From NCBI RefSeq assembly GCF_012027555.1, contig NZ_SNUQ01000005.1, positions 1 through 64,000 on the forward strand: a DNA stretch of 64,000 nt, read 5' to 3'. Below are positions 1-64,000 of this stretch, piece after piece. The stretch comes from Thermococcus sp. CX2. GTDB lineage: Archaea; Methanobacteriota_B; Thermococci; Thermococcales; Thermococcaceae. Positions within the stretch are counted from its first letter, which is position 1, and each line of letters begins with the position of its first letter. A program made the position numbers and the translations under genes. The notes beneath the pieces were generated by a model, which worked only from the letters and a program-made list of their open reading frames with translations, was not told the DNA's origin and did not search any database.

Positions 1-1690
1 CATTTTCCATTTTCATGGCCTCGAGGACGAGTAGTCCCTGGCCGGTTTTGACTTCATCGCCCTCCTTGACTAATATCCTGATGATTTTGCCCGGCATTGG
101 GGCAGTAACTACTCCCTCACCTGCCGGTGCTGGAGTTGGCGCTGCTGGTGCTGGGACAGGAGAGGGAGCCGGAGTCGGGACGCTAGAGGGGACGCTTGGA
201 GCACTCGGAACTGCCGGGACGGGAGTACCGGCACTTGCTATCTGAGGCAGATACTTGAGGGCGCTCAGGTCAACTCCTTCAACGCCAACCTCGAACTCAA
301 CACCGTCGATGTACAGTTTAAACTTCTGGGCAGTCTTCGGGATTTCCGGTTTTCTAACCCCCTCCTTTCTGACCTTGAAGAACTCCAGTGCAACCTGTGG
401 GAAGAGGCAGTAAGTTAGAACGTCCTCTTCCTTCTCCAGATAGCCGAGTTCCTCAAGCTCCTTCCTGCACTTCTCCAAGGCCGGCTCCAGAAGCTCACCT
501 GGCCTTGCCGCTATCGGTTCTTCGTCCCCGAGAACCTTTGCCTTCAATTCGGGGTTTATTTCCGCCGGGGGCCTCCCGTACAGGCCTTTGATGTAGTTCT
601 TGACCTCGTTGGTTATCCTCTCGTATCTTCCGAAGAGAACGTTGAGGACAGCTTGAGTGCCGACTATCTGACTCGTCGGTGTAACCAGCGGCGGCCAGCC
701 GAGGTCCTCCCTCACGTGCGGAATCTCTTCCAGCACTTCGTCGAGTTTATCCAGAGCCTTCATCTCCTTGAGCTGAGCTATGAGGTTGGAGAACATTCCC
801 CCAGGAACTTGGTACTTCAGGACGTATGGGTTCACCATGAGGGCCTCCTTGTGGAGCAGGCCGTAGTACCTCTCCTCAAGCAGCTTTTTGAGGTAGCGGG
901 AAACCTCGTGGATTAAGTCCCTGTCGAGGTGAGAGCCGACTGCCTCAGGCAGTGCGTGCCATATCGTCTGTATCCCGGGCTGGGCAGTTCCGAAGGCGAG
1001 GGGGCTTATAGCTGTATCAATGAAGTCCGCTCCGGCCTCGACAGCCTTCAGGTAAGTCGCGACGGCCATTCCCGTAGTCGAGTGGGTGTGAACGTTAACT
1101 GGGACACCGTAGGTTTCCTTTATCTCTCTGACCAGCTCGTAGGCCTTCTGGGGAGTTAGCAAAGCCGCCATGTCCTTGATGGTTATGACATCGACGTCCA
1201 GCTTTAGGAGCTCCTCCACCTTTTTCATGTAATATTCAAGGGTAAATATCGGGCCAGTGGTGTAGGCTATGGCGCCCTGAACCTCGGCACCCACCTCTTT
1301 GGCCTTCCTTATTGCCACCTCCATGTTCCTGACGTCATTGAGGGCATCGAAGACTCTAAAGATGTCTATCCCATTCTTGTGGGCCAGCTCGACGAACTTC
1401 TCCACGACGTCATCGGGGTAGTGTCTGTAGCCTACAACGTTCTGACCGCGGAGGAGCATCTGGAGCTTCGTCTTCCTTATGTGCTCCCTCAAAAGTCTGA
1501 GCCTCTCCCAGGGGTCTTCCTTCAGATAGCGAATACAGACGTCGAAGGTCGCCCCTCCCCAGACCTCCATGGAGTAGAATCCTATCCTGTCCATCTTCTC
1601 AGCTACGGCCAGCATGTCCTCTGTCCTGAGGCGCGTCGCTATGAGCGATTGGTGCGCATCCCTAAATGTGGTATCTACTATCTCCACCAT
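1..1690 (-). CDS. oadA: Biotin-dependent oxaloacetate decarboxylase / carboxyltransferase alpha subunit, 3' end outside window
   Basis: Open from the ATG at 1690 to the window edge (563 codons). The N-terminal two thirds is a TIM-barrel carboxyltransferase (start MVEIVDTTFRDAHQS, later VNVHTHSTTG with the metal-binding histidines). It is followed by a helical domain, an Ala/Pro-rich linker (about 230-85 on the plus strand) and a biotinyl domain. The last visible residues, GLLVLEAMKMEN, are the biotin attachment motif, the lysine being codon 11-13. Family members transfer carboxyl groups between oxaloacetate or methylmalonyl-CoA and enzyme-bound biotin, often coupled to a sodium pump; pyruvate carboxylase subunit B is an alternative name. 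Only the final 25 or so residues should be missing. A biotin protein ligase lies 1.1 kb away. Confidence 0.88.
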   Translation of the reverse strand, partial: MVEIVDTTFRDAHQSLIATRLRTEDMLAVAEKMDRIGFYSMEVWGGATFDVCIRYLKEDPWERLRLLREHIRKTKLQMLLRGQNVVGYRHYPDDVVEKFVELAHKNGIDIFRVFDALNDVRNMEVAIRKAKEVGAEVQGAIAYTTGPIFTLEYYMKKVEELLKLDVDVITIKDMAALLTPQKAYELVREIKETYGVPVNVHTHSTTGMAVATYLKAVEAGADFIDTAISPLAFGTAQPGIQTIWHALPEAVGSHLDRDLIHEVSRYLKKLLEERYYGLLHKEALMVNPYVLKYQVPGGMFSNLIAQLKEMKALDKLDEVLEEIPHVREDLGWPPLVTPTSQIVGTQAVLNVLFGRYERITNEVKNYIKGLYGRPPAEINPELKAKVLGDEEPIAARPGELLEPALEKCRKELEELGYLEKEEDVLTYCLFPQVALEFFKVRKEGVRKPEIPKTAQKFKLYIDGVEFEVGVEGVDLSALKYLPQIASAGTPVPAVPSAPSVPSSVPTPAPSPVPAPAAPTPAPAGEGVVTAPMPGKIIRILVKEGDEVKTGQGLLVLEAMKMEN

Positions 1691-1821
1691 TCGTGATCAC
1701 CTGCTTCCTTGTTGTTTACTCCGTATATGCCCCTCTAAACATCAGTTGACTTAAAAAAGTTCCGACGTTAGAGGACATATTTTCCGTCAAACGCCGAAAA
1801 GAAGGGAGCAGAAGAAAATGC

Positions 1822-2667
1822 TCAGAGAAGCCCTTCGGCCTTGGCAGCCTCTTCTGGCTCTTCGTTGCGATGGATGACTCTTATGAGGGCCTTGATGAGT
1901 GGCTCTGGGTTTTCACGCTGGAAGATATTCCTGCCGACAACCGCCCCAGCTCCGCCGGCCTCTATGACGTCGTAAACCACCCTAAGGAAGTCAACTGGAT
2001 TCTCGGTCTTAGCGCCACCGCTCAGAAGGACTGGAACTCCTGCTGCGGCATCGACCACCTTGGCGAAGGTCTCCTTTGAGCCCGTCCAGTAGGTCTTTAT
2101 CATGTCGGCTCCGCTTTCAACGGCCGCCCTCGCGCCGTACATAACAACACGATAGTCCTCCTTTTTGCCGTACTTCTCGTTGATGTACGGGCCGCGCGGA
2201 TAGGCAAACTGCACAACCGGGAAGCCGAGGTCGTGGGCGTAGCTCGCTATCTCGGCGAACTGGCGCATCATAACGTCCTCCTGCGGGCTGCCCCAGTAGA
2301 CGGTCGCCGCTATGGCGTCGGCGCCGAGCTTAATCGCGTCTTCAACAAAACCGAGCTGGCTCTGTAGGAGCTGCTCATCCTTTGGCCTCAGGTTGGTCTT
2401 GCTGGTGAGCTTTATCATGAGCCCCCTGTCGGGCTTAACCTCGTCGCCCGCGAACCTCACGAGGCCAGGGAGCATCATCACACCATCTACTCCTGCGCGC
2501 ATGACCTTTCTTATGATGATTTTTGGATTAACGTGCTCCCAGTACTCCTCAAAATCGGTAGGTCCGTGTTCAAAGCCATGGTCCATCGCGAATATCAGCG
2601 CCCTCCCATCTCTGCGGAAGAATCGCTTCAACCTTCTTCTAATCCCAACGCTCTGGTAGGCATCCAT
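1822..2667 (-). CDS. fba: Fructose-bisphosphate aldolase, archaeal class I (DeoC/LacD-type fold)
   Basis: 281 residues, the usual length of archaeal class IA aldolases. It forms and cleaves fructose 1,6-bisphosphate through a lysine Schiff base. Visible motifs are [14 protein letters not shown] near the N-terminus, [16 protein letters not shown] (the Schiff-base lysine region) and the phosphate-binding VLLSGGAKT and [12 protein letters not shown] segments. The start is the ATG at 2667, preceded by GGTGATT; an upstream in-frame extension would run through the TATA box. Transcription is probably sugar-regulated through the glycolytic motif listed separately. The gene works in both glycolysis and gluconeogenesis. 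Confidence 0.93.
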
Positions 2668-2670
2668 ACT

Positions 2671-2693
2671 AATCACCGAGAGTGATATATATC
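2671..2693 (-). promoter_or_regulatory. fba promoter: TATA box overlapped by a Thermococcales glycolytic motif (TGM)
   Basis: On the minus strand the sequence reads gATATATATCAC-TCTCG-GTGATT. This is a TATA-like stretch running into TATCAC-N5-GTGATT, one base from the TGM consensus TATCAC-N5-GTGATA (plus-strand 2671-2687). The TGM is the binding site of the sugar-responsive TrmB-like regulator (TrmBL1/Tgr) in Thermococcales. Here it lies at and just downstream of the TATA box and includes the ribosome binding site GGTGATT. That is the arrangement expected for repression of a glycolytic gene. Confidence 0.65.
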
Positions 2694-2766
2694 TTGGAGG
2701 ATTTAAGGTTTTCCTTGATAGAAAGTTGTTTAAGCCTCCCAGAGGATTTCCCTCGGTGGTGGTTTG

Positions 2767-3501
2767 ATGTCTGGACTGGGCAGTGGAATTATTGGCCGTA
2801 AAATAATCCACCTTCCTGAAGTAGATTCAACCAACGAGTACGCCAAGCTCATCGCTCTCAACGAGCCAGATGGAACAGTGGTGGTAGCGGACAGACAGAC
2901 CGCCGGAAAAGGGAGGAAAGGTCGTACCTGGGCTTCCCCCGAGGGAGGCCTCTGGATGAGCGTTATCCTAAAGCCAAGGGGCAGGCCTGAAGACATCCCA
3001 AAGCTCGTCTTCATTGGGGCCCTGGCCGTTGCCGATACTCTCGGGGAATTCGGAATTGAAGCGGACATAAAATGGCCCAACGATGTATGGGTAAACGGAA
3101 AGAAGATCTGCGGTATCCTCGCCGAAGGACGGCTTAGTCAGTTCGTCGTTCTTGGTATTGGCCTCAACGTGAACAACGAGATTCCGGAGGAGCTGAAGGG
3201 GATGGCAACTTCCATGAAGGCCGTTCTGGGCCGGAGGGCCGAGCTGGACGAAGTCCTGCGCGTTCTAATTGAGCGTCTTGATCGCTGGTACACAGTCTTC
3301 CTTGAGGGGAGATACGGGGAGATAATCTCCGCCGTGAGGGAGAGGAGCCTTGTCTTGGGCAGGGAAGTTAAAGTCATTGAAGAGGGGATCGAGCTCGTAG
3401 GGAAAGCCGTTGATATAGACGACGATGGGGCGCTCATCCTAGAGACCTCGGGGGGTAGGGTGAGGGTTCTTTACGGTGACGTTTCCCTGCGCTTCGTTTA
3501 G
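2767..3501 (+). CDS. birA: Biotin--[protein] ligase
   Basis: 244 residues, without an N-terminal DNA-binding domain, so an enzyme-only BirA. It activates biotin to biotinyl-AMP and transfers it to the lysine of a biotinyl domain. Motifs: VDSTNEYAK (about 20-27), the biotinyl-AMP loop GKGRKGRTW (47-55), [25 protein letters not shown] (102-118), and a small SH3-like C-terminal domain. The ATG at 2767 follows GGTGGT; a TTG one codon upstream is less likely. The obvious substrate is the biotinyl domain of the decarboxylase subunit at 1-1690. The upstream region is shared divergently with fba. Confidence 0.92.
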
Positions 3502-3725
3502 GTTCAGAGAGAGGAAGAATTCGTATATGAGTGCTGCCCTTGGATTTTGTCGTCAAATCAGCGGATGCGAGTTGCTGTGTCTCTTGGTTCGTCAAGGTGT
3601 TTCCATTGGATTCATGATAACACATTCCTTTGACAAAATGCCAACTTTGTACAACAAAACATTAATATAATGCCCCTAGAAATACATTAGTGCCATTTGG
3701 CGCTCAAAGATAGGGGGTGAAGTCA

Positions 3726-5000
3726 GTGGGGAAGGGGCTGCTGAAAACCTATCTTGAAATTCCGGTTTTACATAAAATCCTCGCGGGCCTTATTTTAGGT
3801 GTTGTTTTGGGTCTGCTCCTTCCGGGGTATTCAGCGACGCTCAAGCCGCTCGGAGACCTCTTCATACGCCTGCTGAAGATGCTCGTGATGCCGATAATAC
3901 TGTTCTCGCTAGTAGTTGGCGCCGCCAGCATCAACCCAGCGCGGCTCGGAAGGGTGGGCGTCAAGATAATCGTTTACTATCTGGTCACCTCAGCCTTTGC
4001 GGTGTTCTTTGGACTGCTGATGGGCAACATCTTCAAACCTGGAACCGGAATAAACCTGGGAACCGGCGCTGGAAAGGCTATAGAGGCAGAGGCTCCGTCG
4101 CTCGTCCAGACGCTCCTCAACATCGTCCCGACCAACCCCTTCGCAGCACTTTCGAGCGGCCAGGTTCTGCCCACAATATTCTTCGCCATAGTCTTTGGGA
4201 TAGCTATCAGCTACCTCATGAACAGTGAAGATAAAAGGATCAGAAGCTCAGCCGAGACGCTCTTCAGAGTTATGGATGCCGCCGCCGAGGCGATGTACAA
4301 GATAGTCGCCGGCGTCATGCAGTACGCTCCAATAGGTGTCTTTGCTCTGATTTACTACGTCATCGGCCAGTTCGGCCCGAACGTCGCCGGACCGCTTGTC
4401 AAGGTCGTCGTAGCGGTTTACCTTGGCCTCATCCTCCAGATACTCTTGGTCTACGGCGTCCTGCTCAAGGTCTTCGGCATCGACCCGCTTAAGTTCCTTA
4501 AGAAGGCCAAGGACGCCATGATTACTGCTTTTGTTACCAGGAGTTCCAGCGGAACGCTGCCAGTTACAATGCGCGTGGCTGAAGAGGAGATGGGCGTTGA
4601 CAGGGGCATATTCTCCTTCACCCTGCCGCTCGGTGCAACGATAAACATGGACGGAACGGCGCTCTACCAGGGTGTCACGGTGCTCTTCGTTGCGAACGCG
4701 ATAGGCCAGCCGCTGACGCTCGAGCAGCAGCTCGTGGTCATCCTCACAGCTGTACTCGCCTCGATCGGAACCGCTGGCGTTCCGGGTGCGGGAGCCATAA
4801 TGCTGGCCATGGTGCTCCAGAGTGTCGGCCTCGGGCTCGTTGAGGGGAGTCCGGTAGCCTTAGCCTATGCCATGATACTCGGAATCGACGCAATCCTTGA
4901 CATGGGCAGGACGATGGTAAACGTCACCGGCGACCTGGCAGGAACGACCATTGTTGCCAAGACGGAGGGAGAACTGGACTCTTCCAAGTGGAGGGACTGA
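3726..5000 (+). CDS. gltP: Sodium-coupled glutamate/aspartate symporter (GltPh/GltTk family)
   Basis: 424 residues and eight membrane helices with two re-entrant hairpins, as in the structurally solved archaeal homologues GltPh and GltTk. Signature residues: HP1 RSSSGTLP (272-279), NMDGT in TM7 (307-311), HP2 GVPGAGA (351-357) and [12 protein letters not shown] in TM8 (392-403), whose Asp and Arg bind the substrate amino acid. The family imports aspartate (or glutamate) with sodium. I prefer the GTG at 3726 ([13 protein letters not shown]), which has GGGGTGA five bases upstream, over the GTG at 3717 that lies inside that site. A TATA-like ATTAATATAA lies near 3660. Confidence 0.93.
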
Positions 5001-5124
5001 ACCCTTCGCTCTTCTTCCTTTTTCCAGATTTTGGATTAATTTCTCTTCTGGCCTCTCTGGGATAAAGTTAAATACTCCAAAGTGGCGCTAACTACCAGCA
5101 CAGATAGAATGGAGGTAATGTGTA

Positions 5125-6588
5125 ATGAAGCGAGTGCTGGCGGTGTTTCTTGCCGCGATTCTGCTGACTCCTCTCATCGGCTCGAACTTCGGGCTTGCGG
5201 AGGATTTCCAGCCCAAAACGTACAAGCAAAACTTCGTGTTTACGATTCAGATTTTGCCCAACGGGAGCGCTAACATAACCATGAAAACCGTCTGGCTGGG
5301 CCCAAAGGACGAGATAGAGAAGCAAATAGAGATGATTCTCAACGAGACGAATCAGAGCAACGTGACCATCGAGGAGGCCATTCAGAAGTTCGAACAGGAG
5401 CAGCTCCGGAGGTATATAGAGAGCCTTACCCAGGCCGGCATGAAGCTCGTGAACGAGAGCATAAAGTCCTATGGCATAGAGAGCGGCGATAACATCACGA
5501 TAGTCTTCAACGCCATAGCCCTGGACTTCGCCAAGTACTACTCCTACGGCGATTACTGGGAGGTTCAAATCGACCCCACGAGGGGCTACGCCACGCTTGC
5601 CATTCCAGACACTGGCCTCCCCTTTGCAATCGATATCAACAACACCTTCATCGTGAAGCTTCCCGAAAATGCCACCCTCCTGAGCTATCCGAGGCCCTTT
5701 GCAAAGCAGTACAACCAGAGCAGGTTCTTCGTCACCGCTGAAGCCCAGGACGATACGGTCATAATAAAGTCCCAGATTTACCTTGAGCCTTTCCTGCCAC
5801 CAGATGGCTACCAGGCGCTCTTCGGGGACTACAAGGACTACTACATCAGATACAAGGCCCCCTACAAGGGCGAAGAGCAGTACCAGAGGAGTGTTATGAA
5901 CGAGTACGTTACCCTTGACGTCTACGCAAACGGTACCATAAGGCTCCACATGAAGGACGAGTACATCGAGCCTAAGTCAGAGGTTCTTGCGAGGAAAGCT
6001 GAGATAGTCGCCTACGGCGTCCGGAACGTCACCGAGTACATCCTCAGGACGTACTCGATAGCCTTAGGTTATCAGGGCGCCCTCGTCGACCACGGCAAGG
6101 TTACCATCCTCGGCCTCAACGAGACGGACGCGCCGCTGATAATCGACGCCGAATACCTCGTCAGGAACTTCACCAAGTTCGTGAACGGCTCCTACGTTTA
6201 CTCCTTTGACCCGACCATGGGCATCACCAACGGCCTCGGCGACAGGATTGAGTACGAGGTGAACCACACCCTCGATCTGACGATTAACCTCCCTGAGGGG
6301 GCGGAGATACTGGAGGTTCCCCAGAACGTGAGCAGGGACTTAAATGGCAACAGGTTCGTGCTCACCACCGTTGTCGAGGGAAGGACGATAAAAATCACAT
6401 CGAACGTCTTCCTCCGCTACGGAGCTCCAGCAGACGACGTGAAGGAGCTCTTGGCCAACTACACGACCGCCACCGTCAAATACACCCTGCCCGAGGAAAA
6501 GAAAAACCTCACCACGACCCAGATTGCTGGCATAGTGGGGGCCTTGGTTCTCATAGGCCTCGCGGTTGCGATATGGAAGAAGCGCTGA
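5125..6588 (+). CDS. Secreted, membrane-anchored protein of unknown function, many N-glycosylation sequons
   Basis: 487 residues. An N-terminal signal peptide (MKRVLAVFLAAILLTPLIG) is followed by a long beta-rich extracellular region with about two dozen N-x-S/T sequons. A single C-terminal transmembrane helix (about 464-484, AGIVGALVLIGLAVAIW) ends in a basic KKR tail. It contains two similar halves: residues about 30-240 and 250-450 both start with an '...ANGTIRL/PNGSANI' strand and end with 'DD...LL/ALF..YT/KY'. I do not recognise a named family; it looks like a conserved Thermococcales surface protein. The ATG at 5125 follows GGAGGT with eight-base spacing. Confidence 0.8.
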   Translation: MKRVLAVFLAAILLTPLIGSNFGLAEDFQPKTYKQNFVFTIQILPNGSANITMKTVWLGPKDEIEKQIEMILNETNQSNVTIEEAIQKFEQEQLRRYIESLTQAGMKLVNESIKSYGIESGDNITIVFNAIALDFAKYYSYGDYWEVQIDPTRGYATLAIPDTGLPFAIDINNTFIVKLPENATLLSYPRPFAKQYNQSRFFVTAEAQDDTVIIKSQIYLEPFLPPDGYQALFGDYKDYYIRYKAPYKGEEQYQRSVMNEYVTLDVYANGTIRLHMKDEYIEPKSEVLARKAEIVAYGVRNVTEYILRTYSIALGYQGALVDHGKVTILGLNETDAPLIIDAEYLVRNFTKFVNGSYVYSFDPTMGITNGLGDRIEYEVNHTLDLTINLPEGAEILEVPQNVSRDLNGNRFVLTTVVEGRTIKITSNVFLRYGAPADDVKELLANYTTATVKYTLPEEKKNLTTTQIAGIVGALVLIGLAVAIWKKR

Positions 6589-6589
6589 G

Positions 6590-6605
6590 CCTTTCTTTCT
6601 TTTTC
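6590..6605 (+). terminator. Pyrimidine/T-rich terminator after the secreted-protein gene
   Basis: A CTTTCTTTCTTTTTC run directly after the stop codon at 6588 and before the next promoter. Oligo-T tracts are the usual archaeal terminators. Confidence 0.4.
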
Positions 6606-6650
6606 GATATTCATTTAAACCTGTTCTCCAACTTTTCTATGGTGGTGGAA

Positions 6651-7295
6651 GTGACGAGGAAGCTCTACTACGAGGACGCTTACATGAGGGACGCGAGGGC
6701 AAAGGTTCTTGAGGTTAGGGAGGGTGCACTCCTCCTTGACCAGACGGTGTTCTATCCTACCGGCGGCGGTCAGCCCCACGACAGGGGAACGATAAACGGC
6801 GTCGAAGTTCTGGACGTCTATAAGGACGATGCTGGAAACGTCTGGCACGCCGTTGCTGAGCCGGAGAAGTTCAAGCCCGGTGACGAGGTCGAGCTCAAAA
6901 TAGACTGGGACTACAGGTACAAGCTCATGCGCATCCACTCGGCCATGCACCTCCTCGAGCACGTCCTCAATGAGGTTCTTGGGGAAGGCAACTGGGAGCT
7001 CTACGGCAGCGGGATGAGCGTCGAGAAAGGTAGGTATGACATACTCTATCCGGAAAACGTCAACCAGTACAAGGAGAGAATCATCGAGCTCTTTAACAAG
7101 TACGTTGATGAAGGCGGCGAAATGAAGATATGGTGGGAAGGGGAGACGAGATACACCCAGATAAGGGACTTCGAGGTCATCCCCTGCGGCGGGACGCACG
7201 TGAAGGACATAAAGGAGATAGGACACCTCAAGAAGCTCAAGCGCTCCAGCCTCGGAAAAGGCAAGCAGAGGCTTGAGATCTGGCTTGAGGACTGA
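6651..7295 (+). CDS. alaX: Alanyl-tRNA editing protein AlaX-M
   Basis: 214 residues; a trans-editing hydrolase that deacylates Ser-tRNA(Ala) or Gly-tRNA(Ala). It is homologous to the editing domain of alanyl-tRNA synthetase. Features: beta-barrel segment with the conserved GGGQPHDRG, zinc ligands in HSAMHLLEH (HxxxH) and CGGTHV, then EIGHLK. Length fits the medium AlaX class. I chose the GTG at 6651 (VTRKLYYEDAY) because GGTGGTG lies just upstream; an in-frame ATG at 6639 would place that site inside the gene. It is convergent with the next gene, with only three bases between stop codons. Confidence 0.87.
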   Translation: MTRKLYYEDAYMRDARAKVLEVREGALLLDQTVFYPTGGGQPHDRGTINGVEVLDVYKDDAGNVWHAVAEPEKFKPGDEVELKIDWDYRYKLMRIHSAMHLLEHVLNEVLGEGNWELYGSGMSVEKGRYDILYPENVNQYKERIIELFNKYVDEGGEMKIWWEGETRYTQIRDFEVIPCGGTHVKDIKEIGHLKKLKRSSLGKGKQRLEIWLED

Positions 7296-7298
7296 GCT

Positions 7299-8297
7299 TT
7301 ATTCTTTTTCGAAAACGTAGAAATACCTCTCCAGGCTCTTGTGCACACGCTGGTAATACTTGCCCACCAGCTTAAAGCCCACCCTCTCGGCTTCTCTTTC
7401 CCCATCGAAGCTCGTTGGAAAGGCTATCGCCAGCCTGCCGCCGTCTTCAAGGACATTGTAGATACTTCTCAGGGCCTTCCTGTAGAGCTCGTCGCGTTTT
7501 CTTCCGGCCAGGGTCGCCGAGGTTCCGTAGGGCGGGTCCGTGGCAACGGCTTCAAACTTCTTTCCTGGAAACATCTCCTCAAGCTTCGTGGCATCTCCGA
7601 GCCTGAGTTCGTAGTCCTTAACACCAAAGTGCTCGAGGTTGAGCCTTGCCCCTTCAACCATCTCGGGCTTTATGTCAATACCATAAACCTTGAGGCCGAT
7701 TAAGCCGGCCTCCATGAGTATCCCGCCGGCGCCCATGAAGGGGTCAAGAAGCTCTCTTTTAGCCTTCGTCAGGTTCACCAGCGCCCTTGAAATCCTTGGA
7801 TGGAGTGAAATCGGCCTGAAGAACGGCCTGTGGTGGGCCTTTCTCCTTTCAAAGTCTTTGGGGTTGAAGAAGTGGTATCTTATCCCCGCGTAGAGCTTTT
7901 CGCCGCAGTAGACCCTCACAAGGGTGTCCGGTTTCGAAAGGTTCACGCGGAAACCTTTGCCGTGTATCACCGCCCCCAGCTTCCTTGGAAGGTCGGTAAC
8001 GTCATACCTGCAGTTAGCCATGGTCTCTGTGTCCACCTTGAAGGTTCCGCTTATCGGCCACTCAATTTCTTTGGCCTTTTCCAGGAGGTCCTCTAGGGAG
8101 TCGGCCTCGATTAAGAGCTCTCCATACTCATGGGCCAGGCCGAGGCGGTTCAGGTAGGGGAAAGCCCTCTCATCGGCGTCGAGCTTGAGAAACAGATAAT
8201 CCTGACCCGCTATTTCACCGCCCGAGAGCTCGAGCATAGCCTTAACTTCATCCCTGGCCATCTCTGGAAGGTTTCCGAGTATCTCCAGGTAGAGCAT
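7299..8297 (-). CDS. trmG10: tRNA (guanine-10-N2)-dimethyltransferase, Trm-G10/Trm11 family
   Basis: 332 residues. The N-terminal half is a ferredoxin-like/THUMP tRNA-binding region (to about 155). The C-terminal half is a Rossmann methyltransferase with [13 protein letters not shown] (SAM motif I), VYGIDI, and the catalytic motif [14 protein letters not shown]. That Asp-Pro-Pro-Tyr type is typical of N2-guanine methylation. It is close to the characterised Pyrococcus enzyme that makes m2,2G10. The ATG at 8297 ([11 protein letters not shown]) is chosen over 31 upstream codons that do not look like family sequence. Confidence 0.85.
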
Positions 8298-8340
8298 ATT
8301 GGTCGCTTTATCCTTTCTTTTAAAAATCTGCCGCTGGACG

Positions 8341-8637
8341 TTACTGGAATATGAGTTCCATAATAGCAAGCGGGAGCAAGGTCCCCCCAATGTGGAGGAA
8401 ACTGTCGGTTGTGTAGAGTGACAGTTTGGCTATACCGGGCACTGCAAGCACGTTCTCTTCTATGTGCGTGTCTGGGGGTATACCGGAAACCCAATGGAGA
8501 TAAGAACTGCTCCATGGGCTGTAGAGCCCCAGTCCTCGCCATTTCTTTGAAAATCTGGAAAACATGGAAAAGAGCAGGCTGGTATAGACCATCAACGTTA
8601 CTGTTCTAGGGTGTGAACTGCACCATGGTGCGTTCAT
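8341..8637 (-). CDS. Small hypothetical membrane-type ORF, third gene of the KaiC-like operon, possibly truncated
   Basis: 98 codons. Its ATG overlaps the stop of the upstream RecA-like gene (ATGA at 8634-8637), the same coupling seen between the two upstream genes, which argues that it is or was translated. It has a hydrophobic N-terminal patch ([14 protein letters not shown]) and a hydrophobic C-terminus with [16 protein letters not shown]. That end vaguely recalls the 'NxGGAxxP' segment of DUF1614 membrane proteins, which would make this the first half of such a gene; this is a guess. If so, the rest is lost before trmG10. Confidence 0.35.
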
Positions 8638-9245
8638 CTAATTGGATCGCCTATTGTGACTTTCCCATCCTTGATTTCAAATTCATAAAAATCAGTTCCA
8701 CCACTGGGAGACTTTTTTATTCTAAGTCCACGGGTTATCTTGAATCCTTTGACCTCCTCAATGATGTCTATAACGTAAGTGGCATAGTTCTCGAACATGG
8801 CCAAGCTTCTGCTGTCGATGAGCCTTTTGTCAAGCAGAACTACCATGACTGCCTTCTTTTCTTGAACTATCGTAACGAGTTCTGAAAATAGTTTGAATAC
8901 AATGCTCGAAGGCTGGAAAACGATGAGGGGGTGGAGCAGGAAGAATCCCACACTTGAGCCTTCAGGGAGGTTCCTGAGAATGTGGGATATCTGATAAAGT
9001 TCCTCCTGATACATGTCTCGTCCAAGAACTACCATCTCTATTTTCTGTAGATTAAAGCGTTTCTCGAACTTTTCCCTGAGCTGGGGTGTAACGAACGCCA
9101 CGGCGTTTTCCTTGTGAGTTCGTAGCATACTTGCCGCTATCTCCTCGCCTAAAGTACCTATAGTCTCTATTAGGATCGTACTTCCCTCTGGAACCTCACT
9201 CAACAACTTGTCGAGCTTTTTTATTCCCGTCTTCATCCCCGTCAC
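8634..9245 (-). CDS. RecA/KaiC-superfamily protein lacking an intact Walker A motif
   Basis: 203 residues. The opening MKTGIKKLDKLLSEVPEGSTILI is that of a KaiC/RadC-like ATPase, but the P-loop position reads ETIGTLGEEIA, without the GxxxxGK[ST] lysine. It is therefore probably a non-hydrolysing paralogue of the upstream gene. The middle has a Walker B-like hydrophobic strand (AVMVVLLDKRL) and the C-terminus is basic. The start overlaps the preceding stop by four bases (ATGA). A regulatory or partner subunit of the active ATPase is the simplest reading. Confidence 0.7.
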   Translation of the reverse strand: MTGMKTGIKKLDKLLSEVPEGSTILIETIGTLGEEIAASMLRTHKENAVAFVTPQLREKFEKRFNLQKIEMVVLGRDMYQEELYQISHILRNLPEGSSVGFFLLHPLIVFQPSSIVFKLFSELVTIVQEKKAVMVVLLDKRLIDSRSLAMFENYATYVIDIIEEVKGFKITRGLRIKKSPSGGTDFYEFEIKDGKVTIGDPIR

Positions 9246-9943
9246 TCAACAAAGATGTTTTCAGTATGATATACCTCAATTCCGTGATCAGTTATTTTAT
9301 ATGGTCTAATCTGCTCGTCAAAAGAACTTCCACGGAATTTCCGTATCATAATTCCCCTCAGCAGCCTCCCGTTTACTTCAATGGTCTTCAGTTCTATGAC
9401 CCCGCTCACTAGGTATTCCTCTATGTCACTGGTTTTCAGGTCGGAAGTTATCATCACGGTAGCGTTTAGCTCCGAAAGTGACTTCAGAAAACTTATGAAC
9501 GTTGTTCTGTACTCTAGTTCTTCCTTTACGGTGAGCTTTAGCATTGTTAGTGGATCGATAACTACCCTTGAATAATGTTCGAATTCAACCTTGTTACGGA
9601 TTGCGTTCGTTAATTTTTCAAAACTCTTCCCAAACTCTTCATAGAAAGCTCCTGCAAAGAGGTGTGTCCTTTCTGTAACCGGAGTCGCATCGATTGCTCT
9701 GAATTTTGGGTTATTCAAATCAAAGCCCAGCCTGGCCATATCCTCCTTTAAAATTTTGAGGGGCTCTTCAAGCGTCACATAGAGAACGTTCTCGTGGTTC
9801 TTCGCGCCTTCCATGAGAAATTGGATGGTGAGGGTAGTTTTCCCGGTTCCAGGACCACCTTTAACCAGATACGTTCTTCCCGGAATTAGTCCACCTCCAA
9901 GCATCTCGTCCAGACCTTTTATTCCTGTGGATACCCTTCCCAT
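9242..9943 (-). CDS. KaiC-like RecA-superfamily ATPase
   Basis: 233 residues, a single KaiC domain. It opens VSTGIKGLDEMLGGGLIPGR, with Walker A GGPGTGKT at 29-36. A Walker B strand (RVVIDPLTML) and the C-terminal FRGSSFDEQIRPYKITDHGIEVY are typical of archaeal KaiC-like proteins. These are linked to signalling or motility in various archaea but mostly uncharacterised. The ATG at 9943 is preceded by GGTGAGC; a GTG three codons upstream lies within that site. It is the first gene of a three-gene minus-strand operon, with upstream AT-rich promoter sequence around 9985-10020. Confidence 0.82.
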   Translation of the reverse strand: MGRVSTGIKGLDEMLGGGLIPGRTYLVKGGPGTGKTTLTIQFLMEGAKNHENVLYVTLEEPLKILKEDMARLGFDLNNPKFRAIDATPVTERTHLFAGAFYEEFGKSFEKLTNAIRNKVEFEHYSRVVIDPLTMLKLTVKEELEYRTTFISFLKSLSELNATVMITSDLKTSDIEEYLVSGVIELKTIEVNGRLLRGIMIRKFRGSSFDEQIRPYKITDHGIEVYHTENIFVE

Positions 9944-10137
9944 AATGCTCACCTAAAACCACTCACCTATGAGGAACTATGTGTTAGCTGTATATATACG
10001 TTATTGACAATATAAGGGTTATAAGAGGCATAGTTCTCTGTTTTAATACTTCACGCTTAGGGTGTGGGGGTTATTTTATTACTTGATGGCTTTGATAATA
10101 ATCACTTTCGATACCCTTATTTTTGTGTAGGGGTCTG

Positions 10138-10926
10138 CTACTTTTTGATTTCCACTGAGAGTATCCTGGACTTCTTTGTCGCGGCGTCAACGGCTTTCAT
10201 TATGGCCGTTCTTATCTTTCCTTCCTCCAGCTCAAAGATACCATCTATTGTGGTCCCTCCCGGCGTTATTACCATATCCCTAATTTCCGCTGGATGATTT
10301 TCGCTCTCTAGGAGGAGCTTCGCTGTCCCGAGCAGGGTCTGTGCCGCGGCAAGCTTGGCAACGTCCCTTGAGAGGCCAACCCTGAGCCCGCCATAAATCA
10401 TGGCCTCCAGGAACACGGAGACATACGCTGGCCCCGAACCGCTTAGGCCAGTTATTGCATCCATATGCTCCTCTTCGACCCTTAGACACTTTCCAAAGGA
10501 ACTAAAAAGACTTTCAACAGTTTTTGTATCTTCATCGCTCAGTCCATCTGAGGTATAGGCCGTGAATGACTCTTTGACTAAAATGGCTATGTTGGGCATT
10601 GCCCTCACGAACTTGGCTTTCGGTGCCAGTCGTTTGAGGCTTTTAAGGGGAATTCCCGCGGCCAGTGAAACCACGAGCTTGCCCCTTATGGCTTTCTCAA
10701 TTTCCTCAAGGATTCCTGCCACTTTGTTTGGCTTGACTGCTATGAAAACTACCTCCGCCCATTCCGCGGCCTCGACGTTATTCCTGATGACCCTGACGCC
10801 GTGTTCCTCTAACCACCTGGCCTTTTCGGTGTTCCTGCGCGTTGCGATTACAGAATGGCCCGCCTCAGCCAAAGCTTTTGCGACCGCCCCGCCTATTGTC
10901 CCAGCACCTATAACGGCTATTCTCAA
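10138..10926 (-). CDS. proC: Pyrroline-5-carboxylate reductase
   Basis: 262 residues. N-terminal Rossmann fold starting RIAVIGAGTIGGAVAKAL, with the NADP-recognition RR after strand 2, then the helical dimerisation domain with GLSGSGPAYV and TPGGTT motifs. It catalyses the last step of proline synthesis. Two starts are possible: GTG at 10935, overlapping the previous stop (GTGA), or TTG at 10926 with GGGGTGAT just upstream. I use the latter. It is the last gene of the histidine operon transcription unit, an unusual place for proC. Confidence 0.88.
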   Translation of the reverse strand: MRIAVIGAGTIGGAVAKALAEAGHSVIATRRNTEKARWLEEHGVRVIRNNVEAAEWAEVVFIAVKPNKVAGILEEIEKAIRGKLVVSLAAGIPLKSLKRLAPKAKFVRAMPNIAILVKESFTAYTSDGLSDEDTKTVESLFSSFGKCLRVEEEHMDAITGLSGSGPAYVSVFLEAMIYGGLRVGLSRDVAKLAAAQTLLGTAKLLLESENHPAEIRDMVITPGGTTIDGIFELEEGKIRTAIMKAVDAATKKSRILSVEIKK

Positions 10927-10931
10927 ACCAA

Positions 10932-11654
10932 TCACCCCAACAGCGTCTCCATTGCCTCGTTTACATCCTCAACGTCTCTTCCCACTATGATGGCCTCGAA
11001 ATCTGCCCCGTATTTTTCCCGGTAGTTCCTAACCAGGAGCTCGTCGTTCACGGTGTCCCCTATGTAAACTCCCCCTTCACCCCGGGTGAGGTGCCATATT
11101 GCCCTCGGATCGGGCTTCACGTAGAGCTCCCTCGTCACAGCCTTCTCGAAGTGGAAGCCTATGAGCTTCTCCGCCAGCTCAAGCTCCAAGGCGCTTCTCC
11201 CAGTTATAACGCCGAGCTTGAACCGCTTTTTGGCCATCTCGAGCAGTTCCGCCCTTACTATTGGCTTCTCTCTCTTCCAGAGGCCATCGAAGTCGAAGAG
11301 CCTTCCCGGGTAGTGCTCGCCGAGGTAGAAGGTGTTGAAGACTCTTTCTATGCTCCCGTTGAAGAGCCCCACTCCAAACCGTTCGCGGACCCAGTCTATG
11401 CCCTCCCCCGCGGGAAACTCTCCGATGAGTTCCTCCACGTCCCCGGCCATGGCGAAGAGTATGAGGGCCTCGCTAACCTTGAAGTCGTCGCCAAACGCTC
11501 CTTTCCGCCTCAGCTCCCTTATCCAGTCTAGCTTGATTCTCTTCTTAACCCCAAAGAGCCCGAGGAAGTACTCGACGGTGAGCTTGGTTGCCAAGTCGTA
11601 GCTCTCCCTTACGTCGATTAAAACCCCATCAATGTCAAATATCAGCCACTTCAT
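10932..11654 (-). CDS. HAD-superfamily phosphatase, candidate histidinol-phosphatase
   Basis: 240 residues. HAD motifs: I, FDIDGVLID (Asp7 and Asp9); II, GVITGR; III, a lysine in YVKPDPRAIWHL; IV, GDTVNDE. A helical cap lies between about 20 and 120. It overlaps hisC by four bases (11651-11654). The operon encodes every other histidine-pathway step, but no recognisable HisN, HisJ/PHP or HisB-N phosphatase. The archaeal HAD group found beside or fused to his genes is the natural candidate for histidinol-phosphate hydrolysis. Fold is certain from motifs; substrate is inferred from context. Confidence 0.78.
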   Translation of the reverse strand: MKWLIFDIDGVLIDVRESYDLATKLTVEYFLGLFGVKKRIKLDWIRELRRKGAFGDDFKVSEALILFAMAGDVEELIGEFPAGEGIDWVRERFGVGLFNGSIERVFNTFYLGEHYPGRLFDFDGLWKREKPIVRAELLEMAKKRFKLGVITGRSALELELAEKLIGFHFEKAVTRELYVKPDPRAIWHLTRGEGGVYIGDTVNDELLVRNYREKYGADFEAIIVGRDVEDVNEAMETLLG

Positions 11655-12664
11655 TTTATCCCCTCCACAAACTCCTTCAACGCCGCAATCAGCTCATCAT
11701 TTTCTTCCCTTCTGCCGACGGTAACCCTTATGTATCCCTCCAATCTTCCGCCGAGCTTTCTCACCACGATGCCTTTTTCAAGCAAAAATTCATAGGCATT
11801 GAGCTTCATCAGTATGAAGTTGGCCTCGCTCGGATACGCGTAGTCCTTGAACTCCCGATAGATCCTCTCGCGCTCTTTAATTATGTAATTCACCTTTTCC
11901 ATAACTACATCGTAGTGCCTCAGCATGACCTTTGCCGTTACCATAGTTAGGGCGTTCAGGCTGAAGGGAGACTTGATTCTGTATAGAGCGTCAACTATTT
12001 CTTCGCTTGCCAGGAAGTAGCCGACCCTCGCCCCGGCCAGACTGAAGGCCTTTGAGAACGTCCTCAGGATTATTAGGTTATCGTACTCATCGATCAGATC
12101 AACGTAGCTCTCTCCCGAAAACTCCGCATAGGCTTCATCCAGAACAACCGGCACCCCGGTATCGAGAACTTTAATTATCTCCTCCCTTGGCTGGGTATTG
12201 CCTGTTGGGTTGTTTGGGGATGTTATGAACACGAGGCTTGCCTTTTCTGCCTTTTCAGCAATTTTATCTCCGTTCATTATGAAGTTCTCATCTAGGGGTA
12301 CTTCTACAATGGGAATTCCGTCCAGCTTTGCGTAGAAGTAGTACATGCCAAAGGTTGGAGGCGTCGTTACCACATATTCTCCATCAAAAATCCTCATGAG
12401 ATAGCTCAGCAGCTCGTCCCCGCCGTTTCCAACGGCAACGTTTTCCGGACTAACCCCATAAAACTCGGCTATTGCTTCCCTGAGGGGCATCGAGGTTATG
12501 TGGGGGTAGCGGTTGAAAGGGGTTTTCCTAAGCTCTTCGAAGATTTCTTCCTTTATCTCGGGCGGCAAATCGAAGGGGTTCTCGTTCTTGTCAAGCCATA
12601 TCCTGTAATCTCCCTCCAGAACTTTATAGGGCTGGAAAGATTTAACAAGAGGACTAATCCTCAT
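11651..12664 (-). CDS. hisC: Histidinol-phosphate aminotransferase
   Basis: 337 residues, fold type I PLP aminotransferase. The N-terminal [15 protein letters not shown] is the family signature, followed by [34 protein letters not shown], and the PLP-lysine segment [16 protein letters not shown]. It converts imidazole-acetol phosphate to histidinol phosphate. It overlaps the upstream hisIE stop and the downstream HAD start by four bases each, so translation is coupled along the operon. Confidence 0.94.
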
Positions 12665-13287
12665 TTCCTGCGCCTCCTTAACTCAGCCATAACCTCACTC
12701 AAACTTATGCCATTGTATGTTAAGAGAACCAAGAGGTGGTAGAGCATATCAGCAGTCTCGTAGATTATCCTTTCCCTGTTCTCTGCAACCAGAACCTCAA
12801 CAGCTTCCTCACCGAATTTCTTGTAAATCTTCTCTTTCCCTTCAGCAAAGAGCTTTGAGGTGTAAGAGCCATCAAGGGGCTTCTCCTTTCTCTGCTTTAT
12901 CAGCTCTTCAAGCTCTCTCAGGATTGTGAGCGAGTAGTCTATTCCGCCGGCGATTCTCTCAGGCTCCCCCAACTTTCTGTAAAAGCATGAGTAATTTCCC
13001 GTGTGGCATGCAGCACCAACCTGCTCAACAATTAAAAGCAGGGCATCGTTATCACAGTCTATCCTTATCTCCTTGACCTTCTGAACATTGCCGCTGACTT
13101 CCCCCTTCATCCTAATTCTGTCCTGTGAGCGCGAGTAGTAGTGGGCGTAGCCCGTTTCAAGCGTTTTCCTCAATGCTTCCCTGTTCATGTAGGCCAGCGT
13201 TAAAACTTCTCCCCTCGTGTCCTGAACGATTACGGGGACGATTCCGCCGTTCTTCTCCCAGTTGGCCTTCTTAATCAGCTCCTCCAT
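12661..13287 (-). CDS. hisIE: Bifunctional phosphoribosyl-AMP cyclohydrolase / phosphoribosyl-ATP pyrophosphatase
   Basis: 208 residues. The N-terminal HisI domain (to about 115) has the Mg/Zn-binding [11 protein letters not shown] and [10 protein letters not shown] motifs. The C-terminal HisE domain has [21 protein letters not shown] and [11 protein letters not shown]. It performs steps 2 and 3 of histidine synthesis. The end overlaps the hisC start (12661-12664); the start is nine bases after the hisF stop. Confidence 0.94.
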
Positions 13288-13296
13288 GCTACCACC

Positions 13297-14055
13297 TCAG
13301 TAGTCCAGCCTCACGGGTATGCCCTTCCCAGCCAAATACTCCTTCAGCTCTCTGACCGTGTATTTCCCGTAGTGGAAGATTGAAGCTGCTAAAGCAGCCT
13401 CTGTTCCAATCTTGAAAGCTTCGTAGAAGTGCTCCGGACTTCCAGCGCCGCCGGAGGCAATGACTGGAATATCAACCGCTTCAACGATGGCTTTGGTTAA
13501 GGGAATGTCAAAGCCCTTCTGGGTCCCATCGGTGTCCATGCTCGTGAGCAGTATCTCACCGGCACCAAGCCTCTCGACTTCTTTGGCCCACTCTACTGCG
13601 TTAATCCCCCTCGCCTTCCTTCCCCCGTGGGTGTAAACCTCCCAGTACTCCCCGTTCCACTTTGCATCAATCGCTATCACTAAATTCGCAGAGCCGACAA
13701 CCTTTGCTGCTTCCCTCACGAGCTCAGGGTTGTTCACTGCGGCAGTGTTGAGAAAAACTTTATCCGCTCCGCTTTTGATTATCTCTCTTATCTCTTCGAC
13801 GCTCTTTATCCCCCCTCCGACGGTGAAGGGGACGTATATTTCCTCCGCTATCCGCTTAACGAGGTCGAGCAGGATTTTCCTCTTCTCAAACGATGCCGTG
13901 ATGTCGAGGAAGACTATCTCATCTATCCCTTCTTCCTCGTATCTCCTGGCGAGCTCTATTGGGTCGCCAGCGTCTCTGATGTTCTGGAACTTTATCCCCT
14001 TGACGACTCTCCCCTCTTTTATGTCAAGAGCAGCGATAATCCTTTTGGCTAACAT
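13297..14055 (-). CDS. hisF: Imidazole glycerol phosphate synthase, cyclase subunit HisF
   Basis: 252 residues, a (beta/alpha)8 barrel. The catalytic aspartates are visible in [15 protein letters not shown] and LVIAIDAKW, and phosphate sites in VGGGIKS and ASGGAGS. With HisH it turns PRFAR and glutamine-derived ammonia into IGP and AICAR. It overlaps the end of hisA by seven bases (14049-14055). Confidence 0.95.
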
Positions 14056-14738
14056 TTCAGAACCTCCAGAAGCTCTTTCAGGCTAACCTCACTCTCGTAG
14101 AGGGCTTTTCCGACTATGGCTCCAGAGAAGCCGACCTCCCTCAGCTTGAGCACATCATCCACGCTCGAAACTCCCCCGGCGTAGATGAACTCCTCATCCT
14201 TCCAAAACCGCTCTATGCTTTCTATCCCCGTCAGCGTGCCGTCTCTCTCGATTGCGGTGTAGATGAACCTGTCCACGTACTCCCTGAGCATCTCGTAGGC
14301 TTCCCCGACCTTAAGCGAGCTCTCCTCGAGCCATCCCTTAACCGCTATCTTCCCACCCCTCGCATCGAGGCTGACTGTTATTCCGTTGAAGTCGCCGGTT
14401 ATCCTCTCCAGGAACTCGAGGTCGAAGGCCTTCGTGCCGATTATGACGTTCTCGGCGCCGATTTCGTATGCTTTTGCTATGCTCTCATAGGAGCGGAAGC
14501 CCCCTCCGACCTGGACTTTAAGCCCTGTTTCCTCTATTATCTTCTTCACAACGTCAAGGTTCTGTGGCTTCCCTGTGAAAGCCCCGTCTAAGTCCACGAC
14601 GTGGATTTTATCAACGAGCTCCGCAAATCTGCTTGCTATCTCCACAGGATCACCGTAGACCTTCACTTTCTCCTTCTGCCCCTTGTAGAGGCGCACGGCT
14701 TTTCCGCCCATGAGGTCAATGGCTGGATAAATTCTCAT
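14049..14738 (-). CDS. hisA: ProFAR isomerase HisA
   Basis: 229 residues, a (beta/alpha)8 barrel related to HisF. It starts MRIYPAIDLMGGKAVRL with the catalytic Asp8, then VQVGGGFRS and YAGGVSS phosphate loops. It isomerises the aminoaldose ProFAR to the aminoketose PRFAR. Its start codon is one base after the hisH stop at 14740. Confidence 0.95.
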   Translation of the reverse strand: MRIYPAIDLMGGKAVRLYKGQKEKVKVYGDPVEIASRFAELVDKIHVVDLDGAFTGKPQNLDVVKKIIEETGLKVQVGGGFRSYESIAKAYEIGAENVIIGTKAFDLEFLERITGDFNGITVSLDARGGKIAVKGWLEESSLKVGEAYEMLREYVDRFIYTAIERDGTLTGIESIERFWKDEEFIYAGGVSSVDDVLKLREVGFSGAIVGKALYESEVSLKELLEVLKC

Positions 14739-14739
14739 C

Positions 14740-15330
14740 TCACAACCTCCTGAAGTTTGCTAAAAGTCTCAACCCGTTTCTGCTCGACTTTTCAGGGTGG
14801 AACTGCACCGCGAAGACGTTGTCCCTGCAGACTGCCGAGGTAAAGACGACCTCGTTCCCCTTGGACTTGTAATCGGTAACTCCGGCGATTATGCCCTCAT
14901 CTGCCGGCTGGGCGTAGTAGGAGTGGACAAAGTAGAAGTAAGCTCCGTCCTTTATGCCCTCAAAGAGCTTGCATTCTTTTTTCTGCCACACCTGGTTCCA
15001 GCCTATGTGCGGCGTTCTGACTCCTCTAAACCTCACAACGTTACCCTCGAAGACACCTAAGCCTTTACCCCTGCTTTCTTCACTCCACTCAAACAGCAAT
15101 TGAAGTCCAAGGCATATCCCAAGGAACGGCTTCCCGTCGTTTATAGCATCCAAGATAACTCCCCTCAAAGGCTCAAGCTTCTCCATCACAGCTCCAAAGT
15201 TTCCAACCCCGGGCAGGACTATTTTCTCAGCTTTTTCTATTTCATAGGGGTCGCTCGTAATTACTCCTCCGAGGGCTTTCCTCACGTTGGCCAAGTTACC
15301 TATGCCGAGATCAACTATTGCAATCACCAC
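14740..15330 (-). CDS. hisH: Imidazole glycerol phosphate synthase, glutaminase subunit HisH
   Basis: 196 residues, class I glutamine amidotransferase. It starts [14 protein letters not shown], with the nucleophile elbow GICLGLQLLFE (Cys) and the His-Glu pair in VQFHPEKSS. It supplies ammonia to HisF. It overlaps hisB by seven bases. Confidence 0.95.
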   Translation of the reverse strand: MVIAIVDLGIGNLANVRKALGGVITSDPYEIEKAEKIVLPGVGNFGAVMEKLEPLRGVILDAINDGKPFLGICLGLQLLFEWSEESRGKGLGVFEGNVVRFRGVRTPHIGWNQVWQKKECKLFEGIKDGAYFYFVHSYYAQPADEGIIAGVTDYKSKGNEVVFTSAVCRDNVFAVQFHPEKSSRNGLRLLANFRRL

Positions 15331-15857
15331 AGCACCCCCTTTGTGCTCTCCAAACGCTCACTCTCTCTCAAAGCCTGTCTTAAAGCAATGCCGAGTCCCT
15401 TAAAGGTCGCTTCGATTATGTGGTGGGCATTTATTCCAGCCAGCTGCTTCACGTGGATTGTTGCATTCAGCGTCCTCGCCAGCGCCCAGAGGAACTCCCT
15501 GACGAGCGTAACCTCAAAGCCCTCTTCGCTCTCCTTCACGTCAAGCTCAAGGTTGAGGTAGGGCCTTGAGATGTCCACGGCTACCAGAACCAATGCATCG
15601 TCCATAGGCATTACGGCATTTCCGAAGCGCGCTATCTTTTTGCCCCTAATTTTCTCCCTAAGCTCCTCTCCGAGGACTATACCCAGGTCTTCCCATAGGT
15701 GGTGCCTCAAATCGTAGCTCGCCCTGATGCTGACATTCTGCTCCATGTAAAAGAATAAAGCGGTGAGGAGGTGGTCGAACACTCTGTCTCCCGTCTCTAT
15801 GCCCCCCTCAACGCCAATCTCCACGGTTATGTCGGTCTCTTTCGTTTTGCGCCTCAT
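15324..15857 (-). CDS. hisB: Imidazoleglycerol-phosphate dehydratase
   Basis: 177 residues, monofunctional (no N-terminal phosphatase domain). Metal-binding motifs [19 protein letters not shown] and [12 protein letters not shown] provide the His and Glu ligands of the dimanganese site. It converts IGP to imidazole-acetol phosphate. It overlaps hisD by four bases. Because the phosphatase half of bifunctional HisB is absent, a separate histidinol phosphatase is required. Confidence 0.94.
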
Positions 15858-16987
15858 CTTCTAACCTCCATGCTCCTTTTGTGTATCTCAAGTCCTTCAA
15901 TTTCAGCCAGGCGAATTCCTAGATATCTCTCCGCCAAGAACTCCTCTCTGCTGACGTAGGCTAAGCTAATCCTCTTCATGAAGTCCATAACTGTTAAAAC
16001 TCCGCTGAACTTCGCTGCTCCTCCTGTCGGAAGGACGTGGTTGACGCCGAGGAAGTAGTCAGCCGCTGGCACGGGCGTGTACTCTCCGAGGTATATCGCT
16101 CCCGCGTTGTCTATGAGGTCAACCAGTCCCATCGGGTTCTCGGTGATTATCTCCAAGTGCTCGGGAGCTATCTCGTTAGCCTTTTCGGCGCATTCCTCAA
16201 GGCTCTCACAGAGAACGACCTCGATTCCGTCCCTGCTGCAGTACTCTGCCAGCTCTCTTGAAGTCGTCAGGAGCCAGGCCTTGCTGTCCTTTCCGTGCTC
16301 AAGCTGGGAGAGTAAGTCGTAGAGGACGTATTCTTTGTTCGCGCTCTCATCGGCTATAACTGCTATCTCCGACGGTCCAGCCAAGCTGTCAATTCCCACA
16401 ACACCGAAAACCTGCCTCTTTGCCTCGTTCACGAACTTGTTGCCCGGACCAAAGATTTTGTCCACTTTCTTCATTCCAATGCCGTAAGCCATTGCTCCAA
16501 TCGCCTGAATCCCGCCGAGCTTGTAGACCTCTTTAATGCCGAGGAGCTTTGCCACGTAGAGGACGTAGGGGTTGATTTTGCCGTCCTTCGGGGGCGTTGT
16601 CACCGCTATCTCCTTAACGCCCGCTATCTTTGCCGGAACCCCGACCATCATGAGCGTCGAGGGCAGAGGCTTTCCTCCCGGAACGTAGATTCCTATCCTC
16701 CTAATTGGCTTGTAGATTATGCCGTAAAGCGAGGCGTTCTTCATGTAGAGCTTATCGTTCTCAAGCTGCTTCTCGTGGTAAAAGCGGATTCTCTCTATTG
16801 TACGCTTGATGATCTCCTTGTCTTTTTCTGGAATCAGCCTCTCAGCTTCTTCGAACTCCTCCTCGCTTACCAGAAATTCGCCCTCGTAGCCGTCGAACTT
16901 CCTTGAGTATTCCTTCACCGCTTCGATGCCCCTCTCCCTTATATCCCTCAAAATTCCAGCCACGTAGCTTTCCAGCTCAAAATCCAT
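15854..16987 (-). CDS. hisD: Histidinol dehydrogenase
   Basis: 377 residues. It shows [16 protein letters not shown], the NAD-binding [30 protein letters not shown], the zinc/catalytic EHLEI and [13 protein letters not shown] segments. It oxidises histidinol to histidine in two NAD-dependent steps. The ATG at 16987 has GGAGGT eight bases upstream and overlaps the end of hisG; a TTG three codons upstream is less likely. Confidence 0.94.
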
Positions 16988-17594
16988 CTCTAACAACCTC
17001 CTTAAGTTTTAAAACGAGCTCGTTAATTTCCTCAAACTTCGTCTTCTGGGAGATTCTGTTCACCAAAAGCAAAGCCGAAACGTCCATAATCTTCTCTACC
17101 TCAACTAAGCCGTTAGCCCTTAACGTGTTTCCAGTCTCGACTATGTCGACGATGGCATCTGCAATCCCGATCTTTGGAGCGAGCTCAATGCTCCCGTGAA
17201 GCTTTATCACTTCAACTTCAACTCCATTCTTCTCGAAAAACTTCCTCGCGAGGTTTGGATATTTGGTGGCTATCCTGAACCCGTCCATCTCTTCAACGCT
17301 GACTGCATTTTCTTTGGGCATCGCCAGGCTCAAGCGGCACTTCCCAAAAGGCAGCTCAAGAGGAACGAGGACGTCGCTCCCCCTCTCCTCCACGACATCG
17401 CTTCCGGCTATGCCGACATCTATGCCGTGCTCTACATACACGGGCACATCAAAAGCCCTCGCAAGGAGAAGCTCATACCTGCCGTTTCTCACTATCAGTT
17501 CCCGGGTCTCTGGTGGTTTAAGCTCAACGCCTGCTTTTCTGAGGATTTCAAGCGAACCCTTGAACAATCTTCCTTTGGGCAGGACGAACCTCAT
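16977..17594 (-). CDS. hisG: ATP phosphoribosyltransferase, short form HisG
   Basis: 205 residues, the short HisG class that lacks the C-terminal regulatory domain and needs HisZ. Visible: [31 protein letters not shown], and the PRPP-binding [18 protein letters not shown]. It catalyses the committed first step. The hisZ partner is immediately upstream, overlapping by four bases. Confidence 0.94.
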
Positions 17595-18481
17595 TCTTCC
17601 ACCTCCACCGGAATGCCGAGCTTAACAAGCTCCTTTGCAAGCTTGTACGCTTCCTTCAGCTCCCCTCTGATTCTCTTTCTGCTCTTCTCTATTTTGCCGT
17701 CAAAGAGTTTTGAGAGTGCATTTAAGTCAAAGGCGAATCCAAAGGCTTTTGTACCTTTGAAGACATACTCGCCTCCGCCGCCCAAGGGCTTGCCAATCTT
17801 TGGAGAATAGACCTCAAAGATTACATCGCTGTAGTAGGGCAGGGGTCTTATCGTGCCGAAATCTATGAAGACCCTCCTGTCGTCAAGGGCCTCGATAATT
17901 TTGTTGAGCTTTTCATATCCGCAGCTCTTTCCTCTGAAGTTGAACAGCTGCCAGAGCTCCTCCTTTTTTTCTTCACTTATAGGCAGTCTCTCGATAATTT
18001 CGAAGTTTCTCCTCGTCAGGGCTCTGAAGATCTCTGCCCTAAATTCTTCAACTCCTTCAACGGCACTTTCCCAGACTTTTAGGCTGCCGACGTCGATGTA
18101 AAAGTCCTCAATGCCGAGCGCCTCAAGGGAAGTTATAACAGTTAAAAGAACCTCGACCTGCATTTTGATGTCTTCTCCGCCGATGAACTCCACTCCAGCC
18201 TGCCATTTCCCTCTAATCCCGCCGTTCAACACTTCGCTGATATAGTAGAGCTTAAGTTTCCTAGGCTCTTTGAGGTTTGCAAGTATCTGAGATGTCAGGT
18301 CTGGCTTTATTACATAAAATCCGTTGTTGTACGCAAATTTTGTTCCTTTTCTCAGCTCCTCGCTGAACTCTTCTATCGTCGGCAAAAATATCTCTCTGTA
18401 ACCCCAAAGCTCAAATGTCCGCCTTAAATATTTTGTAATATCCGCTAGCCTCTCTGATTCGGAAAACAAATCCTTCTTCAC
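17591..18481 (-). CDS. hisZ: ATP phosphoribosyltransferase regulatory subunit HisZ (HisRS-like)
   Basis: 296 residues, resembling the catalytic core of histidyl-tRNA synthetase: [17 protein letters not shown] (motif 2 region), then [10 protein letters not shown] and GGGGEYV. It is shorter than a tRNA synthetase and lacks the C-terminal anticodon domain. In the hetero-octamer it mediates histidine feedback on HisG. The start is GTG at 18481 with GGAGGGG upstream. It is the first gene of the operon. Confidence 0.88.
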
Positions 18482-18874
18482 AATAACCCCTCCAAGAGCT
18501 TTTGGATGAAAATATCCCCTGCTAAATAGCGCCTAACCAAGCTAAATGCTCTAGAACAGTCAATGATGATGGCAGTAGCTCACCAGAAAAGCGGATATGT
18601 TACAGTAGCTCAACTTGGTGGATATAATTTTCGAGTTTTTGGGCACTTTTCTGTCTTTCATGTTGATCCCCCCAGTCTGAGATTGGGGAGTGTTTGTTAC
18701 AGTATTTAAGCTTATCCAATGATTTTCTGTCAAGATGTCTGCAATGCGTGAGAATCTTGTCATAATATCTAAAAACTGCGCGAAGAACTTGACAGATATA
18801 CCCAAAAATGACCGCCTATGAGTCTTCCGAAAATGTTAATAGACTTGAAAGCGAGGTAGATATGGTGATTTTGC
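18482..18874. promoter_or_regulatory. Intergenic region: his operon promoter side and upstream of a ferritin-like gene
   Basis: 393 bases with no convincing gene. Next to hisZ is a direct repeat GCTAAAT at 18521-18527 and 18541-18547, a 20-base period, so both copies lie on the same helix face in the expected promoter zone of the his operon. A second direct repeat CAGTAGCTCA occurs at 18573-18582 and 18603-18612. A short hairpin (CCCCA / TGGGG) lies at 18670-18688. Near 18830-18870 are AT-rich promoter-like bases and GGTGATT for the plus-strand gene. Confidence 0.45.
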
Positions 18875-19399
18875 ATGGAGATAACCGACAAAGAGGTTTT
18901 TGAGATTGCCATAAGCTCTGAGATTAGGGCCAAGGAAGCCTACGAAAAACTCGCTTCTGTAATTAAAAGCGACATTATAAGAGACGAAATTCTCTTCCTG
19001 GCGAAGGAGGAAGACAAACACCGCGAGATAATCGAGAAAATGGCCGAGAAGTTCGAGGGCGAGAGGACTGAGCCGAAGAAGATAGAGATCGATGTTATGG
19101 CCGAGTTCAAGGTCATAGCCGAGAAGATGGCCGAAGTCATCAAGAAGCCCGATGCCAACATCGATGAGATTTACGAGATAGCTATGCAGGCTGAACTCGT
19201 CAGCGAGAAGCTCTACAAGGAGCTCGCAGGCTACGCTGCCACCGAGAAGACCAGGCTCATCCTCGAGATGCTCGCAGATATGGAGAGGAACCACTACAAC
19301 ATCCTCAGGAAGCAGTACGACTACATAATGCGCTATCCTGAGCTCTACAAGGAGGAGTTCTACGACCAGCTCATGAAGGACATCAACTTCAACTTCTGA
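18875..19399 (+). CDS. Ferritin-like diiron protein (rubrerythrin-related, no rubredoxin domain)
   Basis: 174 residues, almost wholly helical, arranged as two ferritin-like repeats. Helix pairs carry the iron ligands: Glu in ISSEIRAKEAYEKLA, EEDKHREI (ExxH), Glu in AMQAELVSEKLYKELA, and DMERNHYNIL (ExxH). Six carboxylates and two histidines are thus present. It ends YDYIMRYPELYKEEFYD, as in other Thermococcales paralogues in this window. Peroxide reduction or iron handling is likely. The ATG follows GGTGATT by six bases. Confidence 0.8.
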   Translation: MEITDKEVFEIAISSEIRAKEAYEKLASVIKSDIIRDEILFLAKEEDKHREIIEKMAEKFEGERTEPKKIEIDVMAEFKVIAEKMAEVIKKPDANIDEIYEIAMQAELVSEKLYKELAGYAATEKTRLILEMLADMERNHYNILRKQYDYIMRYPELYKEEFYDQLMKDINFNF

Positions 19400-19685
19400 G
19401 CCCCGTTCACGTCACTCCATATAGCATAAGCCCAGGATACTGTAGATACTATACTTTACCTAAATTCTTAGCTTTTTTGATCTTATTAAAAATGCTCCAC
19501 CCAGCATGGGCATGCAAAGCAAAGGTAGACAAGGCCGAAATTTTATTAACGAATTATCCTTTTTATGTAACACTATGTGCCAAATATATGGGCATATTTT
19601 TAGCAATGTCCTGCAATTTGGGCACAAACTGTGTATAACTGTGATACTGGGGAAAAAGTTTATATATGTAGAAAAACTGATTATT
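19400..19685. other. Intergenic region upstream of the DOMON lipoprotein, with an imperfect inverted repeat
   Basis: No gene seen. An imperfect inverted repeat, GTGCCAAAT at 19577-19585 and ATTTGGGCAC at 19616-19625, encloses 30 bases. The promoter TATA (TTTATATATG, about 19659-19668) of the next gene follows. Confidence 0.4.
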
Positions 19686-19699
19686 TTAGGTGAACCTAA
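19686..19699 (+). promoter_or_regulatory. DtxR-like palindrome TTAGGT-GA-ACCTAA over the ribosome binding site of the DOMON gene
   Basis: A perfect 6-bp-arm palindrome, 20-25 bases downstream of the TATA box and ending at the ATG. It resembles metal-dependent DtxR/MntR-family operators (TTAGG...CCTAA). Occupancy would block initiation or early elongation, giving repression under metal-replete conditions. Part of the match is shared with the GGTGA ribosome binding site, so chance contributes. Confidence 0.45.
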
Positions 19700-20310
19700 T
19701 GAAGAGAACTTTGTTGGGTTTGATTTTTGTTTTTGTGGTTTTTCTGAGCGGATGCATAGGCGGTGAGAGTACTTCAACAACATCTTCCTCAGTTTCTACG
19801 GCGACAACTCTAAGTGAGTGGAAAGCAGACGGCGTTATCGGGGAAAACGAATACTCCCATAAGCTCTCACTTGCCGATGGCAAGTTTGTTGTACACTGGA
19901 GGAACGATGGGGAGTACCTCTACGTGGCCCTCAAGGGGCAGACGACGGGTTGGGTGGCAATAGGGTTTGAGCCGAGCGTTGCAATGAAGGATGCCGACAT
20001 GATCTTCGGCTGGGTGCAGGATGGTCAGATCGTGGTCATAGACGCGTACTCGACGGGGACCTATGGGCCTCACCCTCCTGATGGGGAGCTGGGCGGAACG
20101 AACGATATTCTGGCCTTCGCTGGAAAAGAGGAGAACGGCTACACCGTTATAGAGTTCAAGAGAAAGCTTGATACGGGCGATCAGTATGACAATGCCTTCA
20201 AGCCGGGGCAGAAGATAAACTTTATTTTTGCGATGGCGGACAGCGACAGCTTTACCCAAAAGCACAACATAGCCAGGGGAAATGGTGAACTCACGCTGGA
20301 TGAGATCTGA
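19699..20310 (+). CDS. DOMON-domain lipoprotein, putative extracytoplasmic heme/redox protein
   Basis: 203 residues. A lipoprotein signal peptide has lipobox LSGC with Cys19, then a Ser/Thr-rich linker. Residues about 45-200 form a DOMON-type beta-sandwich (EWKADGVIGENEYSHK, HWRNDGEYLYVALKG, WVAIGFEPS, MKDADMIFGWVQDG, DAYSTGTYGPHPPD, EFKRKLDTGD). DOMON domains bind heme b or sugars and commonly pair with b561 membrane subunits, and the next gene fits that role. The ATG at 19699 is chosen because the GTG three codons upstream is part of GGTGA. Confidence 0.82.
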   Translation: MKRTLLGLIFVFVVFLSGCIGGESTSTTSSSVSTATTLSEWKADGVIGENEYSHKLSLADGKFVVHWRNDGEYLYVALKGQTTGWVAIGFEPSVAMKDADMIFGWVQDGQIVVIDAYSTGTYGPHPPDGELGGTNDILAFAGKEENGYTVIEFKRKLDTGDQYDNAFKPGQKINFIFAMADSDSFTQKHNIARGNGELTLDEI

Positions 20311-20341
20311 TAATGACTATACCTCCAAGATGGTGATTCCA

Positions 20342-20692
20342 ATGGAGCCATTCCAGATACATGCCATAATCCAGATTTCAGCACTGCTGAGCGCTCTCAT
20401 TGGAATACGCTACGCAAAAAGCCACAACCTAAAGATGCACCATACCTTCATCTACACTACCGTTATCCTGCTAACCATCGGCATCGGCTACATGCTCTAC
20501 ACAACCAGAGCCCTCTCTCCACACGGAGCGCTCGGACTCTTCGTTTACCTCTACCTCCTCCTCACGGCCTTAAGCGGCAGGGCTTTTTTGGCAAGAAAAA
20601 TTACAAGGAATCGGCACAAGCGTTTGGCCATGATTGCGGTGCTTCTATTAACCCTCCAAATCCTACTGGCAGTTTACAGCTTCCTTCTCTGA
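20342..20692 (+). CDS. Four-helix membrane protein, cytochrome b561-like
   Basis: 116 residues with four predicted membrane helices (about 8-24, 36-53, 60-78, 95-115). Histidines at helix ends (His7, His33/34, His61, His92) are spaced as expected for the four axial heme ligands of a minimal b561-type core. It follows the DOMON lipoprotein after 31 bases, so a membrane heme shuttle reducing an external DOMON protein is plausible. The ATG at 20342 (MEPFQIHAII) follows GGTGATT. Family assignment is inferred, not certain. Confidence 0.65.
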   Translation: MEPFQIHAIIQISALLSALIGIRYAKSHNLKMHHTFIYTTVILLTIGIGYMLYTTRALSPHGALGLFVYLYLLLTALSGRAFLARKITRNRHKRLAMIAVLLLTLQILLAVYSFLL

Positions 20693-21216
20693 CCTTTATA
20701 TTTCAGCACCACGAACTCCTTGTAGTCCATCACCTTTTCGAAGCCCTTCCTGAGGTAGTAGGAGTAAGCTTCTAGGTTGGGGAAGGTTATCACATAGGCG
20801 TCTTTTCCAAGCTCTCCTAGGCGGTTTATTGCAAATTCCAGCAGCCTTGAACCGTAGCCCTTACCTTTGTAGGTAGGATCAACCATGAAGAACTCTATGA
20901 GGCCCGTTCTCTCGCTCTTAATCTCCTCTGGTACCCACCAGACGTCTTTGCCCTCCAGGTTGTAGACGAGGGCGACCGTTCCAATTACTCTCCCATCTTT
21001 CCTTCCGACGTAGAGCTCGTCGAACTCTTCTCCCAGCCGAAACTCGAGGAATGGCTCGTAGACTTTTTTGAAGCCCTCGAAATCGTCAATACTCGGCTTG
21101 TTTTCGACCCATTCAAGGGCTGGATAGGCCCCTCCGGTAGACTGATACACACTGAAAACAAAGCTCATCAGTTCGTCTTTAATTGATAGGGGATTTTCTA
21201 CTCTGACAATCTCCAT
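20674..21216 (-). CDS. GNAT-family N-acetyltransferase
   Basis: 180 residues. The acetyl-CoA binding motif A is FFMVDPTYKGKGYGSRLLEFAINRL, followed by the motif B-like PNLEAYSYYLRKGFEKV. The substrate is not predictable. Its 3' end overlaps the membrane protein gene on the opposite strand by 19 bases. The ATG at 21216 follows GGGGAT. Confidence 0.82.
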   Translation of the reverse strand: MEIVRVENPLSIKDELMSFVFSVYQSTGGAYPALEWVENKPSIDDFEGFKKVYEPFLEFRLGEEFDELYVGRKDGRVIGTVALVYNLEGKDVWWVPEEIKSERTGLIEFFMVDPTYKGKGYGSRLLEFAINRLGELGKDAYVITFPNLEAYSYYLRKGFEKVMDYKEFVVLKYKGQRRKL

Positions 21217-21271
21217 TTTTATCCCCAAAAGAGTTAATAGCTCTGGGCTCTAAATATTTATTGGTGGTAGC

Positions 21272-21748
21272 ATGGACGAGCTTGAGGCACTTGCTCTTGC
21301 CCTTGAAGTTGAGAAGGTCGAGCTGGAGTTCTACCTTGAAATGGCGAGAAATGCAAAAGAGGAGCGAGCAAGGAAGATGTTCCTGTTTCTGGCTGGAGAA
21401 GAAGCCGGACACTGGGATATATTTGAAGAAAAATTCGCTGAAAAGCTCGTAGAAAAATGCAAGCTTCCGGCGGTTGATAAAGATACTTTAGAAAAGCTGA
21501 CGCCGAAGTATGAAGGCGAGCTCAGTGAGGTCAAAGCCGTTGAGATTGGTATGGAGCAGGAAAAGCTCACATGGGAGTTTTACGAGAAGGCCGCTGAGGA
21601 AGCCAAGGACGAGAACGTGAGGAGGATCTTCCGTGAGCTGGCTAAGGTTGAGAAAGCTCATTACGAGCTTTTAAAGGCCCAGTATGATGCCGTCATGAAG
21701 ACCGGGATATGGATGGATTATCAGGACTTCAGCCTAGAGGTGGATTAG
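21272..21748 (+). CDS. Ferritin-like diiron protein (rubrerythrin-related)
   Basis: 158 residues with two helix-pair repeats carrying ligands: Glu in VEKVELEFYLEMA, GEEAGHWDIF (ExxxH form), Glu in GMEQEKLTWEFYEKA, and VEKAHYELL (ExxH). The C-terminus KAQYDAVMKTGIWMDYQDF matches the paralogue at 18875. It is divergent from the GNAT gene. The ATG follows GGTGGT. Likely a peroxidase or iron-binding member of the same oxidative-stress set. Confidence 0.78.
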   Translation: MDELEALALALEVEKVELEFYLEMARNAKEERARKMFLFLAGEEAGHWDIFEEKFAEKLVEKCKLPAVDKDTLEKLTPKYEGELSEVKAVEIGMEQEKLTWEFYEKAAEEAKDENVRRIFRELAKVEKAHYELLKAQYDAVMKTGIWMDYQDFSLEVD

Positions 21749-21965
21749 TCGAGAAGAACATTAACAGCTTTGTACTTCTTCCTGTCTTGGGCAAGATCAA
21801 CTGATATGTTGAACATGAAGCATGGTTCGAGAAGCTTTTAATCGGAAATAAAGCGGGCATTTCAGAAAGGAAACCCGGAGAAGGCCCATACGTTTCGGAG
21901 TTTTTGAAATGAGGTTTTAGAAAACGTTATCAAGATATAGATCAAAACATAGTTTGGTGATGTGA

Positions 21966-22265
21966 ATGTTGGGAATGAACCCGATTTCCATAAACAAAGA
22001 GAAACTGTCCAAAAGGGAAATCGCCCAGGCCCTTCGATGGGCCATAATGGCCGAGCTCGATGCCATCAACTTCTACGAGCAGTTCGCGGAGCTTATTGAT
22101 GACGAGGCTGTAAAGCACACCTTCTTGGATGTGGCCAACGAGGAGAAGGAGCACGTGGGTGAGTTTTTAGCTCTACTCCTCAAGCTCGACCCTGAGCTGG
22201 GCAAGTATATGAAGAGGGGCTTTGAGGAAGTCGAGGAGGAGACTGGCATAAAGGTCGAGCTCTGA
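21966..22265 (+). CDS. Stand-alone encapsulated-ferritin-like (EncFtn) protein
   Basis: 99 residues. The sequence INKEKLSKREIAQALRWAIM, AELDAINFYEQ, NEEKEHVGEFLALLLKLDPE and GFEEVEEETGI closely follows the ferritin-like N-terminal domain of the Pyrococcus encapsulin-ferritin fusion. Glu in AELDAINFYEQ and the ExxH of NEEKEHVGE are the diiron ligands. The encapsulin shell part is absent and no shell gene is seen in the window. It is either a free two-helix ferritin that dimerises or the remnant of a fusion. The ATG follows GGTGATGTGA. Confidence 0.8.
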   Translation: MLGMNPISINKEKLSKREIAQALRWAIMAELDAINFYEQFAELIDDEAVKHTFLDVANEEKEHVGEFLALLLKLDPELGKYMKRGFEEVEEETGIKVEL

Positions 22266-22335
22266 CCTTTCCTTTTATTGCCCCTGTCAGGGCGCTAGCT
22301 GTCTGGTGTGGGTAGGTGTACACGGAACGTTAAAC

Positions 22336-22860
22336 TCAAGGCCCGACGTTCATCATCTGGGAATACATTGTCCAGTCTAGGAGGAGTTCGTATTCGGCTT
22401 TGAGCGTGTAGTAGTGGCCTCTTTCCATGTTGGAGAGATAGCGCATCAGCCTTTTCTTCTCTTCAGTGTCCACCATGTCCTCAAGCCTGCCGTAGAACTC
22501 CGCGGCTATCTCCTCGGCCTTCATGGCCCAGCGTACAAGATCTATGATGTCCTCGACCTTATGAAGCTCCCGGGCAACGGGCTTAAGCTCAGGACCTATG
22601 TGTTCCTTCGGGAAGACCACCTCTTCGCCCGGGAACATGTTGGCGTAGAGTTCTCTCAAAAACTTCTCGTGTTTCTCCTCCTCTCTCGCGAGCCACTTCA
22701 CCTTCTCCTCAAGAGCCTCCATATCCATGTTTTCTGCCAGGCTCTTGTAGAACTTCTTCGCTCCAATCTCGGCCTTGATGGCCATTCCGAGGAGCTCCTG
22801 AAGCGAGAACTCCCCGGCCTTTTCGAGGGGAAGCCCCTCATCAAGTTCAGGTGGAACCAC
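22336..22860 (-). CDS. Ferritin-like diiron protein in an operon with two DUF59 proteins
   Basis: 174 residues. Ligands are in AIKAEIGAKKFYKSL, REEEKHEKFL, AMKAEEIAAEFYGRLE and NMERGHYYTL, i.e. two ExxH motifs plus four Glu. The end YELLLDWTMYSQMMNVGP differs from the paralogues. GTG start at 22860, three bases after the stop of the DUF59 gene upstream. Co-expression with MIP18-like proteins suggests a role around iron supply or protection of Fe-S assembly. Confidence 0.78.
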   Translation of the reverse strand: MVPPELDEGLPLEKAGEFSLQELLGMAIKAEIGAKKFYKSLAENMDMEALEEKVKWLAREEEKHEKFLRELYANMFPGEEVVFPKEHIGPELKPVARELHKVEDIIDLVRWAMKAEEIAAEFYGRLEDMVDTEEKKRLMRYLSNMERGHYYTLKAEYELLLDWTMYSQMMNVGP

Positions 22861-22863
22861 AAA

Positions 22864-23214
22864 TCATCCCTCCGCAAGCAACAGTCCAAGTTCGTTATAG
22901 ACCTTTATTTTATTAAAGCCTTCCTCCTTGAGAATTTGAAGGATCTCGTTCAGAATCTTGTTCTGTACGTTTATCGCCAGCATCTGGCAGGCGTGACATT
23001 CTGGAGTGGAGCGGGCCATGAGGAGGAAAACGTCAACCCTATCTCCTTCAACCGTCAGGCCGTAGACCAGTCCCTCATCCACGATGTTAACGTCAGTTTC
23101 CGGATCCTTAACTTTCTTCAGAATCTCGACTACCCTTTGAACCTCTGGAGGCAGATCCTTACGCGGTCCTGATTTTGGTCTTTTCCCCGACCTCAGGAGA
23201 TCAAAGAGCCCCAT
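22864..23214 (-). CDS. MIP18/PaaD (DUF59) family protein, putative Fe-S cluster assembly factor
   Basis: 116 residues. The DUF59 core is VVEILKKVKDPETDVNIVDEGLVYGLTVEGDRVDVFLLM, including the conserved DPE(T)-xxNIVDxGLV. It then has CHACQMLA with a CxxC where the family's reactive cysteine lies. DUF59 proteins help deliver or repair Fe-S clusters. It is the middle gene of a three-gene operon (three-base gaps on both sides). Confidence 0.78.
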   Translation of the reverse strand: MGLFDLLRSGKRPKSGPRKDLPPEVQRVVEILKKVKDPETDVNIVDEGLVYGLTVEGDRVDVFLLMARSTPECHACQMLAINVQNKILNEILQILKEEGFNKIKVYNELGLLLAEG

Positions 23215-23217
23215 AGC

Positions 23218-23577
23218 TCAGACCTTCTCCGAGCTCAAATCTTCGATCGTATAGCCTTTCTTGTTCTCAAAAACTCCGACAGGGTTGTTCCTGAGGTCGT
23301 AGACATAGACGTTGTCGAACTTGACGAGGGCAAAGCGCTCGATGATGTCACCGATTATCTTGGAGTATGCTATCGCCGACTGGCCGGTTATGTTGTACTC
23401 GGCGTGGCTCTCGAAGTTGAGCCAGATTTTCAGGGTGTCCTCCCCGACCTCTAGGCCGGCTATGACACCTGAATCGAGGATGTCTCCCCCCGTGATCGGG
23501 TCAGTTATCTTCCTCAGCTCGTCGAGAACGGCCTTATAGTGCTCCGGCCACTCTCGATTGGGCATGTAAACCTTCAT
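23218..23577 (-). CDS. DUF59-like protein, divergent
   Basis: 119 residues. Core LRKITDPITGGDILDSGVIAG then GEDTLKIWLNF follows the DUF59 pattern, but DPE is replaced by DPI and no cysteine is present, so it may be a structural paralogue. First gene of the operon; ATG at 23577 with GGTGGAG upstream (a GTG three codons earlier is part of that site). Confidence 0.65.
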   Translation of the reverse strand: MKVYMPNREWPEHYKAVLDELRKITDPITGGDILDSGVIAGLEVGEDTLKIWLNFESHAEYNITGQSAIAYSKIIGDIIERFALVKFDNVYVYDLRNNPVGVFENKKGYTIEDLSSEKV

Positions 23578-23626
23578 CTTCTCCACCGGTCATGAAATCA
23601 GTATGTCAGGTTAAAAGCCTTCCTGG

Positions 23627-23761
23627 TCAGGTCTGTCCAGTATTCCAACGGTCGGTATTACTGATGTCGCTCCTCTCGAGGTTTCTGAAGGTGAGCCACG
23701 TGAGGGCAATTCCAAGAAGAGTAATCGCCCCGCCGATTCTCATCACTAGCTGATCTAACAT
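23627..23761 (-). CDS. Possible 44-residue single-pass membrane protein
   Basis: An ATG-initiated ORF with one hydrophobic helix (about 7-24, MRIGGAITLLGIALTWLTF) followed by a charged tail (RNLERSDISN). It fills most of the 299-base gap between the DUF59 operon and superoxide reductase. Upstream is AT-rich sequence and a weak TTGGGAAG ribosome binding site. It may be the distal gene of the rubrerythrin-rubredoxin-SOR unit or stand alone. No family recognised. Confidence 0.4.
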   Translation of the reverse strand: MLDQLVMRIGGAITLLGIALTWLTFRNLERSDISNTDRWNTGQT

Positions 23762-23876
23762 CTTCCCAACGCCTTACGTGTTTTTACTTTTACACTTTCT
23801 CAGTGGAAGTAGATAAAGCTTTCGAGAAGAGCTACAATGGAAAAAAGAGAAAGGATGGGGGCTGGGGCCTGAGCTT

Positions 23877-24224
23877 TCACTCAAGCGCGACCTCGTTTTC
23901 CCAGAGGCCGTGGATGTTGCAGTAGCTCAGGGCGTAGAGTTTGCCCTTCTTCTGGGTCCTGAGGAAGAAGATAGCCTTCGGCTCGGTGAGCGGGTCGCTG
24001 TGGTTGGTGAAGGCAACCCTGCCGACGAGAATCGGGAAGTTGCCATCCTCGGGGTGGAAGTAAAGCTCGATCCAGGCGATGTGGTGCTCGGGAGTGTTCG
24101 GGTGCGGGATTTCTTTGCCGACGCTGACCTCAACCTTGATGAGGTCGCCGTCCTTCTCGTACTCTATAACGGGCACGTGCTTTTCTCCCTTCCAGTCTCC
24201 ACTCTTTATGGTTCCGCTCAGCAT
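23877..24224 (-). CDS. sorA: Superoxide reductase (neelaredoxin type)
   Basis: 115 residues, class II SOR without a desulforedoxin domain. The mononuclear iron ligands are at the expected places: Glu14 and His16 (GDWKGEKH), His41, His47 (HPNTPEHH), and Cys and His in SYCNIHGLW near the C-terminus. It reduces superoxide to peroxide with electrons from rubredoxin, whose gene is directly upstream. The ATG at 24224 follows GAGGTGG. Confidence 0.96.
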   Translation of the reverse strand: MLSGTIKSGDWKGEKHVPVIEYEKDGDLIKVEVSVGKEIPHPNTPEHHIAWIELYFHPEDGNFPILVGRVAFTNHSDPLTEPKAIFFLRTQKKGKLYALSYCNIHGLWENEVALE

Positions 24225-24234
24225 CTCTACCACC

Positions 24235-24396
24235 TCACTCTATCTTTTCAAACATGTCCTTGGGGGCGCCGCAGAGCGGGCAGACCCAGTCTTCGGGAAG
24301 GTCTTCAAACTTGGTTCCCGGCTCGATTCCGGTGTCCAGGTCGCCTTCATCCTCATCGTAGATGTATCCACAAACTATGCATTTCCACTTTGCCAT
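24235..24396 (-). CDS. rub: Rubredoxin
   Basis: 53 residues: [29 protein letters not shown] and [12 protein letters not shown] give the two CxxC iron-sulfur tetrahedral sites and the usual aromatic core. It carries electrons from NAD(P)H:rubredoxin oxidoreductase (gene at 25083) to superoxide reductase and rubrerythrin. The stop lies 10 bases before the sorA ATG. The ATG at 24396 follows GAGGTAATAGG. Confidence 0.95.
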
Positions 24397-24429
24397 TCCT
24401 ATTACCTCACTCTAATGTTATTAGTCGGG

Positions 24430-24453
24430 CCTTATAAGGTTTGCGTTTCAAAC
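24430..24453 (-). promoter_or_regulatory. Promoter of rubredoxin-sorA with a GTTTGAAAC (GTTn3AAC) site
   Basis: On the minus strand GTTTGAAAC (24445-24453) precedes the TATA-like CCTTATAAGG (24430-24439). GTTn3AAC is the half-site of the Thermococcales redox regulator SurR. A single half-site can occur by chance. Confidence 0.45.
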
Positions 24454-24478
24454 TTGTTCATTAAGAAAAACAAAGAAA

Positions 24479-24994
24479 TCACTCGAAGATCACAAACTTA
24501 TCCCCAGGAACACCGCACACCGGGCACTTCTCGGGGATTTCATCGACGACGGTGTAGCCGCAAACGGGACAGATGTAAACCTTCTTTATCTCTATGTCCT
24601 CGCCTTTTTCGACCTTCTCTTTTGCCTTCGCGTAGAACTCAGCATGTATCTTCTCTGCCTCGAGGGCGTAGTGGGTTGTTCTGACGGCATCCTTCTCGCC
24701 CTGGAACTCGGCCGCGTTCTTGAAGACAGGGTACATCTCCTCGACCTCGTGGGTCTCCCCGTTTATGGCCTCCTGCAGGTTCTCGGGAGTCTTGCCCAGC
24801 TTCCCGAGGGCTATGAAGTGGTTCTTGGCATGGACAAACTCGGCATAGGCTATCGCTCTGAAGATCTTGGCTATGTTAGGATAGCCCTCCTTCTCCGCCT
24901 GCTCGGCGAAGATAAGGTACTTCATGTGGGCCATGCTTTCGCCAGCGAAGGCCTCCTCCAGAAACTTCCTAGTCATTTTCCTTTCCACAACCAT
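24479..24994 (-). CDS. rbr: Rubrerythrin
   Basis: 171 residues. The N-terminal four-helix diiron domain has ESMAHMKYLIFAEQAEKEG, EFVHAKNH and ALEAEKIHAEFY ligands. The C-terminal rubredoxin domain has ICPVCGYTVVDEIPEKCPVCG, with two CxxC. It is the NADH peroxidase end of the rubredoxin electron chain, close to the characterised Pyrococcus rubrerythrin. The ATG at 24994 follows GGTGATAGT. Separate promoter from rubredoxin-sorA (84 bases between). Confidence 0.95.
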   Translation of the reverse strand: MVVERKMTRKFLEEAFAGESMAHMKYLIFAEQAEKEGYPNIAKIFRAIAYAEFVHAKNHFIALGKLGKTPENLQEAINGETHEVEEMYPVFKNAAEFQGEKDAVRTTHYALEAEKIHAEFYAKAKEKVEKGEDIEIKKVYICPVCGYTVVDEIPEKCPVCGVPGDKFVIFE

Positions 24995-25036
24995 ACTATC
25001 ACCAACAGGAGTTCTGCATTAATAGTTGGGCGGTGA

Positions 25037-25047
25037 GGTATATAACG
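25037..25047 (-). promoter_or_regulatory. TATA box of rubrerythrin
   Basis: Minus-strand CGTTATATACC, 43 bases upstream of the rubrerythrin ATG. Confidence 0.5.
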
Positions 25048-25082
25048 ATTTTCCAAACCCTGAGTTTGTACACTTTATCATT

Positions 25083-26168
25083 TCAGTCAATAGGCAGCCC
25101 TTCTTTGATTGCTTTTTCAACCTCCATGGCTCTCCTTACGTCTCCGAGCACAACTGCCCCAATGGGCTTTTCATCTTTGTAGAAAACTTTCGTTTTTTCA
25201 TCAAGCCACCTGCCTTCTCCCCTTGTTCTTCCAATCAATGCAACGTTTAAGTCGGCGAACTTAAAGAGCGCCGAGCAGAAGGAGAAGTCGTGGCTGTTAT
25301 CCTGCCCCCTGAGCAGGTTTGTGAGGATCTTTGCATGCTCCACGGCGGCTTTGGCAGTCCCGCATATCGTCCCGCTGTACTCGGCGCAGTCGCCTATTGC
25401 ATAGACGTCCTTCGCGGAGGTTCTGAACCCTGCATCTATGAATATTCCACGCCCGGCGTGGATTCCGCTCCTCAAAGCCAGCTCTTTGTTGGGAACTACC
25501 CCGAAGGCGCAGACCTTAAGCCTCCCAGAGATGTATCCCCTATCGGTCTCCACACCGTTCTCATCGGCCTTCAGGAGGTTGGCCTCGAGGTGGAACTCAA
25601 CTCCGACCTCCTCCAGCTTTTCCTGGAGCTTTTCGCTTAGCTCCTCGTCCAGCCTGAGGAAATTCTTGCTCCTATGAATGAGCTTGACAGAATAGCCAGC
25701 CTTGGCAACATTCCCGGCCAGCTCAAGCCCTATAAAGCCGCCGCCGATGACTGTGATTTCTCCCTCTTCCTCAAGCCTTTCCCTTATCATCTTGGCGTCG
25801 TCAAAGGTTCTTAGGGTCAGGACGTGCTCCCTCCCGGGTACGGAAGGCTCTCTTGCCCTCGCGCCAGTCGCAAGAACGAGGACGTCATAGGGAATCTCCC
25901 CTCTGCTCGTTACGAGAACCTTCCTCGCTCTGTCTATGACCTTGGCTTCAACGCCTAATCTGAGGTCTATTCCATTCCGCTCGTACCATTCGGCTGAATA
26001 CGGAAAAAGGGCCTTTTCATCCACGAATCCTGCTATGTAGTGGCTCAGCATCGGCTTTGAGTAGTAAGGGAGCTCTTCTTTGTCCACTATTGTTACTTCA
26101 AAGTCCCCCGAGAGTCTCTTGGCAAGCTCAACTCCTCCGGGCCCATCGCCGACTATTACAACCCTCAC
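25083..26168 (-). CDS. nror: NAD(P)H:rubredoxin oxidoreductase
   Basis: 361 residues, FAD-dependent pyridine nucleotide-disulfide oxidoreductase fold. N-terminal FAD GxGxxG ([17 protein letters not shown]), [29 protein letters not shown]-binding [19 protein letters not shown], and [13 protein letters not shown]. It is nearly collinear with Pyrococcus furiosus NROR. It feeds rubredoxin and through it SOR, rubrerythrin and the flavodiiron protein encoded nearby. It is the second gene of a pair, nine bases after the ferritin-like gene. Confidence 0.93.
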
Positions 26169-26177
26169 GCTGTCACC

Positions 26178-26717
26178 TCACGACCGCGTGTGGGGCGCTA
26201 GGTAAAGTTCGAGCTGGGTGTTAAGGTGCTCGATGGGAGCGTTGACGTATTCTGGCTTGCCCTCCGTGACGTCCTCGAGATATTCAACGTGGGACTTTAT
26301 GGACGCGTAGTGGGATCTCTCCTGCGCCGCCAGAAATCCGAATATGGCCCCGTGCTCTGGGAGGAGTTTTTCCAGGTGCGTGTATAGCCTCTCTGAGGTT
26401 TTTTCACTGAGCAGGGCAACTCTCATAGCCTCTACGAGGTTGGCGACAGTGTCGACCCTGATCGAGTTTTCGGCGAAGGGTATCCCTTCGGGAACGGTGT
26501 AGTCGGTATCCCCAAAGAGCGTTTCGTGCAGCCTTAGAAGAGTCTCCTTGTGGGAGTTCTCAGCTTTAGCAAGGGTCTGGAAGAAGTCTCTGAGCAGCCC
26601 TCCTGTTCTGGAGGCGAGGCGCTCATAAAAAGCTTTGGCGTCATCTTCTGAGGCTATAGCGTAGCCGATTATCTCCCTCAGGGGGAGCTCAACAAGTTTA
26701 TCAAGAATTTCATCCAT
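26178..26717 (-). CDS. Ferritin-like diiron protein cotranscribed with NROR
   Basis: 179 residues. Two helix-pair repeats: AIASEDDAKAFYERLA with AENSHKETL, then ALLSEKTSERLYTHLE with AQERSHYASI. Compared with its paralogues, the first ExxH is ENSH and several Glu positions are replaced (SEDD, SEKT), so iron ligation may be altered. The ATG at 26717 follows GGTGAT; TATA-like GTTTAAATA lies upstream. Directly upstream of NROR, suggesting it is a redox partner. Confidence 0.72.
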   Translation of the reverse strand: MDEILDKLVELPLREIIGYAIASEDDAKAFYERLASRTGGLLRDFFQTLAKAENSHKETLLRLHETLFGDTDYTVPEGIPFAENSIRVDTVANLVEAMRVALLSEKTSERLYTHLEKLLPEHGAIFGFLAAQERSHYASIKSHVEYLEDVTEGKPEYVNAPIEHLNTQLELYLAPHTRS

Positions 26718-26788
26718 TGGTATCACCTAATGTAATATCTGTGTTTGAAGTATTTAAACCTACGCAGTGGGGTCAAATAATAAAAAGG

Positions 26789-28018
26789 TCAGGAAATCCA
26801 TGCAACGAGCTTTCTCACGCCTTCTCTGAGTTTCTCTTCGTCCTCTGGAGTCGGCCAGCCGCGCGATTCAACAGTGTCTACGTGGTCGAACTTGCTCCTC
26901 GTTATGAGGGTCTCTATCTTCTTTCCAGCAACGCCGCCCCAGCCAAAGGCGCCGACGATGAGGACGGGCTTCTCGTAGTTTGCCTTATCAACTATCTCAT
27001 AGAGAGCATAGCGTATCCTCGGGTGTATCTCGGCTTCGTAAGTTGAGGCTCCTATTATTATCGCCTCACTGTCGGGAATCTCCCCGAGGATGTCGCTAAC
27101 TGCCGGCGCCTCTTTGTCCGTGAACTTGTAGACTACCGGGTTGAAGCCGTGCTTCCTGAGCTCGTCCAAAACAATCTCCATCCTCCTCTCGACAAAGCCG
27201 TACATCGAGTCGTAGATGACGAGAACCTTGCCCTTCTTTACCTTCCCAGCACCGACAGCCTCGTAGTACTCAAAGATCCTGGCCGGATTCTTGCGCCAGA
27301 TGAGCCCGTGGCCCGGGAGTATCATCTTTGCTTCTTCAATTATGCCGAGGTCTTTGAGCTTCTTTATATTCTGGACTATGTACTTGTGGTAGTGGCCTAT
27401 GACCGTGACGATGTATTTCCTCACGTGGGGGAGGTACTCCTGAACGACCTTTTCGTCGCTGTCGTCAATGACTGGGGGAATGGAGTAGCCTCCGCCGGCG
27501 TCGCAGCTGAAGATGAGCTTATCCTCAACGACGTAGGTTATCATTGTGTCCGGCCAGTGCAGCCACGGGACGGTTATGAAGCGGAAGGTTTTTCCGCCGA
27601 TGTTAATCTCCTCGCCGTCCTTGATTGCGTAGAAGTTCTCGACGACCTTTTCTCCGTAGAATCCCTCAAGGAAGCGCTTCGCAAAGCTCGTGCCTATGAG
27701 CTGGGCCCTGTATCCGTTGGCCTCAAGAACTGCCGGAAGGGCCCCGCTGTGGTCCGGCTCGGTGTGATGGATGATGATGTGTGTTATCTCTTTGGGGTCA
27801 ACGATGCTCTTGAGGGCCTCCATGAATTCCTCTGTGTACTCTTTCTTGGTTATGTCAAAGAGAACAACGGCATCTTTGAGCTTCATGAGGTAAGCGTTGT
27901 AGGTTATGCCCTCCGGGATGTCCCAGGTGGCCTCGAAGTACTTGATCCTGTCGTCATCAATCCTTATGAGGTAAAGCTCGGGATCATCCAGTATTTTTTC
28001 AGTCCAGGCCTTTGGCAT
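26789..28018 (-). CDS. fprA: Flavodiiron protein (A-type flavoprotein)
   Basis: 409 residues. An N-terminal metallo-beta-lactamase-like diiron domain has HHTEPDHSG and the HWPDTM/CDAGG and GHGLIW ligands. A C-terminal flavodoxin domain (from about 255, VLVIYDSMYGFVERRM) binds FMN. It reduces oxygen to water (or NO) with rubredoxin as donor. The ATG at 28018 follows GGTGGTGATGG; two further in-frame starts lie just upstream. Last gene of a kor-prx-fdp series. Confidence 0.92.
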   Translation of the reverse strand: MPKAWTEKILDDPELYLIRIDDDRIKYFEATWDIPEGITYNAYLMKLKDAVVLFDITKKEYTEEFMEALKSIVDPKEITHIIIHHTEPDHSGALPAVLEANGYRAQLIGTSFAKRFLEGFYGEKVVENFYAIKDGEEINIGGKTFRFITVPWLHWPDTMITYVVEDKLIFSCDAGGGYSIPPVIDDSDEKVVQEYLPHVRKYIVTVIGHYHKYIVQNIKKLKDLGIIEEAKMILPGHGLIWRKNPARIFEYYEAVGAGKVKKGKVLVIYDSMYGFVERRMEIVLDELRKHGFNPVVYKFTDKEAPAVSDILGEIPDSEAIIIGASTYEAEIHPRIRYALYEIVDKANYEKPVLIVGAFGWGGVAGKKIETLITRSKFDHVDTVESRGWPTPEDEEKLREGVRKLVAWIS

Positions 28019-28059
28019 TGCCATCACCACCTTTGAGTTCTCTTTCCATGGTTATTAAT

Positions 28060-28512
28060 TCATCCCTTCAGGACTGCTAGTATCTCGTTTAAGTCCGGAA
28101 GCTCTCCGAGAGGATAGACCTTCACAAAAGCCACCCTGCCGTTTTCGTCTATTATCACGTTCGCCCTTTCCGAGATGCCATCCTTCTCCCTGAAGAGGCC
28201 GTACTTCCGGGCAACTTCCCCATGGGGCCAGAAGTCCGCCAGGATTCTGAGCTTTTTAAGGCTCATGTGCTCTGCCCATGCCTTCTTTGTGGGGACTGAA
28301 TCAACGCTTATTCCCACAGGAACAACGTTGAGCTCCTCAAGCTCATCGTAATGCTCCTCTAGGGCCTTCATTTGCCTTTCACAGATGTTCGTCCATGCTA
28401 AGGGGTGGAAAGAGAGCAGAACTCTCCTCCCCCTGAAGTCGCTCAGCCTGAACTCCTCCCCATTCTGGTCTTTCAAAACAAAATCCGGTGCAACATCACC
28501 AACTTTTACCAT
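28060..28512 (-). CDS. Peroxiredoxin, thioredoxin-fold (AhpE/Bcp type)
   Basis: 150 residues. VGDVAPDFVLKDQNGEEF, FHPLAWTNICERQMKAL with a peroxidatic cysteine near residue 44, and ISVDSVPTKKAWAEH. The usual PxxxT/SxxC is here PLAWTNIC. There is only one cysteine, so it is a 1-Cys type needing an external reductant. It starts one base after the korB stop. Confidence 0.85.
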   Translation of the reverse strand: MVKVGDVAPDFVLKDQNGEEFRLSDFRGRRVLLSFHPLAWTNICERQMKALEEHYDELEELNVVPVGISVDSVPTKKAWAEHMSLKKLRILADFWPHGEVARKYGLFREKDGISERANVIIDENGRVAFVKVYPLGELPDLNEILAVLKG

Positions 28513-28513
28513 T

Positions 28514-29404
28514 TCAGAGCCTCCTTTTAATATCTAGAATCTTTCTTATCTCCTCAACCTTCGGCTCCCTCTTCCACAGCGGCGTTTTGTCCCTCTTGTA
28601 GGCAGGAACGAGCTCTTCAAACGTGGGCTTTTCGTTGATGTAGAACACGCCGAGCGGGAGCGGATCGGTTTCAATCGCGCGCTTAAAGGCCGCTTCTCTG
28701 TCGTAGGGGTCATGGTCGTCCATCCAGTAGGTGTGCTCCCTGTACCAGGCGTAGGTGTTCACCTTGTTGAAGCTGACGCAGGGGTGGAAGATATCGACTA
28801 TGGCCAAACCTTTGTGCTCTATCGCCTTCTTTATTATCTCGACGCTCTCCCTGAAATACCCCATGAAGGTTCTCGCAACGAAGGAAGCATCGAGGGCTAT
28901 GGCAAGGGCAATGACGTTGAACGGCTCTTCGAAGACACCCCACGGCTGAGTGGGCGTCTTCATTCCCTTCATCGTTGTGGGAGAAGCCTGGCCCTTCGTG
29001 AGGCCGTATATCTGGTTGTCGTGAATAAGAACGGTTATGTCTGGGTTCCTTCTTATCGCGTGAAGGAGATGGTTGCCGCCTTCGGCGTACATGTCGCCGT
29101 CTCCACCCTCTGCTATGACGGTCAGCTCTGGATTCGCCACCTTCACTCCAGTTGCTATTGGAATGGCCCTACCGTGGAGCGTGTGGTAGCCGTTGACTTT
29201 TATGTAGTGGGGCATCTTTGCGGCCTGACCGATACCGCTGATTATTGCCACCTCGTTGGGGTTAAGGCCGAGCTCCGCCAGGGCCGTTGTGAGTATGTTC
29301 CTGATTCCGAAGTTGCCGCACCCTGGGCACCAGGCTATGTCCTGGCTCCCTGGCCTCTTCGGTTCGAAGCGGCTCTTGTCGACCTTCTCAACGTTGGGGT
29401 TCAT
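28514..29404 (-). CDS. korB: 2-oxoacid:ferredoxin oxidoreductase, beta subunit
   Basis: 296 residues, the TPP-binding subunit. [12 protein letters not shown] holds Fe-S cluster cysteines. [21 protein letters not shown] is the TPP/Mg motif, and [17 protein letters not shown] completes the family pattern; a further cysteine is in HPCVSFN. It oxidatively decarboxylates 2-oxoacids (2-oxoglutarate or pyruvate) to acyl-CoA, reducing ferredoxin. It overlaps korA by four bases. Confidence 0.92.
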
Positions 29405-31113
29405 TCTACCACCACCTTGAGGGCATCGAGGACTTCTTCAACCGAGAAGGGCCTCCCATCGTACTTGAGAACCCTGTGATGAACCTCAACGCCAAGCTCC
29501 TTCCTTAGAAGCTCCGCGAACTGGCCCGTAACGTTGAGCTCGACGGCTATGATGGTCTTACCTTCGAAAAACTTCTTTGCCTCCAGGTTGAGCGGGTAGA
29601 GCCAGCTGAAGTGGAGCAGCGCTACATCGTCCCTACCGAGCTTCTCTATGGCCTCCTCAACAATGTGGAGCGTCGAGCCCCAGGCGACGATGATGTACTT
29701 GGCATCCTCCCCTCCGAGGAGTCTTGGCAGCGGTGCGTTCTTCCTGATGGTTTCGAGTTTTCTGATTGCCCTCTTCTCCTGCATTCTGACTGTGAGTTCT
29801 TCATCCTCTGTTATGTCGCCCCATTCGTCATGCTCGTTTCCGTTGGCTACAACAACATCCTCACCGTAACCTGGGATTGCCCTCGGCGATATTCCGTCCT
29901 CGGTGAGTTCATACCTCCTATAGCCGGGCTTTGCTTCGACTATGTGTTTTTCGACCTTGACCTTATCCAGCTCGAACTCGGGGAGGTTGTAGTAGGTATC
30001 CACAAGGTACTGGTCGGTGAGTATTATTACGGGTACCTGGTACCTGTCTGCCAGGTTGAATGCCTCAGTGCTCAGGTAGAATGCCTCCTCTATGTTGCCC
30101 GGGGCGAGGATAATCCTCGGGAAGTCCCCGTGGCCGGCGTGGAGAACGAGATTTAAGTCGCCCTGCATGGTTCTTGTGGGCAGGCCGGTTGCAGGTCCAG
30201 GCCTCTGGGCGAGGTGTATGACTATCGGGTTCTCGGCCATTCCAGCCAGGCTGAGCGCCTCGGTCATCAGGGCAAAGCCGCCGCCGGAGGTGGTTACCAT
30301 AGCCCTCGCTCCGGCGTACCAGGCTCCTAAGGCCATGTTGATTGCGGAAATCTCGTCCTCGACCTGCTCCACCACTATCCCGAAGTCCTCCGCATGCTGT
30401 GCCGCGAAAACTGCCACTCCCGTTGAGGGGCTCATCGGATAGAAGCTGAGGAAGTTCATACCCCCGGCGAGGGCACCAAGAGCCACAGCCTCGGCTCCGC
30501 TGAGGAGTATCTCGTCCCCGACCTTTTCGTCCCTTTGGACTTCTACCTTTACGGCGCCCTCCTCGAGGAGCTTGAGGCCGAGCTCGTAGCCCTTCTTTGC
30601 CGCCTCGATGTTCTTCTGAACAACGTTCTCGCCCTTGCTCCCGAAGCGCTCCTTCAGGTATTCCTCAACCGCCGAGAATTCGCCGCGGAAGATGCCAACG
30701 ACAATGCCCGCCGCTACGGTGTTGAGGTAGAGCTGACTGCCAACATCGAGCGCCATCTTGGTGAGGGGAACCTCGATGAAGTGGACCTTCTCGAGAAACT
30801 CCTCCTCGACGTTCTCCTTCTCGCCGATGACGACTGTGCTCTCCGATATCCTGTCCTTGACCCACGGAAGAACACCGCGCTTGAAGGGAATCAGAATGTC
30901 TATCTTCTTCACGAAAGCCCGTACTCTCTTGGATGAAACCCTTATCTCCGTGGTGTTTATGCCCCCACGAACGCGCGACATGTACTCCTTGTTTGCATAG
31001 ACGTTGTAGCCTGAGAACTTCAGCGTTCTGGTCAGAATCTCCTCGACGGTCTGGATGCCCTGTCCGGCCGCCCCACCTAAAACCACAGAAAGGTCTTCTC
31101 GAAACTCCACCAT
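29401..31113 (-). CDS. korA: 2-oxoacid:ferredoxin oxidoreductase, fused gamma-alpha subunit
   Basis: 570 residues. The N-terminal gamma domain (about 1-190) opens [19 protein letters not shown]. The alpha domain (from about 205) has [49 protein letters not shown] and [11 protein letters not shown] two-subunit enzyme with a gamma-alpha fusion is common in archaea; substrate specificity cannot be read from the sequence. The minus-strand TATA AATTATATAAA lies at about 31170-31180. Confidence 0.92.
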
Positions 31114-31203
31114 AGCACATCACTTCTGATTAAGTTCGACTTTCGACCTCATAAGGTTTGTGAATTAGATTTATATAATTTTCTTTTGCTACCCTAATGA
31201 TAG

Positions 31204-31389
31204 CTATAAGTGGTTTTTGAGCACAAATAGAACGAAGCCTATAGCCATTGCCCCCAGAATTAGGGCTATTGCAATTTCAAGCCTTGAAAAATCTCCAGTT
31301 TCCTTGCTTTCTCTCAGAAACTCTTTTTGTTTTGTCTCCGCAATTCGGACAGAATCTCCAATGGTCTTCTGATCAGTTATTATCCTCAT
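31204..31389 (-). CDS. Small tail-anchored membrane protein
   Basis: 61 residues: a charged soluble N-terminus (MRIITDQKTIGDSVRIAETK) and a C-terminal helix (LEIAIALILGAMAIGFVLFVL) ending in KNHL. The ATG at 31389 follows GGTGGT and a good TATA (CTTATATATTTT, about 31419-31430), so it is likely its own transcription unit. No family recognised. In-frame extension upstream would run through the promoter. Confidence 0.6.
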   Translation of the reverse strand: MRIITDQKTIGDSVRIAETKQKEFLRESKETGDFSRLEIAIALILGAMAIGFVLFVLKNHL

Positions 31390-31708
31390 CAAACCACCGC
31401 TACGATGTATTTCTCTTTCAAAATATATAAGCCTTTTGGGAGAAATTGAGTAAATCCAGATGGTTCCGAAAATGTTAATAATCATGACGAGAAACTGACT
31501 ATGATAGTCCCACTGAAGATACTGACAAGGAAGTTTTTGACAGTCTTGAGGAGTCGTGGATGTAATATCAGGATGGAAAGTAGAGAATCCAACATATGAA
31601 CTCGTCTCGCTGGAGAAACCGGGCACCACGAGGTAGTGATCTTGAGTAGGAAAAATAATCACCTGTCTTGTAGATGATAAGATTGAGGGTATCCCTCCAA
31701 ATGGATGT
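31390..31708. other. Intergenic region between the tail-anchored protein and the PadR regulator
   Basis: Apart from the promoter of the small protein, nothing convincing is seen. A 33-codon plus-strand ORF starting at about 31501 has no ribosome binding site. No strong palindrome was noticed. Confidence 0.35.
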
Positions 31709-32212
31709 TCAGGGGTTCCTTTTAAGCTCCTCTCTTCTCTCCTCCAGCTTTTTCTTCAGAGCCTCTATCTGTGTATTTAGAGTCTCGCGGATGTTCTCAA
31801 GGAGCTTGAGGTATTCCTCTAGGGTTTCAGTTTCCATTTCACGTCCGTACCCCATCGTCTCTAACTTTTCTCTCAGCATTATGTGGTACTGAACAGCCAT
31901 ATAAAGACCTCTGAGTGCAACTTCGTTCGCTTCTTTCAGGTATGTCCAGCCCTTGTCAGTTAGGGAGTATTTTACCAGCCTTCTCTTCCCCCGGTACTCT
32001 TCATGAGGTTCTATAAGACCCTCCTCGACCATCTTGTTCAGCATGGGGTAAAGGTTGCCATAACTCGGCTTCCAGACGCCGGAGGTGATGTTCTCTATCT
32101 CCTTGATTATCTCGTAGCCGTGAGCCTTCCCCTTGAGGGCGATTATCAGGAGTATCATGTTCCTCATGGGCACCGTGAACATGTTCCTCATGACACTCGC
32201 TTCGGATGACAT
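31709..32212 (-). CDS. PadR-family transcriptional regulator
   Basis: 167 residues. The winged helix (about 10-85) has the PadR pattern MILLIIALKGKAHGYEIIKEI, WKPSYGNLYPMLNKMVEEGLI and RRLVKYSLTDKG. The C-terminal helices (about 90-165, ending in a lysine/glutamate-rich coiled coil EALKKKLEERREELK) dimerise. The start at 32212 follows GGTGTGG. A perfect palindrome over its promoter suggests autoregulation. It is divergent from the Fe-S protein gene at 32418. Confidence 0.85.
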   Translation of the reverse strand: MSSEASVMRNMFTVPMRNMILLIIALKGKAHGYEIIKEIENITSGVWKPSYGNLYPMLNKMVEEGLIEPHEEYRGKRRLVKYSLTDKGWTYLKEANEVALRGLYMAVQYHIMLREKLETMGYGREMETETLEEYLKLLENIRETLNTQIEALKKKLEERREELKRNP

Positions 32213-32246
32213 GGGCCACACCGCCGAAAGGCTCATAATCTGAGCG

Positions 32247-32269
32247 AATATATCGAGAGTAGATATATT
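32247..32269 (-). promoter_or_regulatory. Perfect inverted repeat AATATATC-N7-GATATATT at the padR promoter
   Basis: Eight-base arms at 32247-32254 and 32262-32269, containing the TATA-like GATATATT 35-55 bases upstream of padR. The 23-base footprint and spacing suit a PadR dimer. It lies between divergent genes and could control both. Confidence 0.6.
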
Positions 32270-32417
32270 GACTTTGGATGCATCCTTAATATGTTGAGAG
32301 GTGAACTTAAAAGGTTTGAGGAAGCAGGCTGCGGGGACGATAAAAAAGAACTGGCTAAGGGTAAAAATGATAAAAAGCGCATAACCTATCAAATTATTCG
32401 AGTTAGGGGTGTGATAG

Positions 32418-33407
32418 ATGACCAGTCTGAAAGTCAAGCTCGCCAGAAAGTTCGTCTCCTTCGTCCTCCCCGACGTTAGAAAGCTCGTACCTCCAGGGAC
32501 ACAGGTGATTGAGCCTTCTCCCTCTTCCTTCGACGGCAGAACTGTCCCGGAAGTTGTTGCCATCCATGGCCGCCCCGGGATTCACATCCTCAAGATGCTC
32601 GTCATCATCCCATACCTCATCAAAACTGCATACTACGCGCGCAAAAGCATTAAAAGCGTCCGCAAAAACCCTAAAAACCCAAAGAGAGTGGCCGATGAGG
32701 AGTTTTTCCGCGAGCTTGAGGCGTATGCGAAAGAGCTCGGCGTCTCGGCCATCGGCTATACCGAGGTTCCGGTGGAGTACATCTTCAAAAACAGGGCCCT
32801 CCTCTTCAAGAACGCTATTGTCCTTCTAATGGACATGAGAAAGGAGCGTATAGAGAAGGCTCTTGGCTTAGTTGCTGGTATGGAAGTGTGGAGGACCTAC
32901 GCCGAGCTCAGTAAAGTGGTCTACAAACTCTCCGAGTTCCTGAGGGAGCGGGGCTATGCTGCCCAGCCCGACCCTCCGATAGGCGGGAGCACCAACTTTC
33001 CCCTCCTCGCACAAAAGGCAGGCCTCGGCTACATAGGGAAGCACTCCCTCCTTATATCGGAGCGGAATGGTCCATCCCAGAGGATAGCGGCAATATACAC
33101 GAGCATAGAGAATCTTCCCCACACCGATGATAGGGTGGATCTTTACTCGTGGATTCCTGAGTTCTGCGAGGTCTGCAACCGCTGCGTCTCGGCCTGCCCA
33201 GCAAACGCTATTTACCTAAAACCAAAAATTCTCGAGGATGGCCGCAAACAGTACGTAGATTATAAGAAATGTGCGGTAGTGTTCTCCAAGACCCTTGGAT
33301 GTGGTATCTGCATTAAAGAGTGTACTTTTTTCAAGGGGGAGTTTTTCAGGATAAAAAAGGCCTATGAGAAAATATCAAGCAGAAAAACTCAACAGTCCTT
33401 TAAGTAG
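32418..33407 (+). CDS. Fe-S protein of the QueG / reductive-dehalogenase-like family (no corrinoid signature seen)
   Basis: 329 residues. The central domain (about 90-240) carries LGVSAIGYTEVP, NAIVLLMDM and AQKAGLGYIGKHSLLIS, the pattern seen in epoxyqueuosine reductase and RdhA catalytic domains. The C-terminus has two [4Fe-4S] motifs, CEVCNRCVSACP and C-x9-GCGICIKEC (the last Pro is replaced by Thr). The substrate is unknown. A basic segment around residues 70-95 could interact with nucleic acid or membrane. ATG after GGGGTGTGATAG. Confidence 0.75.
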   Translation: MTSLKVKLARKFVSFVLPDVRKLVPPGTQVIEPSPSSFDGRTVPEVVAIHGRPGIHILKMLVIIPYLIKTAYYARKSIKSVRKNPKNPKRVADEEFFRELEAYAKELGVSAIGYTEVPVEYIFKNRALLFKNAIVLLMDMRKERIEKALGLVAGMEVWRTYAELSKVVYKLSEFLRERGYAAQPDPPIGGSTNFPLLAQKAGLGYIGKHSLLISERNGPSQRIAAIYTSIENLPHTDDRVDLYSWIPEFCEVCNRCVSACPANAIYLKPKILEDGRKQYVDYKKCAVVFSKTLGCGICIKECTFFKGEFFRIKKAYEKISSRKTQQSFK

Positions 33408-33723
33408 GTGGAGAATCGACCCCGCGACGGCCGTCATCGTTGGCGGTCTCTGGGGCGTCCTGACGGAGCAGGCCTTTGCAGGCTTCTTCATACTCCTCTC
33501 TGGAAGTCCAACTTTCATTCCCTTCGCCCTGATGGTCTTTTCGGTTTACGGCTTCTTCGTTCTTGCATCGCTCCTCCTCTACCGTGAGGAGCTGTCAGAA
33601 ACCGGAAGGGAATCGCGCTGGGCACCGGTGGTGCTTTTCGTGATGATGCTCGTGGTTTCAATAGGTGTATGGTTCCTCTGGGACGGGTTCCTTTCTCTTT
33701 TTGGCTTTGAAGGGGGTGGTTGA
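33364..33723 (+). CDS. Small membrane protein overlapping the Fe-S protein gene
   Basis: 119 residues, three hydrophobic helices (about 22-45, 50-72, 85-110), unknown family. The first 44 bases overlap the 3' end of the preceding gene in another frame and no later start is available, so the pair is probably translationally coupled. Confidence 0.6.
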   Translation: MRKYQAEKLNSPLSRWRIDPATAVIVGGLWGVLTEQAFAGFFILLSGSPTFIPFALMVFSVYGFFVLASLLLYREELSETGRESRWAPVVLFVMMLVVSIGVWFLWDGFLSLFGFEGGG

Positions 33724-33736
33724 TAAAAAGAAAAGC

Positions 33737-34090
33737 TCAGAGCTCCTCTATAACTCCCTTGACGACCTCCAGGGGCTCTTTGATTATGTCGAGCACGTCG
33801 TCGGCGGTGTTGATGGCCACGTAGGTTTCGCCGTCCTTCTCGTAGAAGAGCACCGGACACGGCGCGAAGGAGCCTATCTCGTATTCCTTCTTGGTCATCT
33901 CGTAGAAGACCTTTGGGTTGCAGACGTAGAGTATCCTGTAGGGCTCCATCTCGACCCCGAGGTTGTTCTTGATAACATCGCTTGGCGTGAAATCAAGGAT
34001 CACTTTGTAGCCCCTCTTTGCGAGCTCCTCCCTAAACTTCTTTTCGGCTTCCTCAACGCTCATCCCAACCTTCCTTCTGTATCTGAACAT
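33737..34090 (-). CDS. DUF302 family protein
   Basis: 117 residues. FRYRRKVGMSVEEAEKKFREELAKRGYKVI, YRILYVCNPKVFYEMTKKEYEIGSFAPCPVLFYEKDG and YVAINTAD follow the DUF302 pattern with two cysteines (CNP and PCP). Function of the family is unknown; it recurs beside redox and sulfur proteins. Two paralogues are at 46002 and 52989. The gene lies 12 bases downstream of the thioredoxin-CcdA fusion and may be cotranscribed with it. Confidence 0.82.
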   Translation of the reverse strand: MFRYRRKVGMSVEEAEKKFREELAKRGYKVILDFTPSDVIKNNLGVEMEPYRILYVCNPKVFYEMTKKEYEIGSFAPCPVLFYEKDGETYVAINTADDVLDIIKEPLEVVKGVIEEL

Positions 34091-34102
34091 TTTTCCACCT
34101 CC

Positions 34103-35398
34103 TCAGAGTTTTGAGAGGCCCTCAAAGAGGGCGCTCCAGAGCTTTAACGGTGTGAGTTCTGTGAGCATAAGCAGGCCGAGGAGCACGAGGATTACACCCA
34201 AGGCCCGTTCCCACCTTGCTTTGCCAGACTTGCCGAGGCTTATCCTCCCCGAGAGGAACTTCCTGTTTATCCAGTCCCCCAGGTCTTTCGAGGAGGTAAT
34301 CAGGTAAACCGTCAGCCCCATGCCAAGGCCGTAGGTTCCCATCACGATTATCCCGCTTAGGGTGTCGCCGCTTAGTGCGGCAGTAATGACGGCGAAGCCG
34401 ACGTAAGGGGCTATGCAGCCGAGCCACGTGGCCCCCAAGGCCGAGCCGAGGGCGAAGTCATACAGCTTTCCTCTCTTCGACGCCACCTTATCCGATGCCG
34501 AAAAGCTCAGGAACCTCTCAAGCTTGGCGCTTACGCTCTCGCTCAGGAAGCCCAGGCCAATCACTATGAAGCCGAGGCCGCCTATGAGGTACAGGGCTCC
34601 CCTTATCTGGGCCGCATAGGAACCAAAACTACCCGCCAGAGCGCCCAGGAGGGCGAAAGATAACACCATGCCCGCTATTATCAGCTCCACGCTCCTCCTC
34701 GCGAAAGTGAGGGAGAAAGTGCCGACTATGAGGGGCAGGACGCAGGGTGAGAAGACGCTCAGTATTCCGGCCGAGAATATCGGCAGGAGAACCGCGAGGG
34801 TGAGGTTTGTGTTGTTTTCCTGGGCCTGGGACGTTGCAGTTTCCGTGGTTTGAGTTTGTTCCCCTCCTTGGGGGTTTTCATCGCTCCCCACTGCAGTCTT
34901 TACGAAGAACTCCAAACCATCAGGATTGAGCGCACCGATCGCTACTCCCTTCAGGATTCTGGTGCCGTTCTCGACCTTGAATATTACCATCGTTGGCGTC
35001 CCCGGAACGCCGACGCTTATCTCTTCCCCCGGAGTTTTTGGCCTGTAGTAGCCGGCGTTGTCGGGCTGGATGACCACAACGTCATCGTAAACCCTGTATC
35101 TGAGCGTTGTAAGGGAGCGCGCTTTGTAAACGTCGATGGAAACAAGGTTCAATCTCGAAAGGGCCTCCTTGGCTTTCTCAGTCGGGAAAACGCTCGTCTT
35201 CATGTAGTTGCATGCCGGACAGCTCTCCGAGTGGTAGAAGATGAAAAAGTACTCTCCATCATGGGCCTTGATGAGGTTATCCAGCCCTTCCCCGGTCGAG
35301 ACATCGTGGAAGGTTAGCTCGCCGTATCTGACTTCTCCGGCTCTTACACTTCCTGCAAAAAGAAGTATCAGGATGATGATTATTAGCGCCTTCTTCAC
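34103..35398 (-). CDS. Thioredoxin-domain / CcdA transmembrane disulfide transporter fusion
   Basis: 431 residues: signal peptide, thioredoxin-like extracytoplasmic domain (about 22-165) with CPAC in FYHSESCPACNYMKT and cis-Pro GVPGTPTM. A Gln/Thr linker (170-195) follows, then a six-helix CcdA domain with the two redox cysteines in FSPCVLPLIVG and WLGCIAPYVG. It moves electrons from cytoplasmic thioredoxin across the membrane to reduce external disulfides, with the receiving thioredoxin built in. Confidence 0.88.
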   Translation of the reverse strand: MKKALIIIILILLFAGSVRAGEVRYGELTFHDVSTGEGLDNLIKAHDGEYFFIFYHSESCPACNYMKTSVFPTEKAKEALSRLNLVSIDVYKARSLTTLRYRVYDDVVVIQPDNAGYYRPKTPGEEISVGVPGTPTMVIFKVENGTRILKGVAIGALNPDGLEFFVKTAVGSDENPQGGEQTQTTETATSQAQENNTNLTLAVLLPIFSAGILSVFSPCVLPLIVGTFSLTFARRSVELIIAGMVLSFALLGALAGSFGSYAAQIRGALYLIGGLGFIVIGLGFLSESVSAKLERFLSFSASDKVASKRGKLYDFALGSALGATWLGCIAPYVGFAVITAALSGDTLSGIIVMGTYGLGMGLTVYLITSSKDLGDWINRKFLSGRISLGKSGKARWERALGVILVLLGLLMLTELTPLKLWSALFEGLSKL

Positions 35399-35457
35399 AC
35401 TATCACCTTAGGAAATAAAGATTTAAAAGTAAAAACCTTTTCTTGAAGCTTTTTTCA

Positions 35458-35787
35458 TCAAAAAGTCATCGGGACGTAACCTTTTTCGAGGTAGTCCGCT
35501 ATTATCTTCCCCACGTATTCCACTCTGGTGTACTTTTCCAGCTTTACTGCAAAACCCCCATCCTCGGCTATCCTTCTGCACGAAAGGGGAAGCTTGCCCA
35601 GCTCCCTCAGCCTCTCAATCCACTGGAGAAATTTCCCATCTCCCTCCGCAATCTTCCTTTCGATGGGCCCGAAAAGTATCACCTCAACGTCCTCTACCCA
35701 CTTGTATTTCAAAGCGTTGGTAGCCCACATGAAGCCTACCAAAGCTTTTTCGTCCTCACTGGAGATTATAACAAGCGCTTTTACCAT
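35458..35787 (-). CDS. DsrE-family protein
   Basis: 109 residues, a DsrE/F-like alpha/beta fold (MVKALVIISSEDEKALVGFMWATNA, VEVILFGPIERKIAEGD). One cysteine (LSCRRIAEDGGF) sits where DsrE-like sulfurtransferases carry the persulfide. Likely a sulfur-relay or redox small protein. It is downstream of the CxxC protein by two bases. Confidence 0.72.
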   Translation of the reverse strand: MVKALVIISSEDEKALVGFMWATNALKYKWVEDVEVILFGPIERKIAEGDGKFLQWIERLRELGKLPLSCRRIAEDGGFAVKLEKYTRVEYVGKIIADYLEKGYVPMTF

Positions 35788-35789
35788 CT

Positions 35790-35996
35790 CTACCCCTCCA
35801 GGGCCTTTATGAATTCTTCAAAACTCCTTGTTGAAATCTCCCTTTCCATAACTATGACGTTTATGTTGCCGCATTCATATTTGGCGCACAAACCGATGCA
35901 TTCCTCAACGCTGACTTCGTAGCCCTTCTCTTGGAGGAGCTTGACGACTTCCTCCAAGTAATCACCAGCACAGAATTTGCAAACCTTGGCTTTCAT
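35790..35996 (-). CDS. Small cysteine-rich protein (DUF1450-like), possible metal or Fe-S binder
   Basis: 68 residues with CKFC at the N-terminus and CIGLCAKYEC in the middle: five cysteines in a short alpha/beta chain. The layout resembles DUF1450/thin thioredoxin-like [2Fe-2S] proteins. The ATG at 35996 follows GGTGATAAG. It forms an operon with the DsrE gene. Confidence 0.65.
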   Translation of the reverse strand: MKAKVCKFCAGDYLEEVVKLLQEKGYEVSVEECIGLCAKYECGNINVIVMEREISTRSFEEFIKALEG

Positions 35997-36106
35997 CTTA
36001 TCACCCAAAAGTGTTTCGGAGGTACATCTTTTTGGTCTCACTATTTCTAATGTGAAAAGTCTCCAAGTTTTTCAGTTTTCAAAATGTAAATGAAATCGGG
36101 ATGCCC

Positions 36107-36646
36107 TCATTTTTCGAATGGCATGCCAAACCTGTTATAGCTGACCTTCCCCCATTCGAAGACCTCTTCGCCGTGGGGCGGCTTGTTCTCCGCTGGATAG
36201 CCAACGCCAATGATGCAGAGAACGCGGTAGTTTTCTGGAATGTCCAAGAGCTCCCTCACGTATTCCTCGGCGCTCTTCTCCTCGTTGTGCATCCTGTTCC
36301 TAATCTGCACCCAGAAGGATCCCAGACCCAGGGCAACGGCCGCGAGATGTATATGCTCGGCCGCTATGGAAGCGTCCTCGATCCATACGTCGCTCCTTTC
36401 ACCATCAGCCGTCACGACGATGGCTAAAGGTGCCGTTGCCAGCCCAGAGGCGCCTAACTTCGCTTTCGAGAGCTTCTGGAGCTTTTCCTTATCATCAACG
36501 ACTATGAAGTGCCAGGGCCTTTTGTTGTATGAACTCGGCGAAAGGAAAGCAGCCTCAAGAAGCTTTTCTACCAGCTCCCTCGGGACTTTCTTATCCTGAA
36601 AGCGCCTTATACTTCTCCTTTTTCTCAGCACCTCGAAGAACTCCAT
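36107..36646 (-). CDS. Nitroreductase-family FMN oxidoreductase
   Basis: 179 residues. RKRRSIRRFQDKKVPRELVEKLLEAAFLSPSSYNKRPWHFIVV is the FMN-binding start; LGLGSFWVQIRN and the GVGYPAENK end complete the fold. The substrate is unknown. The ATG follows GGTGGTGG. Divergent from the E1-like gene. Confidence 0.85.
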   Translation of the reverse strand: MEFFEVLRKRRSIRRFQDKKVPRELVEKLLEAAFLSPSSYNKRPWHFIVVDDKEKLQKLSKAKLGASGLATAPLAIVVTADGERSDVWIEDASIAAEHIHLAAVALGLGSFWVQIRNRMHNEEKSAEEYVRELLDIPENYRVLCIIGVGYPAENKPPHGEEVFEWGKVSYNRFGMPFEK

Positions 36647-36795
36647 GCCACCACCGACAAGAATTTCCTGGAATCCATATTAATATCCTTTTCCAAAGTT
36701 GGCATTTCCCAGAACTGTCCAGAACTTTTGGTTTTCAAAAGCCTTTTTTGAGCCTCGTAGAAGCATCCAATGGTGGGAGCATGGTGGATGTAAAG

Positions 36796-37755
36796 ATGGA
36801 CTTTTCGAGGCACTTCCCGATAATCGGTATGGATGGCCAAAGAAAGCTCGGCGAGAGCACGGTTGCAGTTGTAGGTGCCGGAGCACTGGGAAGCTGGGAG
36901 GTCTACTTCCTTCACAAACTGGGCGTTGGAAGAATAATAGTGATAGACAGAGACTTTGTGGACGAGAGCGACCTTCCGAGGACGATATACACTAGTGATG
37001 ATGTAGGAAAGCCCAAAGTGGAGGTCCTGAAGGAGCGCTTTGAGAACGTTATTGGCTACTTTGAGGACTTAAACCCGTCAACGGTGCACCTTCTGGACGA
37101 AGCTGACCTCATTATAGACGGAACGGACAACATTTACACGAGGCAGGTAATAAACGACTACGCGGTGAAGAGCAACAAACCGTGGATTTACGTCGGCATC
37201 TTGGCGACTTACGGCAACCTGATGCCCATAATTCCGGGAAAGACTGCCTGCTTCCGCTGTTTGATGCCGAAGCTGCCCTCAAGGCCCATGCCAACGTGCG
37301 CCGTCGCAGGGATTATGAGCTACGTTCCTCCCCTGGCTGCTTCACTGGCCGTTACTCTAGCGGCTAAGATTCTCCTGGGTAAGGAAGTGAAGAGTGAGCT
37401 GATTTTCTTCGACACCAAGACACTTGACTTTGAGAAGGTGGAGATCCCGAGGAGGGAGGACTGTGATGTCTGCGTTAGGCACAACTTCACGTTCCTGGAG
37501 AAGCAGATGAGGATAGAGCACATGTGTGACGGTTCGATTCAAATAACTCCCCCCGAAAGGATGAGTGTAGACCTCGATGAGCTCGCCAAGAGGCTCGATG
37601 CCCTCGGCATTGAGTACATCAAGACGTCGCAGTTCATCCAGTTCGAGGACGACTACGCCGAGATTCTGATATTCAAGGGCGGGCGGATGGTAGTTAGGGG
37701 AGCAGAGGATGAAAAAGAGGCCAAAAACTTCTTTGCGCGCTATTTGGGTGGTTGA
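36796..37755 (+). CDS. E1-like activating enzyme (ThiF/MoeB/UbaA family)
   Basis: 319 residues. N-terminal FSRHFPIIGMDGQRKL, ATP-binding VAVVGAGALGSWE and DRDFVDESDLPRT. Zinc cysteines are in CFRC and CDVC. The probable catalytic Cys lies in PMPTCAVAG. The last 80 residues form an extra domain. Such enzymes adenylate the C-terminal Gly of MoaD/ThiS/SAMP-type small proteins. The next gene, one base away, is thiI, pointing to sulfur transfer for tRNA or cofactors. ATG at 36796 follows GGTGG; 36781 is an alternative. Confidence 0.87.
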   Translation: MDFSRHFPIIGMDGQRKLGESTVAVVGAGALGSWEVYFLHKLGVGRIIVIDRDFVDESDLPRTIYTSDDVGKPKVEVLKERFENVIGYFEDLNPSTVHLLDEADLIIDGTDNIYTRQVINDYAVKSNKPWIYVGILATYGNLMPIIPGKTACFRCLMPKLPSRPMPTCAVAGIMSYVPPLAASLAVTLAAKILLGKEVKSELIFFDTKTLDFEKVEIPRREDCDVCVRHNFTFLEKQMRIEHMCDGSIQITPPERMSVDLDELAKRLDALGIEYIKTSQFIQFEDDYAEILIFKGGRMVVRGAEDEKEAKNFFARYLGG

Positions 37756-37756
37756 G

Positions 37757-38848
37757 ATGATACTGGTACGCTATGGTGAGATAGCAGTAAAGAGGGGCAA
37801 AAGGAGGGAGTTTGAGAGGAGGCTCGTAGAGAACATCCTCGCTGCCTTAGAGAGGAAAGGGATTAAAGCAAAGGCGAGGCTGATCAGAGGACGAATCCTC
37901 ATTGATGCCCCAGATGAAGCGGCTGAGATTATTGCAAAAGTCCCGGGCGTTGTTTCGGTTTCGCCTGCGAGGGAGATGAACTATGAGGAAGTGCCAGACT
38001 ATCTGAGAGAAGCCCTGAAAGGTCTGAATCCGAAAAGCTTTAAGGTGGAAACTCAGCGGCTGGATAAGGCGTTCCTCAAGACCTCTGTTGAGGTTAACAG
38101 GGAAATAGGAGCGTTCATTGTGAAAGAATTTGGCTGGAAAGTAGATCTGGAAAACCCCGAGCTCACGATAGGAATTGAGATTATAAAGGGGAAGGCCTAC
38201 GTTTTCTTTGAGAAGATTAAAGGCGTCGGCGGGCTTCCAGTTGGCACGCAGGGGAAGGTCGTGGTTCTGCTCAGCGGTGGCATAGATTCACCCGTTGCCG
38301 CATTCCTCATGATGAAGCGGGGAGCAGAAATAATGGCGGTCCACTTTGACCAGGGAAAGCACGCAAAGGAGGTTGTTGAGAAAACCGTTGAGATACTCAA
38401 TGATTACTCCCCAAAAGACATTGAGCTCATTGTGGAGAACCACTTTGAAGTTCTGAGACCATACGTGGCCGTCCTCAGCAGGATAAACATGCGGGAATGG
38501 ACATGCGTCCTGTGCAAGGTCGCCATGCTGAGGAGAGCCGCGGAGATAGCGAGGGAAGAAGGTGCACTGGGTATTGTTACGGGGGATTCCCTTGGCCAGG
38601 TGGCTTCGCAGACACTGGCGAACCTATATTTCGAGACCATGAGCGTCCGTTTCCCCGTGCACAGACCCCTGCTGGGCATGGACAAGGAAGAGATAGTTAA
38701 GATTGCGAGGGAAATTGGCACATATCAAGCCTTTTTAGAGTACCCATACTGTGATTGTCCGTTCAGACCCGAGAGAGTTGTGACCCAGGGGAAGTATGAG
38801 GAATTCTTGAAAATCTTGGATATTTTGGAAAAAGAGGGAATAATTTAA
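37757..38848 (+). CDS. thiI: tRNA 4-thiouridine synthetase ThiI, without rhodanese domain
   Basis: 363 residues: N-terminal ferredoxin-like and THUMP domains (to about 165), then a PP-loop ATPase with [18 protein letters not shown]. It has CVLCKVAML and [15 protein letters not shown], ending [13 protein letters not shown]. No C-terminal rhodanese, as in many archaea, so sulfur must come from another source. Uridine 8 of tRNA is adenylated and thiolated. It begins directly after the E1-like gene stop. Confidence 0.92.
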
Positions 38849-38915
38849 AGTTTTTCAAAAATCTAAGGCGAAAACTTTTAGAGTAACAACGCGTAACTAT
38901 AGTAAGGTGATGCCC

Positions 38916-39437
38916 ATGCTGAGCGAAAGGATGTTGGAAGCTCTAAATGAGCAGCTTAACAGGGAGCTTTATTCTGCATACCTGTACTTTGCAATGGCGG
39001 CCTATTTTGAGGACCTTAACTTGGAAGGGTTTGCCAACTGGATGAAAGCGCAAGCTGAGGAGGAACTTGGGCACGCACTCAGATTTTACAACTACATCTA
39101 CGACAGGAACGGAAGGGTCGAGCTGAAAGCAATAGAGCAGCCACCAAAGGAGTGGGAATCCCCACTGGCAGCATTTGAGGCAGCATACGAGCACGAACAG
39201 TTCATAAGCAAGTGCATAAACGAGCTCGCTGCTCTGGCCGAGGAGGAGAAGGACTACTCAACGAGGGCATTTTTGGAGTGGTTCATAAACGAGCAGGTTG
39301 AAGAAGAGGCAAGTGTCAAAAAGATTGTTGATAAGCTCAAGTTTGCAAAGGACAGCCCGCAGGTTCTTTTCATGCTCGACCAGGAGCTCGGTCAAAGAGC
39401 TCCGCAGCTTCCAAACCTCCTTCTTCAGGGGGGCTGA
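38916..39437 (+). CDS. ftn: Ferritin
   Basis: 173 residues, a classical 24-mer FtnA type. [62 protein letters not shown] supply the ferroxidase ligands (Glu, ExxH, Glu, QVEEE). Stores iron as ferric mineral and limits Fenton chemistry. The ATG at 38916 follows GGTGAT; in-frame GTG and ATG just upstream belong to that site. Own promoter, AT-rich, near 38870. Confidence 0.94.
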
Positions 39438-39438
39438 A

Positions 39439-39452
39439 TTTTTCTCTTTTTT
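39439..39452 (+). terminator. Oligo-T terminator of the ferritin gene
   Basis: TTTTTCTCTTTTTT immediately after the stop codon. Confidence 0.5.
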
Positions 39453-39579
39453 GTCAATATTTAGATTGCATGGGCTGTGCGTGAACTAAATCACAGTATC
39501 AAATTTTGACGGATTGAAAGCTGACCCAAATAAATGCTACCAGGATGTGAGGCCCAAGTTGATTACACAAATTTGTGAA

Positions 39580-39626
39580 GAAAGGTTTTAAAGGCGAACT
39601 TTTTTACCCAATACTGGGTATATAAA
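39580..39626 (+). promoter_or_regulatory. suf operon promoter with palindrome ACCCA-ATAC-TGGGT
   Basis: A TATA-like GGTTTTAAAGG (about 39583-39593) would place the transcription start near 39612, within the perfect five-base inverted repeat at 39606-39619. A second TATA-like TATATAAA (39619-39626) is too close to the ATG at 39641 for a leadered transcript. The palindrome at the start site suits a repressor responding to Fe-S status or iron. Confidence 0.4.
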
Positions 39627-39640
39627 GGACGGTGATGGAC

Positions 39641-40375
39641 ATGCTGAAGGTGGAAGATTTACACGTCAAAGTTATGGATAAGGAAATACTCAAGGGAATC
39701 ACGCTTGATATTGGAAAAGGCAAACTCCACGTCGTCATGGGTCCCAACGGAAGCGGAAAATCAACTCTGGCCTTGACCATAGCCGGTCATCCAAGGTACA
39801 GGGTAGTGAAGGGCAGAATAACCTTTGACGGTGAGGATATAACGGAGATGAAGCCAGAGGAGAGGGCCAAGAAGGGAATATTCCTCAGCTTCCAGCATCC
39901 AGTGGAAGTCGAGGGTGTTAAGGTCATCCAGTTCCTTCAGAGGATGCTGAAGAACCTGAGGGGAATAGACGAAGTTGAGGCTTACGACATGATCTTCAAA
40001 GCCGTTGAAGAGCTCGGCTTCGACAGCTCGATGCTCTCAAGAGGGCTCAACGTCGGCTTTTCAGGTGGAGAGAGGAAGAAGCTTGAGATGCTTCAAGCCT
40101 ACCTTATCAGGCCGAAGCTCCTGATTCTGGATGAGCCGGACAGTGGGGTTGATGTTGACTCACTCAAAGTCATGGCCGGGATAATTGATAGGCTGCACAG
40201 CGAGGGCACCTCAATACTCCTAATCACCCACTACGGCAGAATATTGGAGTACCTCAACGCCCAGAAGGTTCACGTCCTCAAGGAGGGCAGGCTGGTTGCC
40301 TCCGGCGGAGTCGAGCTCGTGAAGATAATCGAGGAGAAGGGCTTCGCGGCGGTGGAGGACTATGGAGCAGTCTAA
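39641..40375 (+). CDS. sufC: Fe-S cluster assembly ATPase SufC
   Basis: 244 residues, ABC ATPase: Walker A MGPNGSGKSTL, Q-loop FLSFQHPVEVEG, signature NVGFSGGERKKLEML, Walker B LLILDEPDSGVDVD, H-loop LITHYGRI. It drives conformational change of the SufBD scaffold. First gene of sufCBD. ATG at 39641 follows GGTGATGG; it overlaps sufB by 14 bases. Confidence 0.95.
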   Translation: MLKVEDLHVKVMDKEILKGITLDIGKGKLHVVMGPNGSGKSTLALTIAGHPRYRVVKGRITFDGEDITEMKPEERAKKGIFLSFQHPVEVEGVKVIQFLQRMLKNLRGIDEVEAYDMIFKAVEELGFDSSMLSRGLNVGFSGGERKKLEMLQAYLIRPKLLILDEPDSGVDVDSLKVMAGIIDRLHSEGTSILLITHYGRILEYLNAQKVHVLKEGRLVASGGVELVKIIEEKGFAAVEDYGAV

Positions 40376-41786
40376 ACTCGCCGAAATACTCAAAGCTGGC
40401 TCCCTTGAGGAGATACTCGGCACGGCAGTGCCATATCCTAAAGAGATAGAGCTCAAGGGCGAGCTGACGAAGGACATGATAGAGGAGCTCTCGAGGATAA
40501 AGAACGAGCCGGAGTGGATGCTCAGGCACAGGCTCAAGGCTTTAGAGCTCTTCCATAAGCTACCCATGCCCAAATGGGTCGTCGGCATTGAGGAGCTTGA
40601 CTTGGAAAGCCTTACCCTTTACTCGAAGCCCGAGATAGGCAATGAGATCAAGGACTGGGAGGACCTGCCCGAGAACATCAGGAGGACCTTTGAGAGGCTC
40701 AACATTCCCGAAATAGAGAAGAGGTTCCTCTCCGGCTTAACCGCCGTGTTTGACAGCGAGAGCGTCTATTCGAAGCTCAAGGGCGAGTTCGAGAAGATGG
40801 GCATAATCATGATGCCGATGGAGGAGGCGGTGCAGAAGTATCCGGACCTCTTGAAGAGGTACTTTGGCAGGATCTTCCCTGCTGGAGAGCACAAGTTCTC
40901 CGCTCTGCACCATGCCCTCTGGAGCGGGGGAGTTTTCGTCTACGTGCCCAAGGGCGTGAGAATCCCCTTCCCAGTCGAGGCCTTCTTCGTCATAGGTTCG
41001 GCTTTGGAGGGACAGTTCGAGCACACTCTCCTGGTTGCCGACGAGGGAAGTTACATACACTTCATCGAAGGCTGCTCAGCTCCGATGTACAAGGGTTTCT
41101 CCTTCCACGACGGTATGGTCGAGATTTACGCCCACAGAGGAGCGACCATCAAGTTCACCACGATACAGAACTGGAGCCGTAATGTGATAAACTTCAACAA
41201 CAAGCGCGCCATCATAGAGGAGAACGCCTACGTCGAGTGGATAGAGGGCAGCATAGGGAGCAGGATAACCTACACCTACCCCTCGAGCGTCCTGAAGGGC
41301 GAGGGCGCGAGGACTGCCCAATACGTCGTCTCCCTCAGCAACGGGCCCTTCATGAAGGATACCGGTGCGAAGACCTGGCACCTTGCCCCGAACACCAGCT
41401 CCAAGATAGTCTCGAAGAGCATAAGCGCCAACGGCGGAATAAGCATCTACCGCGGTCTGGTGAGGATCATTAAGGGCGCCAGGAACTCGACCGCTACGGT
41501 TTCCTGTGATTCACTCATCCTCGACAAGAAGAGCAAGGCCTACACCTATCCGCACAACCAGAACGACGAGCCGACTGCGAGCATAATCCACGAAGCCACC
41601 ACCGGAAAGCTCGGCGAGGACAAGCTCTTCTACATGAACTCGCGCGGAATAGGTGAGGAGGAAGCGAAGAGCCTCATAGTGCTCGGCTTCATTAGCGAAA
41701 TCCTCGAGGGGCTGCCTTTCGAGTACGTCGAGGTGCTCAAGAAGGTCATAGAGCTGGAGTTCAGCGAGGTAGGAGGTGTTGGCTGA
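40362..41786 (+). CDS. sufB: Fe-S cluster scaffold SufB
   Basis: 474 residues. An N-terminal helical part is followed by the right-handed beta-helix SufB core with FHDGMVEIYAHRGATIKFTT, NFNNKRAIIEENAYVEWIEG and a C-terminal SRGIGEEEAKSLIVLGFISEIL. Cysteine at 'IEGCSAPMYKG' is the likely scaffold ligand. Forms SufBC2D, where nascent clusters are built. Start overlaps sufC; stop overlaps the sufD start by one base (TGATG). Confidence 0.94.
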   Translation: MEQSKLAEILKAGSLEEILGTAVPYPKEIELKGELTKDMIEELSRIKNEPEWMLRHRLKALELFHKLPMPKWVVGIEELDLESLTLYSKPEIGNEIKDWEDLPENIRRTFERLNIPEIEKRFLSGLTAVFDSESVYSKLKGEFEKMGIIMMPMEEAVQKYPDLLKRYFGRIFPAGEHKFSALHHALWSGGVFVYVPKGVRIPFPVEAFFVIGSALEGQFEHTLLVADEGSYIHFIEGCSAPMYKGFSFHDGMVEIYAHRGATIKFTTIQNWSRNVINFNNKRAIIEENAYVEWIEGSIGSRITYTYPSSVLKGEGARTAQYVVSLSNGPFMKDTGAKTWHLAPNTSSKIVSKSISANGGISIYRGLVRIIKGARNSTATVSCDSLILDKKSKAYTYPHNQNDEPTASIIHEATTGKLGEDKLFYMNSRGIGEEEAKSLIVLGFISEILEGLPFEYVEVLKKVIELEFSEVGGVG

Positions 41787-42916
41787 TGCGCTCTATCGAG
41801 CTCTCTGACAAGCCCTTTGATAAGCGCCTTGAAAAGCTGAAAAAGCTTGAGTACCAGAAGTACGGCGACAGTCCAACGATAAAGAGCTATACAAAGTGGA
41901 AGCTCTTTGAGGAGAACTCACCACTTAAGCTTCCGACGGAGGCAAAGGCCGGAGAAGTAAAGATTAAGGCGCACGTCCTCCTCTCTGGGAGTGAAGCGAG
42001 CTTTAACCTTCCAGCCGGCGTTGAGCTAACTGAGGGAACCCTCGGCCTCTCAAGTCCAGAGGAGTCAAGAATCCTCGGCTTCCACTTCTACGCGCTGAAG
42101 AAGTCCTACAGGCTGAGGATAACCGAAGACCTTCTCGAGCCGCTCGTGATAGTATCGCACCTATCGGAGAAGGCCTTCATCAGCCACCACATCAGCATAG
42201 AGGCCGAGGGTGTGAAGGTGCCGATAATCATCTACGATTTGAGCGAAGAAGGAACAAAATCCCTAGTGGTCGAGCTTAAAGCGAGAAACGCCGACTTCGA
42301 AATCCTCACCGTCGGAAGGCACTCTTCGCTGTCCCACTACCTCCTGAGGGCATCACTCGGCGAAAAAGCTAGAGTTAACGCGTTCACCCTCATTAAAGGT
42401 GGCCTCATGAGCCACCACCGTGAAGACTACTCGCTTGAAGGTAGAGAGAGCGAGCTCATCCTGAGGGGAATGCCTCTGGGCATAAGCTCGGCCGTTGACT
42501 ACCTCACTAACATCCTCCAGTACGGCGAAAAGAGCAGAAGCGAGACAAAAGTGCACGGCTTCTCTTATCAAAAAGGTTGGGCAGTACATAGGGGTGTTGC
42601 GAAGGTCTTCGAGAGTGCAAGGGACTCTTCAAGTAGGGTAATCTCGCACATGACGATAATGGATGAAGGATCTCTTGGCGTGAGCGTGCCAATGCTCGAG
42701 GTCGATACATCAGAAATCGAAGAGGCTTCCCACTCAGCAGCAGTCCATCAGTTCGACGAGGATGCCCTCTTCTACCTCCGTTCGCGCGGGCTTGAGAGGG
42801 AGGAGGCGTTGAACCTCTTCATCCACGGCATCGGCGAGGCCTTGAGCGGCCACCTGGAGCGCCTCAGGGGCAAGGCCAGGAGCAACATAGCGGAGCTCAT
42901 CGAGGGTCTGCTCTGA
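41786..42916 (+). CDS. sufD: SufB/SufD paralogue (SufD role)
   Basis: 376 residues, a shorter beta-helix protein. ENSPLKLP near the start, VGRHSSLSHYLLRASLGEKARVNAFTLIKGG, HMTIMDEGSLG, SHSAAVHQFDEDALFYLRSRGLEREEALNLFIHG. The conserved late His (SHSAAVHQ) matches SufD. It partners SufB in the scaffold. Last gene of the operon, followed by a T/C-rich tract. Confidence 0.9.
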   Translation: MRSIELSDKPFDKRLEKLKKLEYQKYGDSPTIKSYTKWKLFEENSPLKLPTEAKAGEVKIKAHVLLSGSEASFNLPAGVELTEGTLGLSSPEESRILGFHFYALKKSYRLRITEDLLEPLVIVSHLSEKAFISHHISIEAEGVKVPIIIYDLSEEGTKSLVVELKARNADFEILTVGRHSSLSHYLLRASLGEKARVNAFTLIKGGLMSHHREDYSLEGRESELILRGMPLGISSAVDYLTNILQYGEKSRSETKVHGFSYQKGWAVHRGVAKVFESARDSSSRVISHMTIMDEGSLGVSVPMLEVDTSEIEEASHSAAVHQFDEDALFYLRSRGLEREEALNLFIHGIGEALSGHLERLRGKARSNIAELIEGLL

Positions 42917-42917
42917 C

Positions 42918-42930
42918 TTTTTCTTCTCTT
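42918..42930 (+). terminator. T/C-rich terminator of the suf operon
   Basis: TTTTTCTTCTCTT right after the sufD stop. Confidence 0.4.
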
Positions 42931-42994
42931 GTTCCGTGTTCACATGGGACACGCTTATAGCAGGTGACAGCAAATATATCCCGGGGTTTTGAGA

Positions 42995-43160
42995 GTGAAG
43001 ACGCTTAAGTACTCCGGAATCGCCGGCGCCCTAACCTACTGGCTATTCGTGGCGTGAGCATAAGCAGGAATCCGTGGTTTTCCTTCTTCCACAACGCCCT
43101 CAGCGACTTGGGCGACCCATCTAAGGCGGTCTCTCCGTGGATATACAACTACGACCTCAT
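42995..43160 (+). pseudogene. N-terminal remnant of a DUF998-type membrane protein, frameshifted and truncated
   Basis: From GTG 42995 one frame reads KTLKYSGIAGALTYWLFVA then stops at 43057. The reading continues in another frame from 43054 as SISRNPWFSFFHNALSDLG and DPSKAVSPWIYNYDLI. Joined, these give the start of a DUF998 protein (helix, then 'NPWFSF..NALSDLG', then 'WIYNYGLI'). A two-base loss at about 43050-43056 explains the break. The remaining helices are missing because the convergent flavoprotein gene begins at 43157. A TATA-like AAATATATCC lies upstream. Confidence 0.7.
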
Positions 43161-43723
43161 AGTTCCCCGCTCCTTTTCTCTGGGTTTTCTCTTACTTCGT
43201 CCCTTATCGGCTTCAGGGCCTTCGCGTACTTTTCGAGAGTCCCGAAGAGCCTTCCAACCCTCTCCTCATACTTCTCGTCCTTTAGCTCTTCGCCCTCGAA
43301 TATGTCGTCCACGTTGTAGAACAGAACCTGCGCAACCGGGAGCATGCGGTAGTTAAGCGACACGGTTCTCAGCTCCATCAGCAGCCTAACGCCGCCGGTA
43401 ACGCTTGAGACGGTACATATTCCAACTGGTAAAGCCTCGTACTCGTCGTAAATCGTATCCAGGAGTATCTTAAGCTCTCCGGGATAGCTCCCGTTGTACT
43501 CGGGTGCGACTATGATGAGCGCATCCGCTTCGAGAATCTTCTCCCGATATTTTTCCATCTCCGGTGTGATCTTCCAGCGGTGGGTGTAGGCGAGGAGGTA
43601 ATCGCGGACGTCTATCAGCTCGGCGTCCCAGCTGAATTCTTGAGCCTTCTTCACGAGGTACCTCGCAACTTTCTCGCTTTTCCTACCTTCCCTTGCCGTT
43701 CCGAGAACTACCTTAACCTTCAT
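43157..43723 (-). CDS. NAD(P)H-dependent FMN reductase-like flavoprotein
   Basis: 188 residues, flavodoxin-like fold: VVLGTAREGRKSEKVARYLV (FMN phosphate loop), ADALIIVAPEYNGSYPGELKILLD, ICTVSSVTGGVRLLMEL. Likely a quinone or FMN reductase in redox defence. Convergent with the pseudogene; its last bases overlap that remnant. Confidence 0.85.
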   Translation of the reverse strand: MKVKVVLGTAREGRKSEKVARYLVKKAQEFSWDAELIDVRDYLLAYTHRWKITPEMEKYREKILEADALIIVAPEYNGSYPGELKILLDTIYDEYEALPVGICTVSSVTGGVRLLMELRTVSLNYRMLPVAQVLFYNVDDIFEGEELKDEKYEERVGRLFGTLEKYAKALKPIRDEVRENPEKRSGEL

Positions 43724-43815
43724 CTTATCACCGAAAGAAGTTCGCTTTTGAGATATTTAAATTTGCCCTTCAAAATGCAATACTTTCGATTTTGGAACTT
43801 TTCACTTTGTTAGGC

Positions 43816-43836
43816 AAACCTATATAAGTTAGGTTT
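43816..43836 (+). promoter_or_regulatory. Perfect inverted repeat AAACCTA-N7-TAGGTTT over the peroxiredoxin TATA box
   Basis: Seven-base arms enclose the TATA (CTATATAAG, 43820-43828). Flanking bases extend it to two TTAGG-containing blocks, TTAGGCAAACCTA and TTAGGTTTCCCAA, similar to DtxR-family operators. Binding would directly exclude TBP, so strong repression is expected. Confidence 0.6.
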
Positions 43837-43864
43837 CCCAACATAGTGCCGAGGTGTTTGAAAG

Positions 43865-44434
43865 ATGGTGAAAGTTGGAGAAATCGTCCCGGACTTTGAG
43901 GCAGATGCCTACCTTCCGGAGAAGGACGCAATAGAGAAGGTTAAGCTTTCGGACTACAGGGGCAAGTGGGTTGTCTTGGCCTTCTATCCAGCGGACTTTA
44001 CCTTCGTCTGCCCGACGGAGCTCGAGGAGCTTGCCGAATACTACGAGGAGTTCAAGAAGGAAGGCGCCGAGATCCTGAGCGTTTCAACGGACACAGCTTA
44101 CGTCCACAAGGCCTGGCACGACACTTCCCCCGCGATCAGGAAGATAAAGTACCCGATGCTCGCCGACCCAGCCGGAAAGATATGCCGCTTGTTTGGCACC
44201 TATATCGAGGACGAGGGCGTCTCCTGGAGGGCGACCTTTATCATAGACCCTGACGGAAAAGTCGTCCACATGGAGATGCACGATTTGAGCATAGGCAGGA
44301 GCGCGAAGGAGATACTTAGGAGACTCAGGGCCTCTAAGTATGTGAGGGAGCACCCCGGACAGGTGTGCCCGGCCAGCTGGGAGCCCGGCAAGGAGACCCT
44401 TGAGATCAGCCTCGATTTAGTTGGAAAGATTTAA
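43865..44434 (+). CDS. 2-Cys-type peroxiredoxin (AhpC family)
   Basis: 189 residues. FYPADFTFVCPTELEEL holds the peroxidatic cysteine in the canonical PxxxTxxC context. A second cysteine is in PGKICRLF and a C-terminal cysteine in HPGQVCPASWEPG is the resolving position. It reduces hydrogen and organic peroxides. It is the second peroxiredoxin of the window and differs from the 1-Cys type at 28060. ATG at 43865 follows GAGGTG. Confidence 0.93.
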   Translation: MVKVGEIVPDFEADAYLPEKDAIEKVKLSDYRGKWVVLAFYPADFTFVCPTELEELAEYYEEFKKEGAEILSVSTDTAYVHKAWHDTSPAIRKIKYPMLADPAGKICRLFGTYIEDEGVSWRATFIIDPDGKVVHMEMHDLSIGRSAKEILRRLRASKYVREHPGQVCPASWEPGKETLEISLDLVGKI

Positions 44435-44666
44435 CTCTCTTTTCCATTTTGTAAATTTTGAGCCGTTTCTTTCTCACATTAGGCAGGTGACAGACATGGG
44501 CATGCTCATATCCGGGCAATTATTGCGAATTGTCTGAAACTCAGGTTCGATATCCAAACCACTGGGTTTTGCTGTTGAAGTATCTCCCTCCTGAACGCGG
44601 GCGTTTTCACCCCTACGTCCAAAACTTCAATTTGGCAAAGATAAAGTTCATAAGTTATCCGAGAGA
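44435..44666 (-). other. Intergenic region with a possible IS605/TnpB right-end relic
   Basis: No intact gene. On the minus strand about 44650-44500 reads as an open frame containing VLDVGVKTPAFRREILQQQN. At the DNA level it contains GGGGTGAAAACGCCCGCG then TTCAGGAGGG. That GC-rich folded end resembles the overlap of tnpB 3' ends with their guide RNA in archaeal IS200/IS605 elements. The rest of the element is absent. Low-confidence resemblance only. Confidence 0.3.
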
Positions 44667-44684
44667 TTTTAGACTGGCCTAAAA
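44667..44684 (+). promoter_or_regulatory. DtxR-like palindrome TTTTAG-ACTGGC-CTAAAA upstream of FTR1
   Basis: Perfect six-base arms, with an inner near-symmetric ACTGGC giving TTTTAGaCTgGCCTAAAA, close to DtxR/IdeR-type iron boxes. It lies 17 bases before the ATG of the iron permease, just ahead of the GGGGGTGG ribosome binding site. Repression by an iron-loaded DtxR-family protein is the likely role. Confidence 0.6.
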
Positions 44685-44701
44685 ATTTCGGGGGTGGAGT
44701 A

Positions 44702-45559
44702 ATGAACGCTGGCGCTTTCCTCATAACCTTCAGAGAGGCCCTTGAGGCCGCTATAATAGTCGCAATAATAGTTGCCTATTTAAGGAGAACCAACCGGACT
44801 GAACAGATAAAAAACGTCTGGATCGGCGTGGGACTTTCCCTGCTGGCCAGTATTCTCTTCGGAGCCGCGATACTGGGGCTCTATGGGGGCCTAGAAGAGA
44901 AGGAGCTCTTTGAGGGCCTGGCTTCCTACCTGGCTGTGATAGTCATCACGAGCATGATATACTGGATGGCTACCAAAGGTAAAAACATCAGGGCGGAGAT
45001 AGAGAGCAGGATCAGCAACACAATAGGTCCCCTTGCATTAATCGGCTTTACGTTCATAGTTGTCTTCAGGGAGGGACTTGAGACTGTCCTGTTCCTCACG
45101 CCCTTCGCGACTCAGGACTTCGGCGGAACGCTCCTCGGGTTGATAGCTGGCTTAATCGGTGCTTTGGTCCTGGCGTATCTCATATACGGCCTTGGAATGA
45201 GGATAAACCTGAGAACGTTTTTCTATTACAGCTCAATACTCCTCGTTTTTGTAGCGGCTGGTTTGGCTGGTTATGGAACCCACGAGCTCATAGAGTGGGC
45301 TGAGGAGGAAGGAATGGATTTGGGATTCATAGGTGAAACCGCCTACGACCTCGGAATTCCGAGTGAAAGTTTGTGGCATCACAAGGGCGCGGTGGGCTCT
45401 GTACTCGCCGTACTTTTCGGATATTCCGTAACTATGGAGTGGGGAAGGATAATAGTGCAGTTCGGTTACCTCATCCTCGCCCTGTACCTCGTGCTCAGGG
45501 TGTATGGGAGGGAACCGGCACTGAGCCCAAAGGAGAACAAGCTCAAAAGCACAGTTTAA
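44702..45559 (+). CDS. ftr1: FTR1-family high-affinity iron permease
   Basis: 285 residues, seven membrane helices. Two iron-binding RExxE motifs: FREALEAAII (about 9-18) and FREGLETVLF (helix 4). Acidic loop HELIEWAEEEGMD between late helices. Imports iron, usually with a separate oxidase or ferric carrier; none is adjacent. The DtxR-like box upstream supports iron regulation. Confidence 0.92.
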   Translation: MNAGAFLITFREALEAAIIVAIIVAYLRRTNRTEQIKNVWIGVGLSLLASILFGAAILGLYGGLEEKELFEGLASYLAVIVITSMIYWMATKGKNIRAEIESRISNTIGPLALIGFTFIVVFREGLETVLFLTPFATQDFGGTLLGLIAGLIGALVLAYLIYGLGMRINLRTFFYYSSILLVFVAAGLAGYGTHELIEWAEEEGMDLGFIGETAYDLGIPSESLWHHKGAVGSVLAVLFGYSVTMEWGRIIVQFGYLILALYLVLRVYGREPALSPKENKLKSTV

Positions 45560-45626
45560 TCTTTTTCCCATTTTTGTCCAACAACGTATAAAAAGGATGA
45601 ATCTAAGTTCAAGTTGGGTGAAGAAA

Positions 45627-45992
45627 ATGGATGCACGGAATTTCAAAAGGATTGCTCTGGTAGGAGCGAGCCCGAATCCGGTCAAGTACGGTAATATAAT
45701 TCTAAGAGATTTAACGAGGAAGGGCTTTGAGATTCTACCGGTTAACCCAAATTACGATGAGATTGAAGGGCTAAAGTGCTACAGAAGCGTTAGGGAGCTC
45801 CCGAAAGACGTGGATGTGATAGTCTTTGTTGTCCCTCCCAAGGTTGGTATCCAAGTAGCAAAGGAAGCCGTTGAAGCTGGCTTCAAAAAGCTGTGGTTCC
45901 AGCCAGGTGCTGAAAGCGAAGAGATTAGGGAATTTTTGGAGAGTAAAGGTGTTGAGTACAGCTTCCACAAGTGCATAATGGTGGAGACGTAG
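45627..45992 (+). CDS. CoA-binding domain protein
   Basis: 121 residues, the Rossmann CoA-binding fold of succinyl-CoA synthetase alpha: RIALVGASPNPVKYGNIILRDLTRKGFEILPVNPNYDEIEGLKCYRSV, DVIVFVVPP, LWFQPGAES. Small stand-alone members are common and of unknown role. The ATG at 45627 follows GGGTGA. Cotranscribed with the DUF302 gene that starts ten bases after its stop. Confidence 0.85.
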   Translation: MDARNFKRIALVGASPNPVKYGNIILRDLTRKGFEILPVNPNYDEIEGLKCYRSVRELPKDVDVIVFVVPPKVGIQVAKEAVEAGFKKLWFQPGAESEEIREFLESKGVEYSFHKCIMVET

Positions 45993-46001
45993 GTGATGCC
46001 G

Positions 46002-46379
46002 ATGAAGTTCTACTACGTCCGAAGATTTGAGAGAGATTTAGACGAACTCTGGGAAGAGCTCAAAAGGAAAATAGAGGAAGAAGGGCTCCTTATAGTGGGA
46101 GAGAGGATTCCGGTGAGCATAGTGGAGAGAGATGATGGCATCGTTGCGGACTACCACGTGCTCTTCATATGCGATAGAGAAGTTGTGGCGGAGCTCGTTA
46201 AGCTCGACCCCAACATCGGCGCTTTAATGCCGTGCACAGCGTTTGGCTACGTCAGGGAGGATGGTGTTTACGTCGGCGTTGGACTGCCGAGTGTCGCCTG
46301 GAGAATAGCGGGCGAGGAAGTAGTGGAGCTCATGAAGCCCATGGAGGAGAAGCTCAAGAGGATAATTGACTCCCTTTGA
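46002..46379 (+). CDS. DUF302 family protein
   Basis: 125 residues. FYYVRRFERDLDELWEELKRKIEEEGLLIV, YHVLFICDREVVAELVKLDPNIGALMPCTAFGY and VYVGVGLPS match the DUF302 pattern with Cys in ICD and MPCT, the same positions as the paralogue at 33737. The ATG at 46002 follows GGTGATG. Function unknown. Confidence 0.8.
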   Translation: MKFYYVRRFERDLDELWEELKRKIEEEGLLIVGERIPVSIVERDDGIVADYHVLFICDREVVAELVKLDPNIGALMPCTAFGYVREDGVYVGVGLPSVAWRIAGEEVVELMKPMEEKLKRIIDSL

Positions 46380-46474
46380 TTTTTCAATTTTTGAAACCTT
46401 TGCTATGTTTTCTTCTCATTTTGGGAAAGATAAGGGCAATAAGCTTTCATGCTTAGTCTATATCGGTGATTGAA

Positions 46475-46681
46475 ATGGCAAAGGTTGTTTTGAAGATTAA
46501 CAACATGAGCTGCCAGCACTGTGTAATGACAATTAAGAGGGCTTTGGAAAAAATTGGCGCCAAAGCAGAGGTCAGCCTCGAGAACAAGACCGCGGTCGTT
46601 GAGTACGACGAGTCAAAGCTCAAGATCGAGGACCTAATCAGCGCGGTTGCGAAGTTTGGATACGAAGCGGAGGTGGCTTGA
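46475..46681 (+). CDS. copZ: Heavy-metal-associated (HMA) metallochaperone, CopZ-like
   Basis: 68 residues, ferredoxin-like fold with the metal site MSCQHCVMTI (MxCxxC) and VEYDESKLKIEDLISAVAKFGYEAEV. Carries Cu(I) or Zn to P-type ATPases. The ATG follows GGTGATTGAA. It is one base from the YHS gene, so the two are an operon. Confidence 0.9.
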   Translation: MAKVVLKINNMSCQHCVMTIKRALEKIGAKAEVSLENKTAVVEYDESKLKIEDLISAVAKFGYEAEVA

Positions 46682-46682
46682 A

Positions 46683-46901
46683 ATGCCCATAGACCCAGTC
46701 TGTGGAATGGAAGTTAGTGAAGAAACCGAGTTCAAAGTGGAGTACGGTGGAAAGACTTACTACTTCTGCTCTCCACACTGCAAAGCTCAATTTGAAGCAA
46801 ATCCCGAAAAATACGTCAAGGAAGAGGGAATGAAGCACGAGCACGGCATGCATTCTCATGGTCATAAACATGGCAGAGGACACGGCTGTTGCTGCCATTG
46901 A
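46683..46901 (+). CDS. YHS-domain protein with a His/Cys-rich metal-binding tail
   Basis: 72 residues. YHS core: DPVCGMEVSEETEFKVEYGGKTYYFCSPHCKAQFEANPEKY (shown here as motif CxMEV, YFCSxHC). It is followed by a histidine-rich tail with eight His and a final CCCH. YHS domains bind copper or other soft metals and often precede metal ATPases; here the domain is a free protein beside copZ. Confidence 0.88.
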   Translation: MPIDPVCGMEVSEETEFKVEYGGKTYYFCSPHCKAQFEANPEKYVKEEGMKHEHGMHSHGHKHGRGHGCCCH

Positions 46902-47087
46902 TCTTCTTTACTTTTCCTTTGTAGGGATACTGCTGATGAAGGGGCATGCATTTTAATGTTATCAATTGGCGGTAATGCTCTTTCTTTCTGCCGACTCTGG
47001 TTTGGCGTGGAGTTCTTCACTGATTAGCGTGACACTTTAGCTGAAAGAGTGCAATTTTGTATTACCTTCCTCTTTTTCGTGTGAACT

Positions 47088-47098
47088 AAACTTATAAG
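47088..47098 (+). promoter_or_regulatory. TATA box for a probably leaderless EamA transcript
   Basis: AACTTATAAGG about 28 bases upstream of the ATG at 47122, with no ribosome binding site between. Spacing implies initiation at or within a few bases of the start codon. Confidence 0.5.
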
Positions 47099-47121
47099 GA
47101 CTTTATTTTAGAGTTACTACC

Positions 47122-48024
47122 ATGACTCACCATTATGGCTATGTAAGCGCTCTCCTAGCAGCACTGCTCTTTGGAATAAGCTCAACGCTGAACAAAATCG
47201 CCCTTAGAGATGTCCATCCAATGATTGTAGCAGGGAGCATTTATCTAACGGCTGGAATAGTTCTAATGCTTCTCCGCTTCACACCACTTAAGGATAAAAT
47301 CCTTGAAAGACTTCAATTTAAAGTTAAAACCCAAGAATACTTCTCAAGGCGAGACCTCCTGCTATTAGCTTTTATAGTGCTCTTTGGCTCTTTTTTGGCA
47401 CCGCTATCCTTTATGTTTGGGCTTGATAAAACAACAGCGGTCAATGCATCCCTTCTACTCAATACTGAAACATTGTTCACAGTTTTAATCGCTCTCTTAA
47501 TCTTTAAAGAGAAAGCCTCACGAGAAAGTATTTTTGGAATCCTCTTAATCCTGATTGGAGCCGCTGTGATCTCGACGGAAAACTTTAGGGAGATAGAGCT
47601 GAGCAAAGGCATCCTTGGGAACATTTTAATAATCTTGGCAGGTCTTTCATGGGCGATAGACAATAATTTGAGCAAGTTGCTAAGCGTTAAGAGGGATCTG
47701 CTCTTGGTAACTTCACTAAAAGGACTGTTTGGAGGGAGTGCACTATTAATTTTGGCTTCTCTAATTGGAATTCCTCCCTACATTCCGCTTCAAAGCCTTC
47801 CGTACATACTAACGGTCGGTGCTTTCAGCATAGGCTTCTCCATCGTGCTGTTTCTATTTGCTCTAAGAGAAATTGGAGCCATGAAAACAGGAGCAATTTT
47901 TTCAACTTCCTCATTAATTGGCGCATTTTTTGCTTTTTTAGTCCTTGAAGAGAGCTTCACAACAATTAAAGCGTTCTTTGGCATTTTGATGTTTTTTGGA
48001 GTGTATTTGCTCTCTTTGGAGTGA
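47122..48024 (+). CDS. EamA/DMT-family transporter
   Basis: 300 residues, ten membrane helices in two EamA repeats (about 5-140 and 155-298), each opening with LLAALLFGISSTLNKIA / LIILAGLSWAIDNNLSKLL. Substrate unknown; metabolite efflux is typical. Start without a ribosome binding site. AT-richer third positions than the genes before 46 kb. Confidence 0.85.
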   Translation: MTHHYGYVSALLAALLFGISSTLNKIALRDVHPMIVAGSIYLTAGIVLMLLRFTPLKDKILERLQFKVKTQEYFSRRDLLLLAFIVLFGSFLAPLSFMFGLDKTTAVNASLLLNTETLFTVLIALLIFKEKASRESIFGILLILIGAAVISTENFREIELSKGILGNILIILAGLSWAIDNNLSKLLSVKRDLLLVTSLKGLFGGSALLILASLIGIPPYIPLQSLPYILTVGAFSIGFSIVLFLFALREIGAMKTGAIFSTSSLIGAFFAFLVLEESFTTIKAFFGILMFFGVYLLSLE

Positions 48025-48058
48025 CTCTACTCACTTCTGTTCAGAAACCTTTATAATA

Positions 48059-48082
48059 ATATTTGCACAGTTGCTCAAATGT
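48059..48082 (+). promoter_or_regulatory. ArsR/SmtB-type operator upstream of the zinc ATPase regulator
   Basis: ATATTTGCACAGTTGCTCAAATGT: inverted repeat ATTTG...CAAAT with a 10-base spacer, directly after the TATA (TTTATAATAAT). It resembles SmtB/CadC operators (ATTTGAxCA..). Metal binding to the repressor would release it. Confidence 0.55.
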
Positions 48083-48096
48083 AGAGGTGATGGAGA

Positions 48097-48444
48097 ATGG
48101 CGGAAGTGTGTAAGGTGTATGAAGAGCACTTGGACAAAATCATCGAAGCCAAGAAAAAGCTGCCTGATGATGAAACAATACTTGAGGTTTCCGACTTCTT
48201 TGACGCTTTAGGCAACCCTACAAGGCTTAAGATACTTTTCGCACTGCTGGAGGATGAACTCTGCACGTGCGATTTATCGAACATTACCGGCCTGTCAGTT
48301 TCAGCTATATCCCACCAGCTCAGGATTCTGAAGGATAGAAAAATCGTCACATACAGGAAGGACGGAAAGAACGTCTTCTATCGCCTGGATGACGAGCACA
48401 TAAGGGAGATTTTGAAGGTTGCGCTTAAGCACATGGAGGAGTGA
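48097..48444 (+). CDS. ArsR/SmtB-family metal-responsive repressor
   Basis: 115 residues. Winged helix with ALGNPTRLKILFALLEDELCTCDLSNITGLSVSAISHQLRILKD shown by motifs PTRLKIL, ELCTCDL (the CxC metal site of CadC-like sensors) and SAISHQL. A C-terminal DDEHIREILKVALKHMEE adds possible His/Glu ligands. It controls the P-type ATPase immediately downstream (spacing two bases). Confidence 0.9.
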   Translation: MAEVCKVYEEHLDKIIEAKKKLPDDETILEVSDFFDALGNPTRLKILFALLEDELCTCDLSNITGLSVSAISHQLRILKDRKIVTYRKDGKNVFYRLDDEHIREILKVALKHMEE

Positions 48445-48446
48445 GC

Positions 48447-50537
48447 ATGCCAAAGAAGCTCAAATTAGAAGGCCTTGACTGTGCCAGCTGTGCCTATGAA
48501 ATTGAGGAAGCGCTGAAAAAGGAAGGCTTTGAGTTCGCCTTAGTCAACTTCACGACGAGCGAGCTGGTTATTGAAGGGGACGTGGAGAGGGCCAAAGAGA
48601 TAGTGAAAAAGGTCGAGCCGGGTGTTAAGATAATTGAGGAAGAGGAACATCACCACGACAATGACCATGGACACCACCACGATCACGACGAAGACCCACG
48701 GAAGACGCTCTACTTCATCATACCTTCGCTCGTGCTCTTCACGGTGGGAATTATCCTGAGGTACTACTACAACTACGACAATGCCTTCGTGTTTGGAATA
48801 TTCGTTGCAAGCTATCTCTTAGTGGGCTGGAAGGTGCTGAGGAACGCTTTCATCAACTCGGTGCATGGAAACGTCTTTGATGAGAACTCCCTCATAGCTA
48901 TAGCCACATTAGGGGCATTTGCAATTCGGGAATATCCAGAAGCTGTGGGGGTTATGCTGTTCTACATCGTTGGCGAGTTCTTCCAAGACATAGCTGTCAA
49001 CAGGTCGAGGCGCTCAATTAAAGCATTGCTATCATTAAAAGCCGAATATGCAAACCTGAAAGTCGGTGATAAGATAGTTAGAGTCAAACCGGAGGAGCTC
49101 AAGGTAGGGGACATTATAATTGTCAAGCCCGGTGAGAGGGTTCCAGTTGATGGTGTTGTTATTGGGGGAAGCTCGAGCGTCGATACTTCAGCTTTGACCG
49201 GTGAAAGCGTGCCAAGGACCATTAAGGAAGGAGATGAGATTCTCTCTGGAATGGTGAACTTAAGCGGTCTTTTGACGGTCAAAGTTACGAAAGAGCTTAG
49301 AGAATCAACTATTTCGAGGATTCTGGAGCTTGTGGAAAATGCAAGTGCAAGGAAGGCCAAAACGGAGAAGTTCATCACAAAGTTTGCTCACTACTACACC
49401 CCAGCAGTTGTGGGATTAGCTGCACTCGTTGCTTTAATTCCTCCATTAGCTTTTGGAGAGCCCTTCTCCAAGTGGCTCTACAGGGCTTTGGTGCTCTTGG
49501 TAATCTCATGCCCTTGCGCTTTAGTGCTTTCAATACCGCTCGGCTACTTCGGAGGGATTGGAAGAGCAGCGAGGGAGGGCATACTCGTCAAGGGCTCGAA
49601 CTTCCTCGATGCCCTCAGCAAAGCCACAATCGTAGCTTTTGACAAGACGGGTACACTGACGAAAGGCGTTTTTAAGGTCACGAGGATAGAGACGAGAAAC
49701 GGCTTCAGCGAGGAAGAAATCGTTAAGTTCGCCGCTTTGGCAGAGGCACACTCAAACCACCCGATTGCAAAGGCGATAAAAGAGGCTTATGGAAAAGAAA
49801 TCAACGAAGCGCAAATAAAAGAACACGAGGAAATAGCGGGACACGGTGTTAGGGCAAAAATAGACGGCGTTGAGGTGATGGTGGGCAACGACAGGTTGCT
49901 GCACCGCTTTGATGTTGAGCACGATACATGCCACGTAAAAGGGACCGTCGCTCATGTGGTCGTTAACGGAAAGTACGCAGGATACCTGGTTATATCTGAC
50001 GAGATAAAGGAAGATGCTCCGAAGGCTATTAGAGAATTAAAGCGCCTGGGCGTTAGGAAAGTTATAATGGTGACGGGAGATAACAGAGACGTTGCAGAGG
50101 AAATAGCAAGGCAGATCGGCGTGGATGAGTTCTATGCTGAACTTCTGCCCGAGGACAAGGTTAAGGTCATTGAGGAGCTTGAGAAAAAGAAAGCTCCGAA
50201 TGAGAAGATAGTCTTCGTTGGAGACGGCATAAACGACGCTCCAGTGCTGGCGAGAGCTGATGTAGGAGTTGCAATGGGGGCTCTGGGAAGCGATGCGGCA
50301 ATAGAGACGGCAGACGTCGTTATAATGGACGACAAGCCATCAAAGCTGCCGAATGGCGTCAGGATAGCAAGGAAGACCCAGAGGATAGTTTGGGAGAACA
50401 TAATCTTCGCCCTTGGGGTTAAGCTGGCCTTCATAAGCCTCGGAATCCTTGGAGAGGCTACAATGTGGGAGGCTGTCTTTGCGGATGTTGGCGTTGCCCT
50501 GATAGCGGTCTTCAACGCGATGAGGATTTTGAGGTGA
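48447..50537 (+). CDS. zntA: Zinc/cadmium/lead-exporting P1B-type ATPase (ZntA/CadA)
   Basis: 696 residues. N-terminal HMA domain with LDCASCAYEI, then a histidine/aspartate-rich stretch (about 70-90). Transmembrane metal site SCPCAL, phosphorylation DKTGTLT, nucleotide motif SNHPIAKAI, hinge GDGINDAP. CPC plus a CadC-like regulator points to Zn, Cd or Pb rather than Cu. The ATG at 48447 follows GGAGGAG. Confidence 0.93.
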   Translation: MPKKLKLEGLDCASCAYEIEEALKKEGFEFALVNFTTSELVIEGDVERAKEIVKKVEPGVKIIEEEEHHHDNDHGHHHDHDEDPRKTLYFIIPSLVLFTVGIILRYYYNYDNAFVFGIFVASYLLVGWKVLRNAFINSVHGNVFDENSLIAIATLGAFAIREYPEAVGVMLFYIVGEFFQDIAVNRSRRSIKALLSLKAEYANLKVGDKIVRVKPEELKVGDIIIVKPGERVPVDGVVIGGSSSVDTSALTGESVPRTIKEGDEILSGMVNLSGLLTVKVTKELRESTISRILELVENASARKAKTEKFITKFAHYYTPAVVGLAALVALIPPLAFGEPFSKWLYRALVLLVISCPCALVLSIPLGYFGGIGRAAREGILVKGSNFLDALSKATIVAFDKTGTLTKGVFKVTRIETRNGFSEEEIVKFAALAEAHSNHPIAKAIKEAYGKEINEAQIKEHEEIAGHGVRAKIDGVEVMVGNDRLLHRFDVEHDTCHVKGTVAHVVVNGKYAGYLVISDEIKEDAPKAIRELKRLGVRKVIMVTGDNRDVAEEIARQIGVDEFYAELLPEDKVKVIEELEKKKAPNEKIVFVGDGINDAPVLARADVGVAMGALGSDAAIETADVVIMDDKPSKLPNGVRIARKTQRIVWENIIFALGVKLAFISLGILGEATMWEAVFADVGVALIAVFNAMRILR

Positions 50538-50542
50538 TGTGG

Positions 50543-51106
50543 ATGCTCTATGCGCTTGGCGTTATTTTCTTCCTCCTGCTGTCTCTCTACTCATGGTTTG
50601 GGATAAAGAGGGCCTATGAAAAGGGAAAAACCTTGCCTCTCCGCGTTTCGGTGGCGATATGGATAGGAGATACCCTCCACTCTATTCTGGTGCTCTGGGC
50701 CTCGTTGGGAGGGCTCTGGCTGATGCCCATTAACGCAACTGCTGCCTTAATCGGTGGCTCTGTGCTCGTTGCTGTGGGGCTTGTCATAATGCTTCTCGGC
50801 ATGCTGGAGTTCCGCTCATTCAAGAGGATGTCCGGTTTGGATTCCTCAAAACTCATAACTACAGGCATATATCGCTACAGCAGGAACCCTCAGTATACAG
50901 GATGGTTCTTAGCTCTCATTGGAATATCCATTATGGGACGCTCGCTCCTCGCGCTCCTGCTTACGGTGGCACTCCTTATGGGGATTCACTTGTATAACGT
51001 TAAGCTTGAAGAACCCTACTTGGAGCGCATATTCGGCGAGGAGTACTTGAGATACAAAGAGAGCACTCCGAGGTATTTTGGAATGCCCAAAAGAAGGAAT
51101 AAATGA
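50543..51106 (+). CDS. Isoprenylcysteine methyltransferase (ICMT/PEMT)-like membrane protein
   Basis: 187 residues, four to five membrane helices and the C-terminal SAM-binding pattern ITTGIYRYSRNPQYTGWFLALIG followed by EEPYLERIFGEEYLRYKESTPRYF. Such enzymes methylate lipids or thiols; the true substrate is not known. ATG at 50543 with GAGGTGA five bases upstream; an ATG at 50537 overlaps the ATPase stop. Confidence 0.82.
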   Translation: MLYALGVIFFLLLSLYSWFGIKRAYEKGKTLPLRVSVAIWIGDTLHSILVLWASLGGLWLMPINATAALIGGSVLVAVGLVIMLLGMLEFRSFKRMSGLDSSKLITTGIYRYSRNPQYTGWFLALIGISIMGRSLLALLLTVALLMGIHLYNVKLEEPYLERIFGEEYLRYKESTPRYFGMPKRRNK

Positions 51107-51166
51107 ACATAAAGCTTGAGACAAGCTATAAATAATTTAAGATACGAACTACAAAAGGCGAACAGA

Positions 51167-51847
51167 ATGAATTCAAAAAACCGCAAGGTATTACGGGTAT
51201 ATAGAACCAAGGCTCAGGCAAAAAAGGCTTATGATAAGATCAGCCGATTTTACGATTGTTTTGCATTCTTGGAGAAAAAATATAGGGACAGGGCATTGGA
51301 GCTGTTGGACATTAAAAAAGGAGAAACTGTTTTGGAGATTGGCTTTGGAACAGGGCACTGCTTGAAGAAAATGGCTGAGTTAGTGGGAGATGAGGGGAAG
51401 GTTTACGGTATTGACATCTCTTCTGGGATGCTGGAAATTAGTAAACGGAGACTTGAAAAAGCTGGGCTTTTGGATAGGGTCGAGCTGTACTGCGGAGACG
51501 CCTCAAAATTGCCCTATGAAGATAACAAGTTTGACGCTGTTTTCATGAGCTTCACCCTTGAACTTTTTGACACACCGGAGATTCCGAAAGTTCTTAATGA
51601 GATTAGGAGAGTCTTAAAACCCGATGGAAGGCTTGGAGTTGTCAGCATGTCAAAAGAAGGTGGGAATGTTTTGCTGAGGCTTTATGAGTGGCTTCACGAA
51701 AAATTTCCCCAATATATTGACTGCAGACCAATTTATGTTGAGCAATCAATAAGAGAGGCCGGATTTGAGATAAAGTACAAAGGGAGAGTGTGGTTATTTG
51801 GGCTGCCGGGAGAGATCGTTATTGCGGTAAAACCATCTAAACCGTAA
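51167..51847 (+). CDS. SAM-dependent methyltransferase, UbiE/class I
   Basis: 226 residues. YDKISRFYDCFAFLEKKYR, SAM motif I VLEIGFGTGHCLKKMAE, acidic VYGIDISSGMLEI, DASKLPYEDNKFDAVFMSFTLELF and LKPDGRLGVVSMSK. The substrate may be a small lipid or quinone. TATA CTATAAATAATTT at about 51124-51136 places transcription just before the ATG at 51167, supporting that start. AT-rich gene. Confidence 0.85.
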   Translation: MNSKNRKVLRVYRTKAQAKKAYDKISRFYDCFAFLEKKYRDRALELLDIKKGETVLEIGFGTGHCLKKMAELVGDEGKVYGIDISSGMLEISKRRLEKAGLLDRVELYCGDASKLPYEDNKFDAVFMSFTLELFDTPEIPKVLNEIRRVLKPDGRLGVVSMSKEGGNVLLRLYEWLHEKFPQYIDCRPIYVEQSIREAGFEIKYKGRVWLFGLPGEIVIAVKPSKP

Positions 51848-51925
51848 AGGAGTAAACAAATGAATGATACAAATACAACAATGTTATATACTCTTTGAGC
51901 CAACAAGAGCACGGAGGGGGTAAAA

Positions 51926-52609
51926 ATGCCAAAAGAGAACTTCTTTCCGGATATAATTACAAATTTACCAAAAGCTGATATTCTTATCGATGGGCTGCAT
52001 GCATACCTTTTTCAAGGAGAAAACCAGCAAATCGTTTTTATGAGTTTTGAAAAGGATGTGGAAATTCCTGAACATTCTCACGAAGCACAGTGGGGAGTTG
52101 TGCTAGATGGGGAAATCGAATTAACCATAGACGGCAAGACATACATTTTCAAAAAAGGCGACACATATTTTATTCCCAAAGGCGTCAAGCACAGTGCGAA
52201 GATTAAGAAAGGTTACAAGGATATAACATTGTTCAACCAAAAGGATAGATACAAGGCAAAGGAGACTACACAACCAAGGGCGCCATGTGGGAAGATAGTA
52301 AAAAAGCAGGATGCTAAAAAGAGGGAGTTTAAGGGAGTTTCGTTCGATGTGTTGGCTGTTGGTGAAAAATCGATGATTACAAAGATGCACTATAAGGCTG
52401 GCGACCACGTGCCATTTCACAGCCACCCTAATGAGCAAAGTGGATATGTTGTTTCTGGAAAGATTCGATTGAGATTTGGTGAATATGATGAAATTCTCGA
52501 AGCTGGGGACAGTTATTCAATACCTGCGGGCATGGAGCATAGCGTTGACGCACTGGAAGACTCGATAGTAATAGATTTCTTTGTCCCTCCTAGAGAGGAC
52601 TATCTATGA
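51926..52609 (+). CDS. Double-cupin protein
   Basis: 227 residues made of two cupin barrels (about 20-105 and 125-222). Metal-site patterns are EIPEHSHEAQWGVVLDGEI with IPKGVKHS, then HVPFHSHPNEQSGYVVSGKI with IPAGMEHS. Both halves keep the HxHx4-5 motif and a late His, so two metal sites are likely. A bicupin this small could be an isomerase or a sensor. ATG follows GGAGGGGG. Confidence 0.8.
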   Translation: MPKENFFPDIITNLPKADILIDGLHAYLFQGENQQIVFMSFEKDVEIPEHSHEAQWGVVLDGEIELTIDGKTYIFKKGDTYFIPKGVKHSAKIKKGYKDITLFNQKDRYKAKETTQPRAPCGKIVKKQDAKKREFKGVSFDVLAVGEKSMITKMHYKAGDHVPFHSHPNEQSGYVVSGKIRLRFGEYDEILEAGDSYSIPAGMEHSVDALEDSIVIDFFVPPREDYL

Positions 52610-52988
52610 AGTAACTGCTGTTTTTATTATTCCAGCGTCTTTATTTTTTCTCTGGCTTGACTGTTACTTTTTGGGATTTTATGGAGACTAGAGGGGACTA
52701 TCACTTTAGTTTAATGAATGTCCTTGGACTGCTCCTCTTTTTATCAGGTGTTCTCATGCGTAGAGTTGCTAAAGAACTCTTGCCATGCTCCTCTACTCTC
52801 TTGCTACCCCCATATTTTCTCAAGTCTATGTGGTTTCATTATTTGTGAAATCTCTAAACCTTATTATGTAGTTATGAATGTTCACTTTGGAAACTTTCCT
52901 TTTCTTGACTTTCAATTTTGGCAATAATAATCTTAATTATTGCTTCAAAATAGAAAATAATATGAAAACCAAGTAAGGTGATTACGAA
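52610..52988. other. Intergenic region with a possible membrane-protein remnant
   Basis: 379 AT-rich bases. From about 52711 the plus strand can be read as MNVLGLLLFLSGVLMRRVAKELL, then the frame degenerates. That segment resembles a helix of ICMT-like methyltransferases and may be a decayed copy. Otherwise only promoter-like AT tracts (about 52920-52960) for the following gene. Confidence 0.3.
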
Positions 52989-53369
52989 ATGTACGTCTAC
53001 AAGAAAGAGACCAATCTGAGCTTTGAAGAAGCTGTTGATAAAGTCAAAGAGGAATTAAAAAAGGACGGTTTTGGAATACTGAGCGAGATTAGGGTTGATG
53101 AGCTGTTTAAAGAGAAGCTTGGTTTGGACATGGAGGAGTATGTCATCTTAGGTGCGTGCAATCCAAAATTCTCAAGTCAGCTCATAAGAATCGACTATGA
53201 CAGCGGGGCATTTTTACCATGCAACATTTTAGTCTACGTCAAAGGTGGAAAAACTTACGTAAGCTTGCTGTTGCCGACGAGGGCGATGGAAATTACCGGG
53301 AACGAAGAGCTGCTGAAAGTCGCTGGTCGGGTTGAAGAAATATTAAAGAGGGTCGTTGGTGGGGTTTAG
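52989..53369 (+). CDS. DUF302 family protein
   Basis: 126 residues, third DUF302 copy in the window: YVYKKETNLSFEEAVDKVKEELKKDGFGI, YVILGACNPKFSSQLIRIDYDSGAFLPCNILVYVKGG. Cys in ACNP and LPCN coincide with the paralogues. ATG follows GGTGATTACGA. It precedes the ESCRT-like cluster but is separated from it by 222 bases with its own regulatory features. Confidence 0.82.
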   Translation: MYVYKKETNLSFEEAVDKVKEELKKDGFGILSEIRVDELFKEKLGLDMEEYVILGACNPKFSSQLIRIDYDSGAFLPCNILVYVKGGKTYVSLLLPTRAMEITGNEELLKVAGRVEEILKRVVGGV

Positions 53370-53459
53370 ATCCTCTCTCCTTCCATCGTTTGAACTTACG
53401 AATGTTCCATTTATGAGGAATTTATTATCCAATGATCCAACTAATGGTGACTTCATCAT

Positions 53460-53510
53460 ATGGAGGAATTTCATATTCTCCATTTTGCCGAAAATTTTAT
53501 ATGCTCCATA
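53460..53510 (+). promoter_or_regulatory. Promoter of the ESCRT-like cluster with an upstream dyad
   Basis: BRE-TATA CCGAAAATTTTATATGC (about 53488-53505). Upstream is an inverted repeat ATGGAG (53460-53465) / CTCCAT (53478-53483), whose inner AAT/ATT also pair. The dyad is 13-35 bases ahead of the TATA box, a position used by archaeal activators or repressors. It may also mark the end of the preceding DUF302 unit. Confidence 0.45.
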
Positions 53511-53591
53511 AATGCAGTAATATATGTAAAAGCAGAAAAGCACTGTAGAAGGGAGCGAGTGTCCAAAAAGATAAGTGGGGTGAAAATTCCG

Positions 53592-54113
53592 ATGCCGCAT
53601 CTCTTTATTATTAGCTATGGAAACGACGCTGAGAGAAAGCGTATCGAATATCTCCTTGAAAAGTGGTCGGAAAGGGCCAAGATTTCAAAGCTAAGGGGTA
53701 TCACCTTCATAATTGATACGGAAAATGTTTCCGAATTTGCTGAAGAGCTTCTGTCAAAACTTGACCCCCCTTCGTCAGATAAAGTCGAAGTGTACCACGT
53801 TAAAAAAGAAGACCTAAAGTCAAAAGTAGCTCCTAACAAAGTAGAATTGGAGTATATAACGAACGAAAATCCTCAGATTGTGCGAAAGCTGCTTAGATAC
53901 ATCCTATCCAAATGCAATGCATATTACGTTTCTTCAGATGACTTCTCAATGAGTTACAGAGCATACACAAAAAAGGGAAGGGTTGAGATTAGGATAGAGA
54001 TAGAGGAAAAAAGCCCGAATGAGACTCAGATAGTCATTTCGCTTATGGGGTATGGAGAAGTAGTTGAGTATATGGCCAAAAAGCTCCGGGAGGAGCTTTC
54101 ATTACTGCTGTGA
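53592..54113 (+). CDS. Unknown protein, first gene of the ESCRT-like cluster
   Basis: 173 residues, soluble, alternating alpha/beta (MPHLFIISYGNDAERKRIEYLLEK, RGITFIIDTENVSEFAEELLSKL, ...SYRAYTKKGRVEIRIEIEEK, TQIVISLMGYGEVVEYMAKKLREEL). The last strand-turn-helix looks like a small ligand- or protein-binding domain. No catalytic motif or membrane segment. I do not recognise the family. ATG at 53592 follows GGGGTGA; the next gene starts nine bases after its stop. Confidence 0.7.
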   Translation: MPHLFIISYGNDAERKRIEYLLEKWSERAKISKLRGITFIIDTENVSEFAEELLSKLDPPSSDKVEVYHVKKEDLKSKVAPNKVELEYITNENPQIVRKLLRYILSKCNAYYVSSDDFSMSYRAYTKKGRVEIRIEIEEKSPNETQIVISLMGYGEVVEYMAKKLREELSLLL

Positions 54114-54122
54114 GGTGATTCT

Positions 54123-55949
54123 ATGGTGATCTTTGAAGAAGGAGATATTTCATGCATTAAAAGTCTCTTAAGACCATCAGAGAGAGTTCTGAGGCAGGGG
54201 AGGGATATATTGGTAGAAGAGTTTAATACAAGACAAAGGCTTTGGAACGAGATAACGGAAGCTTATGAAAAGTACCTAAATGGACACTGTGGAGATTTTT
54301 TGGAGGATTTGGATAATGCATTCAGGGCAAAATTTGAAGCTTCTTTGGCAATACTGGCGTGGAGTTTTAAGAAGAACAACGAAGACTTCCCGCCAGCACA
54401 AAAACGCTTCTCAGACTACGAATTGATGATAATAGATGAAATTCTAAAGTACAACGTGTTTGAGATAACAACAAAAGAAGATTTCCTGACCAAGCTTTAT
54501 AGAAGAGACCCTGAAGTTCTTCAACTGCTAAAGACTTACTACCTCGGAATTGATAAGTGGATTGAAAAACAGCTAGAAAATCCCGAAATAAAGCTGCCCC
54601 TTAGGTATTATCTCAAAAGGACCTGGGGAGGCTACAAAGAGAAAATCAAAGAGGCCATAAATGAGGCGAACAAGTACAGTTGGTTTAGAACACTACTCGA
54701 GGATTGGGAAAAGGAGAAGGCAGATGAAGTTGAGGCGGTAAAGTTCGTATACGAAGAAAAAGTGCAGAAGCTTAAAAAACGCATAAAGGAATTAATAGAA
54801 TTTTTTGAAGATGAAAAAAGGCGGATAGCGGAAGAAATATCGAGGTCAAGCATAGAGGAGATACAAAGACTCGAACGGGAAAAACAAGAGCTTATAGAAA
54901 GATTTGAACGGGAGAAAGAAGCTCTGACTAAAAAACTCCTCGAGTTGAAAGATAAGGAACTCCAAGAGAGACTCAAACAAGAGCTCGAAAGAGCCAGGGA
55001 AAACATCATGAGAGAGGTAAAAACTCTAGAGGAGCAGATAAGAAGAAAGGGATTAGAACTGAAACAGAAAGAAATGGAGCTCAGGAAAAAAGAGATGGAG
55101 CTCTCAGCCAAAGATGCAGAGCTCAAAAAGAAAATTGAGGAGGTGCTTAGGGCATCTAAAAACATAGAGAAAGGTTCTCGCTTGGTTGTAAGGGAGGATG
55201 CAAAAATCCAGGAGCTCAATTTCTTAGGCAGAACAAAAAGCAAATTCAATGAACAAATAAGGATTTTGGGTAAAAAATATGTCGTAGAGCGCATGGAGGA
55301 GAAGAAGGGTGAAGACACCTCAAAATTTAGTGACAAGCTTGATGAAAGAAGCTTAAAGAATCTCCCCGAAAACAGGTACCTTGAAATATTATTAAAAGAG
55401 AAAAAGCTCCTCGGAAGGAAGGAAAAGATCTTGATAAATGCCCGTTATCTAACAAGGGTTGATAAGCTGGCCGAATATGGATTTGATACTGACCCGTTAG
55501 AACTCGCCGATGTAAATATGTACTTGGTAGACGCGAGGGATTCCTCAAAGGACAGGAGAACTATCCTTTTAATAGCTTCGCCTTTAGGGTTTGAAGAAAA
55601 GATCAGAAAGTACGTGAACTCAGACCAGTTCCACCAGAACTTCTATTCTGAGAATGTATCCTTAATCCTCCTTGATATGGAGAGCGGCGAGCTGATCTAC
55701 AACCCCAACGACAAATACGCCAAAGAACTGCTCTCGCTGGTGCGTTTGGAGCTTGATGAGGAGCTTTATGCGCAAGTGAAGAAATGTGTGGAGGAGAAAA
55801 TCGCCGGCAAGGATTACTTGCCGCTTAACGAATGTTTGGATTGTGGGGATGAGAACTACGTTAAACGGGCCTTTTATGAAATGGCCAAGGACGGCAAGTA
55901 TCTTGTGAAGTATATTGACGGGTTTGGTTTAGTATTAATGAGGAAATGA
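54123..55949 (+). CDS. Large coiled-coil protein of unknown function in the ESCRT-like cluster
   Basis: 608 residues in three parts. Residues about 1-200 form a helical globular domain. About 215-360 are a long, unbroken, highly charged coiled coil with heptads of Glu/Lys/Arg (for example REKQELIERFEREKEALTKKL). About 395-608 form an alpha/beta domain (LEILLKEKKLLGRKEKILINARYLT, RRTILLIASPLGFEEKIRKYV, NECLDCGDENYVKRAFYEMAK). No nucleotide-binding motif. It could be a scaffold or tether linking the helical polymer proteins to a target. ATG follows GAGGTGATTCT; the next gene starts ten bases after the stop. Confidence 0.75.
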   Translation: MVIFEEGDISCIKSLLRPSERVLRQGRDILVEEFNTRQRLWNEITEAYEKYLNGHCGDFLEDLDNAFRAKFEASLAILAWSFKKNNEDFPPAQKRFSDYELMIIDEILKYNVFEITTKEDFLTKLYRRDPEVLQLLKTYYLGIDKWIEKQLENPEIKLPLRYYLKRTWGGYKEKIKEAINEANKYSWFRTLLEDWEKEKADEVEAVKFVYEEKVQKLKKRIKELIEFFEDEKRRIAEEISRSSIEEIQRLEREKQELIERFEREKEALTKKLLELKDKELQERLKQELERARENIMREVKTLEEQIRRKGLELKQKEMELRKKEMELSAKDAELKKKIEEVLRASKNIEKGSRLVVREDAKIQELNFLGRTKSKFNEQIRILGKKYVVERMEEKKGEDTSKFSDKLDERSLKNLPENRYLEILLKEKKLLGRKEKILINARYLTRVDKLAEYGFDTDPLELADVNMYLVDARDSSKDRRTILLIASPLGFEEKIRKYVNSDQFHQNFYSENVSLILLDMESGELIYNPNDKYAKELLSLVRLELDEELYAQVKKCVEEKIAGKDYLPLNECLDCGDENYVKRAFYEMAKDGKYLVKYIDGFGLVLMRK

Positions 55950-55959
55950 GGTGTTGAAC

Positions 55960-56556
55960 ATGAAGATATTAGATAGGTTTAGGAAGAACCCAATCGAAAA
56001 GCTCTCCCTAAGGGAGCTTCAGGAAGAAGAAATTCGACTAAGAAACAGGTTGGAACGGACAAAGAAGGAAATAAACAGTATTGAAAAGAAAAAGAAGCAA
56101 CTCTTCCAAGAAGGCATTGGAGCCGATGTGCTAAAGAAGAAGATGCTCGCACAGGAGATAAAAAGTCTTGATATGGAGCAGAAGCTTAAGCTAAGAGATT
56201 TTATGACAGCCCAGAGGCAGTACACTTTTGTCAAGAATCTAATAGTTGTCAAGAAGTACGAGAAGGAGCTCAGGAGAATCGGGATATGGGAAAAGCTCAG
56301 CAAAGTTGAGCCTGAACAGCTTGAGAATGTTCTCGTGAAGGTAAGCTTAGATGGGAAAGAGTTCGATGAAATGGTCAGCAGCTTGAACCGCGTTTTCGAA
56401 ATGGAGATTGCTGAGTTTGAAGCAACGGAAGACCAGACGGAGAAGGAGCTAATGGAAGCATGGGCCAAGGTAGAAACAGGAGAAGCCGACGTAGATGAGG
56501 TAGCGACTAAAATAGCTTCAAAAGAACTTCCAAAAGACTTGGAGGAGGAGCTGTAA
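55960..56556 (+). CDS. ESCRT-III-like helical protein, paralogue 1
   Basis: 198 residues. A basic N-terminus (MKILDRFRKNPIEKL) is followed by a long helical hairpin (about 14-105), a short linker with IWEKLSKVEPEQLE (109-122), amphipathic helices to about 165, and an acidic tail ending KELPKDLEEEL. This is the ESCRT-III/Snf7 architecture: positive helix 1-2 hairpin, negative C-terminus. Shares RKNP, WE-L-x-K-[VM]-x-PE-x-LE and a tail GE motif with the next gene. ATG at 55960 follows GAGGTG. Assignment by architecture and context, not by search. Confidence 0.65.
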   Translation: MKILDRFRKNPIEKLSLRELQEEEIRLRNRLERTKKEINSIEKKKKQLFQEGIGADVLKKKMLAQEIKSLDMEQKLKLRDFMTAQRQYTFVKNLIVVKKYEKELRRIGIWEKLSKVEPEQLENVLVKVSLDGKEFDEMVSSLNRVFEMEIAEFEATEDQTEKELMEAWAKVETGEADVDEVATKIASKELPKDLEEEL

Positions 56557-57156
56557 ATGGGCCTTATCTCCAGATTTTTCGGTCGAAAGAATCCCCTTGA
56601 TATTCCCATAGACAAGCTCAGGGAAAACCAGGTAAAGCTGGACATGCAGATTAAGAAGATTGAGGACGAAATCGCAGAGATGGATAGACAAATCGCACTG
56701 CTCTTTGAACAGGCCAAAAAAGCGAGGAGCAAGAGTGAAGAGCTGACGATAGCCACGAAGATCAAAACATTGAACAAGAGAAAGCAGAGCTTGCAGAACA
56801 CGCACGCCCAGCTGAACAAGCAGGCCATGCTTGTCAGCAACCTTCTGATAATCAAGGAGAACGAGGCTCTTCTGAAGGGTACGCCCACGTGGGAGCTCCT
56901 CAGGAAAATGTCCCCAGAGGAGCTTGAGAAGCACCTCGTGAGCATGCAGCTTGATTCTCAAAACATAAATGAGAACCTCAACAAGATGCTCGGGTACACT
57001 GACCAAGCATTGGGAGCGGGGGTCGAGCTTGAGGAAGATGAGGAGCTGCAAGAGATATTGAGGACAATTCAAGCCGTTAAGGAAGGGGAGCTCGAACCTG
57101 AAATTGCAGCCGAGAGAGTCACGAAGGAGAAGGCCAGGGAGACAGAGGTGGAGTGA
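56557..57156 (+). CDS. ESCRT-III-like helical protein, paralogue 2
   Basis: 199 residues with the same plan as paralogue 1: basic MGLISRFFGRKNPLDIP, which may form a short amphipathic membrane helix. Then the hairpin (about 18-106), TWELLRKMSPEELE (111-124), LNKMLGYTDQALGAG, and an acidic C-terminal EEDEELQEILRTI with the tail motif EGELEPEIAAERV (176-188). The two genes abut with no gap (stop 56556, ATG 56557). They are expected to co-assemble or act in series, as ESCRT-III subunits do. Confidence 0.68.
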   Translation: MGLISRFFGRKNPLDIPIDKLRENQVKLDMQIKKIEDEIAEMDRQIALLFEQAKKARSKSEELTIATKIKTLNKRKQSLQNTHAQLNKQAMLVSNLLIIKENEALLKGTPTWELLRKMSPEELEKHLVSMQLDSQNINENLNKMLGYTDQALGAGVELEEDEELQEILRTIQAVKEGELEPEIAAERVTKEKARETEVE

Positions 57157-57301
57157 CTTTCCATTTTGGTCAAAGTCTTGCCCTTTAAACTTTGCAGAAC
57201 TAAAAAGTATTGCCCAAGGAAACTACAGAGTGGTACTAAAAAGAATTAACAGATGTGCGAAGTGGTGGGAATTAGAGGAAGTGGAGGGATAGGAGTTGCA
57301 C
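57157..57301 (+). other. Gap before the kinase gene; possible internal promoter and short frame
   Basis: 145 bases, the only sizeable gap inside the cluster. It has a TATA-like CCTTTAAACTTT (about 57181-57192) and GGAGGGATAGGAG before the kinase. A frame open across it reads NFAELKSIAQGNYRVVLKR and on to WWELEEVEG, protein-like but without a good start. Confidence 0.35.
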
Positions 57302-59008
57302 ATGGGTCACTGGTTCATGGACGATGACATAGTCGAAAGTCTGGTGAAGCTGTTCCTTGTAGTGCTGTTTGTATCGTTCATCTTTGGCAGGTCAAGCAGC
57401 TTCATAGTTCCTATAATAGTCTTAGCGTGGTTCGGGCACTTCATAAGGCACATGCTCAAAGACGCGTTCAAGTCAACGTATAAGTACAAACGCAGGTACC
57501 CGCCAAGACCAATTCCACCCCAGCCGCCACGGGCGCCGAGGGAGGACATGAAAGACATCCTCAGAAAGTCCCTCATAGTTGACATACCCAAAAAGCTCCA
57601 TGCTGGCGAGGAGAGCTACATGACCGTTGGGTTCAGGAACGGAACCCTTGGAATGATAAACGTCGAGGTTGACCTTGAAAACCTCGGGAAGTACTTTGAC
57701 ATCAGCCCGACGAGGGTCTACTTCCAGAGCATCAGACCCGGCGAATACGTTTCTCGAACTGTTAAAATCGTTCCGAGAAAGATCGGAAAAGTCGATGCCA
57801 AGGTCATCGTCCGCTCTGGTCTCGTGAGTGCAAAGGTGAAAGTAACCACCAACGTGTTTGAAAGGCCTGAAAGGAAAGAAGCACCTGCGGAAGTCCCGAC
57901 TCCTGCTCAGACTCCAGCCCATCACGGATCATCTTCCCTGCTGGAGGCACTCTTCTCCAGATACCGGAAGGTTGAGCCCATTGGAGAGGGAGGCTTTGCG
58001 AGAGTTTACAGGGCGGAGAAAATGGATGGGACCGTGGTCGCTATTAAGGTTCCCATCAGTCTGACAGAAGAAGGAGGAAAGGCATTTTTAAAGGAGGTCC
58101 GGAACTGGTCGCTCCTAACTCATCCAAACATCGTTGAGCTCTATGATTACAATATCTTCCCAGTTCCCTATTTGGAAATGGAGTACTGCGAGACGAGCTT
58201 AGCTAAAGTCGAGAAGCCCATGAGCATTGAAAAGGCTACAAAGATAATTTTCGATGTTTGTGAGGGGCTTAAATATGCCCACTCTAAGGGCATAGTGCAT
58301 AGGGATCTAAAACCATCCAACATCCTTCTCAAAAATGGAAAAGCAAAGATCAGCGACTGGGGACTGAGCAAGCTACTGAAGGACAGCAAGACTACATTAG
58401 CGATTAGCTTCACTCCTCTCTATGCTGCTCCGGAACAGATAAGCGGAAAGTTCGGAACCACCGACGAAAGAACGGACGTTTGGCAGGTGGGGGCTGTTTT
58501 ATACGAGCTGGTTACAGGAAGACCCCCATTTTTGGGAGAAGACTTCGTGGAGATTGCCTCGAAGATCACGTTAGAGGAAGTTATTCCCCCAAGCCAGATC
58601 AACCCCGATGCGGAGGCACTGGAGCCAATTATATTGAAGTGCCTCCAAAAGGAAAAAGACAAACGCTATCAGTCCATTGAAGAGCTCCAACAAGATTTGG
58701 CAAAGATTTTGGGCTTTAACTACAAGGAGAACCTTAACAAGAGCATCTCGGTTAGGGACTTCTCAAGAAGTGCATACTATGCGGGAGAGCTGTTCCTCCT
58801 TTATCTGAAGCTCGGTGATTTAGTTAACAGTATCAAATACGCAGAGGACTTGGCCTACTACGCTAAGGGGGACGTTAAAGAGGAACTCTCAAAGCTGAAA
58901 GAACAGCTCAAGCTCCGTTTGGAGAACAACTTGGACGTTCCACCCGAGCTTATTGAAAAGGCCGAGATCATCGTTCACAAAATAAAGCTTGGCTTTAAGG
59001 AGGCTTGA
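57302..59008 (+). CDS. Membrane-anchored Hanks-type Ser/Thr protein kinase
   Basis: 568 residues. A hydrophobic hairpin (about 13-30 and 34-47) anchors it, followed by a Pro-rich linker and a beta-sandwich like CARDB/MSP domains (about 92-186). The kinase domain spans about 218-470: GEGGFARV loop (228-235), VAIK Lys249, alpha-C Glu265, HRDLKPSN (333-340), DWG instead of DFG (352-354), APE (376-378). All catalytic residues are present. A helical C-terminal region (475-568) resembles tetratricopeptide or MIT-like repeats. ATG at 57302 after GGAG. The next gene starts two bases after the stop. Probable targets are the ESCRT-like proteins. Confidence 0.9.
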   Translation: MGHWFMDDDIVESLVKLFLVVLFVSFIFGRSSSFIVPIIVLAWFGHFIRHMLKDAFKSTYKYKRRYPPRPIPPQPPRAPREDMKDILRKSLIVDIPKKLHAGEESYMTVGFRNGTLGMINVEVDLENLGKYFDISPTRVYFQSIRPGEYVSRTVKIVPRKIGKVDAKVIVRSGLVSAKVKVTTNVFERPERKEAPAEVPTPAQTPAHHGSSSLLEALFSRYRKVEPIGEGGFARVYRAEKMDGTVVAIKVPISLTEEGGKAFLKEVRNWSLLTHPNIVELYDYNIFPVPYLEMEYCETSLAKVEKPMSIEKATKIIFDVCEGLKYAHSKGIVHRDLKPSNILLKNGKAKISDWGLSKLLKDSKTTLAISFTPLYAAPEQISGKFGTTDERTDVWQVGAVLYELVTGRPPFLGEDFVEIASKITLEEVIPPSQINPDAEALEPIILKCLQKEKDKRYQSIEELQQDLAKILGFNYKENLNKSISVRDFSRSAYYAGELFLLYLKLGDLVNSIKYAEDLAYYAKGDVKEELSKLKEQLKLRLENNLDVPPELIEKAEIIVHKIKLGFKEA

Positions 59009-59010
59009 AA

Positions 59011-60192
59011 ATGCCCGTGGATTTATCAGGCCCATTATTAAATGAATTTGAAAAAACGAAAAAGGGATTCGATAGGGCTCTCTCTCAAAATGACTTAGAA
59101 ACCGCAAGAAAAAAAGCGTTGAAGTGTGCTTCCCTGTTGAGGGAGCTTGCAAGGCATGTGCCCTATAATAGTGAATTTTACCTCAAGAAGGCAAAAAAGT
59201 GGGAGAAAGTGGCCGAACAAATTGAGAAAGGAGAGTATGGTAAGAAAGCTGTGGTAAGCGCTGAAGGAAAAAGAACCCAGCAGGATGAAGATGAAGAGGA
59301 TCAGTTTAAAGAGTACGCTATGAACCTAATAGCGAAGTCTAACGTCACTTGGCGCGACATCGGTGGTTTAGATGAAGTAAAAGTCCTGATGATGGAGACG
59401 ATAGTGATCTCGGCCTTACAAAGGCCCAAAGCAATCCAGCCTTGGAAGGGTATCCTTCTCTTCGGTCCTCCTGGAACGGGCAAGACACTCTTAGCTTCAG
59501 CGGCGGCGGGAAGCTTAAACGCCACCTTCTTCAATGTTAAGGCATCTAACGTCCTGAGCAAATACTTCGGAGAGTCAAGCAAGATAATCACAGCCATTTA
59601 TGAGGTTGCTCGCAAAAACGCTCCAAGCATAGTCTTCATTGATGAGATTGATGCTTTAACCACAAAACGCTCCAACGATACAAGTGAAGCCTCGAGAAGA
59701 ATGCTTTCAACGCTTTTAACTGAATTGGAGGGTTTTTACGACAAGGGAAGTGATGTGCTCGTGCTGACGTTGGCTGCAACAAACACTCCGTGGGACTTGG
59801 ATGAGGCCGTTCTCTCGCGTTTTCCAAAGAGGATTTATGTTCCATTACCAGATAAGAAGGCCACGAGGGAGATTATAAAGATCAATACTAAGGGTTTGGA
59901 TATCTCTAAGCTCGATTTGGATGCAATTGCTGAAGAGAGCGTTAGACGACTGTACTCGGGAAGGGATATTAGGAACTTATGCCAAGAGGCAATATGGAAC
60001 ATGATTAGAGAAGAGAACAGAGACCTGTACAAACTGGCTAATTTGCCGTTCCATGAGCTCAGCAAAAGGTCTCTAAGGACGAGACCCTTGGAGATGAGGG
60101 ATTTTGAGGAAGCGTTCAAGAAGATTAAGAGCCCTCTGACTCGGAGGGATATCGAGAGGTATGAGAAGTGGGCGGAGGAGTTCGGAGGATGA
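59011..60192 (+). CDS. Vps4/katanin-like AAA ATPase with an MIT-like N-terminal domain
   Basis: 393 residues. Residues 8-73 form a three-helix bundle (LLNEFEKTKKGFDRAL; LETARKKALKCASLLREL; SEFYLKKAKKWEKVAEQI) like the MIT domain of Vps4. An acidic linker (91-98) follows. The AAA domain has NVTWRDIGGL (111-120), Walker A GPPGTGKT (152-159), aromatic pore loop KYFGES (184-189), Walker B IVFIDEID (207-214), and SRFPKRIYVPLP (269-280), the meiotic-clade signature. The C-terminal helix RYEKWAEEFGG matches Vps4. Expected to disassemble helical ESCRT-III polymers. ATG at 59011 follows AAGGAGG. Confidence 0.88.
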   Translation: MPVDLSGPLLNEFEKTKKGFDRALSQNDLETARKKALKCASLLRELARHVPYNSEFYLKKAKKWEKVAEQIEKGEYGKKAVVSAEGKRTQQDEDEEDQFKEYAMNLIAKSNVTWRDIGGLDEVKVLMMETIVISALQRPKAIQPWKGILLFGPPGTGKTLLASAAAGSLNATFFNVKASNVLSKYFGESSKIITAIYEVARKNAPSIVFIDEIDALTTKRSNDTSEASRRMLSTLLTELEGFYDKGSDVLVLTLAATNTPWDLDEAVLSRFPKRIYVPLPDKKATREIIKINTKGLDISKLDLDAIAEESVRRLYSGRDIRNLCQEAIWNMIREENRDLYKLANLPFHELSKRSLRTRPLEMRDFEEAFKKIKSPLTRRDIERYEKWAEEFGG

Positions 60193-60992
60193 ACGCCCAA
60201 TTTGTTCGAAAGCTATTCAACGTCGTAAGCAGGGCGCGCGAAGGGGAGATGGTTACTACCGAGATTGATGGGAGAGCCTGCGGTATCTCCCACGTTGGAG
60301 GACGAGAGAACAATGAGGACAATATGCTCCTCCTCAAACTCCCCGATGCTTATCTCTTCGCGGTAGCCGACGGCCTCGGCGGTCATAACGCTGGCGAGGT
60401 TGCTTCAAAAATCGCTGTTGAAACCCTAAAAAAGGTCCTTAAGGATGGATACAAAGAGGGAATGAGCAAGGAAGAAGTTAAAGCCCTTCTTGAGAAAGCT
60501 TACAGACTTGCCCACGACCGCATAAATGAGAATGCCGTTGGAGAAAGGGAGGGGATGGGAACCACTCTCATCACGGCCTTCGTTAGGGGCGGAAAGGCCA
60601 TCATAGCGAACACGGGCGACAGCAGAGCTTATTTGATTAGAAGTGGCAAGATAGTAGAGAGAACTAAAGACCACTCCATCGTGCAGGAACTACTTGATAA
60701 TGGAACAATTACGGAGGAAGACGCCAAACATCACCCAATGAGGAACGTTATAACGAAGTCTCTTGGCATTGATTTTGGCGTTGATTTCTACGAATGGAAG
60801 CTTGAGAAAGGTGATGTTCTATTGTTAAGCTCAGATGGACTGCATGATTACATTGAGGAGGATAGAATTGCGGAGATCGCATCAAATGGCGATCCGAAAG
60901 ATATCGCAGAAAGGTTGATTGGAGAGGCGCTCAAAGCTACGAAGGACAATGTGACTGTTGTAGTGTTTCGAGAGGGTGGTTTAGATGGTTAG
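60189..60992 (+). CDS. PP2C-type Ser/Thr protein phosphatase
   Basis: 267 residues. All PP2C metal and catalytic motifs are present: GGRENNEDN, FAVADGLGGHNAGE, GMGTTLITAF, IANTGDSRAYL, DHSIVQELLDNGTI, LLLSSDGLHDYI, KDNVTVVVF. Soluble. It overlaps the AAA stop (ATGA at 60189-60192) and its last eight bases overlap the next gene, so production is coupled to both. It pairs with the Hanks kinase to make phosphorylation of the cluster's proteins reversible. Confidence 0.93.
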   Translation: MNAQFVRKLFNVVSRAREGEMVTTEIDGRACGISHVGGRENNEDNMLLLKLPDAYLFAVADGLGGHNAGEVASKIAVETLKKVLKDGYKEGMSKEEVKALLEKAYRLAHDRINENAVGEREGMGTTLITAFVRGGKAIIANTGDSRAYLIRSGKIVERTKDHSIVQELLDNGTITEEDAKHHPMRNVITKSLGIDFGVDFYEWKLEKGDVLLLSSDGLHDYIEEDRIAEIASNGDPKDIAERLIGEALKATKDNVTVVVFREGGLDG

Positions 60993-61551
60993 GTTCTGGA
61001 AGTCTAAAGAGGAGAAAGAGATTGAGCGGAAGGTTAGGATGAGGAAAGCCAAGATGGCTCTCAAGCAGTATATAAACAATCTCGAGAATTTAAAACAGAA
61101 AATTTTCCTCCAGGGAAAAGAAGCGGCAAAGCTTGGGGATGAAGCTCTTCTTAAGAGAAGTGCTGTAAAGTACCTTGCCTTAGAACAGAGAATAAAGCAG
61201 GCAAAGCGTTTGCTCCTTTTGATGGAAGAGGCTGAGATCCAAAGGGAGCTTGTTAAAGTTTCAGCCACTTTCATCCAGTTCAGCAAGGATGTTGTTCGGA
61301 GCATAGCGGAAGGACCGGGTGCAGAGGATGTCGCGAAAATTCAGGTAGAGTTTGAGAAGGCGATGGGGAAGGTTGAGAACATTGAGGAAGCCCTTAACAC
61401 CATGATAGACTTGACTAGTGAGAGTATTTTGACTGGAGACTTTGATGTTGAGACAATAGAAGCCGCAGAGGGTCTCATGATATCTTCGGCTGAAAGGGAA
61501 CTCGAACCCGGAAAAAGATTGAAGGAAATAGAAAACATGATGAGAGAATAG
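60985..61551 (+). CDS. ESCRT-III (Snf7)-like protein, third member
   Basis: 188 residues and the most ESCRT-III-like. A very basic N-terminus (VRFWKSKEEKEIERKVRMRK), helix hairpin (about 20-90: ALKQYINNLENLKQKIFLQGKEAAKLGD, SAVKYLALEQRIKQAKRLLLLM). Then helices 3-5 (QRELVKVSATFIQFSKDVV; AKIQVEFEKAMGKVENIEEALNTM) and an acidic C-terminus ending GKRLKEIENMM, which may be a MIM1-like Vps4-binding helix. Has the tail motif LTGDFDVETIEAAEG like the two paralogues. It lies last, overlapping the phosphatase gene. Confidence 0.7.
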   Translation: MVRFWKSKEEKEIERKVRMRKAKMALKQYINNLENLKQKIFLQGKEAAKLGDEALLKRSAVKYLALEQRIKQAKRLLLLMEEAEIQRELVKVSATFIQFSKDVVRSIAEGPGAEDVAKIQVEFEKAMGKVENIEEALNTMIDLTSESILTGDFDVETIEAAEGLMISSAERELEPGKRLKEIENMMRE

Positions 61552-61605
61552 GGGTCAGCTCAACTTTTCTCTTTATTTCTCGTGCACCTGTCCGGCTCGG
61601 ATTTT

Positions 61606-61634
61606 CCATTTTGTATGAAAAATGGTTAAATATA
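61606..61634 (+). promoter_or_regulatory. Inverted repeat CCATTTT-N6-AAAATGG abutting the CopB TATA box
   Basis: Perfect seven-base arms at 61606-61612 and 61619-61625, immediately followed by TTAAATATAT (TATA). A regulator bound there would cover the BRE. A copper-responsive regulator is the natural candidate, though the regulator gene is not in the window. It could also end the preceding operon. Confidence 0.5.
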
Positions 61635-61669
61635 TTCTGTAAATTAGAAACTTAATGGTGGTGAGTTAT

Positions 61670-63811
61670 ATGGAAGATGAAAAAGAAATGCACAAAGAGC
61701 ACACCCATAAAGAACACAAAGAAATGAGGATGCACCAACATAAGGAAAGCGAAAAGCATGAACATATGGAACATGGAGAGCATGAAATGCATAGACACGA
61801 GATGGAGGAAGAAAAGCATGGACATGCGGCTCATGAACCTGAGCACGGAGAACACAAGCATTCGCATGCAGATCACCATAGAATGATGATGGAGGACTTT
61901 AAGAAGAGATTTATAGTTTCTGCCATACTTACGATTCCGATACTGCTCCTATCTCCGCTGATTCAAAAGTTCCTTGGTTTTACATTCACGTTCACGGGCG
62001 ATAGATACGTTCTCTTCGCGCTATCGACAGCGGTCTACTTCTACGGTGGAAAGCCGTTCCTAACAGGAATGAGAGATGAATTTAAGAAGAAAACCCCAGG
62101 AATGATGACGCTAATTGCTTTAGCAATCACGGTTGCCTTCTTCTACAGCGCCGCTGTAACCTTTGGATTACCCGGAAAGACCTTCTACTGGGAGCTTGCG
62201 ACGCTTATTGACATCATGCTTTTGGGGCACTACATAGAGATGCGCTCTGTTCTCGGTGCTTCGAGGGCTTTAGAGGAGCTTATAAAGCTCATGCCAACTG
62301 ATGCTCACCTAATAACTCCTGAGGGAATAAAAGACGTTCCAGTGAGCGAGCTCAAGAAGGGAGACGTGGTTTTAGTCAAGCCCGGCGAGAAGATACCCTC
62401 TGATGGCATCATAATTGAAGGCGAGACGAGCGTAAACGAAGCGATGCTCACTGGTGAGTCAAAGCCCGTCTATAAGAAACCAGGTGACATTGTTATTGGT
62501 GGCTCAATAAACTTAGAGGGCTCGATTAAAGTCAGGATCGAGAAGACTGGAAAAGAGACCTATTTGATGCAGGTGGTTGAGCTTGTGAAGCAGGCTCAAG
62601 AGACGAGGTCGAGAACTCAAGACTTAGCTAATAGAGCAGCGTTTTGGCTCACACTCATTGCAATAACCGCTGGAAGCGCAACTCTGGGAGCTTGGCTCTA
62701 CTTAGGGAAGCCCTTTGTGTTCGCTCTCGAGAGAATGGTCACTGTGATGGTAATTACATGCCCCCACGCTTTGGGATTGGCTGTTCCTTTAGTGGTCTCA
62801 GTGTCAACGTCAATATCAGCGAGGAAGGGAATACTCATTAGGAATAGAGAAGCCTTTGAGAGGGCAAAGGATGTTCAGGTGGTTGTCTTTGACAAGACGG
62901 GAACACTAACGGAAGGAAAGTTTGAGGTAACGGACATAATTCCATTGGACGAGCTTAGCGAGGAGGAAATCTTGAGGTATGCGGCAGCACTGGAGAGCCA
63001 CTCATCACACCCAATAGCGCAGGGGATAGTAGAAAAAGCAAAAGAAAAGGAGATTGAACTTTACGATGTTAAGGACTTCAAAGCAATCCCCGGAAAAGGT
63101 GCTCAAGGCGTTATCAATGGCAGAGAAGTGCTCGTTGTAAGCCCCGGGTTCTTGAAGGAGAAGGGTCTCTGGAGGGAGGATGAGCGCGTTAAGGAGGTCT
63201 TGGAGCAGGGCAAGACGGTGGTGTTCTTAGTCATCGGTGGAAAGCTGGTCGGTGCTTTAGCTTTAGCCGATAAGATAAGGCCAGAGTCGAGGGAAGCGAT
63301 AAAGAAGCTCCACGAGATGGGAATTAAAGCTTACATGCTCACAGGAGACAACGCTAAAGTTGCAAAGTGGGTTGCCGAGGAGCTTGGCTTGGATGGCTAC
63401 TTTGCAGAGGTCTTGCCCCACCAGAAGTCCGAGAAAGTTAAGGAGCTTCAAGAAAAAGGCTTCATTGTTGCAATGGTCGGAGACGGAATAAACGATGCTC
63501 CAGCACTAATCCAGGCGGACGTGGGTATAGCAATCGGAGCAGGAACCGATGTGGCAATAGAGAGTGCTGATATAATCCTAGTGAAGAACGACCCAAGAGA
63601 TGTCATAACAGCGATACACCTTGCAAGGGCAACCTATGGGAAGATGGTGCAGAATTTGGCATGGGCAACTGGCTACAACACATTTGCAATTCCTCTGGCA
63701 GCGGGGACGCTTTACAACTATGGAATACTATTAAGTCCAGCGGTAGGTGCTTTGTTAATGAGCTTGAGCACGGTGATAGTCGCGATAAACGCGAAGTTTT
63801 TGAAAGTTTGA
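61670..63811 (+). CDS. copB: Copper/silver P1B-type ATPase with CPH motif (CopB)
   Basis: 713 residues. The first 75 residues are a His/Glu/Met-rich metal-binding extension (about 20 His), with no HMA domain. TM metal site TCPHALG (CPH, diagnostic of CopB), phosphorylation DKTGTLTEG, SSHPIAQGI, GDGINDAPAL. Exports Cu(II)/Ag or Cu(I). The ATG at 61670 follows GGTGGTGAG; an in-frame ATG at 61655 lies upstream of that site. Confidence 0.93.
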   Translation: MEDEKEMHKEHTHKEHKEMRMHQHKESEKHEHMEHGEHEMHRHEMEEEKHGHAAHEPEHGEHKHSHADHHRMMMEDFKKRFIVSAILTIPILLLSPLIQKFLGFTFTFTGDRYVLFALSTAVYFYGGKPFLTGMRDEFKKKTPGMMTLIALAITVAFFYSAAVTFGLPGKTFYWELATLIDIMLLGHYIEMRSVLGASRALEELIKLMPTDAHLITPEGIKDVPVSELKKGDVVLVKPGEKIPSDGIIIEGETSVNEAMLTGESKPVYKKPGDIVIGGSINLEGSIKVRIEKTGKETYLMQVVELVKQAQETRSRTQDLANRAAFWLTLIAITAGSATLGAWLYLGKPFVFALERMVTVMVITCPHALGLAVPLVVSVSTSISARKGILIRNREAFERAKDVQVVVFDKTGTLTEGKFEVTDIIPLDELSEEEILRYAAALESHSSHPIAQGIVEKAKEKEIELYDVKDFKAIPGKGAQGVINGREVLVVSPGFLKEKGLWREDERVKEVLEQGKTVVFLVIGGKLVGALALADKIRPESREAIKKLHEMGIKAYMLTGDNAKVAKWVAEELGLDGYFAEVLPHQKSEKVKELQEKGFIVAMVGDGINDAPALIQADVGIAIGAGTDVAIESADIILVKNDPRDVITAIHLARATYGKMVQNLAWATGYNTFAIPLAAGTLYNYGILLSPAVGALLMSLSTVIVAINAKFLKV

Positions 63812-63918
63812 GCCCATTCACTGCTTTAATTTTTTGAAATTATGGGGCACTGTTTTTACATTTTGACAAAAATAAGGAATATAACCCTTTGCAATGAGTA
63901 ATACATGGGGCGAGTAAA

Positions 63919-64000
63919 ATGATGTTCGAAAATATTAACGCTGGAAGATTTTTAGTCCATGTAGGAGAAACTGAATGGGGGTGGCACGACATGATGGGAT
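63919..64000 (+). CDS. Start of an unidentified gene, cut by the window end
   Basis: ATG at 63919 after GGGGCGAG, open to the edge (27 codons). Visible residues include MMFENINAGRFLVHVGETEW. TATA-like GAATATAACC lies about 35 bases upstream. Too short to assign. Confidence 0.55.
   Translation, partial: MMFENINAGRFLVHVGETEWGWHDMMG

Follow-up and report, generated by a model that had tools for sequence, protein, structure and literature searches.

Two adjacent open reading frames, one for a DOMON lipoprotein and one for a small, histidine-bearing membrane protein, raise the question of whether their products form a route for electrons across an archaeal membrane and, if so, what is reduced outside. 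The best reading of the comparisons reported here, with a probability of about 0.5, is a two-polypeptide b-heme electron conduit that resembles CYBDOM ferric reductases and reduces extracellular Fe(III). The window (the whole stretch of 64,000 nucleotides that was analysed) is from a genome of 1.80 Mb in 25 contigs, and relatives were drawn from a class of 115 genomes, 94 of which form the family (f1) that was taken as Thermococcaceae, the relatives retrieved by name being MAGs of Thermococcaceae/Thermococcus.

The gene pair, its neighbours and its distribution

Features of the window considered in the analysis were as follows.

18875–19399, + strand: rubrerythrin/ferritin-like protein (Pfam PF02915, 54.5 bits), directly upstream of the DOMON gene on the same strand
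19659–19668, + strand: TATA-box-like element TTTATATATG, seen in the sequence
19686–19699: palindrome TTAGGTGAACCTAA, a putative DtxR-type iron box that contains the Shine-Dalgarno-like AGGTGA
19699–20310, + strand: DOMON lipoprotein, 203 aa (Pfam PF03351; ATG at 19699, stop at 20308–20310)
20342–20692, + strand: four-helix b561-like membrane protein, 116 aa (ATG at 20342, stop at 20690–20692)
21272–21748, + strand: ferritin-like protein (PF02915, 56.9 bits)
21966–22265, + strand: short ferritin-like protein (PF02915, 35.8 bits)
22336–22860, − strand: rubrerythrin-family protein (PF02915, 106.3 bits)
23877–24233: desulfoferrodoxin, in an oxygen/peroxide-defence cluster
24479–24994: rubrerythrin with a rubredoxin domain, in the same cluster
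26789–28030: ODP/flavodoxin protein, in the same cluster
28060–28512: AhpC-family protein, in the same cluster

Both reading frames of the minimal pair described in the initial annotation, i.e., a DOMON lipoprotein and a 116-residue four-helix protein with histidines, were found where they had been placed. The membrane ORF of the window starts 31 nt 3' of the DOMON ORF and is preceded by the Shine-Dalgarno-like GGTGAT; several relatives instead have an ATGA motif at which the ORFs overlap. Ratios of dN/dS calculated against one close relative were approximately 0.11–0.17 for the DOMON gene and 0.10–0.13 for the membrane gene, which points to purifying selection on both. Synonymous divergence between the window pair and that of G014 was approximately 0.3–0.4 for the DOMON gene and 1.5–2.1 for the membrane gene, as if the membrane half had perhaps been swapped by recombination.

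The nearby iron genes mentioned in the initial annotation proved to be rubrerythrin/ferritin-family and desulfoferrodoxin genes, i.e., genes for iron and oxygen-stress proteins. The oxygen/peroxide-defence cluster occupies positions 22336–28512. Among 17 loci of the pair, ferritin-like genes were noted no more than 4 ORFs away at 15, and a Fur-family gene was present at 6. Such surroundings bear on the possibility of a heme conduit with another outer acceptor, whether sulfur/polysulfide, oxygen/peroxide or a neighbouring secreted redox protein, in which case redox protection would account for a position next to genes for rubrerythrin, desulfoferrodoxin and peroxiredoxin. The rubrerythrin-family, desulfoferrodoxin, ODP/flavodoxin-domain and AhpC-family peroxiredoxin genes of the window are consistent with this possibility, as are the peroxiredoxin-like, molybdopterin-domain and secreted-repeat genes near the pair in some relatives, but the start of the DOMON gene carries a DtxR-type palindrome common to feoAB of this genome, and CYBDOM proteins with tested activity reduce ferric iron (excerpts of PMC10691727 and PMC10784552). 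An acceptor other than iron was judged possible but rather unlikely.

The membrane family was found in 23 of the 115 genomes, every one in f1, and the search of the class found the membrane protein in no other family; DOMON was found in 33 of the 94 f1 genomes. By hand count, the pair was intact in 15 of the 23 genomes with a membrane gene (G000, G014, G035, G038, G044, G048, G056, G061, G062, G074, G075, G076, G077, G080 and G087), while inspection by eye indicated a broken, shortened or missing half in 7 (G003, G017, G042, G043, G057, G084 and G089), and in 1 (G081) the pair was cut by a contig end. The pair is thus retained in some lineages and decaying in others. G056 carries a second, broken membrane copy besides its intact pair, and G089 has the membrane gene and no DOMON match. 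A search for wider relatives among genome contigs gave 4 loci, all from Thermococcaceae, and a plasmid search gave no match for either protein. No paper on the pair was found in the literature searched; wider absence from print is not claimed.

DOMON proteins fell into two types. Type a precedes the membrane gene in f1 while type b occurs without it, and of five type b loci read downstream, four had a HAD-type hydrolase gene (one of them checked with Pfam) 3' of the DOMON gene. Two type a copies belong to family f3, where the membrane partner family is absent.

Ligand-type residues and fold of the two proteins

The DOMON assignment was made from the Pfam match (PF03351, 104.3 bits against a cut-off of 32.7, E 6.8e-30), and a lipobox, LSGC, at residues 16–19 indicated Cys19 as the lipid anchor. 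Ligand residues were compared at 33 submitted loci, 32 of which were alignable (L107 lacks the motif); L105, L106, L108 and second DOMON copies without a locus were left out. Histidines not conserved among homologues would, according to the initial annotation, have refuted its reading; here they were conserved, with Met96 retained in 32 of 32 DOMON copies, His189 in 31 of 32 (the exception, G017, ends before this residue) and, as described below, all six membrane histidines in 19 of 19 intact copies. The distance between Met96 and His189, 93 residues, agrees with the approximately 90 of a conserved heme-type ligand pair equals the corresponding distance of 93 in fly CG8399 (Met286/His379) and is close to the 91 of CRR (Met89/His180), according to excerpts of PMC10691727 and PMC10784552; correspondence to CDH and CYBDOM proteins was set by motif and spacing, with no direct alignment to CDH. 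Four residues after His189, all 20 readable type a copies have a basic residue and all 11 type b copies have Ala, and the equivalent residue of CG8399, Arg383, is modelled as contacting its b561 domain (excerpts of PMC10691727). Correlation of the basic residue with pairing is not perfect, given the two type a copies from the partnerless family f3.

The structure model of the DOMON protein was poor (pLDDT 53). It matched the DOMON domain of DBH (Z 12.2), the gamma subunit of ethylbenzene dehydrogenase (Z 10.3), the cytochrome domain of CDH (Z 9.5) and nitrite oxidoreductase C (Z 9.1) and also CBM9 sugar-binding modules (Z 9.1–9.6) and antibody domains (approximately 8–9). A comparison of the sequence with solved structures gave only nitrite oxidoreductase C (E 0.048) and two chance-level rows. 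The CBM9 matches would suit a DOMON protein that binds sugars or other ligands at the cell surface beside an unrelated four-helix membrane protein, as would the membrane gene of G089 without DOMON and the type b DOMON genes without a membrane gene. However, the Met96/His189 pair is present in every readable copy, whereas sugar-binding DOMONs reportedly do not conserve such a pair (excerpts of PMC10691727 and PMC10784552), and gene order is retained in 15 genomes. A sugar-binding role was judged very improbable.

The membrane protein has histidines at positions 7, 28, 33, 34, 61 and 92. Comparison of 22 copies, three of them broken or truncated (G003, G017 and G043) and with G081 and the second G056 copy left out, indicated that all six were retained in each of the 19 intact ones. 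In an AlphaFold2 model from a four-row alignment (mean pLDDT 76, pTM 0.58), helices extended over residues 3–26, 30–55, 60–83 and 89–115. Given these helix limits, the membrane face with His7 and His61 is opposite that with His33/34 and His92, so that the pattern expected of a b561 core, four conserved histidines on four helices at alternating faces, was seen in 19 of 19 copies. Ten of 11 Lys/Arg residues are on the His33/34–His92 face, while the sole acidic residue and the remaining Arg are on the His7/His61 face (faces as assigned by us). By the positive-inside rule, the former face would therefore be cytoplasmic and the latter outside, adjoining the lipoprotein, and the putative ligand pairs would be His7/His61 outside and His33 or His34 with His92 inside. 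Positions H1+7 (Ala14) and H4+4 (Ala96), reported to be small in eukaryotic b561, were small in the 20 readable, untruncated copies also, with 19 Ala and 1 Ser at the first and 17 Ala and 3 Thr at the second.

Homology searches gave a less definite picture. The membrane protein exceeded no curated Pfam cut-off, although DUF420, DUF4079 and cytochrome b561 recurred below threshold. Thus, scores for cytochrome b561 (PF03188) were 10.6 bits for the window protein against a cut-off of 23 and 11.1–13.9 bits, likewise below threshold, for three of five relatives scanned, and scores for DUF420 (PF04238) were 18.1 bits for the window protein and 23.9 for the best relative against a cut-off of 30.5. 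EamA, the top Pfam match in three of the five relatives scanned, was rejected as it too was below threshold. A search of PDB sequences with the membrane profile gave no match up to E 10. In VIA-align, b561 (4o6y) spanned all 116 residues with 19% identity and Z 11.7, and entries 4o6y and 4o7g had the highest identity among the 50 rows listed, while de novo bundles reached Z 14.7, above b561. Foldseek gave no match for the membrane model at E 0.001; b561 ranked 20th (E 0.43, 18% identity), below oxidase subunit III, and unrelated rows likewise reached 19% identity. Because Pfam scores were below threshold and fold matches ambiguous, the protein is described as one that would work like a minimal b561, and membership of the b561 family is not proven.

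Among known systems, CYBDOM ferric reductases (SDR2/CG8399 of animals, CRR and HYP1 of plants) are alike in the outer DOMON domain, in the nearly equal Met/His spacing, in a membrane core with four histidines on alternating faces and in the link to iron. They differ in that DOMON and b561 domains are in one chain as opposed to two ORFs 31 nt apart, and the present pair has four helices only, a lipid anchor and an archaeal host without HemB and HemC, in which ascorbate would not be expected as donor. CRR pairs its histidines 1–3 and 2–4 (220–289 and 256–325; excerpts of PMC10784552), and this order is common to the membrane protein, but with spacings of 27, 27 and 31 rather than the longer 36, 33 and 36 of CRR. 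Cytochrome b561 (4o6y; PF03188) shares the four-helix core, the four histidines and the small residues at H1+7 and H4+4, while the membrane protein differs in its sub-threshold Pfam score, in having no flanking helices and in two extra invariant histidines. DUF420 and DUF4079 are likewise small membrane families that matched repeatedly, none at the curated cut-off. The cytochrome domain of CDH, plant AIR12 and the gamma subunit of ethylbenzene dehydrogenase have a DOMON-type fold, with Met/His in CDH; to our knowledge, these three are soluble or GPI-anchored and have no such membrane partner gene.

Supply of heme

HemB was found in none of the 94 Thermococcaceae genomes and in 11 of 14 controls, and the same counts were obtained for HemC, which in the class was present in 13 of 115 genomes, all of families f3 and f4. 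Synthesis of heme via AhbD was considered and rejected; TIGR04545 matched in every one of the 94 genomes, always below its cut-off, and in all 14 controls, one of which exceeded it, and these matches were read as generic radical SAM enzymes. Since neither HemB nor HemC was found in Thermococcaceae, a gap that the initial annotation did not mention, heme or a late precursor would have to be taken up if the pair holds heme.

The same result favours a pair that holds no heme, in which the histidines and the Met/His residues would bind iron or copper directly as an iron-binding or iron-passing system of the cell surface. Six invariant histidines, more than the four needed by a b561 core, and the ferritin-like neighbours of the pair are also consistent with direct metal binding. 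On the other hand, the Met–His distance and the pairing of histidines by membrane face are those expected if heme is ligated as in CYBDOM proteins, and DOMON domains with a Met/His pair, e.g., that of CDH, bind heme (excerpts of PMC10691727). Direct binding of metal was judged improbable.

DUF4405 matched in 75 of the 115 genomes of the class, 66 of them over the cut-off, and we take it to be a predicted family of small membrane cytochromes; the question of heme is thus wider than the DOMON/membrane pair. In the genome of the window, a DUF4405 protein of 80 aa is encoded beside another iron-box palindrome (L094 1532–1774, G000:C1). A further DUF4405 protein, of 244 aa, is encoded at L116 1018–1752. 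Both are candidates for membrane cytochromes where the genome has no HemB or HemC. In family f3, which has HemC, DOMON occurs without a b561-like partner, and a DUF4405 gene is close by at two loci (L103 2333–2581 and L105 1145–1393).

The iron-box-like palindrome and the proposed route of electrons

An iron-box-like palindrome, as initially annotated, is present at 19686–19699 (TTAGGTGAACCTAA); it ends on the A of the DOMON start codon and overlaps the Shine-Dalgarno sequence. Its motif, TTAGGN4CCTAA, which we take to be that of DtxR, was found 12 times in the genome versus once for a reversed control pattern. One site is directly before feoA (with feoB), and others are directly before genes for a ZIP transporter, a NUBPL/Mrp-type iron-sulfur carrier and a MinD-type ATPase with ferredoxin domains; further sites, inspected by eye, are near genes with no obvious connection to iron, e.g., pyruvate kinase-like and phosphate-lyase-like genes. 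The genome has one DtxR-family gene and a weak Fur-family match (23.5 bits, cut-off 23.1). In P. furiosus, DtxR is reportedly the iron regulator of feoAB. The promoter role of the element at 19659–19668 rests on archaeal promoter rules, by which this TATA-like box would put the palindrome near the start of transcription, in the position of a repressor site.

Conservation of the palindrome among relatives was uneven. Scores were 9–10 of 10 in 4 of 14 DOMON upstream regions and 6–8 of 10 in the other 10, and an exact copy was noted in a fifth genome, G017, before its broken DOMON gene. A Fisher test of 4/14 DOMON against 13/353 background upstream regions gave p 0.002; the background consisted of unfiltered ORFs and included exact motifs between acetyltransferase and peroxiredoxin-like genes at four loci, probably counted from both sides. 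No promoter element common to all relatives was found among the DOMON upstream regions, the part common to most being AGGTGA, which looks like a Shine-Dalgarno sequence. Given the high scores in only 4 of 14 regions and the Shine-Dalgarno overlap, iron control of the operon is plausible for certain species, though its generality is unproven. Four relatives also have the motif before a peroxiredoxin-like gene, approximately 0.6 kb 3' of the pair (L077 10097–10110 and matching places in L081, L084 and L085).

The two-protein route for electrons proposed at the outset finds partial support in invariant ligand-type residues, Met–His spacing, helix topology, gene order and an iron-type operator. 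In the scheme inferred here, which extends to heme binding, topology, the passage of electrons, the iron acceptor, repression by DtxR and scavenging of heme, the membrane protein would hold a stack of two b hemes that spans the membrane, one on the cytoplasmic side between His33 or His34 and His92 and one on the outer side between His7 and His61. Single electrons would pass from a cytoplasmic donor through these to a third heme, for which Met96 and His189 of the lipid-anchored DOMON protein would serve as ligands on the outer surface; this heme would reduce extracellular Fe(III) for entry of Fe(II) via FeoAB. At low iron, a DtxR-type repressor would probably free the operon in this species, and heme would be acquired by uptake, HemB and HemC being missing. 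Ferric reduction for uptake is the most likely use of the pair in this species. An extension of this scheme, in which a three-heme conduit runs on scavenged heme, repeated decay of the pair tracks how much heme or iron is available locally and the two-gene form could resemble the ancestor of eukaryotic CYBDOM ferric reductases, is offered tentatively, as somewhat doubtful.

Membrane redox chemistry of Thermococcaceae is pictured as hydrogenase-based and cytochrome-free. If the CYBDOM-like reading is true, these archaea use heme despite missing core synthesis genes, which would revise that picture, and the pair would serve as a small, heat-stable model in which electron transfer by CYBDOM proteins and uptake of iron can be tested genetically. 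A further testable question is whether a Thermococcus takes up and uses heme.

At four loci of relatives (L076, L077, L080 and L089), genes on the opposite strand adjoin the DOMON gene. These encode a small secreted protein with a molybdopterin domain (PF00174, 99 bits), a histidine-bearing membrane protein of 113–115 aa, an ArsR-type regulator and a long secreted-repeat protein (PF03640, 271 bits), the set of four not being complete everywhere, and together they look like a second outward redox module beside the pair.
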